A stretch of DNA of 41,680 nt, taken from assembly GCA_005800815.1 (NCBI GenBank), contig SYEK01000016.1:1-41680 (forward strand), in the 5' to 3' direction. The notes beneath the pieces are model-generated. The model made no database searches, was not told the origin of the DNA, and saw nothing but the letters and a program-made list of their open reading frames with translations. Below are positions 1 through 41,680 of this stretch, piece after piece. The DNA is from Actinomycetota bacterium. GTDB taxonomy: Bacteria; Actinomycetota; Actinomycetes; Nanopelagicales; Nanopelagicaceae. The position numbers and the translations under genes were made by a program. Each line of letters starts with the position of its first letter. Within the stretch, counting starts at the first letter, position 1.

Positions 1-1
1 C

Positions 2-709
2 ATCTACATCATCGATATTCAGCAATCACTTGCACTCATTGATAGTGCGTACAACTTTGTGAAGGATACGGTCGCAAAGGGTGGTCATATCCTCTTTGTT
101 GGTACAAAGAAGCAGGCTCATGAGCCGATCATGCAACAGGCGGCACGTGTTGGGATGCCGACCGTGACTGAGCGTTGGTTAGGTGGAATGCTCACTAACT
201 TCCCGACCGTCTACAAGCGTGTCCAGCGCCTCAAAGAGTTAGAGGCCCTTGAAAATACCAATGACCTTCTTCTGACCAAGAAGGAGCTTTTGATGCTGCG
301 CCGTGAGCGTGAAAAACTATTCAAGAACCTAGATGGAATTCGTCATATGACTAAGTTGCCTTCGGCGATTTGGGTTGTGGATACCAAGAAGGAGCACCTT
401 GCAGTTCAAGAGGCCAAGAAGCTAGGTATCCCTGTGATTGCAATCTTGGATACCAACTGTGATCCAGATGAGGTCGACTACAAGATCCCAGGAAATGATG
501 ATGCAATCCGTTCAATCGGTCTGCTCACTCGCGTCATCACCGATGCAATTGTCGCCGGTCTTGCCGCGCGTTCTGCAGTTGTTAAGGAGGCCAGCAAGAC
601 CGCGACTCCAGCAGAGATTGGCGCAGGTGAGCCGATGGCCGACTGGGAGAAGGAGATCGCATCAGCCGACTTGGTCTCACAGGCTCCGGCACCAGAAGAG
701 GGAGCATAA
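2..709 (+). CDS. rpsB: 30S ribosomal protein S2 (5' end cut off by the window)
   Basis: Protein of the small ribosomal subunit, needed for S1/mRNA docking in bacteria. The reading frame is open from base 2, so the gene starts upstream and about 40 N-terminal residues are missing; the GTG at 59 is internal, not the start. The visible part has the S2 core: FVGTKKQA, the [10 protein letters not shown] block, a coiled-coil-like charged stretch ([14 protein letters not shown]), and the [14 protein letters not shown] and [10 protein letters not shown] blocks that close the Rossmann-like fold. The C-terminal tail is acidic and Ala-rich. tsf follows after 5 bases, the standard rpsB-tsf operon. Confidence 0.98.
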
Positions 710-714
710 TCTCT

Positions 715-1545
715 ATGGCGGCATATACAGCTACCGATGTTAAGCGCCTTCGAGAGGCAACGGCGGCCGGAATGCTCGATTGCAAGAAGGCACTCGATGA
801 GGCGCAGGGCGATTATGAGAAGGCGATTGATCTCATTCGCGTAAAGGGGCTCAAAGGAGTCACCAAGCGTGAGGGTCGCCTGACATCTAACGGCGCAGTT
901 GTTGCAAAGGTGCAAGGCAATCTCGGTGTGATGCTCGAGCTCAACTGTGAGACAGATTTTGTTGCAAAGGGTGAGCGCTTTGTAGGCCTTGCCGATGAGC
1001 TTCTTGGGCATCTGCAGAGCACACAATCTGATTCAACTGAAAAATTCCTTGAGTCAAGTATGGCCAATGGGAGCACAGTCCAGGCCGTAGTCGATGAGGC
1101 AAATGCGATGTTGGGTGAAAAGATTGAGGTTCGTCGTATTGCAGTCATTAAAGACTCACCAGTTGGAATCTATCTGCACCGCACAAGTCCTGATCTTCCC
1201 CCACAAGTAGGTGTGCTAGTTCAACTTTCCAAAGAGGCTGGTGAAGTTGGTAAGGACATCGCTCAGCACATCGCCGCCTTTGCCCCGCAGTTTGTCAATC
1301 GCGAGGATGTTCCTGCTGATCTGATTGAGAATGAGCGGCGTATCGCCCATGAGACCGCGATTGCAGAGGGCAAACCTGAAGCCTCTTTCGCGAAAATAAT
1401 CGAGGGTCGTGTCACAGGATTTGTTAAAGAGGTCTCCTTGATAGAACAATCATTTGCCAAGGATGCCAAGAAGAGCGTCAAAGAGATTCTAGATGAGGCA
1501 GGAACAGGCGTGAAGGCCTTTTACCGCTTCCGCGTGGGTCAATAA
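715..1545 (+). CDS. tsf: Translation elongation factor Ts
   Basis: Guanine nucleotide exchange factor that recycles EF-Tu-GDP. At 276 aa it is of usual length. The N-terminal UBA-like module (residues about 5-45) carries EF-Ts signature 1 (LREATAAGMLDCKKAL), and signature 2, ELNCETDFVAK, lies at residues 75-85. The ATG at 715 directly follows rpsB, and MAAYTATDVKRLRE matches the family N-terminus. It lacks a strong Shine-Dalgarno of its own, consistent with translational coupling to rpsB. Confidence 0.98.
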   Translation: MAAYTATDVKRLREATAAGMLDCKKALDEAQGDYEKAIDLIRVKGLKGVTKREGRLTSNGAVVAKVQGNLGVMLELNCETDFVAKGERFVGLADELLGHLQSTQSDSTEKFLESSMANGSTVQAVVDEANAMLGEKIEVRRIAVIKDSPVGIYLHRTSPDLPPQVGVLVQLSKEAGEVGKDIAQHIAAFAPQFVNREDVPADLIENERRIAHETAIAEGKPEASFAKIIEGRVTGFVKEVSLIEQSFAKDAKKSVKEILDEAGTGVKAFYRFRVGQ

Positions 1546-1563
1546 GCTCCAAGGCGCTAACAG

Positions 1564-1569
1564 TTAAGA
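1564..1569 (+). promoter_or_regulatory. Possible -10 element upstream of pyrH
   Basis: TAAGAT lies in the 60-base gap between tsf and pyrH and matches the TANNNT pattern of actinobacterial housekeeping promoters; the same hexamer sits upstream of rimO. A start site about 7 bases on would give a short leader containing the GAAAGGAG ribosome binding site of pyrH. No clear -35 box is visible, so this is tentative. Confidence 0.3.
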
Positions 1570-1605
1570 TTGAGCCACCGATCGAATAGTTTGAAAGGAG
1601 CACTC

Positions 1606-2328
1606 ATGTCCGCAACGCGGGGAACATATCGGCGAGTACTTCTTAAACTCTCGGGAGAGGTCTTTGGTGGCGCTAAGGGCATCGGTGTTGACCCCGATGT
1701 CGTTCAAGACATTGCAAAGCAGATAGCCGAGGTAGCACGCACTGGGGTTCAGGTCGCAATAGTTGTCGGTGGAGGCAATTATTTTCGTGGCGCAGAACTT
1801 CAACAGCGGGGCATGGATCGCTCTCGTGCCGACTACATGGGTATGTTGGGCACAGTCATGAACTGTCTTGCGTTGCAGGATTTTCTTGAGAAAGAGGGGA
1901 TTCAAACCCGTGTTCAGACTGCGATCACCATGGGTCAGGTCGCTGAGCCATACGTTCCGTTGCGGGCGATTCGCCATCTAGAAAAGGGACGTGTCGTGAT
2001 CTTTGGAGCAGGTGCTGGAATGCCATATTTCACAACCGATACTGTCTCGGCGCAACGTGCCCTAGAGATCGGGGCGCAGGCGCTCTTACTCGCCAAGAGT
2101 GGTGTCGATGGTGTCTACAGCGCAGATCCCAAAAGAGACCCTCAGGCTACTAAGTACGAGAGCATCTCCTACGATGAGGTCTTGTCAAAGTCGTTAGCGG
2201 TGGCCGACGCCGCAGCCTTTGCTCTGTGTCGAGAGAACAAACTTCCGATAATCGTCTTTGATTTGATGAAAAATGGAAATATCGGCCGTGCGGTGCGTGG
2301 TGAGACAATCGGGACCTTGGTCGCTTAG
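1606..2328 (+). CDS. pyrH: Uridylate kinase
   Basis: UMP kinase (UMP + ATP to UDP + ADP), hexameric and cytosolic, the entry to pyrimidine triphosphates. 240 aa, the usual length. The amino-acid-kinase fold motifs are visible: KLSGE near residue 14, the glycine loop VGGGN near 54, the [16 protein letters not shown] helix, and [13 protein letters not shown]. The frame is open upstream to a TTG at 1570, but the ATG at 1606 is preferred because GAAAGGAG lies 7-8 bases before it and the protein then begins as the family does. frr follows after 29 bases. Confidence 0.97.
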
Positions 2329-2357
2329 GTGATCATGGCCGAAAAAAGGGAGCAGTA

Positions 2358-2921
2358 ATGTCAGATGTAGCGAGCATCCTCAAAGATGCCGATATCAAGA
2401 TGAGCAAGGCAGTGGATGTGGCAAAGGATGATTTTGCCTCCATTCGAACTGGGCGTGCTCACCCATCCCTGTTTAATAAGATTATGGTCGACTATTACGG
2501 TACTTATACAGCTCTCTCACAACTTGCATCGATTCAAGTTCCAGAGGCGCGCATGGCCACCATCGCACCTTTTGATAAAGGCGCAATACTCAATATTGAA
2601 AAAGCGATCAGAGACAGTGATTTAGGTGTCAATCCATCCAGCGATGGCTCTCTCATACGTATCAATTTTCCACAGTTAACCGAAGAGCGGCGAAAAGAGT
2701 ACATAAAACTCACGAAAAGCAAGGCCGAGGACTCGAAAATCTCAATGCGTAATATTCGACGCTCTGCAAAAGAGGCGATTGAGAAAATGGAAAAAGATGG
2801 TCTGACTGGAAAAGATGATGTGGCACGTGGGGAGAAAGAGTTAGAGAAGATCACTGCCGATCACGTTTTGAAGGTCGATGAGATGCTCAAACACAAAGAG
2901 GCCGAACTCCTAGAGATCTAA
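2358..2921 (+). CDS. frr: Ribosome recycling factor
   Basis: Works with EF-G to split post-termination ribosomes. 187 aa against a typical 185. The charged alpha-helical profile and blocks such as RTGRAHPSLFNKI, PFDKGAI, the NFPQLTEERRKEYIK region and RNIRRSAKEA are diagnostic. GGGAG precedes the ATG at 2358. It follows pyrH, the near-universal bacterial order. The stop is 10 bases before cdsA, so co-transcription is likely. Confidence 0.98.
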   Translation: MSDVASILKDADIKMSKAVDVAKDDFASIRTGRAHPSLFNKIMVDYYGTYTALSQLASIQVPEARMATIAPFDKGAILNIEKAIRDSDLGVNPSSDGSLIRINFPQLTEERRKEYIKLTKSKAEDSKISMRNIRRSAKEAIEKMEKDGLTGKDDVARGEKELEKITADHVLKVDEMLKHKEAELLEI

Positions 2922-2931
2922 GGGGCGCTCT

Positions 2932-3777
2932 ATGTCTGATATGCATTCGATCAATGAGGCGATCAACAAGCGGGCTGGGCGCAAGCTTCTGCCCTCAATC
3001 GCTGTCTCCTTATTTTTGGTTGCACTCGTCTGGACCGCCCTTGCCTATCGCCGACAGGTATTTGCACTAGTAGTGGCGGCAGCTGTTTTGTTTGGAATCC
3101 GTGAGATTGTGCGTGCCTTTAATCTTCGCGGTACCTACATTTCACTCATTGGATTGATGATCTCATCTCTTGCCCTGGCATATGCGACATGGAACGAGGG
3201 GATAGCAGGTCTGGCAGCGGCCACTGCAGTTGCCCTACCTATACTTCTGATTCAACTGCTGACTAGGGGCCCTGAAGGCTTTGTCGCAAGCGCTACTGCC
3301 ACCACATTCTCACTTCTCTATCTTCCTTTCCTTGGTGGCTTCATTATTTTGCTAGGTCGCACGGATACAGGTCTGGAACGAGTTATGGTTCTGGTCGTCC
3401 TAGTCGGTTGTAACGATACTTTTGGCTATCTCGTCGGTGTCTTGATCGGCAAGCATCCTCTCGTTCCAAAGATCAGTCCCAAGAAGAGCTGGGAGGGCTT
3501 CATCGGCTCTCTTATTTTCACCGTCATTGGTGGGATCCTCGCCTTTGTCTATATCTTGGATATGCAATGGTGGATTGGCCTAGTCGTTGGATTGATGATC
3601 GTTGCCAGTGCGACATGTGGCGACTTGATTGAGAGCGCCATGAAGCGAGATTTAGCACTTAAAGATATGGGTTCGATGTTGCCAGGTCACGGCGGAATGC
3701 TTGATCGACTCGATTCAGTCTTGATCTCAGCCCCTGCGCTCTGGGCAGCCCTTGAGTTGGTAGAGGCGTGGTTTTGA
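2932..3777 (+). CDS. cdsA: Phosphatidate cytidylyltransferase (CDP-diglyceride synthase)
   Basis: Integral membrane enzyme converting phosphatidic acid + CTP to CDP-diacylglycerol, the precursor of all phospholipids here; the window also holds pgsA, which uses that product. 281 aa with about seven or eight hydrophobic segments. The C-terminal CDS signature is intact: [11 protein letters not shown] followed by [13 protein letters not shown] short hydrophilic N-terminus (about 20 residues) precedes the first membrane segment. An AAGGGGCG stretch lies before the ATG. It overlaps the start of rlmN. Confidence 0.97.
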
Positions 3778-4895
3778 GTGTGCCTGAGATAAAGCTTGTC
3801 TTTGATGAGCCGATGGGGGGCAAAAAAGCACCCAAGCACTTAGCAGACTACTCCCCAGATGAGCGGGTTGAGATGGCCAAGCAGTTTGATCTGCCTGCAT
3901 ATCGAGGGGTTCAAGTCGCTACACATTACTTCTCACATCTTTCCATTGACCCACAAAGCTGGAGCGATATTCCAGCCGAGATGCGCACGAGCATCGCCGA
4001 GCAGTTGACTCCACAACTGATTCATCTTGTACGCTCAGTGAGCTGCGATGGTGGCATGACACGTAAAGACCTCTGGAAACTCCATGACGGGGTCCTTGTT
4101 GAGAGCGTTTTGATGCGTTATACCGACCGTGTCACAGTATGTATCTCATCCCAAGCTGGATGTGGCATGAACTGTCCATTTTGTGCAACTGGTCAGGCCG
4201 GTCTCACCCGCAATTTAAGTGCAGGTGAAATCACTGAACAGATCGTGGCCGCTGCCCGCGCCTGTGTCGATGGAGAATTGCCAGGTGGTCCAGCCAGGCT
4301 ATCGAATATCGTCTTTATGGGAATGGGCGAGCCCCTTGCTAACTACAGCGCCGTCATGCGAACGATTCGAAACATCACCGATCCAAATCCAGATGGCTTA
4401 GGAATCAGTGCTCGCTCGGTCACGGTATCGACCGTTGGCCTCGTCAATGGGATTGAAAAACTTACACAGGAGGGGATCGCACTGACTTTGGCAGTCTCAC
4501 TTCATACCCCCGATGATGAGCTACGCGACACATTGGTTCCGATTAACTCTCGCTGGAAAATCAAAGAGGTCTTGGCCGCAGCTGATGAATATGAGAGGCG
4601 CACGGGCCGTCGCTACTCCATCGAATACGCCCTCATCCGTGATATCAATGATCAATCCTGGCGCGCAGATTTATTGGGGCGTCTGCTCAAAAATCGTAAC
4701 GCCCACGTCAATTTGATTCCCCTGAACCCAACCCCAGGATCGAAATGGACGGCATCTCGGCGTGAAGATGAGGCGGAGTTCGTTCGCATCTTGGAGAGCT
4801 ACGGGGTACCCGTGACGGTTCGAGATACTCGTGGGCGCGAAATCGATGGCGCATGTGGCCAGTTGGCGGGTGCGGAAAAAAACAAGTCAGGCTAG
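3774..4895 (+). CDS. rlmN: Dual-specificity 23S rRNA/tRNA adenine-C2 methyltransferase
   Basis: Radical-SAM enzyme that methylates A2503 of 23S rRNA and A37 of some tRNAs. The CxxxCxxC cluster motif is CGMNCPFC near residues 130-137. The conserved blocks [26 protein letters not shown]-like and [12 protein letters not shown] are present, and the second catalytic Cys is in DGACGQL near the C-terminus. Start choice: GTG 3768, TTG 3774 and GTG 3780 are all in frame. TTG 3774 is chosen because GAGG (3763-3766) is 7 bases upstream and TTGA overlaps the cdsA stop. About 373 aa. It is the last gene before the polyamine insertion. Confidence 0.95.
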
Positions 4896-4915
4896 TTAGG
4901 CACTCACCGAATTGG

Positions 4916-4921
4916 TAGGCT
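4916..4921 (+). promoter_or_regulatory. Leaderless -10 (TAGGCT) for the aldehyde dehydrogenase
   Basis: TAGGCT is followed by 7 bases (CACAACC) and then the ATG at 4929, so transcription would begin at or next to the start codon. No Shine-Dalgarno is present. The same hexamer with the same geometry occurs before proS and thyX. No convincing -35 box is seen. Confidence 0.5.
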
Positions 4922-4928
4922 CACAACC

Positions 4929-6353
4929 ATGGAAAAGCTACAGAACTTCATCAACGGTAATGCCGTAGATAGCACGTCAGGGCAGATAACAAATCTGATT
5001 AATCCATCGACGGGTAAGAACTTTGCAACTGCGCCACAATCTAATGCAGCCGATATTGATGCCGCTTTCAATGCAGCAGGTAAGGCCTTTCCCGCCTGGC
5101 GCGATAGCACGCCCTCAGTGCGCCAACGCGCTCTGCTCAAAATTGCCGATGCAATCGAGGGGCGTCAAGCCGAAATCATTGAAATTGAGAGTCGCAACAC
5201 AGGTAAACCTATCTCTCTGACAACAAGTGAAGAAGTTCCACCGATGATCGATCAGATCCGCTTTTTTGCCGGGGCGGCCCGAAACCTTGAAGGAAAATCC
5301 GCCGGTGAATATATGCCGGGTATGACATCGATGATTCGTCGCGAGCCGATCGGTGTCATCGGACAAGTGACTCCGTGGAACTATCCCATGATGATGGCCG
5401 TGTGGAAGTGGGCACCGGCAATTGCTGCGGGAAATACTGTTGTCTTAAAGCCAAGTGATACGACACCTGCATCCACTGTTTGGATGGCAAGTGTCATGTC
5501 CGAGTTTCTACCTGAGGGAGTATTCAACGTTGTATGCGGGGAGCGCGAAACCGGTCGCACCCTCGTAGAACACAAGCGCCCTGATATGGTCTCGATAACG
5601 GGCTCAGTTGGTGCCGGAATCCAGGTTGCGCAATCGGCGGCGACACGATTAAAGCGCGTGCACCTTGAGCTTGGTGGCAAGGCTCCCGTCGTTGTATTTG
5701 CAGATGCCGATCTCTTAGCCGCTGCCGAAGCGATCGCAATCGCTGGATATTTCAACGCAGGCCAAGACTGCACGGCAGCGACCCGAGTCATAGTTCAAGA
5801 GAGTGTCTATGATGATTTTCTCACTCTCTTAACGGCCCAGGCCAAGGCGATCACAATCGGTGCACCCGATGAGGATGTCTTCCTTGGCCCGGTGAATAAC
5901 GCCAACCAGCTGGCACGGGTGAGCGGATTCTTAGAGCGCCTACCGACCCATGCCACGGTCACAACTGGCGGGAAGGCGTTAGATCGTCCGGGCTACTTCT
6001 TTCCAGCAACCGTCGTCGCCGGTCTGCGCCAGGAGGATGAGATGATTCAAAATGAGATCTTCGGACCTGTCATCACAGTCCAAAAATTTAGTGATGAGGC
6101 CGATGCCGTTGCCAAGGCGAATGGTGTCGACTACGGTCTGGCCTCTAGCGTTTGGACCAAGGATCATGGCCGTGCGATGCGCATGGCCAAGGCCTTCGAC
6201 TTCGGCTGCGTGTGGATCAATACCCATATCCCCGTCGTAGCTGAGATGCCCCATGGGGGATTCAAGCGCTCGGGCTATGGCAAGGATTTATCGGGCTATG
6301 GATTTGAAGATTACACGCGTATAAAGCATGTTATGACTAATCTTGGGGCATAG
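4929..6353 (+). CDS. NAD-dependent aldehyde dehydrogenase, 4-aminobutyraldehyde type
   Basis: Member of the aldehyde dehydrogenase superfamily that probably oxidises 4-aminobutanal to GABA. It is 474 aa, the same length as E. coli PatD. Visible catalytic elements: PWNYP with oxyanion Asn151, the general base Glu247 in LELGGKAP, and nucleophile Cys281 in NAGQDCTAATR. The NQDC/GQDC context and the GYGKDLSGYG C-terminus resemble the PatD/betaine-aldehyde subgroup. Its neighbours (Pot importer, amine oxidase, agmatinase) support a polyamine aldehyde substrate. PuuC-like or betaine aldehyde activity cannot be excluded from sequence alone. potD follows after 39 bases. Confidence 0.88.
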   Translation: MEKLQNFINGNAVDSTSGQITNLINPSTGKNFATAPQSNAADIDAAFNAAGKAFPAWRDSTPSVRQRALLKIADAIEGRQAEIIEIESRNTGKPISLTTSEEVPPMIDQIRFFAGAARNLEGKSAGEYMPGMTSMIRREPIGVIGQVTPWNYPMMMAVWKWAPAIAAGNTVVLKPSDTTPASTVWMASVMSEFLPEGVFNVVCGERETGRTLVEHKRPDMVSITGSVGAGIQVAQSAATRLKRVHLELGGKAPVVVFADADLLAAAEAIAIAGYFNAGQDCTAATRVIVQESVYDDFLTLLTAQAKAITIGAPDEDVFLGPVNNANQLARVSGFLERLPTHATVTTGGKALDRPGYFFPATVVAGLRQEDEMIQNEIFGPVITVQKFSDEADAVAKANGVDYGLASSVWTKDHGRAMRMAKAFDFGCVWINTHIPVVAEMPHGGFKRSGYGKDLSGYGFEDYTRIKHVMTNLGA

Positions 6354-6392
6354 TATGTGGACTCGACCTAAGGACTAAAGGAGCACACCAGC

Positions 6393-7568
6393 ATGGCGAA
6401 AGAGCGATCACTCTCGGCTGAAGCAGGTTCAATTCTCACATCTGGCATCTCTCGTCGCGCCGTTCTTGCCGGTGCCGGTGGGTTAGGAGCGGTGGGATTG
6501 CTCGCTGCATGTGGCGGGGGCGGTGATGATGCCGCAGGGGCCGGTTCGGTCCGCTGGGGTAATTGGCCGCTGTATTTAGATTTCGATGAAGACAGTAAGA
6601 CTTATCCAACGTTGGAAAAGTTCAAGACGCAGACTGGGATCGATGCGCAGTACTTCGAGGATTACAACGATAACGATGAGTTCTTTGGCAAAGTTCAAGC
6701 CCAACTCAAACTAGGTGAGGACATCGGCTACGACCTCGTTAGCCCCACTGACTGGATGGCTGCTCGCTGGATTCGCCTTGGCTACACCCAGAAATATGAT
6801 CTAACAAATATTCCCAATCATGTAAATATTTTGGATTCTTTGAAATCGCCATCCTATGACCCAATGCGCGAATCTACACTGACCTGGCAGGGCATCATGG
6901 CCGGCTTTGGTTGGAATACAGAGAAAAATCCAAAGGGAGTTCGCACGATTGAAGATCTGTTTTCACCGCAGAACAAGGGCAAGATCGTTGTCCTATCTGA
7001 GATGCGAGACACCATTGGAGTCATCCTTCTCTCCCAAGGTATCGATATTACAAAGGTTACCGAGGATCAATACATGAATGCCGTCGACTTTATGGCAAAG
7101 AAAATCGCCGATGGTTGGATCCGTGGGGTTAAGGGTAATGAGTACGCCGAGGATTTAACTTCTGGGGATGCAACGGCCGTTATAGGTTGGTCTGGCGATA
7201 TGTTCATTTTGGCCAGTGAGAATGAGGGTAAGTTCGACTTCGCAATTCCAGAGTCGGGAGGCACGATCTCAGGTGATAACTTGGTGATTCCATCCACAGC
7301 ATCACCTGAGGGAAAGGCAAATGCTGAGAAGTTGATCAACTATTACTACGATCCAGTTGTAGCCGCTGAAGTTGCTGCCTACGTCAACTATGTCTGCCCA
7401 GTAAAGGGTGCACAGGCTGAGATGGAGAAGATCGCTCCAGAGCTAGCCACAAGTGAGTACATCTTCCCAACGCAGGTAACATCCTCACGTCTGAGTGTAT
7501 TTCGCTCTCTGACTCCAGATGAAGAGACAAAGTGGGCAGAGGCATTCCAGCAGGCGCAAGGTAACTAG
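6393..7568 (+). CDS. potD: Spermidine/putrescine ABC transporter substrate-binding lipoprotein
   Basis: Extracytoplasmic polyamine receptor that delivers ligand to PotBC. 391 aa. The N-terminus has a twin-arginine pair (RR at 21-22), a hydrophobic stretch and a lipobox LAAC with the lipidated Cys at 40, followed by a Gly linker. This suggests a possibly Tat-exported, membrane-anchored lipoprotein. The mature part has the periplasmic-binding type 2 pattern of PotD (VRWGNWPLYLD, DYNDNDEFFGKV, YDLVSPTDWM, GDNLVIPSTA). A good ribosome site (AAAGGAG) precedes the ATG. It lies between the dehydrogenase and potA. Exact ligand preference is not deducible. Confidence 0.92.
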   Translation: MAKERSLSAEAGSILTSGISRRAVLAGAGGLGAVGLLAACGGGGDDAAGAGSVRWGNWPLYLDFDEDSKTYPTLEKFKTQTGIDAQYFEDYNDNDEFFGKVQAQLKLGEDIGYDLVSPTDWMAARWIRLGYTQKYDLTNIPNHVNILDSLKSPSYDPMRESTLTWQGIMAGFGWNTEKNPKGVRTIEDLFSPQNKGKIVVLSEMRDTIGVILLSQGIDITKVTEDQYMNAVDFMAKKIADGWIRGVKGNEYAEDLTSGDATAVIGWSGDMFILASENEGKFDFAIPESGGTISGDNLVIPSTASPEGKANAEKLINYYYDPVVAAEVAAYVNYVCPVKGAQAEMEKIAPELATSEYIFPTQVTSSRLSVFRSLTPDEETKWAEAFQQAQGN

Positions 7569-7570
7569 TG
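7559..7570 (+). repeat. 12-bp direct repeat, copy 1 (potD stop)
   Basis: AGGTAACTAGTG, containing the potD stop TAG. An identical copy lies 52 bases downstream at 7611-7622 at the potA start. Similarity continues imperfectly beyond the 12 bases (NCTGTNG). Confidence 0.85.
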
Positions 7571-7610
7571 GCTGTTGGTAACACTCCTCTCTTTAGTAAT
7601 ACGTCTCTTT

Positions 7611-7622
7611 AGGTAACTAGTG
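7611..7622 (+). repeat. 12-bp direct repeat, copy 2 (potA start)
   Basis: Second copy of AGGTAACTAGTG. It supplies the AGG of a weak ribosome site and the GTG start codon of potA at 7620. It probably arose by a small local duplication of the potD-potA junction. Confidence 0.85.
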
Positions 7623-8765
7623 TCTGTAGATCCGATCACAGCTCGTGGGGATCTGCGTTTGACTCGCATCACCAAGTCATACGGTGAGTTCACGGCCGTT
7701 AATGATCTGAGCTTAACGATTCCTAAGGGCTCTTTTTTTGCTCTTCTGGGTCCTTCCGGCTGTGGCAAAACGACGACGCTGCGCATGGTTGCCGGTCTGG
7801 AGGAGCCAACGGTCGGCAGTATTCACTTAGGTGAAACCGATATCACGACGACTCGTCCCTATCAACGTCCCATCAACACGGTCTTTCAAAACTATGCGTT
7901 ATTCCCACATCTTACTATCTTTGAAAATATCGCCTTTGGCCTGCGCCGACGTGGGATTAAAGATGTCAAAGAGCGGGTAGATAAAGTGCTCACACTCGTT
8001 GAACTGCCTCATCTAGCACAGCGCAAGCCAACACAGTTATCAGGGGGTCAACAACAGCGCATCGCTTTAGCGCGCGCGATAGTCAATCGCCCTGCCCTGC
8101 TTCTACTCGATGAGCCGCTCGGGGCCTTGGATCTGAAGCTTCGTAGACAGATGCAGATCGAGCTCAAGTGGATCCAACGCGAAGTTGGGCTCACCTTCGT
8201 GCACGTTACCCATGATCAAGAGGAGGCCATGACTATGGCCGACACGATTGCGGTCATGAACGAGGGCAAAATCGAACAGATGGGTACTCCCGCAGCTTTA
8301 TATGATGATCCAGAGACGGCCTTTGTCGCTAACTTTCTAGGTCAGTCCAACCTCATCAAAGGAAAAATCGATGGAGCTGATGGTGAAAACCTCGTCATCG
8401 ATCTCTATGGCCAGAAGATAGCTATGCCAAAATCACGCTCACATGCCATTGATACCTCCCTCTATGCTGGAATTCGCCCAGAGAAGTTTCGGATCACCCG
8501 CACGGGATCGCAGGTAGGGGGAAATACTTTAACTGGTGGCCATATTGAGGATGTCTCATACATCGGTGTGAGTACTCAGTATGTAGTTGCGATGCCATGG
8601 GGCCAAGAGTTGATGGTCTTCGAGCAAAACGATGATGGCGTCCCACCATTTAACAAGGGTGAGGAGGTGCTCATCTCGTGGGAGCCGAACTTCACCTTTG
8701 GTCTTCGGGGAGATGAGGATATCGAGGCAGGAATGGAAGTAAATCCCCAGGAGCTCGAGGAGTAA
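7620..8765 (+). CDS. potA: Spermidine/putrescine ABC transporter ATP-binding protein
   Basis: Cytoplasmic ATPase of the polyamine importer. 381 aa. Walker A GPSGCGKT at 44-51, Q-loop Gln90, signature LSGGQQQR at 140-147, Walker B LLLLDEP ending at 166, and H-loop His198 are all intact. The C-terminal third (about 240-375) is the TOBE-type regulatory domain seen in PotA/MalK. The start is GTG 7620 with a weak AGG 6 bases upstream; MSVDPITARGDLRL then leads straight into the ABC domain. It overlaps potB by one base (TAATG). Confidence 0.95.
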   Translation: MSVDPITARGDLRLTRITKSYGEFTAVNDLSLTIPKGSFFALLGPSGCGKTTTLRMVAGLEEPTVGSIHLGETDITTTRPYQRPINTVFQNYALFPHLTIFENIAFGLRRRGIKDVKERVDKVLTLVELPHLAQRKPTQLSGGQQQRIALARAIVNRPALLLLDEPLGALDLKLRRQMQIELKWIQREVGLTFVHVTHDQEEAMTMADTIAVMNEGKIEQMGTPAALYDDPETAFVANFLGQSNLIKGKIDGADGENLVIDLYGQKIAMPKSRSHAIDTSLYAGIRPEKFRITRTGSQVGGNTLTGGHIEDVSYIGVSTQYVVAMPWGQELMVFEQNDDGVPPFNKGEEVLISWEPNFTFGLRGDEDIEAGMEVNPQELEE

Positions 8766-9625
8766 TGAGAGCAAGCTTGCCAAAGATAAAGACCCCTTAC
8801 CTATTGCTCTTTCCAGGTTTTGCATTTCTTTTCATCTTCTTCATTCTTCCAATAATCAACTTAGCCCAGACCTCCACACAGACGCCTATTGCTGGTGGTG
8901 ATACAGGGCAAAATGAACAGACGTTCGCCTTTAGCAATTACATCAATGCCTTTATTGAAAACCGTGAGCAGTTTGGCCGCTCATTCGTCTATGCGACTCT
9001 TGCAACGATTTTTGCACTAGCGATTGCTTACCCATTGGCATATGCCATCGCATTCAAATCGGGAAAGTTCAAAAATATTCTTCTTGTACTCGTCGTGGCA
9101 CCCTTCTTCACCTCGTTTCTACTTCGAACTATCGCCTGGAAACAGATTCTTGGTGAAGAGGGCTTCGTAGTGCCGACGCTTCGAAACCTGAATTTAATGG
9201 GGCAATCCACGACAATCACATCGACATCTGTCGCGGTTGTAGCGGGTATGACCTACAACTTTCTACCCTTCATGACCCTTCCCTTATATGCCTCCCTGGA
9301 GCGCATCGATCCGCGGACAATTGAGGCATCTGGTGACTTATACGCCAATGCCATCACAACTTTTCGTCGCGTCACCTTGCCATTATCTCTTCCAGGTGTT
9401 GTGGCAGGCACATTACTGACCTTCATCCCGGCAGCAGGTGACTATGTCAATGCTGCGATCTTAGGAAGTCCTAATACAAAGATGATTGGTAATGTCATCG
9501 AATCCCGGTATTTTAAGATCGTTGACTATCCCACTGCAGCAGCGCTCTCATTTACCTTGATGGCAGCGATCTTGATCCTTGTCACGCTCTATATCCGCAG
9601 AGCCGGGACGGAGGAGTTGGTATGA
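8765..9625 (+). CDS. potB: Spermidine/putrescine ABC transporter permease PotB
   Basis: One of two membrane subunits of the importer. 286 aa with about six hydrophobic segments and the EAA coupling-loop pattern EASGDLYAN...FRRVTLPLSLPG near residues 180-210, which contacts PotA. The ATG overlaps the potA stop (TAATG), and its own stop overlaps the potC start (ATGA), so the three are translationally coupled. The order ATPase, PotB-type, PotC-type matches known pot operons. Confidence 0.93.
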   Translation: MRASLPKIKTPYLLLFPGFAFLFIFFILPIINLAQTSTQTPIAGGDTGQNEQTFAFSNYINAFIENREQFGRSFVYATLATIFALAIAYPLAYAIAFKSGKFKNILLVLVVAPFFTSFLLRTIAWKQILGEEGFVVPTLRNLNLMGQSTTITSTSVAVVAGMTYNFLPFMTLPLYASLERIDPRTIEASGDLYANAITTFRRVTLPLSLPGVVAGTLLTFIPAAGDYVNAAILGSPNTKMIGNVIESRYFKIVDYPTAAALSFTLMAAILILVTLYIRRAGTEELV

Positions 9626-10458
9626 GCACGCCGTTGAAAACCGCATTTATCCCAACGATTCCGATCAAAGCCCGTTTCTCGCGCTGGTTTGGTCGTAATC
9701 TTCTGCGCATCTACATGATCTTTGGCTTCACATATCTCTTCATCCCAGTTGCATACACCTTTGTATTCTCATTTAATGATTCTGGAAAGAGTAATCTGAT
9801 TTGGAAGGGCTTTACTCTAGATAATTGGCAGAATCCATGCGGTGCCCCACAGATTTGTAATGCACTTGGTAACTCAATCAAGATTGGCTTACTGGCTACG
9901 ATATTTTCAACGATCCTTGGAACTCTCATCGCCTTTGCAATCGGGCGCTATCACTTTAGAGGCCGCTCAAGCTCAAACCTACTCATCTTTCTACCTATGG
10001 CAACACCTGAGATAGTCCTGGGAGCCTCACTTCTATCACTCTTTCTTGTCTTTAAGATTAATCCAGGATTTTGGCCGACGGTCATCGCTCACGTCGTGTT
10101 TTGTATCTCTTTTGTTGTCGTTACCGTCAAAGCGCGAATCGCGAGTCTAGATCCACGACTTGAACAGGCTGCCATGGATCTGTATGCAAATGAGGTAGAG
10201 ACATTCAGGCGTGTGACCTTGCCATTAGTTGCACCTGGTATTGCAGGGGCGGCTTTGTTGGCCTTCTCACTCTCCTTTGATGATTTCATTATCACCAACT
10301 TTAATTCTGGGACTCTCATCACCTTTCCCAAGTTCGTCTATGTGGCCGCTGCGCGAGGAATCCCTGCACAGGCAAATGTGATCGGCTCCGGGATGTTTTT
10401 CCTAGCCTTAGCCCTTGTCATCGCGGTTCAGATAGTCAATCGTAAGAAAATACGATAA
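9622..10458 (+). CDS. potC: Spermidine/putrescine ABC transporter permease PotC
   Basis: Second membrane subunit of the polyamine importer. 278 aa with six predicted membrane segments and a coupling loop EQAAMDLYAN...FRRVTLPLVAPG. The DDFIITNFNSG block in the C-terminal half is typical of PotC. It starts in the ATGA overlap with potB. It is followed by a 132-base gap holding a structured leader for the next gene, so the pot operon may end here or continue through that leader. No U-rich intrinsic terminator is visible after the stop. Confidence 0.93.
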   Translation: MSTPLKTAFIPTIPIKARFSRWFGRNLLRIYMIFGFTYLFIPVAYTFVFSFNDSGKSNLIWKGFTLDNWQNPCGAPQICNALGNSIKIGLLATIFSTILGTLIAFAIGRYHFRGRSSSNLLIFLPMATPEIVLGASLLSLFLVFKINPGFWPTVIAHVVFCISFVVVTVKARIASLDPRLEQAAMDLYANEVETFRRVTLPLVAPGIAGAALLAFSLSFDDFIITNFNSGTLITFPKFVYVAAARGIPAQANVIGSGMFFLALALVIAVQIVNRKKIR

Positions 10459-10504
10459 CCTTCTGGTACTGCTATAGCGATCGACAGGTTGTAAAGAGAA
10501 AATC

Positions 10505-10590
10505 TGCGCTATGGGGTTAGGTTCCGGAGGACCCGGGCCAACTGCGAGTTGTGATTGAAGGGGTGATTCCGGCCAAGGCCGGATAGCGCG
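10505..10590 (+). promoter_or_regulatory. Structured mRNA leader (riboswitch-like) before the amine oxidase
   Basis: A closing helix P1 pairs GCGCTAT (10506-10512) with ATAGCGC (10583-10589), extendable by a U-G pair. It encloses three hairpins: GGTTC/GGACC (10520-10533, loop CGGA), CAACT/AGTTG (10539-10551, loop GCG) and CCGGC/GCCGG (10569-10582, loop CAAG), plus an unpaired purine-rich strand near 10553-10567. The 3' end touches the start codon at 10591. That start has no adjacent Shine-Dalgarno and sits in a further hairpin, CGATGG/CCATCG (10589-10603). I could not match it to a riboswitch class I know. Helices are read by eye; there is no covariation support. Confidence 0.5.
10511..10558 (+). 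other. Possible 15-codon leader ORF (MGLGSGGPGPTASCD)
   Basis: A short ATG-to-TGA frame lies inside the structured leader, with the weak purine stretch AAAGAGAA ending about 9 bases upstream. The Gly/Pro-rich peptide with PGP could slow ribosomes. It may be chance; its codons overlap the hairpins described for the leader, so RNA structure and coding are competing readings. Confidence 0.2.
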
Positions 10591-12003
10591 ATGGTAACCA
10601 TCGACCCCTCTGTTCTGACCCATCTGAGTTATATGCAGCCGGCCTTGTACTGGCTCGATGAAGATCCCCTCGAACCGATGCCGCATCCAACGCTCATCGG
10701 TGATGTGACGACTAATTTATGTATCGTCGGCGCAGGCTACACAGGTTTGTGGACCGCACTGCTTGCCAAAGAGGCCGATCCGCAGCGTGAAGTCATTATT
10801 GTTGAGCAGAGAGAAACCGGGGCTGGTGCATCGGGTCGTAACGGGGGCTTTTGTAGTTACACACTTACCCATGGATTCATGAATGGCTATACCCGCTTCA
10901 AGGATGAGATGGCCGTTATTGAGCGCATGGGTCGCGAGAATCTGGATGCAATCGAAGCGACAATCAAGAGATATGGAATCGAGTGTGATTTCGAGTGGAA
11001 TGGGGAGCTTCGTGTCGCCGTCCAAGATTGGCAGATGGAGTCGATCTATGAAGAGGCGGCCCTTCGCAACTCCTTCGGCGATAGCGTTGAGGTTTTAAGC
11101 GCCGCCCAGGTGCAGGCCAGGGTGAACTCACCAATATACAAAGGTGCGCTCTGGGATCCAGATGGCACCGCCTTGGTTGATCCTGCGCGTTTGGTCTGGG
11201 GACTTGAGCGTGTCTGTATAAAACTAGGTGTGAAAATCTTTGAAAATACTCATGTAGAAAGAGTCGAGCAGGTGCGCTCTGGGATGATCGTTCACACCCC
11301 ATATGGAGATGTTCACGCCAAGAAAGTGGCTCTTGCCACCAATATCTTCAAATCACTTGTGCGGAGCGCCCATAAATATGTAATCCCTGTCTATGACTTC
11401 CAACTCGTCACCGAGCCTTTGACACCAGCGCAACTCGAATCCATCGGTTGGAGGGAGCGTGAGGGATTATCTGATGCAGGTAATCAATTTCATTACTATC
11501 GAATGACAAAAGACAATGAGATCTTATGGGGTGGATATGATGCAATCTATAACTTCAGCGGCAAGGTGCGCCAAGAGTATGAGTCAGATGCCCAGACCTA
11601 TGCACACTTAGCCGAAGCTTTTTTGGAGACGTTCCCACAACTCAAGGGAATCAAATTCACACATGGTTGGGGAGGCGCGATCGACACCTGTACACGTTTT
11701 TCACCATTCTGGGGATTGGCCCATCGCAAAAGAGTTGCATACGTTATGGGCTATACAGGTTTGGGGGTTGGCTCAACCCGCTTTGGTGCACAGGTAATGC
11801 TCGATCTCTTGGATGGTGTTGATAACGAGCGCACTCGTCTGACGATGGTGCGCAAGAAGCCATGGCCATTTCCTCCCGAACCATTTCGATTCCTCTTCAT
11901 CCGCCTGACGCAATGGTCCATCAATAGAGCAGATCATAAGCAGGGCAGGCGTAACTTGTGGCTTCGAATGCTCGATTCCTTGGGTTTAGGTTTCGATTCT
12001 TAA
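10591..12003 (+). CDS. FAD-dependent amine oxidoreductase, PuuB-like (DAO family)
   Basis: Flavoprotein of the D-amino-acid oxidase family, probably oxidising putrescine or gamma-glutamylputrescine. 470 aa. FAD-binding Rossmann motif GAGYTG at 47-52 with the acidic Glu72, then the GASGRNGG motif at 79-86 that is typical of PuuB-like enzymes. The C-terminal MGYTGLGVGSTRFG closes the FAD site. It lies between the Pot importer and an agmatinase, with an aminobutyraldehyde-type dehydrogenase at the block's start. No PuuA is present in the window, so the glutamylated substrate is not assured. Start: ATG 10591 is taken, but ATG 10633 (MQPALYWLD) fits related N-termini equally well and neither has a good ribosome site. 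Confidence 0.85.
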   Translation: MVTIDPSVLTHLSYMQPALYWLDEDPLEPMPHPTLIGDVTTNLCIVGAGYTGLWTALLAKEADPQREVIIVEQRETGAGASGRNGGFCSYTLTHGFMNGYTRFKDEMAVIERMGRENLDAIEATIKRYGIECDFEWNGELRVAVQDWQMESIYEEAALRNSFGDSVEVLSAAQVQARVNSPIYKGALWDPDGTALVDPARLVWGLERVCIKLGVKIFENTHVERVEQVRSGMIVHTPYGDVHAKKVALATNIFKSLVRSAHKYVIPVYDFQLVTEPLTPAQLESIGWREREGLSDAGNQFHYYRMTKDNEILWGGYDAIYNFSGKVRQEYESDAQTYAHLAEAFLETFPQLKGIKFTHGWGGAIDTCTRFSPFWGLAHRKRVAYVMGYTGLGVGSTRFGAQVMLDLLDGVDNERTRLTMVRKKPWPFPPEPFRFLFIRLTQWSINRADHKQGRRNLWLRMLDSLGLGFDS

Positions 12004-12014
12004 TGTTTTACGCC

Positions 12015-12020
12015 TATTCT
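12015..12020 (+). promoter_or_regulatory. Leaderless -10 (TATTCT) for the agmatinase gene
   Basis: TATTCT is followed by 6 bases (TGAGAC) and the ATG at 12027; no ribosome binding site is seen. TTCGAT, 17 bases upstream (11992-11997), could be a weak -35. This would let agmatinase and the following dxr be transcribed separately from the oxidase. Confidence 0.45.
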
Positions 12021-12026
12021 TGAGAC

Positions 12027-13025
12027 ATGGTCAATCACGGCAACATGTATGGCCCCGACTTCACATTTCTTGGTATCGAGCGCTGTGATTTAGATGTGCC
12101 TTCAAGCTTTGCCGATGCCGATGTTGTAATCATCGGTGCACCGATTGATAGCGGTACATCTCATCGCTCGGGTGCAAAGTTTGGTCCCCAGGCCATTCGA
12201 GGCGGGGATTATCTGCCTCATGATGCACAGCGCCCACATCTGGCGCTGCGTATCGATTCATTACAGGCGATGAAGGTCGTTGATGCAGGGGATTTGCTCA
12301 TGCCTGGGGGAGATCTCATCGCCTCACTTGAGGTACTAGCGGTTGCAACAGAGAGGATTTCACGTGCAGGTGCTATCCCAATAATCCTTGGGGGAGATCA
12401 CTCAGTTGCATCTGCCGATGTAGCAGGAATTGCGCGTCATCGTGGTCTGGGGAAGATCTCGATGATCCACTTTGATGCTCATGCAGATACTGGTGAGGAT
12501 CAGTTCGGCACCCTTATTGGACATGGAACCCCGATGCGTCGCTTGATTGAATCTGGAGCCGTTCGCGGTGATCGTTTCCTACAGATTGGTCTGCGTGGAT
12601 ATTGGCCAGATGCCAAAACTCTCGATTGGATGCGAGATCAGGGCATGCGCTCCTATGAGATGACTGAGATTTACCATCGTGGACTGCACACTGTCTTAGA
12701 TGAGTCATTTACGACCTTGACCGATGGGTGTGATGGCGTATTTCTCTCGGTAGATATCGACGTCGTGGATCCGGGGATGGCCCCAGGTACGGGCACACCA
12801 GAGCCGGGAGGATTGACCAGCCGTGAACTACTCGAATCTGTGCGTCGAATCTGTCTTGAACTACCAGTTGTTGGAATCGATGTGGTGGAGGTAGCACCTG
12901 CATTCGATAGCGCAGAGATCACCGCGATCTTGGCCAATCGAGTCGTTTTGGAGGCGTTAAGTGCGATCGCCAAGCGCCGTTCGGGGCAGAAGTACTCACC
13001 CACACACAACCTCCTGGATCGCTAG
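12027..13025 (+). CDS. speB: Agmatinase / ureohydrolase family protein
   Basis: Mn-dependent hydrolase of the arginase family. Given the context it is likely agmatine to putrescine + urea; guanidinobutyrase is an alternative. 332 aa. All metal ligands are visible: His125 (GGDHS), Asp150, His152 and Asp154 (FDAHAD), Asp243 and Asp245 (SVDIDVVDP). The GTPEPGG block typical of agmatinases follows at about 256-262. It ends the polyamine block. Its TAG is directly followed by the dxr ATG, so dxr expression may depend in part on this gene's promoter. Confidence 0.88.
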   Translation: MVNHGNMYGPDFTFLGIERCDLDVPSSFADADVVIIGAPIDSGTSHRSGAKFGPQAIRGGDYLPHDAQRPHLALRIDSLQAMKVVDAGDLLMPGGDLIASLEVLAVATERISRAGAIPIILGGDHSVASADVAGIARHRGLGKISMIHFDAHADTGEDQFGTLIGHGTPMRRLIESGAVRGDRFLQIGLRGYWPDAKTLDWMRDQGMRSYEMTEIYHRGLHTVLDESFTTLTDGCDGVFLSVDIDVVDPGMAPGTGTPEPGGLTSRELLESVRRICLELPVVGIDVVEVAPAFDSAEITAILANRVVLEALSAIAKRRSGQKYSPTHNLLDR

Positions 13026-14171
13026 ATGCGTGAGCTAGTAATCCTGGGCTCCACTGGCTCAATCGGACGGCAAACATTAGAGATCATCGCCCTGCACCCA
13101 GATGAGTTTCGTGTTCTTGCAATCTCATCGGGCGGGGGTGATCCGGCCTTGGTCATCAAACAGGCGAGGGCTTTTAAGGTGAGTTATGTCGGTGTAGTGG
13201 ACAATGCCGAGGTGATACGCCAGGGGCTACCTGGTGTCACGGTGATCGATGGAGAACTGGCATCGGCTAAGATCGCATCTCTTGCATGTGATGTGGTTGT
13301 CAATGCCATCACAGGCTCGATTGGACTTGCTCCAACTCTTGCCGCCCTCGATGCGGGAAATATATTGGCCTTGGCCAACAAAGAGTCACTTGTGGTAGCT
13401 GGTGATCTGGTCATGTCAAAGGCAAAGCCACTCCAGATCATCCCCATTGACTCTGAGCACAGCGCAATCTGGCAGAGTGCTTTAGCTGGCAAGAGTGATG
13501 AGATAAGTAAGGTGATTCTGACGGCAAGCGGTGGTCCATTTGTAGATCGCACTGATGTCAGCGGGGTGAGCCTAGCCGATGCACTCAAGCATCCAACGTG
13601 GAGTATGGGCGCAGTTGTCACGATTAACTCTGCGACCCTAGTCAATAAGGGTCTTGAGATAATCGAGGCACACCACCTGTTTTCACTACCCTACCCTGCA
13701 ATAGAGGCGGTTATTCATCGCCAATCGATTGTGCACTCATTGGTCGAGTTCCACGATGGATCAACAATCGCCCAAGCAAGTCCGCCCAACATGAAAGGTG
13801 CGATCGCCTATGCACTCAACTTTCCGCACCGTTTGGCAAAGGTAACTCCGCCCATTGATTGGAGTGTGAAACAGCAGTGGAGTTTTGAACCAATCGATGA
13901 CACACAATTTCCAGCACTCGCCCTGGCACGCCATTGTGGTCAGATCGGTGGGGGTCTTCCTGCGATATTTAATGCGGCAAATGAGATTGCAGTCGCCGGA
14001 TTCATCGCTGGAAAGATCGCATTTACCTCGATCGTTCCATTAGTTGAGGCTGTGGTGGCGCAATCTGTTAAATTAGCACCTCAAATGCTGACAGACTTGT
14101 CCGATGTCAGTGCCGTGCAAGATGATGCGCAGATGCTGGCTCATGAACATCTAATACGATTGGCCCCATAA
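13026..14171 (+). CDS. dxr: 1-deoxy-D-xylulose 5-phosphate reductoisomerase
   Basis: Second step of the MEP isoprenoid pathway: DXP + NADPH to 2-C-methyl-D-erythritol 4-phosphate. 381 aa. NADPH-binding GSTGSIG at 8-14, the metal/substrate block IDSEHSA, ASGGPF, the flexible-loop HPTWSMG motif and the C-terminal NAANE are all present. It begins on the base after the agmatinase stop with no clear ribosome site, suggesting coupling. It ends in TAATG, which starts the protease gene. ispG, a later step of the same pathway, lies one gene on. Confidence 0.97.
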   Translation: MRELVILGSTGSIGRQTLEIIALHPDEFRVLAISSGGGDPALVIKQARAFKVSYVGVVDNAEVIRQGLPGVTVIDGELASAKIASLACDVVVNAITGSIGLAPTLAALDAGNILALANKESLVVAGDLVMSKAKPLQIIPIDSEHSAIWQSALAGKSDEISKVILTASGGPFVDRTDVSGVSLADALKHPTWSMGAVVTINSATLVNKGLEIIEAHHLFSLPYPAIEAVIHRQSIVHSLVEFHDGSTIAQASPPNMKGAIAYALNFPHRLAKVTPPIDWSVKQQWSFEPIDDTQFPALALARHCGQIGGGLPAIFNAANEIAVAGFIAGKIAFTSIVPLVEAVVAQSVKLAPQMLTDLSDVSAVQDDAQMLAHEHLIRLAP

Positions 14172-15316
14172 TGCAGATACTCGGAGTTCTTGCCTTTGTA
14201 ATCGCCCTTGTCCTTTCAGTGATGATCCATGAGTTTGGTCATTACTTGACGGCAAAGCGATATGGAATGAAGGTCTCTGAGTTTTTCCTCGGATTTGGAA
14301 CACGCCTGTTCTCCCGACAGATCGGGGAGACCGAGTTCGGAGTCAAGGCGATTCCAGCTGGTGGCTACTGCAGGATTGAAGGTATGACGCCGACAGATCA
14401 GATGCCGCCAGGCCAAGAGGAGCGAGCCTTTTATAAGGCGACATCGGTGCGCAAATTAATCGTCCTTGGTGCTGGATCGTTCCTGCACTTTGTCATCGGC
14501 TATGTGCTCCTGTTCACCCTCTTTGCTGGAATTGGCACTACACAGGTATTACCGATCATCGCTGAGGTTATCAAGGGATCAGCGGCGCAATCTGCAGGTC
14601 TGATGGCTGGCGATGAGGTGATATCTATCAACGGTAAGAGAATTACTGATTGGTCCAAAGATGTTCAGGTCATCCGTGAATCAGCAGGTCGAGAGTTAAG
14701 CCTTGGAGTGCAACGCTCTGGGCAAGAGATCATCATCACTGCAACACCTACCCTTGAGAGTATCGATGGCGAGCAGAGATATCTGCTGGGGATAATTAAT
14801 GAATCTGGATTAGTGCGTATAGGACTCATCTCCTCCTTTCAAAAGGCTGCGATTGTCACCAAGGACTTTCTCCTTCAGAGCGTTAAATCTCTTGCCAAGC
14901 TTCCCTCCAAGATTCCGCAGCTTTGGGGTCAGACAGTTGATGGACAAGAGCGCGATGCCGACGGCCTTGTCGGTATCGTCGGAGTCGCCCGTGTATCTGG
15001 AGAGGCCGTGAGCAGCGATAACTTAACGGGGATGGAGCGCCTTGCAACTTTCACTCTCATTATTGCAAGTTTGAATATCTTCGTCGGTATCTTCAACCTT
15101 CTTCCCATCCTTCCCCTGGATGGAGGTCACATGGCTGTTGCCATCGCCGATGAGATACGTGCTCTCTTGGCTCGCGCGCGTGGACGTGCACGGCCGGCGC
15201 CTATAGATGTGAGTGTGTTTACCCCGATCACGGTAGTGGTATTTGTGATTTTAGCTGCGTTGACGCTTCTTCTTCTCGTGGCAGATATCGTTAATCCAGT
15301 CATTCTCAATCTTTAG
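14171..15316 (+). CDS. Site-2 zinc metalloprotease, RseP/Rip1 family
   Basis: Intramembrane protease that cleaves anti-sigma factors and other membrane proteins (Rip1 in mycobacteria, RseP in E. coli). 381 aa. The zinc motif HEFGH is at 20-24 in the first membrane segment. A PDZ-like domain spans about 115-200 ([17 protein letters not shown]). The third zinc ligand lies in LPLDGGH near the C-terminus, with a final membrane segment. The order dxr-rip-ispG is conserved in Actinobacteria. Its start overlaps the dxr stop by one base. Confidence 0.93.
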
Positions 15317-15336
15317 CAGATCACCTCTGGTTACGG

Positions 15337-15342
15337 CACAAT
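15337..15342 (+). promoter_or_regulatory. Possible leaderless -10 (CACAAT) for ispG
   Basis: CACAAT followed by AGGTCC and ATG at 15349 repeats the N6-ATG geometry seen elsewhere in the window, though the first base departs from TANNNT. No Shine-Dalgarno is present in the 32-base gap. Confidence 0.3.
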
Positions 15343-15348
15343 AGGTCC

Positions 15349-16500
15349 ATGGTCGATTTAGGGATTCCTAGCGCGCCGCCTGCTGTACTTACCCCGCGTC
15401 GCACGACCAAGCAGTTGAGGGTCGGCAAGGTCGGCGTCGGGAGTGCATCCCCTGTGAGCGTCCAATCGATGTGCACCACACTCACATCTGATGTCAATGC
15501 AACGCTGCAACAGATCGCCGAGCTCACTGCCGCTGGATGCCAGATCGTGCGCGTGGCTGTCCCCAGCCAAGATGATGCCGATGCCCTGGCTCAGATCGCC
15601 AAGAAATCTCAGATTCCAGTAATCGCCGATATTCACTTTCAACCCAAGTATATTTTTGCAGCCATTGATGCTGGCTGTGCAGCTGTGCGCGTGAACCCAG
15701 GAAATATTAAGCAGTTTGATGACAAGGTAAAAGAGGTTGCAAAGGCGGCCGGTGATGCCAAGATTCCAATACGAATCGGAGTCAATGCCGGATCACTTGA
15801 TCCTCGACTCCTTGCAAAGTATGGCAAGGCAACTCCTGAGGCCTTGGCAGAGTCTGCGCTCTGGGAGGCATCGTTATTCGAGGAGCATGGTTTTTCAGAT
15901 ATCAAAATCTCAGTAAAGCATCATGATCCGGTAACAATGGTGAATGCTTATCGAATCCTGGCAGCAAAGTGTGACTATCCCTTACACCTTGGGGTGACAG
16001 AGGCTGGACCGATTTTCCAAGGCACGATCAAATCTGCGACTGCTTTTGCAGTTTTATTGGCCGAGGGAATCGGTGACACGATCCGTGTTTCACTCTCTGC
16101 ACCTCCGGTTGAGGAGGTCAAGGTGGGAATCTCGATCCTAGAGTCGTTGAATCTTCGTCAGCGAAAACTTGAGATAGTCTCTTGTCCATCATGTGGGCGT
16201 GCACAAGTCGATGTCTATACGCTGGCTGAGAAAGTACAGGCCGGGCTCGAGGGTATGACTGTGCCACTTCGTGTTGCAGTCATGGGATGTGTTGTCAATG
16301 GACCGGGTGAAGCGCGCGAGGCCGATTTAGGTGTTGCATCTGGAAATGGTAAAGGTCAGATCTTTGTCAAAGGCGAGGTCATCAAGACCGTGCCTGAAGG
16401 GATGATTGTTGAAACTTTAATCGAAGAGGCGATGAGGTTGGCCGAAGAAATGGAGGCCGCGGGCGTTGCATCAGGCATGCCTACCGTTGATATTCGGTAG
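15349..16500 (+). CDS. ispG: 4-hydroxy-3-methylbut-2-enyl diphosphate synthase
   Basis: Iron-sulphur enzyme of the MEP pathway that converts MEcPP to HMBPP. 383 aa. TIM-barrel blocks at the N-terminus ([27 protein letters not shown]) and a C-terminal ferredoxin-like domain with cluster cysteines in SCPSCGR and [12 protein letters not shown]. With dxr this places two MEP genes within 3.5 kb, around the site-2 protease. Its stop codon TAG is part of the TAGGCT element used for proS. Confidence 0.97.
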
Positions 16501-16503
16501 GCT
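16498..16503 (+). promoter_or_regulatory. Leaderless -10 (TAGGCT) for proS
   Basis: TAGGCT-CACCTC-ATG: the hexamer overlaps the ispG stop and lies exactly 6 bases before the proS ATG at 16510. It is identical in sequence to the elements before the aldehyde dehydrogenase and thyX. This supports ATG 16510 over the in-frame ATGs at 16516 and 16519. Confidence 0.5.
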
Positions 16504-16509
16504 CACCTC

Positions 16510-18234
16510 ATGTTAATGATGTCTACGCTTTTTTTGCGTACGCTGCGCGATGATCCAGCCGATGCAGAGGTAGCTAGCCATCGTTTGCTCGTTCGTGCCG
16601 GATATATCCGCCGAATCGCCGCAGGAATCTACTCGTGGCTGCCATTAGGGGTCATCACTCTGCGCAACGTTGAGAACATCATTCGTCAAGAGATGGACCA
16701 GGCAGGCTTTCAAGAGGTTCACTTTCCTGCGCTACTTCCGAGTGAGGCATATGAGAGCACTCATCGCTGGAGTGAGTATGGACCATCTCTTTTTCGCCTC
16801 AAAGATCGCAAAGGCGCAGATTACTTACTTGGACCCACCCATGAAGAGATGTTCACACTAATGGTCAAGAGCGAATACTCATCGTATAAGGATCTACCTG
16901 TCTGTTTGTATCAGATACAGACAAAGTATCGAGATGAGGCCCGTCCACGCAGTGGGATCATCCGGGGCCGTGAGTTTGTGATGAAGGACTCCTACTCATT
17001 TGATATCGATGATGCCGGCCTTGATATCTCATACCACAGGCACCGAGATGCATATGTGAGCTGTTTTAATCGTTTGGGAATGAGGTACAACATCGTCCAA
17101 GCCGTCTCGGGTGCGATGGGAGGATCGCGCTCAGAGGAGTTTTTGGCTCCTTGTATCAGCGGTGAGGATACCTACGTTCTATGCCCACAGTGTGGTTATG
17201 CAGCAAATGTCGAGGCGATGATAACGAAGGTGAGTCCGGGTGATCCATCAGGTGTTCCAGCCTTAGAGGAGTTAGACACCCCTAACACCCCCACGATAGA
17301 GGCGTTGGTAGCCGTGATGAACTCAGAGTTCGGTGGTGGCTATAGCGCTGCGGATACGCTCAAAAATATTATGTTGGTTGCAGATGGCACAGCGATTGCA
17401 GTCTTAGTACCCGGTGATCGTGAGGTGGATCTTAAGCGTCTGCAGGAGAACTTGAGAGGAGTCCACGAGCTTCGTATCTTCGAAGAGGCAGACTTTGATA
17501 AGTATCCCAAGCTAGTCAAAGGCTACATGGGGCCACAGGAGATCCAGTCATTGGGGATCACCCTCTATGCCGATCCACGTGTGGCACCGGGAACATTCTG
17601 GATAAGCGGGGCCAATAAAAAGAATCGCCATGCACGCTTTGTTCTCAATGGTCGCGACTTCACACCTGATGCCTATATCGAGGCTGCAGAGGTGAGGGCA
17701 GGAGATGCCTGCCCGCAGTGTGCAACTGAGATTGTGATCGATCGTGCAATTGAAATCGGTCATATTTTTCAATTAGGTCGAAAGTATGCAGATGCCCTCA
17801 ACCTCACAGTCTTAGACCAGAACGGAAAGTCTCAGGTGGTCACTATGGGCTCGTACGGGATCGGAGTATCCCGGGCCGTCGCTGCAATCGCCGAACAGAC
17901 AAGTGATGAGATTGGTCTTAACTGGCCAGTTGAGATAGCACCGGCCAAGGTCCATATCGTGGCCACAGGCAAAGAGGATCTACCCTTTGATACCGCTCTG
18001 AGACTTGGGCGCGATTTAGAGGCAGTTGGTATCTCAGTCATGCTCGATGATCGCCGAGAGGCAAGTGCTGGTGTGAAGTTTAAAGATGCCGAGTTGATCG
18101 GCAATCCCATCATCGTTGTGGTGGGCAAATCCCTGGCCGATGGCAACGTTGAAGTGCGATTGCGTACAACTGGTGCCAAGAGCGAGGTATCCCTTGCAAG
18201 CGCGGTAAGTACGATTTCAGCACTGCTCAAGTAA
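16510..18234 (+). CDS. proS: Prolyl-tRNA synthetase (bacterial type)
   Basis: Class II aminoacyl-tRNA synthetase charging tRNA-Pro. 574 aa, matching bacterial-type ProRS with the inserted editing domain (about 225-380) between motifs 2 and 3. Motif 2 is in the TKYRDEARPRSGIIRGREF block and motif 3 in GSYGIGVSR. A C-terminal anticodon-binding domain follows (VHIVATG... to the end). The N-terminus MSTLFLRTLRDDPADAEVASH is typical; three clustered ATGs make the exact start ambiguous by up to three codons. Confidence 0.97.
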   Translation: MLMMSTLFLRTLRDDPADAEVASHRLLVRAGYIRRIAAGIYSWLPLGVITLRNVENIIRQEMDQAGFQEVHFPALLPSEAYESTHRWSEYGPSLFRLKDRKGADYLLGPTHEEMFTLMVKSEYSSYKDLPVCLYQIQTKYRDEARPRSGIIRGREFVMKDSYSFDIDDAGLDISYHRHRDAYVSCFNRLGMRYNIVQAVSGAMGGSRSEEFLAPCISGEDTYVLCPQCGYAANVEAMITKVSPGDPSGVPALEELDTPNTPTIEALVAVMNSEFGGGYSAADTLKNIMLVADGTAIAVLVPGDREVDLKRLQENLRGVHELRIFEEADFDKYPKLVKGYMGPQEIQSLGITLYADPRVAPGTFWISGANKKNRHARFVLNGRDFTPDAYIEAAEVRAGDACPQCATEIVIDRAIEIGHIFQLGRKYADALNLTVLDQNGKSQVVTMGSYGIGVSRAVAAIAEQTSDEIGLNWPVEIAPAKVHIVATGKEDLPFDTALRLGRDLEAVGISVMLDDRREASAGVKFKDAELIGNPIIVVVGKSLADGNVEVRLRTTGAKSEVSLASAVSTISALLK

Positions 18235-18243
18235 GGAGCAAAT

Positions 18244-19023
18244 ATGGCAGAGCTGAGCCTTGCAACTGGTTTATTTCTCCTGAGCGCATCTTTCTTCGCT
18301 GGATTTATCGACTCAATCGCCGGCGGTGGGGGATTAATCCAACTTCCGGCGCTATTGATTGGTCTGCCCAAGACCGAGACGGTGACAATTCTTGGAACAA
18401 ACAAACTTGGCTCCGTCTTTGGTACTACCGTCGCAGCTGGACTTTATCGCCGAGTAATAAAACCCGAGCCCAAGGTACTACTCGCAATGGCAGTGCCGGC
18501 ATTTGTTGGATCGGCTGGTGGTGCATCCCTGGCCGCCTCGATCCCGAGTTCGAGCATGCGTCCGCTGGTGCTGATACTTTTAATCCTCGTTGCGACCTAC
18601 ACCTGGCTCAAACCTGATTTAGGAAAGATAGAGCTATTGCGCCATCACTCGGCGCGCCGAATTCAGATCGCAGCCCTGGCAGGTGGCCTCATCGGTTTCT
18701 ATGATGGAATCTTTGGGCCAGGCACCGGCTCATTTTTGATGCTCATTCTGGTGGCCTTCCTTGGCTATGCCTTCATCACCGCCTCTGCTATCGCAAAGGT
18801 AGTCAATGTCGCGACCAATCTAGGCGCAATCCTTATCTTTGGTTTTAATGGGGCGATCATGTGGCAGATTGGATTGGCCCTGGGGGCGGCAAATGTAACG
18901 GGAGCGATCATCGGCTCCCGCCTTGCCATTCGTGGTGGTTCAACGCTCGTGCGTAAGGTCTTCATGGTCGTGACCGTTGCGCTCATCCTCAAAGTAGGAA
19001 TTGATACTTTCCAATCTTTCTAG
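18244..19023 (+). CDS. TauE/SafE (DUF81) family membrane permease
   Basis: Probable anion exporter or permease of the sulfite/organosulfur-linked TauE family. 259 aa with about eight hydrophobic segments and the two family repeats: an early SIAGGGGLIQLPALL with LGTNKLGS, and a later FYDGIFGPGTGSFLML with NVATNLGA. A ribosome site (TAAGGAG) precedes the ATG, 9 bases after proS. The transported substrate cannot be inferred; no sulfur genes are nearby. It is inserted between proS and the rimP block. Confidence 0.88.
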   Translation: MAELSLATGLFLLSASFFAGFIDSIAGGGGLIQLPALLIGLPKTETVTILGTNKLGSVFGTTVAAGLYRRVIKPEPKVLLAMAVPAFVGSAGGASLAASIPSSSMRPLVLILLILVATYTWLKPDLGKIELLRHHSARRIQIAALAGGLIGFYDGIFGPGTGSFLMLILVAFLGYAFITASAIAKVVNVATNLGAILIFGFNGAIMWQIGLALGAANVTGAIIGSRLAIRGGSTLVRKVFMVVTVALILKVGIDTFQSF

Positions 19024-19024
19024 T

Positions 19025-19030
19025 TAGACT
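19025..19030 (+). promoter_or_regulatory. Possible -10 for the rimP-nusA operon
   Basis: TAGACT fits TANNNT in the 39-base gap between the permease and rimP. A start site about 7 bases on would leave a leader of about 26 nt carrying the AAGGAAG ribosome site at 19047-19053. Confidence 0.3.
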
Positions 19031-19062
19031 TGGGATACAACTGAATAAGGAAGAAGTTTTGA

Positions 19063-19533
19063 ATGTCACTGACACAATCATTAACCCAGCTCCTTGTGCC
19101 TGCTATCGAAAATGCAGGCTACTTTCTAGAAGAGCTTCGCGTCTCCAACCCTGGAAAACATTGCATCCTGACCTGTGTCATCGATGGCCCCAAACCCTTG
19201 AACCTTGATGAGATCACCCTGCTCTCTGGCTTGATTTCAGAGCTTTTAGATCAGAGGCCTTTAATCGAGGGCACATTCACCCTTGAAGTCACATCACCAG
19301 GGGTGGATAGACCATTGACGCAGCCTCGGCATTGGGAGAAAAACCTGACTCGGATAATTGCGATGGTCTTTCATGATGGTGGCACCCTCACCGCCCGATT
19401 GACACATCTAGGCGAGGGTGATGCCACATTTGTAGAAAATATCAGGGGTCGGATGAAGACACATACGGTCATCTTGGCCGATATCAAGCGAGCACAGGTG
19501 CAAGTCGAATTCAGTCGTAAGGATGAAAAATAA
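19063..19533 (+). CDS. rimP: Ribosome maturation factor RimP
   Basis: Assists late maturation of the 30S subunit. 156 aa, the usual length. The N-terminal domain contains LEVTSPGVDRPL, the family's diagnostic block, near residues 76-87, followed by an SH3-like C-terminal domain. AAGGAAG lies 9 bases before the ATG. It is directly followed by nusA with no gap, the conserved rimP-nusA-infB order. Confidence 0.95.
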   Translation: MSLTQSLTQLLVPAIENAGYFLEELRVSNPGKHCILTCVIDGPKPLNLDEITLLSGLISELLDQRPLIEGTFTLEVTSPGVDRPLTQPRHWEKNLTRIIAMVFHDGGTLTARLTHLGEGDATFVENIRGRMKTHTVILADIKRAQVQVEFSRKDEK

Positions 19534-20505
19534 ATGCATGTGGAGATGAGCGCATTAATCGAGATGACAACGCAGAAGGAGATCGCACTCGAGCAGCTCA
19601 TCCACGCCATTGAAATTGGGGTCTTGGGTGCTTACAACCAGAGTAATGAATCCAAGCGCCACGCAAGAGCCGTTCTAGATCGCCAGAGTGGTGAGATTTC
19701 AATCCTGGTTCCAGAGTTTAATGAGCTGGGTGAGAAAATCGGTGATGTAGTAGATATGCCGGCTGGGTTCTCTCGGATAGCGACATCGACGGCAAGGCAG
19801 ATCATCAAGTTGAAGATGCGTGAGACCAACGATGCATCCATCGTTGGTGAGTTCACTGGCAATGTTGGAGATGTCATATCGGGTGTTGTTGCCCAGGGTC
19901 GTGACCCCAAGATGATCCACGTCAACTTAGGACGTACAGAGGGTCGCATACCCCCACAGGAGCAAGTACCAGGAGAGATATACAATCACGGTGATCGCAT
20001 AAAATGCTTTGTGGTGGAGGTAAAGCAGGGTTTGAAAGGCCCAGAGATCATGTTATCTCGAAGTCACCCTGCACTTGTTAAGCAGCTCTTCGCATTTGAA
20101 GTTCCTGAGATAAATGATCGCATCGTTGAGATAATGGCCGTTGCCCGCGAGGCTGGTCATCGCAGCAAAGTCGCAGTCAAATCCCACCGCGCAGGTGTGA
20201 GCCCGAAGGGCTCACTCATTGGTCCCATGGGCTCACGCGCTCGCGCAGTCATGGATGAGCTTCATGGTGAAAAGATCGATATCGTGGATTGGTCGGATGA
20301 TCCGGGAATCTTTGTGGGCCATGCATTAGCCCCAGCCAAGGTCATCTCCGTTGAGATTACCGACCTTGCCGGGCGCTGTGCCAAAGTCGTGGTTCCCGAC
20401 TATCAGCTATCTCTGGCCATTGGAAGAGATGGACAGAATGCACGCCTGGCTGCGCGCCTGACCGGCTGGCGTATCGATATTCATCCCGATAACCCTATTA
20501 TGTAA
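19534..20505 (+). CDS. nusA: Transcription termination/antitermination factor NusA
   Basis: RNA polymerase-binding factor controlling pausing, termination and rRNA antitermination. 323 aa, the short actinobacterial form without C-terminal acidic repeats. N-terminal RNAP-binding domain (1 to about 125), S1 domain (about 130-200, GVVAQGRDPKMIHVNLG) and two KH domains (SPKGSLIGPMGSRARAV; LSLAIGRDGQNARLAARLTGW). The ATG at 19534 immediately after the rimP stop is chosen because MHVEMSAL mirrors actinobacterial NusA starts. The usual downstream ylxR gene is missing. Confidence 0.96.
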   Translation: MHVEMSALIEMTTQKEIALEQLIHAIEIGVLGAYNQSNESKRHARAVLDRQSGEISILVPEFNELGEKIGDVVDMPAGFSRIATSTARQIIKLKMRETNDASIVGEFTGNVGDVISGVVAQGRDPKMIHVNLGRTEGRIPPQEQVPGEIYNHGDRIKCFVVEVKQGLKGPEIMLSRSHPALVKQLFAFEVPEINDRIVEIMAVAREAGHRSKVAVKSHRAGVSPKGSLIGPMGSRARAVMDELHGEKIDIVDWSDDPGIFVGHALAPAKVISVEITDLAGRCAKVVVPDYQLSLAIGRDGQNARLAARLTGWRIDIHPDNPIM

Positions 20506-20654
20506 AGCGGGCTCTCATTGGATACGATGGGGGCCTACACCGTCATTTGAAATGGACATGAAAGAAATGAAACTCACATGAGCTCGCTAGGACTATGAGG
20601 TCGTACAACTAGGGCTTGCATGTGATGTATATGCGGGCCAAGACAGGGGAGAAT
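20506..20654 (+). promoter_or_regulatory. nusA-infB intergenic leader with long-range helix; no ylxR
   Basis: AGCGGGCTC (20506-20514) can pair with GAGCTCGCT (20580-20588), nine pairs with one G-U, closing a 65-base loop region. An alternative pairs CTCAT (20514-20518) with ATGAG (20578-20582). No reading frame resembling YlxR (about 90 aa, normally here) is present. The function of the structure is not known. Confidence 0.35.
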
Positions 20655-23330
20655 GTGTCAAAGGTCCGCGTACACGAGTTAGCAAAACAACTCGGTATGG
20701 AGAGCAAGGTCGTGCTTGCAAAGCTCCAAGAGATGGGTGAGTTCGTAAAATCGGCATCATCGACTGTAGAAGCCCCCGTCGTGCGAAAGCTCATCGAGTT
20801 ATACCCAGATGTCAAGCCTGTTGAAGAGAAAAAGCCTGTCAAAAAAGCCACGGCAAAAAAAGTGGCTGCAAAACCAAAAGAAGAGGTGAGCGCCGAACAG
20901 GCCGCCTCACTGGCCGCAGAACTAGGAGTTGATTTAGAGGCGCTCAAAGCTGAACAAGTACGCTCGGAGTTACATAAGGCTGAGATAGCTGCAAAGGCAG
21001 AGGCAGAGCGCCCACCACAGAGTGCTCCAGAGAGCGATGGAGTCAAGCCAGCTCCACGTGTAGGAAATAACCCATTCTCATCTGCTCCACCTGTTGTGCC
21101 ACGTCCACCCCGCCCAGGTAACAATCCATTCTCAACGGGGGGCACCACCCCACGTCCACCACAACGTCCAACAGGTGCACCACGTCCGGGAATGGCAGGT
21201 GCTCGTCCAGGTTCAGTGCGTCCAGGCTTTGCCGCTCGTCCACCCAGTTCGCGTCCAGCACCGGGTGCAGGTTTTCCGACCCCGCGCACCAGCGCTGGGC
21301 CAACAACTAGCTCTCCTTATAAGAGTGGAGGTCCAACTGGTATCTCAGCACCCGGTGCACCCGCTCGTCCAGGCGGTGCTCGTCCACCACAACGGGGAGG
21401 AGCAGGCGGAGCATTTGGAAAGAATGCGAGCAAGAAATCTGGTCGTAAAGCAAAGTCGCGCAAAGTCCTGCGCGATGAGTTCGACAATATGCAAGCACCA
21501 CAACTCGGTGGCGCAGTCGTTCCCCATGGCGATGGTAAGACCCCGATCCGTATGCGTCGCGGTTCATCTTTAGCTGACTTCGCTGACAAGATCGGGGCAG
21601 ATCCAGCCGCGCTCGTTGCCGCGCTCTTTCACTTGGGTGAAATGGTCACGGCCACACAATCGGTGGATGCAGATACCTTTGAGATTCTAGGTGTCCAACT
21701 CGGATATGTCATCCACATAGTAAGTCCTGAGGATGAAGATCGAGAGCTATTGCAGGGCTTTGACATCAATTTAATCGATGAGTTGGCCCAGATTAATCCT
21801 GACTCACTCGTTGCACGTCCACCCGTGGTGACTGTCATGGGCCACGTCGATCACGGTAAAACATCACTTCTGGATGCCATCCGCAAGAGCGAGGTGATGA
21901 AATCTGAGGCTGGAGGAATCACCCAGCACATTGGTGCCTACCAGATTCACCATGATCACAACGGTCTCAACCGCGCCATCACCTTTATCGATACTCCAGG
22001 TCATGAGGCATTCACTGCGATGCGTGCCCGAGGGGCAAAGGTGACTGATATCGCCGTGCTTGTTGTAGCCGCCGATGATGGCATCATGCCGCAGACCATC
22101 GAGGCGCTCAATCATGCACAAGCCGCTGATGTGCCCATCGTTGTAGCAGTCAATAAGATGGATAAACAGGGCGCTAACGCCGATAAGGTCCGCCAGCAGT
22201 TGACTGAGTACAACTTAATCGCAGAGGAGTACGGTGGAGAGACGATCTTTGTCAACGTCTCGGCTAAATCCAGCCAAGGTGTAGATGAGCTGATCGAATC
22301 GATCCTTCTCACAGCCGATGCAGCTATTGATCTTCGCGCAGTTGCCGATGAGAGTGCGCGAGGAGTAGCGATTGAGGCTCACCTCGATCGTGGACGTGGT
22401 CCTGTCACCACAGTTCTCATCCAGCGTGGAACATTAAAGATCGGTGATGCAATCGTCGCCGGTGGTTCATTTGGGCGCGTGCGTGCGATGCTGGATGAAA
22501 ATGGTGATGGCGTTGAAAGCGCTGGGCCATCTCGTCCAGTTCAGGTTCTCGGATTCACCTCGGTGCCAAGTGCTGGAGATACATTCCTTGTTGCCGATGA
22601 GGATCGCACTGCACGCCAGATCGCAGAGAAGCGTCAGGCCGCCGAGCGAAATGCCCAGCTCGCCAAGGCGCGTAAGAAGGTCTCACTGGAGGACTTCATG
22701 GAGCAGTCCAAAGTCTCAACGCTCAACTTAATTCTCAAAGGAGATGTGAGCGGCTCGGTAGAGGCTCTAGAAGAGGCGCTTATGGCACTCGATGTCGGTG
22801 CTGAAGTTGATCTACGTGTCATCCACCGCGGTGTCGGGGCAGTGACCAAGAGCGATATCACATTGGCCTCGGCATCTACGGCAGTTGTGATCGGCTTCAA
22901 CGTCAAACCTGAACCACAGACTGCGATTTACGCCGATCAAGAGGGCGTTGAAGTGCGCTTCTACTCAATCATCTACCAGGCAATCGAGGAGGTTGAGCTC
23001 TCACTCAAAGGCATGCTCAAGCCGATTTATGAAGAGATCATTCTCGGTAATGCCGAAGTTCGTGAGATCTTCAAATCTTCCAAGGCTGGAAACATTGCCG
23101 GCTCCCTCGTTAAAGATGGAATCATCCGACGCAATGCAAAGGCCCGTATCGTGCGAGGTGAACAGATTCTTATCGATGATCTCACAATCGACTCACTCAA
23201 GCGCTTCAAAGATGATGCCAATGAGGTCAAAGAGGGCTTTGAGTGCGGAATCGGTCTTGGCAGCATGAAGGAGATAGCTATCGGCGACACGATCCAGGTA
23301 TTTGAGATGCGCGAGAAAAAGAGAGAGTAA
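20655..23330 (+). CDS. infB: Translation initiation factor IF-2
   Basis: GTPase that recruits fMet-tRNA to the 30S subunit. 891 aa from GTG 20655, chosen because AGGGGAG is just upstream and the product then starts [14 protein letters not shown], the actinobacterial IF2 N-terminus; the frame is open to 20616. N-domain (1-55), a basic Ala/Lys linker, a Pro/Gly/Arg-rich low-complexity region (about 125-270, with GNNPFS twice), then the G domain with GHVDHGKT (G1), DTPGHE (G3) and NKMD (G4), followed by domains II, III and the C-terminal tRNA-binding domain. rbfA follows after 3 bases. Confidence 0.97.
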
Positions 23331-23333
23331 GAG

Positions 23334-23768
23334 ATGAGTCCATCACACCGAACCTTGAAAGTAGCTGACCGTATCAAAGTGGTCGTGGCACAGATTTTAG
23401 AGACGAAGATCAAAGATCCACGTCTTGGATTTATAACCGTGACCGATGCACGGGTTACTGGTGATCTACAGATCGCCTCCATCTTCTATACCGTGCTTGG
23501 CGATCTCGAGGCACGTGCTTCAACTGCTGCAGCACTTGAGAGTGCTAAAGGTGCGATTCGATCGGCTTTAGGACGCGAGCTAGGGCTGCGAATTACTCCC
23601 TCTGTTGAGTTCTTTGAAGATGCTCTTCCAGAGAGTGCAAAGGCCCTTGACTCATTACTTGCAAAAGTTCACGAACAAGATGCCGAGGTTGCAGCGCTGC
23701 GTAAAAATGCGACATATGCTGGGGGAGAAGATCCATATAAGGCCCCGCGTATCATCGAGTCGGAGTAA
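23334..23768 (+). CDS. rbfA: Ribosome-binding factor A
   Basis: Cold-shock and maturation factor for the 30S subunit that acts on the 16S 5' helix. 144 aa with the single KH-like fold; blocks RIKVVVAQILETKIKDPRLGFITVTDARVT split across the N-terminal half and LGRELGLRITPSVEFFED are diagnostic. The ATG lies 3 bases after infB. The final codons GAGTCGGAG supply a GGAG that also appears to serve the next gene, truB. Confidence 0.96.
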   Translation: MSPSHRTLKVADRIKVVVAQILETKIKDPRLGFITVTDARVTGDLQIASIFYTVLGDLEARASTAAALESAKGAIRSALGRELGLRITPSVEFFEDALPESAKALDSLLAKVHEQDAEVAALRKNATYAGGEDPYKAPRIIESE

Positions 23769-23770
23769 TC

Positions 23771-24646
23771 ATCGATCACGGCTTTCTGGTGATAGATAAA
23801 GAGCCAGGAATGACAAGTCATGACGTGGTCTCTTTCGCTCGTCGGGCATTGGGAACCCGAAAAGTCGGTCATGCTGGAACTCTCGATCCCATGGCCACAG
23901 GCATCCTCATCCTGGGCTTTAACAACGGCACTCGTCTCTTGGGCTACATCACACATGGTGATAAGAGTTATCAAGCGACTATGGTTTTAGGCACGGCAAC
24001 GATTACCGATGATCGCGAAGGGGAGATTCTCTCTCATGTAGATGCAAGTGGGATTACCGATGATCAGATTGAACTCGAGTTAGCAAAGATGCGTGGTGCA
24101 ATCATGCAGCGCCCTAGTGCGGTCTCGGCGGTCAGAGTCGATGGTGCACGCGCATACGAGCGAGTACGTGCTGGAGAGATTGTCGAATTGGCAGAGAGAG
24201 CGGTGAGAATTACCCAGCTCGATATTCGAGGCATTCGTCACATCGAATCAAGAGTGGAGATAGACATCGAAGTGACATGTTCGGCCGGCACCTTCATCCG
24301 AGCCATAGCCCGTGACTGTGGGCAGGCACTGGGTGTGGGTGGACATCTCTTAGCTCTGCGCCGCACTCGTATTGCTAGCTTTGGATTGGATTCGGCGATC
24401 ACATTGGAGCAGTTGAAGAGGGGTGATTTCACCCCTGTGGCACTGGGTGATCTCGCCCGTGCACTCTTTAGTACTCGAGAGTTGCGCCTTGATGAACGAG
24501 TAGAGCTCTCCTTTGGCCGTGCCTTAACGAGCAATCCGACCGATGAGATCTACGCCGGCATGAGTGGTGATAATGAGTTGATCGCACTCCTTGCCAACAA
24601 AGATGGCTTTGCCAAACCTCTCGCTGTGTTTGCTGCGGTGAATTAG
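23771..24646 (+). CDS. truB: tRNA pseudouridine-55 synthase, probable AUC start
   Basis: Makes pseudouridine 55 in the T loop of tRNAs. About 291 aa if started at ATC 23771. The catalytic Asp is in GHAGTLDPMATG, with the SAVRVDGARAYERVRAGE and CSAGTFIRAIARD blocks. No ATG, GTG or TTG lies in frame between the upstream stop at 23738 and GTG 23789. Starting at 23789 would delete the conserved first strand (DHGFLVIDKEPG). ATC 23771 has GGAG (23762-23765) 5 bases upstream and yields MDHGFLVIDK, as in relatives. The enzyme call is firm; the start is inference. Confidence 0.95.
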   Translation: MDHGFLVIDKEPGMTSHDVVSFARRALGTRKVGHAGTLDPMATGILILGFNNGTRLLGYITHGDKSYQATMVLGTATITDDREGEILSHVDASGITDDQIELELAKMRGAIMQRPSAVSAVRVDGARAYERVRAGEIVELAERAVRITQLDIRGIRHIESRVEIDIEVTCSAGTFIRAIARDCGQALGVGGHLLALRRTRIASFGLDSAITLEQLKRGDFTPVALGDLARALFSTRELRLDERVELSFGRALTSNPTDEIYAGMSGDNELIALLANKDGFAKPLAVFAAVN

Positions 24647-24660
24647 GGAATAATTAGAGT

Positions 24661-25533
24661 ATGAGCGTTGTGGTTATTGGGGTATTTGATGGAGTGCATA
24701 AAGGCCATCAAGATGTGCTCAGGCGTGCCAGGGCGATTGCAGGGAATGAAAAAATTATTGCGCTGACCTTTGATCCACATCCTGTGACTATATTCGCACC
24801 AGATCGTGTACCGACACTTCTTACAACCCTTTCTGATCGCATCGAGCTTTTGAAGATTCACAACGCCGATCAAGTGGCTGTGATGGCTTTTACGCCCGAA
24901 TTTGCCGCTCTGAGCCCACAGGATTTCGTGGAGAAAATCCTTGTTCAACAGTTGGGTGCAACCACAGTGGTTGTCGGTAAGAATTTCACGTACGGTCATA
25001 GAGCCGCCGGCACAGTCATCACACTCGCAGAGTTCCCTGGCTTTAAGACCATTGTCCTGGAGCTAGCCCCTCAAGATGGCCAGGCTATTTCCTCTACGCG
25101 TATCCGAAGACTTGTTGTCGAGGGTAATGTAGAAAAAGCACGTGAACTACTGACCCGTCCACATCGATTAGATGGCATCGTGGTACATGGTGAAAAGCGT
25201 GGACGTGAAATTGGTTACCCCACAGCAAATTTAGGTGAAATTGGTAATCAAACTATCCCTGCAGATGGCGTATACGCTGGCTGGTTGAGCGTTGGAATCG
25301 ATCGCTGGCCAGCGGCGATATCTATCGGTACTAACCCAACATTTGCGGGAGTACGCGGGCGCCAAGTTGAGGCATATGCCATCGACCAAGTAGGGCTTGA
25401 GCTTTACTCTCGCCAGGCGAGCATCGAATTTGGTTGGCATCTGCGAGAGACCGTGGTATTTGATGGCCTTGCCCCAATGCTCGTTCAGATGGCCAAAGAC
25501 TGCGCCAGAGCCCGCGAACTCACTGCGCTTTAA
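24661..25533 (+). CDS. ribF: Bifunctional riboflavin kinase / FAD synthetase
   Basis: Makes FMN then FAD from riboflavin; relevant to the flavoenzymes encoded here (amine oxidase, ThyX). 290 aa. The N-terminal nucleotidyltransferase domain has GVFDGVHKGHQ (7-17), TFDPHPV and the SSTRIR motif near 143-148. The C-terminal kinase domain has GREIGYPTANLG and a late SIEF-type strand. No ribosome site is visible; AATAAT six bases before the ATG may be a leaderless -10. The order truB-ribF-rpsO is conserved. Confidence 0.95.
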   Translation: MSVVVIGVFDGVHKGHQDVLRRARAIAGNEKIIALTFDPHPVTIFAPDRVPTLLTTLSDRIELLKIHNADQVAVMAFTPEFAALSPQDFVEKILVQQLGATTVVVGKNFTYGHRAAGTVITLAEFPGFKTIVLELAPQDGQAISSTRIRRLVVEGNVEKARELLTRPHRLDGIVVHGEKRGREIGYPTANLGEIGNQTIPADGVYAGWLSVGIDRWPAAISIGTNPTFAGVRGRQVEAYAIDQVGLELYSRQASIEFGWHLRETVVFDGLAPMLVQMAKDCARARELTAL

Positions 25534-25593
25534 TAGACGATTTCACGTATTCATAGCCCGGCTGGTAGCCTTTGGACACATCGAGAAAGCGAA

Positions 25594-25615
25594 TTTCCGT
25601 GAGGAACACCGGAAA
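25594..25615 (+). promoter_or_regulatory. Hairpin in the rpsO leader
   Basis: TTTCCG (25594-25599) pairs with CGGAAA (25610-25615) over a 10-base loop, within the 121-base gap before rpsO. S15 is known to autoregulate through structured leaders in several bacteria, so this is a candidate site, not a demonstrated one. The ribosome site AGGAG follows about 25 bases on. Confidence 0.3.
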
Positions 25616-25654
25616 ACCCCGTGATCACCAGAGAACAATAGGAGAACTACGTAT

Positions 25655-25924
25655 ATGGCACTAAAACCAGAGGCAACAGCTGCAATCGTAAAAGAGTATG
25701 GCTCGACTCCTACTGACACGGGAAGTCCTGAGACCCAGGTCGCTTTGCTATCCAAGCGCATTGAAGAGATCACAACACACCTACAGACCAACCCACATGA
25801 CCACCACAACCGTCGTGGTCTTTTGTTACTCGTTGGTCGTCGTCGTCGAGTTCTTCAGTATCTGTCAAAGACAGATATCAATCGTTATCGTGCGATTATC
25901 GAAAAGATCGGTATTCGCCGCTAA
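25655..25924 (+). CDS. rpsO: 30S ribosomal protein S15
   Basis: Primary 16S rRNA-binding protein of the 30S platform. 89 aa, exactly the family length. The signature spans [16 protein letters not shown], the [20 protein letters not shown] block and a [12 protein letters not shown] end. AGGAG lies about 10 bases before the ATG. It is followed by a 172-base structured gap and pnp, an arrangement shared by many bacteria. Confidence 0.98.
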
Positions 25925-26096
25925 ATAAAAATACCTACCCACTAGAGGATGAATGGTCCTCGGTAGTGGTTTCCGCAAGGGCTCTCGAAGGGCGTGCGTG
26001 AACTTCGATCGGAGATTCATTGTTAGTTCTCGGTGTGGTAGCCCGAAATTGAGATAGCTGTTCTTAGCGCTCTCAAAACTAACTAAAGGAGGACCC
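25925..26096 (+). promoter_or_regulatory. pnp leader; Actino-pnp RNA candidate
   Basis: The rpsO-pnp gap holds at least two structural elements. First, an 11-bp hairpin CCACTAGAGGA/TCCTC-GG-TAGTGG (25939-25969) has a 2-base bulge. Second, a long-range helix GTTAGTT (26022-26028)/AACTAAC (26077-26083) closes just before the strong AAAGGAGG site; inside it GAG(AT)AGC can pair with GCTCTC. A conserved motif called Actino-pnp is known upstream of actinobacterial pnp genes. Membership here is inferred from position, not from a model match. Confidence 0.5.
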
Positions 26097-28289
26097 ATGG
26101 AGGGTCAAGAGGTTCAATCAGCCGTTGCAGTCATTAATAACGGAAAGTTCGGAAAACGAGAGATTCGTTTTGAAACAGGGCGACTAGCGCGCCAGGCAGC
26201 CGGAGCTGCGGCAGTCTTTCTAGATGATCAGACGATGATCTTCTCAGCAACTACTGCATCAAAGTCACCAAAGGATCAATTTGATTTCTTTCCTTTGACA
26301 GTTGATGTCGAAGAGAAGATGTATGCAGTTGGTCGTATTCCAGGATCGTTCTTTCGCCGTGAGGGCCGCCCATCTGAGGATGCGATTCTCACCTGTCGCT
26401 TGATTGATCGACCATTACGCCCATCATTTGTTAAGGGTCTGCGTAATGAAGTCCAGATCGTTGTGACCGTAATGGCATTGGATCCGGATCATATGTATGA
26501 CGTCATTGCGATCAACGCAGCATCGATGTCAACGCAACTTGCAGGTCTACCATTTTCTGGCCCTATCGGTGGCGTTCGTGTCGCCTTGATCGATGGTCAG
26601 TGGGTCGCATTCCCCAATCATTCACAGCTCGCCAACGCAGTCTTTGACATGGTCGTTGCCGGACGCGTTGCTGGAGATGATGTTGCAATCATGATGGTTG
26701 AGGCAGAGGCCACAACCAAGACGATTGAGCTCATTAAGGGTGGAGCACCAACTCCTAACGAGGAGGTCGTTGCACAAGGATTGGATGCGGCAAAGCCATT
26801 CATCAAGATCCTCTGTGATGCACAATCAAAGCTTGCAAAAGTAGCAGCAAAGCCGACTGCAGAGTTCCCAGTATTTCTTGACTACCTCGATGATGTATTT
26901 ACCGCCGTCGAAAAAGCCGTTGGTAAAGATCTTGCAAAAGCACTGACTATCTCAGGTAAGCAAGAGCGCGAGACAAAAATCGATGAGATTGGCGCTGCGA
27001 CCAAGGAGAGTGTCGGGGCAAAGTTTGAGGGACGTGAAAAGGAAGTCCCAGCCGCGTTTCGCTCATTGACTAAGAAGCTCGTTCGCCAGCGCGTGCTGCG
27101 CGATAAGATCCGAATCGATGGTCGCGGACTTCGTGATATTCGTGCTCTCTCTGCCGAAGTTGAGGTCATTCCGCGTGTTCACGGCTCAGCGATATTTGAG
27201 CGCGGTGAGACACAGATTCTAGGAGTGACGACCCTTAACATGCTTAAGATGGAACAGCAGTTGGATACGCTCAACCCTGAGAATCACAAGCGTTACATGC
27301 ACAACTACAACTTCCCACCATATTCAACTGGTGAGACCGGTCGTGTAGGTACGCCTAAGCGCCGTGAAATCGGCCATGGTGCTCTGGCTGAACGTGCCTT
27401 GATTCCAGTGCTGCCATCTCGTGAAGAGTTCCCATATGCAATCCGTCAGGTCTCTGAGGCACTGGGTTCAAATGGATCGACCTCAATGGGCTCTGTCTGT
27501 GCATCGACTCTTGCTCTCTATAACGCTGGTGTTCCACTACGTGCTCCTGTGGCAGGTATTGCAATGGGTCTAATCTCTGACACTATCGATGGAAAAGTCG
27601 AGTACGTTGCTCTGACAGATATTCTCGGAGCAGAGGATGCCTTCGGTGACATGGACTTCAAAGTCGCAGGCACAAAGGATTTTGTTACAGCCCTGCAGTT
27701 AGACACTAAGCTCGATGGAATCCCTGCATCAGTGCTTGCTGGTGCGCTTTTACAGGCAAAAGAGGCGCGCCTTGCAATCTTAGATGTGATGAACGAGGCG
27801 ATAGATGGCCCAGATGAGATGAGCCCATTTGCCCCACGCATCATCTCGGTCAAGATTCCAGTCGATCAGATCGGTGCGGTGATCGGACCCAAGGGCAAGA
27901 TCATCAATCAGATTCAGGAGGAGACGGGCGCAGATATCTCTATCGAAGATGATGGAACTATCTATATCGGCGCAGTAGATGGCCCATCGGCCGAGGCTGC
28001 ACGTGCACAGATCAACGCGATTGCTAATCCACAGATGCCAGAGGTCGGTGAGCGGTACCTAGGCACCGTCGTCAAACTCGCGGCCTTTGGCGCCTTCATC
28101 TCACTTATGCCAGGTAAAGATGGACTTCTCCATGTATCTCAGATTCGCAAGATGCATGGTGGAAAGCGCATTGAAAACCTCGAAGAGGTCATGAAGGTCG
28201 GGGATAAGATCCAAGTTGAGATCGGTGAGATCGATCCGAAGGGCAAGTTATCTTTAGTGCCAGTTCTTGAGGATGGCTCACCTGCATAA
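26097..28289 (+). CDS. pnp: Polynucleotide phosphorylase
   Basis: Phosphorolytic 3'-5' exoribonuclease and RNA polymerising enzyme. 730 aa. Two RNase PH domains (about 10-230 and 335-560) flank a helical linker. They are followed by a KH domain ([24 protein letters not shown] region near 590-650) and an S1 domain ([28 protein letters not shown] region near 655-725). A strong AAAGGAGG ribosome site is at 26085-26092. The structured leader suggests autogenous control, as is known for pnp in other bacteria. An RNase J gene lies downstream in the same window. Confidence 0.98.
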
Positions 28290-29564
28290 ATGAGCGTACG
28301 TCGCACAGTTCTACCCAGCGGTCTGCGTATCGTCACCGAAGAGGTCGATTCGGTACGCAGCGCCGCTTTCGGTATCTGGGTCAACGTTGGCTCAAGGGAT
28401 GAATCCCCGGCAGTTGCCGGGGCATCTCACTTTCTAGAGCATCTTCTCTTTAAGGGTACGCAGCGCCGCACCGCGCTAGAGATCTCATCATCTATCGAAT
28501 CCGTCGGTGGAGAGATGAACGCCTTCACTTCCAAGGAGTACACCTGCTTCTATGCTCGTGTGATAGATACTGATTTACCACTTGCCATTGATGTCATCTG
28601 CGATTTGATTACATCCTCACTCGTTAGCGCCCTTGATGTCGATGCTGAGCGCAAGGTTGTATTGGAAGAGATTGCCATGCGTGATGATGATCCCAGTGAT
28701 CTCATCCATGATCTATATGCCCAGACCTACTTTGGTGATACACAGTTAGGAAGACCCATACTTGGTACCACCGAATCGATAAGCCAGATGTCGCGCACGA
28801 GCGTCTTTAATTATTACAAAAAGCGCTACCTGCCACAGGATCTTGTCGTTGCCGTTGCAGGAAATATTAAGCATAAGAGAGTAGTTGAAATGGTTGAGGG
28901 AGCTCTCTCTACCGATGGATTTCTCGATGTCACTGGAGCACCAGTCATCCGAGCTAATACCCCAGTGAAAAAGAGTGCACAGAAATCTGTGGGTCTGATC
29001 GCGCGTACAACCGAGCAGGCACATATGTTCTATGGCATGGAGGGTGTTGCCCGTCACGATGATCGCCGCTTTGCGATGGGGATTCTGGCATCGGCCCTGG
29101 GTGGTGGCATGTCATCGCGTCTGTTCCAGGAGATTCGCGAAAAGCGTGGCCTTGCATACTCGGTCTATGCCTATGCTCAACAGTTTGCAGGTAGTGGCCA
29201 GATAGGTTTTTACGCTGGCTGTAAACCGGCAAAGGCGATCGAGGTCCTTGAGATAATCCGGCAGGTCCTAGCCGATGTGGCTGAGAATGGGATGAGTCAT
29301 GAAGAGATCGAGCGGGCAAAGGGGGCTGTCCGCGGCTCTCTGGTACTCAGTCAAGAGGACTCAGGCTCGCGTATGAGTCGTATTGGTAAAAATGAGATTG
29401 TCTATGGCCATGTGATGGGCTTTGACGATATTTTAAAGGCGGTCTCCAAGGTCAATGAGGCAGATATTCGAGAAATTGCTGGCACCTATCTGACTAAAAC
29501 ACCTACGCTTGCCCTTGTCGGCCCATTCAAGAGCACCACTAAGTTTGAGAAGGTTTTGAGATGA
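28290..29564 (+). CDS. M16 family zinc peptidase
   Basis: Processing peptidase-like zinc protease (pitrilysin/insulinase clan). 424 aa. Inverted zinc motif HFLEH at 47-51, with the distal Glu in VLEEIAM near 126-127; the first domain is therefore potentially catalytic. The second half has the RGLAYSVYAYAQQF block typical of bacterial M16B proteins. The ATG directly follows the pnp stop and its stop overlaps the dapB start (ATGA). The pnp-M16-dapB order is a widespread actinobacterial arrangement; the substrate is unknown. Confidence 0.92.
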   Translation: MSVRRTVLPSGLRIVTEEVDSVRSAAFGIWVNVGSRDESPAVAGASHFLEHLLFKGTQRRTALEISSSIESVGGEMNAFTSKEYTCFYARVIDTDLPLAIDVICDLITSSLVSALDVDAERKVVLEEIAMRDDDPSDLIHDLYAQTYFGDTQLGRPILGTTESISQMSRTSVFNYYKKRYLPQDLVVAVAGNIKHKRVVEMVEGALSTDGFLDVTGAPVIRANTPVKKSAQKSVGLIARTTEQAHMFYGMEGVARHDDRRFAMGILASALGGGMSSRLFQEIREKRGLAYSVYAYAQQFAGSGQIGFYAGCKPAKAIEVLEIIRQVLADVAENGMSHEEIERAKGAVRGSLVLSQEDSGSRMSRIGKNEIVYGHVMGFDDILKAVSKVNEADIREIAGTYLTKTPTLALVGPFKSTTKFEKVLR

Positions 29565-30298
29565 TTAACGTTGCAGTATTGGGAGCAAAAGGACGTATGG
29601 GCGCCGAAGTCCTCAAGGCGGTAGAGGCAACGACTGGAATGTCCCTTGTCGCAGCCTTGGATCTTGGTGACTCACTTGAGCAGATCAAAGCCTGTGGGGC
29701 TCATGTCGTTGTGGATTTCACAACACCTGATAGCGTCATGGGCAATTTAGATTTTGTGATCAAGAATGGAATCAATGCCGTTGTCGGAACGACGGGCTTT
29801 GATGAGATCAAGCTTGCAAGTGTTAGTAAATTATGCAAAGAAAATCCAAGGGTTGGCGTATTAATTGCTCCAAACTTTGCCATTGGAGCAGTGTTAATGA
29901 TGGAGTTTGCCACGAAGGCTGCTCGATACTTTGAATCTGCCGAGATTATCGAGCTTCACCACCCAGATAAAATCGATGCACCAAGTGGAACCGCGGTCCG
30001 CACTGCGCAGTTGATGAGCGATGCACGCAAAGCTAGTGGACATGCGCCGATGCCTGATGCAACGGCTACGGCCCTTGCTGGTGCGCGGGGATCAAAGGTC
30101 GGTGATATTCCAGTGCACTCTATCCGTGCACGTGGATTGGTCGCTCATCAAGAGGTTATCCTTGGGGGGATGGGAGAGGTGCTCACTATTCGCCATGACT
30201 CATTAGATCGCTCCAGCTTTATGCCTGGTGTTCTACTGGGAGTCCGAAGTGTTATGACAAATCCGGGGCTTACTCATGGCCTCGATAAATTCATGTAA
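29561..30298 (+). CDS. dapB: 4-hydroxy-tetrahydrodipicolinate reductase
   Basis: NAD(P)H-dependent step of lysine/diaminopimelate synthesis, directly after DapA. 245 aa. The nucleotide-binding GAKGRMG is near residue 8-14, the VDFTTPDSVMG and VVGTTGF blocks are present, and the catalytic EIIELHHPDKIDAPSGTA block has the paired His and the Lys. Its partner dapA is 2 kb downstream. Translation is coupled to the M16 gene by ATGA. Confidence 0.97.
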   Translation: MINVAVLGAKGRMGAEVLKAVEATTGMSLVAALDLGDSLEQIKACGAHVVVDFTTPDSVMGNLDFVIKNGINAVVGTTGFDEIKLASVSKLCKENPRVGVLIAPNFAIGAVLMMEFATKAARYFESAEIIELHHPDKIDAPSGTAVRTAQLMSDARKASGHAPMPDATATALAGARGSKVGDIPVHSIRARGLVAHQEVILGGMGEVLTIRHDSLDRSSFMPGVLLGVRSVMTNPGLTHGLDKFM

Positions 30299-30310
30299 AG
30301 AAAGATGTAA

Positions 30311-30568
30311 ATGACGAGTAACAATATAATTATGTACAGCGCCGATTGGTGTGGGGATTGCCGTCGCTCAAAGAGATTGCTCGATGAGCTCAATGTTACC
30401 TATACGGTGATTGATATTGAGGCCGATCAATCTGCCTCCGATAAAGTCATCGAGATCAATGGTGGTATGCGCTCTATCCCAGTCATCATCTTTGCCGATG
30501 GCACTCACATGACCGAGCCATCAGATATAGATCTCAAGGCGAAACTAACCTCTTTGGGGATTATCTAA
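30311..30568 (+). CDS. Glutaredoxin/mycoredoxin-like protein
   Basis: Small thioredoxin-fold redox protein, 85 aa. The active site is C14-G-D-C17 (ADWCGDCRRSK), followed by the cis-Pro strand SIPVIIF and a DGTHMTEPS loop. Actinobacterial mycoredoxins have a similar size and reduce mycothiol mixed disulphides; whether this lineage makes mycothiol is not seen here. It lies 12 bases after dapB, and its TAA overlaps the stop of the minus-strand azlD by 4 bases. Confidence 0.88.
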   Translation: MTSNNIIMYSADWCGDCRRSKRLLDELNVTYTVIDIEADQSASDKVIEINGGMRSIPVIIFADGTHMTEPSDIDLKAKLTSLGII

Positions 30569-30873
30569 AAGATGCGATAAGCCGCTGCCGAACTAATAGC
30601 GGCCGAGAGAACAACGACTGGGAATGGCGCCTTGAGCAGCAGGGCAATCAGTGCAACGCCTACCCCTGCCAGGCGATGATCGATGATTAATCTGCTCGTC
30701 TGAGTAAAGCTCTGCACAGCCACGAGTGCGCTCAGGAGTGCAATTGGGATGAGGGTATTGATACGCTGAATTTTCGGATGTGCTAGCAGATGCGCAGGTA
30801 TTGAGTGTCCTGTGTACTTGAGAGTAAAAGCGACCAAACCTGCGCCAATCGTCGCGATCCACAGAGGGTTCAT
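30565..30873 (-). CDS. azlD: AzlD-type branched-chain amino acid export subunit
   Basis: Small membrane protein of the AzlCD exporter. 102 aa from ATG 30873, with three or four hydrophobic segments (MNPLWIATIGAGLVAFTLKY start; LIPIALLSALVAVQS). The longer open frame upstream lies inside azlC, so the ATG is chosen: it makes an ATGA overlap with the azlC stop, giving tight coupling. It converges with the redoxin gene, sharing CTAA. Substrates of this family include branched-chain amino acids; specificity here is unproven. Confidence 0.85.
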   Translation of the reverse strand: MNPLWIATIGAGLVAFTLKYTGHSIPAHLLAHPKIQRINTLIPIALLSALVAVQSFTQTSRLIIDHRLAGVGVALIALLLKAPFPVVVLSAAISSAAAYRIF

Positions 30874-31532
30874 CGTCGTAGTCCAACTGCGATAGCGATC
30901 AGGGCCGTTGCAATTATAGGCAGACCTACGGGCAGGATAGGTGTCATCGCTAATGCAAAAACTATGCAAGCAAGAGCCAATGCGCGATCCTGATTTCTCT
31001 CAAGGCGTGGCCAGAGCAGAGCTAAGAATGCTGCGGGAACTGCCGCATCTAAACCCCAGGCTCGTGTATCACCCATCACTTGGGCTCCGAGCGCACCAGC
31101 CAATGTGAACAAGTTCCAGAAAAGGAAGACACCCAAACCAGTCAACCAAAAGCCATGTCGCATCGCATCACTCCCGCGTTTTTGTAAACCAAGAGCTACC
31201 GCAGTTGATTCATCGATCGTCACCTGTGCAGCGATGACTCGTTTGAAACCCTTGACCCGTAAGTGTGGCGCCATGATTACGCCATAGAGTGCGTTGCGCA
31301 CACCGAGGAGTGATGCTGTGGCGATTGCACTCAAGGCACTCCCGCCGGCGCCCATCACGCCAACAACTGCAAACTGTGAGGCACCTGAGAAGGTTAAAAG
31401 CGACAAGAGGCAGGCCTGTAGGACTGAGAAACCATTTGCAACTGCGGCGGCACCAAAGGCCAGACCATAGGTGCCAACTGTCAAAGAGACGCTCAAAGAG
31501 TCTCGTACGGTAACGGCCTGAACTCTGGACAC
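30870..31532 (-). CDS. azlC: AzlC family amino acid export permease
   Basis: Large subunit of the AzlCD exporter. About 220 aa with several membrane segments; family blocks GTYGLAFGAAAVANG, TFSGASQFAVVGVMGAGGS, ATASLLGVRNALYG and DESTAVAL are clear. The frame extends to a TTG at 31592, but that would place its first 60 bases over the thyX promoter and add residues absent from relatives. GTG 31532 (SRVQAVTVRDSL) is preferred; GTG 31538 is close and possible. The pair is the only minus-strand unit in the window. Confidence 0.88.
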   Translation of the reverse strand: MSRVQAVTVRDSLSVSLTVGTYGLAFGAAAVANGFSVLQACLLSLLTFSGASQFAVVGVMGAGGSALSAIATASLLGVRNALYGVIMAPHLRVKGFKRVIAAQVTIDESTAVALGLQKRGSDAMRHGFWLTGLGVFLFWNLFTLAGALGAQVMGDTRAWGLDAAVPAAFLALLWPRLERNQDRALALACIVFALAMTPILPVGLPIIATALIAIAVGLRR

Positions 31533-31579
31533 GCTCACAGTCTGCCGTAGAAATACAAAGCGACCAAGGTGGGCATAGG

Positions 31580-31585
31580 TAGGCT
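31580..31585 (+). promoter_or_regulatory. Leaderless -10 (TAGGCT) for thyX
   Basis: TAGGCT-CGCGCA-ATG, with the ATG at 31592 and no Shine-Dalgarno. It is identical in hexamer and spacing to the proS element. It sits between thyX and the divergent azlC. Confidence 0.5.
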
Positions 31586-31591
31586 CGCGCA

Positions 31592-32311
31592 ATGGCCGAG
31601 GAGATTATTTACCGAGACGATGTGACCGTCGAGCTCGTCAAATCTAGTGCAAGTGATGCCGATGTCATCTGGGCGGCCCGGGTTTCAACTGCTGGGGAAC
31701 AATCATTAGAGGAAATCGGTGAGGATCCATCTCGATCGGCCGGCCTGATCAACTATCTGGCGCGCGAGAGACATGGATCCCCGTTCGAGCACACCTCAAT
31801 GACTTTTTTTGTCTCTGCCCCAATATTTGTCTTTCGTGAGTTTATGCGCCATCGCATCGCCTCCTATAACGAGGAGAGTGGCCGTTACCGCGAGTTGAAA
31901 CCCGTCTTTTATATCCCATCTCAATCGCGAAAATTACTACAGGTGGGCAAGACTGGCTCCTATACCTTTGAGGATGGAACAGTCGAACAGTTCGAGCTCT
32001 CTGTAAAAGCCATGAAAGAGGCTTATGTGATCGCCTACGATAGTTATAAAAAGATGCTCGATGCCGGTATCGCCCGCGAAGTTGCGCGCGTTGTGCTGCC
32101 CGTTGCAACGTACTCATCGATGTATGTATCGATGAATGCACGTGCGTTAATGAACTTTTTATCGTTGCGTACAGCTCGTGAGGGCTCACATTTTCCAAGC
32201 TATCCCCAGCGCGAAATCGAGATGGTCGCGGAGAAAATGGAGGCTGAGTTTGCGAAATTGATGCCTCTTACCTACGGTGCCTTTGAAAAATCTGGACGTG
32301 TCGCCCCTTAA
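31592..32311 (+). CDS. thyX: Flavin-dependent thymidylate synthase
   Basis: Makes dTMP from dUMP using FAD, NADPH and methylene-THF. 239 aa. The ThyX motif RHR-x7-S is intact (R86, H87, R88 ... S96), with the ERHGSPFEHTSMTFF block before it and NARALMNFLSLRT in the C-terminal half. It replaces ThyA, as in many Actinobacteria, and needs FAD from RibF, encoded about 6 kb upstream. The order dapB...thyX-dapA is conserved in the phylum. Confidence 0.97.
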   Translation: MAEEIIYRDDVTVELVKSSASDADVIWAARVSTAGEQSLEEIGEDPSRSAGLINYLARERHGSPFEHTSMTFFVSAPIFVFREFMRHRIASYNEESGRYRELKPVFYIPSQSRKLLQVGKTGSYTFEDGTVEQFELSVKAMKEAYVIAYDSYKKMLDAGIAREVARVVLPVATYSSMYVSMNARALMNFLSLRTAREGSHFPSYPQREIEMVAEKMEAEFAKLMPLTYGAFEKSGRVAP

Positions 32312-32317
32312 AGCGGG

Positions 32318-32323
32318 TAGAGT
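32318..32323 (+). promoter_or_regulatory. Leaderless -10 (TAGAGT) for dapA
   Basis: TAGAGT lies 7 bases (GGGGCGC) before the ATG at 32331, in the 19-base gap after thyX. GGGG could also act as a poor ribosome site. Confidence 0.45.
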
Positions 32324-32330
32324 GGGGCGC

Positions 32331-33218
32331 ATGAGCACGCCAGCGCCCTTTGGTCGAATGTTGACCGCTATGGTCACCCCCTTTAAGAAAGATGGCAGTA
32401 TTGACTGGAATGGCGTAGAGAAGATTGCCGATCACCTGATTCAAACCGGTCATGATGGAATCGTCGTTAATGGCACGACAGGTGAGGCTCCAACCACTAA
32501 ATCCTCTGAAAAAGAGGAGATCATCAAAGTGGTCAAGAAGGTCGTCGGTGCGCGAATCAAAGTCGTCTCAGGTGCTGGCGATAATGAGACCGATTACTCG
32601 ATCAATCAAGCAAAGCGAAGCGAGGCTGCAGGCGCAGATGGGATCTTGGTGGTGACTCCCTATTACAACAAGCCACCACAGGCCGGAATCAAGGCTCACT
32701 TTCTAGCGATGGCAGATGCGACGGGCCTACCGATGATGCTCTATGACATACCTGGACGCACAGGCGTTGAGATTGAGTCTGACACGATTGTCGAGCTTTT
32801 TGAGCATCCCTCAATCGTCGCCCTCAAAGATGCAAAGGCAAATATCGCTGCAACCTCCTGGGTGATAAAGCGATGTGGAATCCCGGTCTATTCAGGAGAT
32901 GATATTTTGAATCTTCCACTTCTTTCAGTCGGCGCAGTTGGTTTCGTCTCGGTCTGTGGACACACTGTCGGAAGCGATCTCAAGGCGATGCTCAACGCCT
33001 GGTTTGATGGTAACTCCTCACGCGCCTTAGAGATTCACCAAAAGCTCTTGCCAGTATTTACTGGGACTTTCCGCACGCAGGGAGCGATCATGACCAAGGC
33101 GGCACTCACGCTTATGGGTCTTCCTGGTGGTCACACTCGTCTTCCATTAGTCGATGCAACCGATGCACAGATTGCGCAGTTGCGCGAAGATCTGCGCGCC
33201 GGCGGTGTCGCAGTCTAA
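32331..33218 (+). CDS. dapA: 4-hydroxy-tetrahydrodipicolinate synthase
   Basis: Condenses pyruvate and aspartate semialdehyde, the first committed step to lysine and diaminopimelate. 295 aa. TIM barrel with GTTGE near residue 48-52, YYNKP at 111-115, Tyr138 in LYDIPGR and the Schiff-base Lys166 in ALKDAK. The frame is open further up to 32277, overlapping thyX, but ATG 32331 gives the usual MSTPAPFGRMLTAMVTPF start. The RNase J gene follows after 3 bases. Confidence 0.97.
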   Translation: MSTPAPFGRMLTAMVTPFKKDGSIDWNGVEKIADHLIQTGHDGIVVNGTTGEAPTTKSSEKEEIIKVVKKVVGARIKVVSGAGDNETDYSINQAKRSEAAGADGILVVTPYYNKPPQAGIKAHFLAMADATGLPMMLYDIPGRTGVEIESDTIVELFEHPSIVALKDAKANIAATSWVIKRCGIPVYSGDDILNLPLLSVGAVGFVSVCGHTVGSDLKAMLNAWFDGNSSRALEIHQKLLPVFTGTFRTQGAIMTKAALTLMGLPGGHTRLPLVDATDAQIAQLREDLRAGGVAV

Positions 33219-33221
33219 ATA

Positions 33222-34904
33222 ATGAATCATCCCCATCCAGATTTAGGCCTACCCTCCACATTAGTTCCTGGGGGATTGCGTATCGTCGCACTTGGTGGCC
33301 TGGCTGAAATCGGTCGCAATATGACCGTCTTTGAGACAAAGGGAAAGCTACTGATCCTTGACTGCGGTGTCTTGTTCCCTGAAGATACACAGCCAGGCAT
33401 CGATCTGATTCTGCCTGATTTCTCATATATCCGAGATCGCCTCGATGATGTGATCGGTATCTTTCTCACGCATGGGCATGAGGACCATATAGGAGCTGTG
33501 CCATATCTTCTTCGCCAGCGGGGCGATATCCCCATTTACGGCTCGGCGCTGACCCTGGCCCTATTACGCGCAAAGTTAAGAGAGCATCGCATCACCCCTT
33601 TGACACATGAAGTTCGAGAGGGTGGACGAGAAGATGTCGGGCCATTTGAACTTGAGTTCGTAGCAGTCAATCACTCAATACCCGATGCCCTGGCCGTGGT
33701 TATCAACACCGATGCTGGTCGGATTTTACATACAGGTGATTTCAAGATGGATCAGCTACCGCTGGATGGACGTATCACAGATCTACGCACCTTCTCGCGA
33801 CTTGGCCAAGAGGGGGTCGATATCTTCATGGTCGACTCTACAAACGCCGATGTCCCAGGCTTTTTGCCATCAGAGCGTGAGATTATGCCCGCCCTCAATA
33901 GGGTTATCTCATCGACAAAGCGCAGAGTAATCGTTGCCTCCTTCTCATCACATGTGCACCGCATCCAACAGGTGATTGACATCGCCGCAGCTCATGGTCG
34001 CAAGGTCGTCTTCATCGGTAGATCCATGGTGCGTAACATGAAGATTGCCCAGGATATGGGCTACTTAACAATTCCAGTTGGAGCCTTGATTGATGTCAAA
34101 GATCTCGATGCATTCGATGACAACATCGTTTTGATCTGTACTGGTTCACAAGGGGAGCCGATGGCCGCCCTTGCCCGCATGGCAAATGGTGATCATCAGA
34201 TTCGTGTGGGAGATGGTGACACAGTTATTTTGGCATCATCGCTGATACCAGGAAATGAGAACTCGGTCTTTAGAATCATCAATGAACTCACACGTTTTGG
34301 GGCAAAGGTCGTTCACAAGGCAAATGCCATGGTGCATGTCTCAGGTCATGCTGCAGCTGGAGAGCTTCTCTACTGCTATAACATCGTGCGACCTAAGTAT
34401 GTGATCCCTGTGCATGGTGAGTGGCGCCACTTACGAGCAAATGCCGAACTGGCTATTCAAGCCGGAACATCTCGAGCAAACGCCCTCATCATTGAAAATG
34501 GTGTAGTCGTAGATCTAGTAGATCATGAAGCATCGGTAGTTGGTGCGGTGCCATGTGGCTTTGTCTATGTAGATGGCCAAAGCATCGGTGATATCACCGA
34601 GACATCACTGAAAGACCGTAGAATCTTGGGTGAAGAGGGATTTATATCTGTCGTGGTCGTCATTGATTCCCAGAGTGGAAAGATCGTGGCAGGTCCAGAT
34701 ATTCATGCGCGTGGATTTAATGAAGACATGGCCCTCTTTGATGATGTTAAATTGAAAATCGAGAAAGCCCTTGCAAATGCAGTCCTGGATGGAATAAATG
34801 GAACACATCAATTATCCCAAATCGTGCGCAAAACAGTTGGCGGTTGGGTCGGCGGAGAGCATCGTAGAAAGCCGATGATCATTCCAGTTGTCATCGAGGT
34901 CTGA
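33222..34904 (+). CDS. rnj: Ribonuclease J
   Basis: Metallo-beta-lactamase fold RNase with endo- and 5'-3' exonuclease activity, a main mRNA-decay and rRNA-maturation enzyme in Gram-positives. 560 aa. The catalytic metal motif HGHEDH is at 84-89, followed by GDFKMD, the beta-CASP block VDSTNAD, VIVASFSSHVHR and SGHAAAGE, with a C-terminal domain from about 450. It starts 3 bases after dapA without a clear ribosome site, so coupling is likely. The dapA-rnj pair is conserved in Actinobacteria. Confidence 0.96.
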   Translation: MNHPHPDLGLPSTLVPGGLRIVALGGLAEIGRNMTVFETKGKLLILDCGVLFPEDTQPGIDLILPDFSYIRDRLDDVIGIFLTHGHEDHIGAVPYLLRQRGDIPIYGSALTLALLRAKLREHRITPLTHEVREGGREDVGPFELEFVAVNHSIPDALAVVINTDAGRILHTGDFKMDQLPLDGRITDLRTFSRLGQEGVDIFMVDSTNADVPGFLPSEREIMPALNRVISSTKRRVIVASFSSHVHRIQQVIDIAAAHGRKVVFIGRSMVRNMKIAQDMGYLTIPVGALIDVKDLDAFDDNIVLICTGSQGEPMAALARMANGDHQIRVGDGDTVILASSLIPGNENSVFRIINELTRFGAKVVHKANAMVHVSGHAAAGELLYCYNIVRPKYVIPVHGEWRHLRANAELAIQAGTSRANALIIENGVVVDLVDHEASVVGAVPCGFVYVDGQSIGDITETSLKDRRILGEEGFISVVVVIDSQSGKIVAGPDIHARGFNEDMALFDDVKLKIEKALANAVLDGINGTHQLSQIVRKTVGGWVGGEHRRKPMIIPVVIEV

Positions 34905-34946
34905 GCGCGGCGAGCCTAGTTAGTTCGAAATTATGCGCCCTTTAAG

Positions 34947-37268
34947 ATGAGTGCTGTGGCAAAGTCTAAAAAATCACAGTCTAAGAGCGGTGCGGTGGGT
35001 GGTGCCCTCGCTCGTGGATCGGGTGCAATCTGGCGATTGATCGCCAAGGCCCTTGGTAGCAGCGTTCGATTCATCGCTCGTGGCGCACGTGATTTGGATC
35101 CTGCGCACCAGCGCGATGGGATCGCTTTTTTGATCTTGATTCTCGCCCTTATTGCAACTGCCGGAACTTGGTTTCTTGCCGATAACCTCGTCAGTAAGGC
35201 CATCTATTCATTTATATACGGCGGCTTTGGGCGCATCGGTTTTGTCGCACCAATCGCCCTCATGTACTTTGCCTTCAGACTCTTTAAAGCCCCCGAAGAT
35301 AGAGCGACAATTGGCCGGCTCATCATCGGAACGGTCGCACTACTGATCTCATCAACGGGTATGGCTCATCTGCTGAACGCCTCAATAGGCACTGGGGCAT
35401 CTGCGATGCGAAATGGTGGTGGCTGGATCGGCTATGGCATTACGACGCCACTGGTGGCCCTGATGACATCGGTGCTCACCTATCCTGTGCTTGTCATTAT
35501 CTTTATCTTTGGTCTTCTCGTTGTAACGGCAACTCCTGTAAGGGATCTGATCTCGCAAATACGTGTCACATCTTCATGGCTGTGGTCCAAGCGACCTGAG
35601 CGTCGTATCAAGGAGGAGCCATTTGAGGTTAGTGATACTCCACCATTTGATTCTCCAATTGTTACGGCATGGAATGAGCCCTCTCCAGATGATGATGAGA
35701 TCGATGAAGAGTCATTTGATGAGGAGTTCACTGTTCCTATTCCCACCTCACCCATAGTTGTCCCGACGAATAAACGGCCAGAGCAGTTATTGCTCACTGC
35801 CGATTCGACCTATGAGTTACCGCCCGTTGATCTGCTCCGGACAGGGCCTATCTCTAAGGCCAAGAGCAAGGCCAATGAGGCAGTTGTCGCAGCCCTGACT
35901 GAGGTGTTTCTACAGTTTGAGATCGATGCTCAGGTAACTGGATTCATGCGTGGTCCCACTGTGACTCGCTATGAGGTCGAGTTGGGAAGTGCGGTGAAGG
36001 TGGAGCGAATCACAGCTCTTGCTAAAAATATCTCCTACGCCGTGGCAAGTGGGGATGTCCGAATCCTCTCTCCGATTCCAGGAAAGTCAGCGGTAGGTAT
36101 AGAGATTCCAAATGCCGACCGTGAGATCGTTGTATTGGGGGATGCTTTGCGCTCATCGGTGGCCGGTCAGGATCATCACCCCATGTTGGTCGCCTTGGGT
36201 AAAGATGTGGAGGGCAATTTTATCTGTGCCAACTTGGCCAAGATGCCTCATCTACTTGTGGCCGGTGCAACAGGTGCAGGAAAATCTTCGATGATCAACG
36301 CGATGATCGTCTCCATTCTCTCGCGGTCTACACCCGATGATGTGCGTCTGATTCTCATAGACCCCAAGCGTGTAGAGCTCACTGCATATGATGGGATTCC
36401 TCATTTAATCACCCCGATCATTACCAACCCTAAAAAAGCGGCAGATGCACTGACCTGGGTAGTTCGTGAGATGGATCTGCGCTATGAGGATCTATCAACT
36501 TTTGGCTTCAGGCACATCGATGATTTCAATAAGGCTGTGCGTGCAGGAAAAGTCGTACCGCCAGATGGAAGTGACCGCACCATCGAGCCTTATCCATATC
36601 TTCTGGTGATAATCGATGAGTTGGCTGATTTGATGATCGTTGCTGCAAAAGAGGTAGAAGAGTCGGTCGTACGGATCACGCAGTTAGCGCGCTCTGCTGG
36701 AATCCACCTCGTCCTTGCGACCCAGCGTCCCTCAGTAGATGTTGTCACAGGTTTGATCAAGGCGAATGTGCCATCACGTCTCTCCTTTGCGACGAGCTCA
36801 TTGGCCGATAGCCGAGTGATCCTAGATACGCCCGGGGCTGAAAAACTGGTGGGCCAAGGTGATGCTCTCTTTATTCCGATGGGCGCAAGCCGTGCTGTTC
36901 GTATCCAAGGTGCCTACGTATCAGAGCGCGAGATCGAGGCGGTCGTAATGCACGTGAAGAAGCAGCTAAAACCACGATATCGCGATGACGTGACTGCTCC
37001 TGTTGTGCATCCTAAGATGATGGATAAAGAGATAGGCGATGATCTCGATATCCTCTGCCAGGCCGTTGAATTAGTAGTTGGTACACAGTTTGGCTCTACA
37101 TCGATGCTGCAGCGAAAACTTCGGATTGGTTTTGCAAAGGCTGGACGCTTGATGGATCTAATGGAGTCGCGGGGGATCGTGGGTCCATCCGAGGGCTCCA
37201 AAGCGCGCTCGGTCATGATCAAACCCGATGAGCTAGATGTAGTACTGGGAAATCTTCGCGGCTACTGA
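34947..37268 (+). CDS. ftsK: FtsK/SpoIIIE-type DNA translocase
   Basis: Hexameric motor that moves chromosome termini through the division septum. 773 aa. About four membrane segments lie in residues 58-195, followed by an acidic linker (about 225-290), the alpha domain, and the RecA-like motor with Walker A GATGAGKSS at 439-447. Further blocks are the Walker B region VIIDELADLM and LATQRPSVDVVTG. A C-terminal winged-helix gamma domain (TSMLQRKLRIGFAKAGRLMD) reads polar sequences. No Shine-Dalgarno is visible at the ATG. Confidence 0.97.
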   Translation: MSAVAKSKKSQSKSGAVGGALARGSGAIWRLIAKALGSSVRFIARGARDLDPAHQRDGIAFLILILALIATAGTWFLADNLVSKAIYSFIYGGFGRIGFVAPIALMYFAFRLFKAPEDRATIGRLIIGTVALLISSTGMAHLLNASIGTGASAMRNGGGWIGYGITTPLVALMTSVLTYPVLVIIFIFGLLVVTATPVRDLISQIRVTSSWLWSKRPERRIKEEPFEVSDTPPFDSPIVTAWNEPSPDDDEIDEESFDEEFTVPIPTSPIVVPTNKRPEQLLLTADSTYELPPVDLLRTGPISKAKSKANEAVVAALTEVFLQFEIDAQVTGFMRGPTVTRYEVELGSAVKVERITALAKNISYAVASGDVRILSPIPGKSAVGIEIPNADREIVVLGDALRSSVAGQDHHPMLVALGKDVEGNFICANLAKMPHLLVAGATGAGKSSMINAMIVSILSRSTPDDVRLILIDPKRVELTAYDGIPHLITPIITNPKKAADALTWVVREMDLRYEDLSTFGFRHIDDFNKAVRAGKVVPPDGSDRTIEPYPYLLVIIDELADLMIVAAKEVEESVVRITQLARSAGIHLVLATQRPSVDVVTGLIKANVPSRLSFATSSLADSRVILDTPGAEKLVGQGDALFIPMGASRAVRIQGAYVSEREIEAVVMHVKKQLKPRYRDDVTAPVVHPKMMDKEIGDDLDILCQAVELVVGTQFGSTSMLQRKLRIGFAKAGRLMDLMESRGIVGPSEGSKARSVMIKPDELDVVLGNLRGY

Positions 37269-37305
37269 CTCAAAACCCCTGAAAGGCAGAGATAACTCAA
37301 ACTTC

Positions 37306-37346
37306 ACCCAACGGCCTCAGACCAAGGCCTTTCGCCCATCCTGGGT
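37306..37346 (+). terminator. Weak stem-loop after ftsK
   Basis: In the 132-base ftsK to RodZ-like gap, ACCCA (37306-37310) pairs with TGGGT (37342-37346) around an inner GGCC/GGCC stem (37313-37316, 37326-37329). There is no U tract, so it may be a Rho-type or processing structure rather than an intrinsic terminator. Confidence 0.25.
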
Positions 37347-37400
37347 TATGGCGTAATCTTATGGTCGATTTTTAGAACTTCCCGTATAGAGAGCCTGTCC

Positions 37401-38141
37401 ATGATACTCGGATTATCGATTGCCAAAGCCCGAAAAACCGCCGCTCTCTCGGTGGATGATGTAGCCGCGGCCACAAATCTACGAGCAACACTTATCAATG
37501 AGATTGAGATGGATAATTTCTCTCACTGTGGTGGCCAGATATATGCCCGGGGCCATATTCGAAATATCGCTAGGGCAGTCAATGCCGATGAGAGAGAGCT
37601 TCTTCGAATCTTTGATGAGGAGCAGGGCGTTGAGAAGCGCAAGATGCGCGATCTACTCATGGAGAACAAAGTGATGCAAGTCCCAGATGGCACTCGGCGA
37701 ATCTCATTTAAGATCCTATTGATTATCTCAGTTGCATCACTTGGTATCGCTGGGATCGCTCAGATTGTCATCACCAACTCCTCAACTATGGATGGAGCAG
37801 TACCAACTGTTGGTGCCTCACCGACACTCTCTGCCTCGGTAAGGCCATCTGAATCGGTTGAACCCTTGGCACAAAGTTCGATCTCAACCGGTATTGGAGT
37901 AAGCGTGATCATCACGGCGACACGGGCCAAGAGTTGGCTATTGGTCTCCGATGCAGATCGCCAAACCCTCTTTAGTGGGCATCTATCAAAGGGCTTTATT
38001 CAGACCTTCACGACAGATACTCGGCTCGATCTCAAAGTTGGCAACGCCGGGGGTGTCGATATAGAGGTCAATGGAAAGAAGATTGATGCTATCGGTGTCG
38101 ATGGCGAGGTGGTGAGCCTTTCGTTCGGAGCCGATTCATAA
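37401..38141 (+). CDS. RodZ-like HTH membrane protein
   Basis: Probably a cell-shape scaffold linking cytoskeleton and wall synthesis. 246 aa. An N-terminal RodZ-type helix-turn-helix (about 3-70; LSVDDVAAATNLRATLINEIEMDNF), a basic juxtamembrane stretch, one membrane segment (102-126), a Ser/Pro-rich linker and a C-terminal DUF4115-like beta domain (ATRAKSWLLVSDADRQTLFSG). This domain order is that of RodZ. TATAGA ten bases before the ATG may be a -10. It sits between ftsK and rimO, as in other Actinobacteria. Confidence 0.85.
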   Translation: MILGLSIAKARKTAALSVDDVAAATNLRATLINEIEMDNFSHCGGQIYARGHIRNIARAVNADERELLRIFDEEQGVEKRKMRDLLMENKVMQVPDGTRRISFKILLIISVASLGIAGIAQIVITNSSTMDGAVPTVGASPTLSASVRPSESVEPLAQSSISTGIGVSVIITATRAKSWLLVSDADRQTLFSGHLSKGFIQTFTTDTRLDLKVGNAGGVDIEVNGKKIDAIGVDGEVVSLSFGADS

Positions 38142-38146
38142 GGCGG

Positions 38147-38152
38147 TAAGAT
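38147..38152 (+). promoter_or_regulatory. Leaderless -10 (TAAGAT) for rimO
   Basis: TAAGAT lies 7 bases (TTGGTCA) before the ATG at 38160. TTCGGA, 17 bases upstream (38124-38129), is a partial -35 match. No ribosome binding site is present in the 18-base gap. Confidence 0.5.
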
Positions 38153-38159
38153 TTGGTCA

Positions 38160-39515
38160 ATGAAGCGCACCGTTGCAGTTCGCACTCTCGGTTGCTCACG
38201 TAATGAGGTCGACTCTGAGGAGTTAGCCGGGCGCTTAGCCGCCGATGGTTGGACATTGGTCGATGATGTTGAATCTGCCGAGGTTGCACTCGTCAATACA
38301 TGCGGCTTCATTGAATCGGCCAAAAAAGACTCGATCGATACTCTATTGGAAGCTACCTCCCTCAAAGGCCATGGCTCCACACGTGCTGTAGTGGCCGTTG
38401 GCTGTATGGCAGAGCGTTACGGTCAAGAGTTAGCAAAGGCCCTGCCCGAGGCCGATGCGATCTTAGGTTTTGATGATTACATAGATATCTCTGCGCGACT
38501 GCAATCAATTGTGGCCGGTGATAAGCATGTCCCACATATCCCGCGAGATCGCCGTGCCTTGCTGCCAATCGCCCCAGCCGATCGTGCGCAAACACGTGTG
38601 AGTCAGGAGTTCTCCCGCAAACGTTTAGAGAGTTCACCCTGTGCACCGCTTAAGATCGCATCTGGTTGTGATAGGCGCTGCTCGTTTTGTGCCATCCCAT
38701 ATTTTCGTGGCTCATTCATCTCGCGCTCTCCTACTGAAATTATGGAGGAGGCACGCTGGTTGGTTGCCAATGGTGTGACAGAGCTTTTTTTGGTGAGTGA
38801 GAATACGACCTCATACGGCAAAGACTTAGGTAATCTGCAATTGATGGAAAAAACTTTGCCGCAGCTGTGTGCAATCGAGGGTGTCGAGCGTGTGCGTCTG
38901 TCATATCTGCAGCCGGCTGAGATGCGACCCACCTTGATCCAGTCCATGATCTCAACCCCGAAGAGCCTTCCCTACTTTGATCTCTCTTTCCAGCACTCAA
39001 GCCCCACGCTACTACGCCGTATGCGTCGTTTTGGAGACACTGAAAAGTTCTTGCATCTGATCCATCAGATCCGATCAGTCTCACCACAAGCCGGTATTCG
39101 CTCAAACTTCATTGTCGGCTTTCCAGGCGAGAGCGCGGCAGATTTTGATGAATTAGCGCACTTCATCACCTTTGCTCAGTTAGATGCCATCGGCATCTTT
39201 GGCTACTCAGATGAGGACAGTACAGAGGCCTTGAACCTTCCCGATAAGATCGATCCCGATCTGATCGCCTGGCGATTAGAGAGCCTGTCATCACTAGCCG
39301 ATCAGATGGTCTCACAGCGTGCGCAGGCACGTATCGGTGAGAATATCCGCGTTCTCATTGAAGACTCAGAGGCTCAGGAGGGGCGGGCAGCCCATCAAGG
39401 CCCAGAGGTCGATGGCTCAACCAGCTTTATCGGAACAGATTTCAAAATCGGCCAGTACGTAGATGCTGTAGTGATCGACTCCATGGGGGCAGATTTAGTG
39501 GCGCAGCCACTATGA
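38160..39515 (+). CDS. rimO: Ribosomal protein S12 methylthiotransferase
   Basis: Radical-SAM enzyme that methylthiolates an Asp of S12. 451 aa. The N-terminal MTTase domain has three cluster cysteines (C12, C48, C82); the radical-SAM motif CDRRCSFC uses C170, C174 and C177. A TRAM domain is at the C-terminus (about 385-451). The sequence CSRNEVDSE at the start is typical of RimO rather than the tRNA enzyme MiaB. Its stop overlaps the pgsA start by ATGA. Confidence 0.95.
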
Positions 39516-40057
39516 ATCTACCCGGCTTCATTACCCCAAATTTTATAACCCTGGCCCGTCTGCTCTTTGTCCCCGTTGGCGTCTATACCCTGTTTAAAAA
39601 CGGTGGAGATGATGCGACCTGGCAGTACATCTCCTGGTTCGTATTTTTCATCTTAGGTATGTCCGATATTCTCGATGGGAATCTAGCCCGTAGTCGCAAT
39701 GCAATCACTGAGTTTGGAAAATTCCTAGATCCAGTTGCCGATAAGGTGATGATCGCAGCGGCGATGATCTCCCTATCAATTCTTAATCGTATGCCGTGGT
39801 GGATCACGATAGTGATCTTGATGCGAGAGATTGGCATTACTTTTTTCCGTCTATCAACAATCAAGCGTGGAGTGATAGCGGCCAACAAGGGCGGTAAGGT
39901 CAAATCCACCATCCAGAACTTTGCTGTTGGCTTCTATATTCTGCCCCTAGGATCAAATCTGCTCTGGTTTCGAGATGGATTCATGGCCATCGCTATCCTG
40001 CTGACTATCGCAACAGGTGTTTACTATGTACAGTCGGCGCTCAAGGCAGATAGGTAG
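39512..40057 (+). CDS. pgsA: CDP-diacylglycerol--glycerol-3-phosphate phosphatidyltransferase
   Basis: Membrane enzyme making phosphatidylglycerophosphate from CDP-diacylglycerol, the product of CdsA in this window. 181 aa, about four to six membrane segments. The CDP-alcohol phosphatidyltransferase motif is complete: D55-G56, A59-R60, G69, D73, D77. The [13 protein letters not shown] start is typical. In Actinobacteria, paralogues make PIP or cardiolipin, but position next to cinA supports PgsA. Coupled to rimO. Confidence 0.93.
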
Positions 40058-40062
40058 AGAAT

Positions 40063-40554
40063 ATGGCGCTCTCAAGTGAGATCCTCGAACTTGTAACAGA
40101 GATCATCGATACCTTGCGCCAGCGCAATCAAACCCTGAGTACAGCTGAATCCATCACAGCGGGCGCAGTGAGTTCGGCTATCGTCACGATTCCTGGGGCA
40201 TCAGATGTATTTGTCGGTGGTATCACCGCTTACCGCGATGAGATCAAGATTTCACACCTACATCTAGATCCAGCGATCATCGCTAAGCACTCTTCCATGA
40301 GCCAGGAGTGCGCCGTTGCCATGGCCAAGGGGGCGATCTCATCCTTTGGCACAACCTGGGCCATCTCTACGACCGGGGTCGCAGGACCCAATCCAGTCAA
40401 TGACCATGATGTGGGCTCCATCTGGTTAGCCATTGAGGGGCCGGTAACTCATTCGATCCAACTCTCGCTCTCAGGTGAGCGTGATTCTGTGCGAAACGCC
40501 GCTACAGCCAGCGCGATTGCAGCATTTGCGCGTATCCTTAGGAGTTCATCGTAG
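40063..40554 (+). CDS. CinA C-terminal domain protein (nicotinamide-nucleotide amidase type)
   Basis: 163 aa, corresponding to only the C-terminal amidase domain of CinA (PncC), which deamidates NMN to NaMN in NAD recycling. The TAESITAGAVSSAI block with its catalytic Ser, FVGGITAYRDEIK and STTGVAGP are intact. The N-terminal MoCF-like domain of full CinA is absent, the common form in Actinobacteria. It lies 5 bases after pgsA with a weak AGGTAGAG site. Confidence 0.93.
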   Translation: MALSSEILELVTEIIDTLRQRNQTLSTAESITAGAVSSAIVTIPGASDVFVGGITAYRDEIKISHLHLDPAIIAKHSSMSQECAVAMAKGAISSFGTTWAISTTGVAGPNPVNDHDVGSIWLAIEGPVTHSIQLSLSGERDSVRNAATASAIAAFARILRSSS

Positions 40555-40567
40555 GTAGGGGGAGAGC

Positions 40568-40834
40568 ATGGTTCTAGTACGTCAGGCAGTTGGACGCAGC
40601 CTTCGCACCGCCCGTACATCCCAGGGACGCACCCTGCGCGATGTTGCACGCGCTGCCCGTGTCTCCCTTGGCTATCTCTCTGAGGTTGAGCGCGGACATA
40701 AAGAGGCATCCTCTGAGCTCCTCAATGCCATCTGCCTTGCCCTTGCCCTGTCACCATCAGCGCTCTTTAGCGATGTCTCCATCGAATTAGCAAGCCATGA
40801 GGGTGTAACACTTACCGTCGTCGATGCCGCTTAA
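40568..40834 (+). CDS. XRE-family transcriptional regulator (ClgR-like)
   Basis: Small DNA-binding protein of 88 aa. The helix-turn-helix covers about residues 8-62 ([37 protein letters not shown]). Size, position after cinA and the GYLSEVERG helix match ClgR, the actinobacterial activator of clp protease genes. A strong GGGGGAG ribosome site precedes the ATG. Its last codons overlap the TetR gene by 11 bases in another frame. No targets can be identified within the window. Confidence 0.88.
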
Positions 40835-41348
40835 TAAGTACGCACCACAAGCAAACACTCACCGCCGCACACAGAGTGCAGTTCTAGCCGGAGCAAAAGA
40901 TCTCATTGCAACAGTTGGCCTTGCAAAAATGTCTATGATAGAAATCGCCGATACATCCCAGGTCTCGCGAGCGACTTTATATAACCATTTTCGCGATAAA
41001 GAGAGTGTTATCGCAGCGCTGTGCGAGTCTGAGTGTGCTCGTCTGATCACAATCGCCCAGAGCGCCCATGATTCAATCGATGCCCTGGAACATCTCTCTA
41101 TCGCCATCTCCTCTGATAGAGCCCTTGCCCATATGCGCGCCCATGATCCCGCCCCCTTGACCGTGGGCCTTTCAGCCAGTGCGCATCGGCTCTGGGCCCA
41201 GTTCAATGATGCCCTGGCAGTGGTGACAGGCAGCCAGATCCTGGCCGATCTCGCCCTTCGCTGGCTGGTGGGGCAGGTGCTCAATCCCCTGACTCCAGAT
41301 GACTCTCGGCTACAGGCAGAGCTGCTTATCTCCCGTGCGAATCTCTGA
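40824..41348 (+). CDS. TetR-family transcriptional regulator
   Basis: 174 aa. The N-terminal TetR helix-turn-helix (about 15-62) has [23 protein letters not shown]; the C-terminal ligand domain is short and of no recognised subgroup. It starts within the end of the XRE gene and its own end overlaps the DUF3046 gene, so it is embedded in the cluster. A TetR gene is not the usual partner here, which suggests a lineage-specific insertion. Effector and targets are unknown. Confidence 0.85.
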
Positions 41349-41529
41349 TCTACGCGAGCGCCTGAGGCTCTCATTTGGTGAGGGCTCACACTTTCCCATC
41401 GATATCGCCCTCTCTGAGCTTGGTAGTAGGACAGTTAACGAGGCCCTGGATTCAGGTGTTGAGGCCGATGAAATCTGGCGGGTAGTATGCAAGGCCCATC
41501 CAGAAGAGACTGAGAGATTTAGGTACTAA
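41335..41529 (+). CDS. DUF3046 family protein
   Basis: Small actinobacterial protein of unknown function, 64 aa. GTG 41335 is chosen because the product then begins [15 protein letters not shown], like family members (MRLTDFWERM...). The open frame extends to 41299 but would add 12 unrelated residues. The conserved LSELGSRTVNEALDSGVEADEIWRAV-like core is visible, with VCKAHP at the end. It overlaps the TetR gene by 14 bases. In most Actinobacteria this gene precedes recA; here a hydrolase follows. Confidence 0.85.
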   Translation: MRISDLRERLRLSFGEGSHFPIDIALSELGSRTVNEALDSGVEADEIWRVVCKAHPEETERFRY

Positions 41530-41530
41530 G

Positions 41531-41680
41531 ATGCCGATGGGTGCAACCATCTATCAAGGTGAGACCGCCAAACCTGCATTGGTGCTCATTCACGGCTTGG
41601 GATCTGCGGGCACCATATGGAAGAGCCTGATTCCAGGACTCATCGATACCTTCACCGTTTACGCCGTAGATCTTCCCGGA
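41531..41680 (+). CDS. Alpha/beta hydrolase (3' end cut off by the window)
   Basis: The first 50 codons of an open frame running off the window. The product has the N-terminal alpha/beta-hydrolase pattern: a strand LVLIHGLGSAG (HG oxyanion motif), W in IWKSLIPGL and the YAVDLPG strand-turn. The ATG at 41531 follows the DUF3046 stop by one base. The catalytic Ser lies beyond the window, so no substrate can be proposed. Confidence 0.75.
   Translation, partial: MPMGATIYQGETAKPALVLIHGLGSAGTIWKSLIPGLIDTFTVYAVDLPG

Follow-up and report, generated by a model that had tools for sequence, protein, structure and literature searches.

What kind of RNA, if any, lies between potC and the PuuB-like gene that follows it in this actinobacterial genome? 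In the window, the whole stretch of 41,680 nucleotides that we analysed, potC ends with its TAA at positions 10456–10458, and the gene for an FAD-dependent oxidoreductase begins shortly downstream. The original prediction, made from this sequence alone, described the gap as an unclassified structured leader tied to the oxidoreductase gene, held together by a 7-bp closing helix and possibly switching between two states. Comparison with related genomes supports the existence of such a leader: it is conserved and falls in no Rfam family, but its architecture differs from the one first drawn. The element is also longer in both directions, extending from about 10456 to about 10608, with its 3′ end inside the gene (Table 1). 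Our best reading, to which we give a probability of about two in three, is that it is an undescribed riboswitch-like translational regulator, through which a polyamine-linked small molecule would act on the puuB start site.

The leader and its gene context

The suggestion of a polyamine ligand comes from the gene context. The neighbourhood includes an aminobutyraldehyde dehydrogenase (NF010000) and an agmatinase (TIGR01230), both above their cut-offs, and a potDABC-like transporter in which the match to the potA subfamily is above its cut-off and the other components are below theirs. The acI bacteria, the group to which this genome belongs, are predicted to be polyamine consumers in the relevant passages of one study (PMC5574706). 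The oxidoreductase itself is not firmly named by these searches: its best NCBIfam match is TIGR03329 ("putative aminophosphonate oxidoreductase"), which scores 254 bits against a cut-off of 633, and a search of PDB sequences with the enzyme gave no match at 1e-10. Its reaction is thus putative.

None of the 4,227 families of Rfam 15 reaches its gathering score in the leader, in agreement with the earlier statement that it matches no recognisable riboswitch class; the sole match at E ≤ 10 is to IRES_Bip (E = 5.8, far under the gathering score). The only Rfam match in the window is an Actino-pnp RNA, a known leader, at 25952–26021 on the + strand (54.6 bits, above gathering). When the leader was folded alone its stability was not beyond chance (z = −1.18; 28 of 200 shuffled sequences fold equally well). 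We therefore rejected single-sequence folding as evidence, and conservation had to decide.

Table 1. Coordinates of the proposed leader elements and the downstream gene in the window.
Feature	Position	Strand	Description
TAACCT, probable −10 hexamer	10456–10461	+	overlaps the potC stop codon
P1, 5′ strand CTATAGCG	10472–10479	+	covarying; 6 of 8 pairs with two-sided change, 94.9% of cells paired, 39 leaders
Bulge between P1 and P2	10480–10484	+	5 nt, A-rich, near-constant length in aligned relatives
P2 hairpin	10485–10506	+	10485–10490 with 10501–10506; 6 of 6 pairs with two-sided change, 94.4% paired
Closing helix P1′	10506–10589	+	10506–10512 (GCGCTAT) with 10583–10589 (ATAGCGC); possible in the window, support outside the genus weak
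P1, 3′ strand CGCTATGG	10507–10514	+	same covarying helix as 10472–10479
P3	10515–10543	+	lower helix P3a (10515–10521 with 10538–10543), bulge, upper helix P3b
P3b	10523–10527 with 10533–10537	+	UCCGG/CCGGG, loop AGGAC at 10528–10532; nearly invariant
Shine-Dalgarno-like site AAGGGGUGA	10558–10566	+	41 of the 42 distinct leaders have GGGGUG; L065 has GAGGUG
P7	10560–10608	+	GGGGU 10560–10564 with ACCCC 10604–10608, the latter inside the gene; would enclose P5 and P6 in a three-way lock
P5 hairpin	10568–10583	+	10568–10573 with 10578–10583; between Shine-Dalgarno-like site and AUG
P6, start-codon hairpin	10589–10603	+	10589–10594 with 10598–10603; contains AUG 10591–10593
PuuB-like FAD-dependent oxidoreductase	10591–12003	+	proposed regulated gene; "PuuB-like" is the name given in the original prediction

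A covarying core of three helices

We read 19 loci from the same genus, the window included. Fourteen have the whole leader, one (L017) is cut by a contig end, one (L018) is truncated, and three (L005–L007) have only the last part of it. The alignments used below are A2 (14 of the 15 same-genus leaders, without L017); A4 (47 leaders, without the remnants L005–L007, without L009, L011, L015–L017, L088, L090 and L091, and without further same-genus leaders among L032–L061); A6 (39 leaders aligned by sequence only, with six of the 49 distinct sequences not entered and L092, L095, L169 and L170 omitted for the misalignment of their 5′ ends in A5); and A7 (the 42 distinct sequences among the 47 leaders).

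Comparison of these sequences establishes a fold in which P1, P2 and P3 form a core that is 72 nt long in the window. In A6, 12 of the 14 pairs of P1 and P2 change on both sides in at least some leaders, and about 95% of the cells are paired. In this MAFFT alignment, which was not fitted to the structure, there are 106 cells with two-sided changes, compared to 29.6 in shuffles, and 93.3% of cells are paired in register, compared to 28–48% when the pairing is slid. Because the shuffles ignore relatedness among the leaders, the slide control and the second family described below weigh more. The lower part of P3 is less regular–three pairs of P3a change on both sides, with re-pairing seen in L098, and one pair (49/71) is unpaired in 25 of the 39 leaders. 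The locus has one feature of a riboswitch, a conserved and covarying RNA domain in a 5′ leader, with the 5′ end placed by the promoter-like box discussed below.

The original prediction had taken the closing helix P1′ as the defining structure and P1 as its alternative. The sequences it relied on are all present: the two strands of P1′ are fully complementary and end one base before the ATG, and the upstream ATAGCG (10474–10479) is able to pair with CGCTAT. The roles are the reverse of those proposed, with strong covariation in the supposed alternative P1 and weak covariation in P1′. Within the genus, P1′ is 96.7% paired with no two-sided changes. Over the 47 leaders of several genera it is 67.7% paired, compared to 35.5–56.9% in slid versions, with 19 cells changed on both sides, compared to 7.4 in shuffles. 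A subset of genera may thus keep the closing helix, but it is not a general structure as judged from these alignments, and we rejected it as the main one because it pairs only in part outside the genus. The proposal that P1′ alternates with P1 as a two-state switch draws on the nearly equal predicted energies of the two folds (−41.4 and −41.1 kcal/mol, in the window up to the AUG), as well as on the signs of P1′ in some genera. We regard such a switch as distinctly unlikely: about one third of the P1′ cells are unpaired over the 47 leaders, two-sided change is absent within the genus, P1 has a probability above 0.5 in 41 of 47 leaders once coding sequence is included, P1′ itself makes no contact with the ribosome site, and the predicted accessibility of the ribosome site and AUG hardly changes when P1 is forced or blocked.

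The covariation of the helices as RNA also bears on a different type of regulation. In the speF leader, an upstream open reading frame encodes a leader peptide that senses through ribosome stalling, and a comparable peptide here could sense an amino acid or polyamine. The window does contain a 15-codon frame, MGLGSGGPGPTASCD, but a frame of at least six codons occurs at any one start position in at most 17 of the 47 leaders. With no upstream frame conserved over the 47 leaders, we rejected the speF-type arrangement, which seems to us scarcely credible.

The element is linked to a single gene

A covariance model built from the 14 same-genus leaders (R1) matches 129 of the 296 genomes of the order (Nanopelagicales, the acI freshwater actinobacteria), representing 10 of its 17 genera; 122 of these genomes have a single match and 7 have two. 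Twelve of the 129 matches are weak (E-values from 9e-4 to 9.5e-8), and the three of these that we read are remnants. Conservation and covariation in relatives, on which the original prediction had staked its leader, are therefore found for the element as a whole. A pattern scan located the element in Candidatus Planktophila lacus (NZ_CP016769.1), in Actinobacteria bacterium IMCC26077, and in records from Ca. Nanopelagicaceae and Nanopelagicales; 57 of the 58 stretches it returned fit a wider covariance model (R2), and the other (L164, from Acidimicrobiia) is a chance match. An acI-type element also occurs in public MAG records under the titles Bifidobacterium breve, Streptomycetaceae or Fonsibacter (L108, L112, L116, L121, L123, L159; L134, L145; L110), and these titles look wrong.

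Of 60 relatives searched, 36 have a PuuB-type match. In 45 of the 46 relatives in A4, the element runs up to the start codon of a PuuB match; in the remaining one (L069) only 16 codons of a similar frame precede the contig end. Across the order, element and PuuB occur together in 127 genomes, only the element in 2 (each time at a contig end), only PuuB in 16, and neither in 151 (Fisher's exact test, P = 1.4 × 10−62). The link extends beyond pot-linked loci–no pot permease match lies near the element in 10 loci for which upstream DNA is available (L066, L068, L071, L076, L083, L085, L087, L094, L098 and L099), four of them having only a 29–31% match to the transport ATPase. Seven of the 10, for which we listed the open frames, appear to have varied neighbours. 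One further locus, L073, has no upstream DNA. Sequence comparison thus ties the element to one gene, and since it is seen before this gene only, its context hardly narrows the choice of ligand.

The 16 genomes with PuuB alone are of several kinds. The gene is truncated in G030, G261 and G297, the core lies at a contig end in L225, and L230 is masked. L222 and L223 have lost P1–P3 and kept the part comprising ribosome site, hairpin and AUG, L218 is a remnant, and the element was not seen in the 170 nt read at L224 and L227–L229. Loss of P1–P3 with the gene retained, as in several of these relatives, is expected of a regulatory module. At four loci (L219–L221 and L226) the leader is missing and the ATG lies 13–18 nt after the potC stop codon; these perhaps have a near-leaderless puuB mRNA, a natural loss of the regulator. 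Loci where P1–P3 is gone and the ribosome site, P5-type hairpin and AUG are kept (L005–L007, L218, L222 and L223) belong to two genera.

A second family shares the core but not the 3′ part

Searching 394 genomes of the class with R2, we found nothing outside the family with an E-value better than 0.009 per genome. We read seven of the weak matches: five have no PuuB in the DNA stretch examined, and the other two, from genus g82 in a second family (f38), are homologues located directly 5′ of a PuuB homologue with 51% identity. An aptamer-only model (R3) matches 9 of the 17 f38 genomes at E ≤ 0.1. All eight of the matches that we inspected (the ninth, in G649, is outside this count) are 5′ of PuuB, with 51–53% identity. 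In sequence, their P1, P2 and P3a are not the same as in the first family. Seven of the 8 predicted folds contain P1 and a P3 with UCCGG-AGGAC-CCGGG (the exception is L203), and P2 appears as expected in 6 of 8 (the exceptions are L203 and L205). By eye, the f38 leaders have no GGGGUG site and no P5-type hairpin, and instead have a GGAG- or GAGG-like site after P3. Because f38 keeps P1–P3 with a different 3′ part, the P1–P3 domain seems to be separable from the translation platform.

Wider searches gave little beyond f38. Outside the family, R3 matched 24 genomes at E ≤ 0.1, 4 of them f38, and none of the 7 that we read among the 20 non-f38 genomes has PuuB nearby. In the order that includes G612, 11 of 166 genomes match, and the three non-f38 matches in this order have no PuuB in the DNA examined and no intact core. 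Eleven PuuB-like loci from other families (L021–L031) have no convincing element, the best R3 E-value among 24 sources, with these 11 counted in, being 0.038.

The conservation of P3b across two families could reflect recognition by a protein–either the enzyme itself or another regulator that binds the hairpin and blocks or helps translation. A near-invariant hairpin that has a bulge and a loop fixed at 5 nt, in front of a single target gene, would suit a protein equally well, but both families conserve P1, the bulge and P2 alongside P3, which is more than a simple hairpin site needs. We consider a protein-binding site unlikely, though worth keeping in mind.

A promoter-like box upstream of P1

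All 54 loci with sufficient upstream DNA have a TAnnnT hexamer that lies 6–12 nt 5′ of P1; they include the 8 f38 loci and the 10 without a pot permease match (L073, whose contig ends 6 nt upstream, was left out). In each of five windows of the same width placed further upstream as controls, the motif occurs in only 0–4 of the 54; this comparison is to be read with the distance range having been picked after reading the sequences, and with the potC stop codon contributing to the motif in pot-linked loci. A scan of 10300–10700 for paired −35 and −10 hexamers of the sigma-70 type found none. Comparison thus reveals a conserved promoter-like box, and its presence before P1 in 54 of 54 loci suggests that transcripts probably begin at P1. 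From the position of the box, transcription in the window probably starts at about 10468. The alternative −10 box considered earlier, TATAGC, is unlikely, as TAACCT is the hexamer that sits at the conserved distance.

Comparison with known RNAs

The guanidine-I (ykkC) riboswitch resembles the leader in having a GGUUCCG-like conserved string. Searches with the ykkC and SAM-I (Rfam SAM) models gave no hits in the window leader at E ≤ 10, or in 12 related loci at E ≤ 0.5. The spermidine riboswitch is described, in the passages of Salvail et al. 2023 (PMC10853860) that deal with it, as a four-stem variant of SAM-I that acts by transcription termination on biosynthesis genes. It is similar in kind to our element, being a leader RNA for polyamine genes (speB is one of them), but the leader here folds differently, precedes a catabolic-looking gene and has no terminator-like site. 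The same passages call earlier evidence for polyamine riboswitches unconvincing, and present the spermidine class as rare, with 13 examples on synthesis genes. Two candidate regulatory RNAs found before polyamine genes are the potE motif, known from Veillonella and environmental samples, with weak covariation support and a distance of about 200 nt from the gene, and the odc1 motif, a stem with a pseudoknot that is grouped with upstream-ORF elements (both as outlined in PMC8632094). Going by these outlines, our leader is set apart from both, with strong covariation and no conserved upstream ORF. THI, FMN and cobalamin riboswitches, also metabolite leaders, are reported from acI genomes in PMC5301498, a study that searched only a few named Rfam models, and none of them matches the leader. 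In the portions covered of the open-licence literature on polyamine riboswitches, candidate riboswitches and acI bacteria, PMC11109978 included, the element is not described.

A start site predicted to be closed

The original prediction noted that the ATG lies in a hairpin, which is present (P6) and conserved in relatives, and that it has no adjacent ribosome site. The latter is formally correct, but it overlooks a conserved ribosome-site-like sequence that is separated from the AUG by the P5 hairpin. P5 has 95% of its cells paired over the 47 leaders, with two-sided change in 2 of 6 pairs, in an alignment fitted to P5. In the 42 distinct leaders, P6 is 92.5% paired with two-sided change in 1 of 6 pairs, and P7 is 92.4% paired with no two-sided change. 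Of the 47 predicted folds (from the ribosome site to codon 12), 43 include P6 and 30 include P7, and in those without P7 the ribosome site mostly pairs differently. Since P6 and P7 overlap conserved codons–the ACCC of P7 lies in codons 5–6 of the gene–and only 1 of their 11 pairs shows two-sided change, protein constraint may explain much of their pairing.

Folding in full context predicts that both the ribosome site and the AUG are buried: the probability of being free is below 0.1 for the AUG in 44 of 47 leaders, and below 0.5 for the ribosome site in all 47. Among 25 ATG-start frames of at least 180 codons in the window, the puuB start has the lowest folding energy and is the only one whose AUG has a probability of being free of at most 0.01, compared to a median of 0.61. 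A scan of 10300–10700 found no terminator-like site, which fits translational control. When P1 or P3b was blocked or forced in silico, the site and AUG remained buried, and no switch was visible at the level of predicted secondary structure. Coupling between the domain and the start site is therefore not explained by secondary structure.

This insensitivity would be expected if the leader had no sensor at all, and consisted of a 5′ hairpin that stabilises the mRNA together with a clamp on the start site, possibly an RNA thermometer. Such an arrangement would also accommodate the loci that keep the 3′ part after losing P1–P3, but it leaves unexplained both the sequence conservation of P3b across two families and the occurrence of P1–P3 with a different 3′ part in f38. 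We think it improbable, and a riboswitch-type reading still appears to be the best one for these sequences. Under the riboswitch-like reading, the puuB mRNA would have a 5′ leader that is probably transcribed from a promoter of its own, located where potC ends, and starts at or just 5′ of P1. P1–P2–P3 would be a compact receptor-like domain, with the P3b hairpin as its invariant part. By default translation would be off or low, with the Shine-Dalgarno-like site paired (in P7 in most leaders) and the AUG in P6, around P5. A small molecule tied to imported polyamine, or to its breakdown, would bind P1–P3 and alter access to the start site. The simplest direction is that translation is turned on when substrate is present, a choice based on the catabolic look of the gene and the apparently closed default state. 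In a more specific version, the leader would be the first example of a new riboswitch class: its P1–P2–P3 receptor with the AGGAC loop would respond to putrescine, agmatine or an intermediate of breakdown, open the buried start and so induce a polyamine oxidase in abundant freshwater actinobacteria, and the second actinobacterial family would have the same receptor joined to another platform. This version is tentative, and we would put it at somewhat less than even odds.

In an abundant freshwater group, this covarying leader accompanies one gene of the polyamine-catabolism type, a second family is available for comparison, and P1–P3 is small enough for a direct binding test to be feasible. 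Should it bind a ligand, the element would show how these streamlined cells sense organic compounds rich in nitrogen, and would help in finding the substrate of the PuuB-like enzyme.

The sequence GGGGU occurs twice in the leader, at the P1/P3 junction (10513–10517) and in the ribosome site, and either copy could pair with the ACCC in the gene. The idea that the two copies compete for it was set aside, GGGG not being kept in f38, as was a strand swap between P3b and P5 (by eye, both contain CCGG), for which L076 breaks the CCGG in P5. In genus g32 (L083, L085 and L087) P6 and P7 are absent, and the GGG of the ribosome site is predicted to pair with a CCC just 5′ of the AUG, perhaps an independent way of hiding the site.
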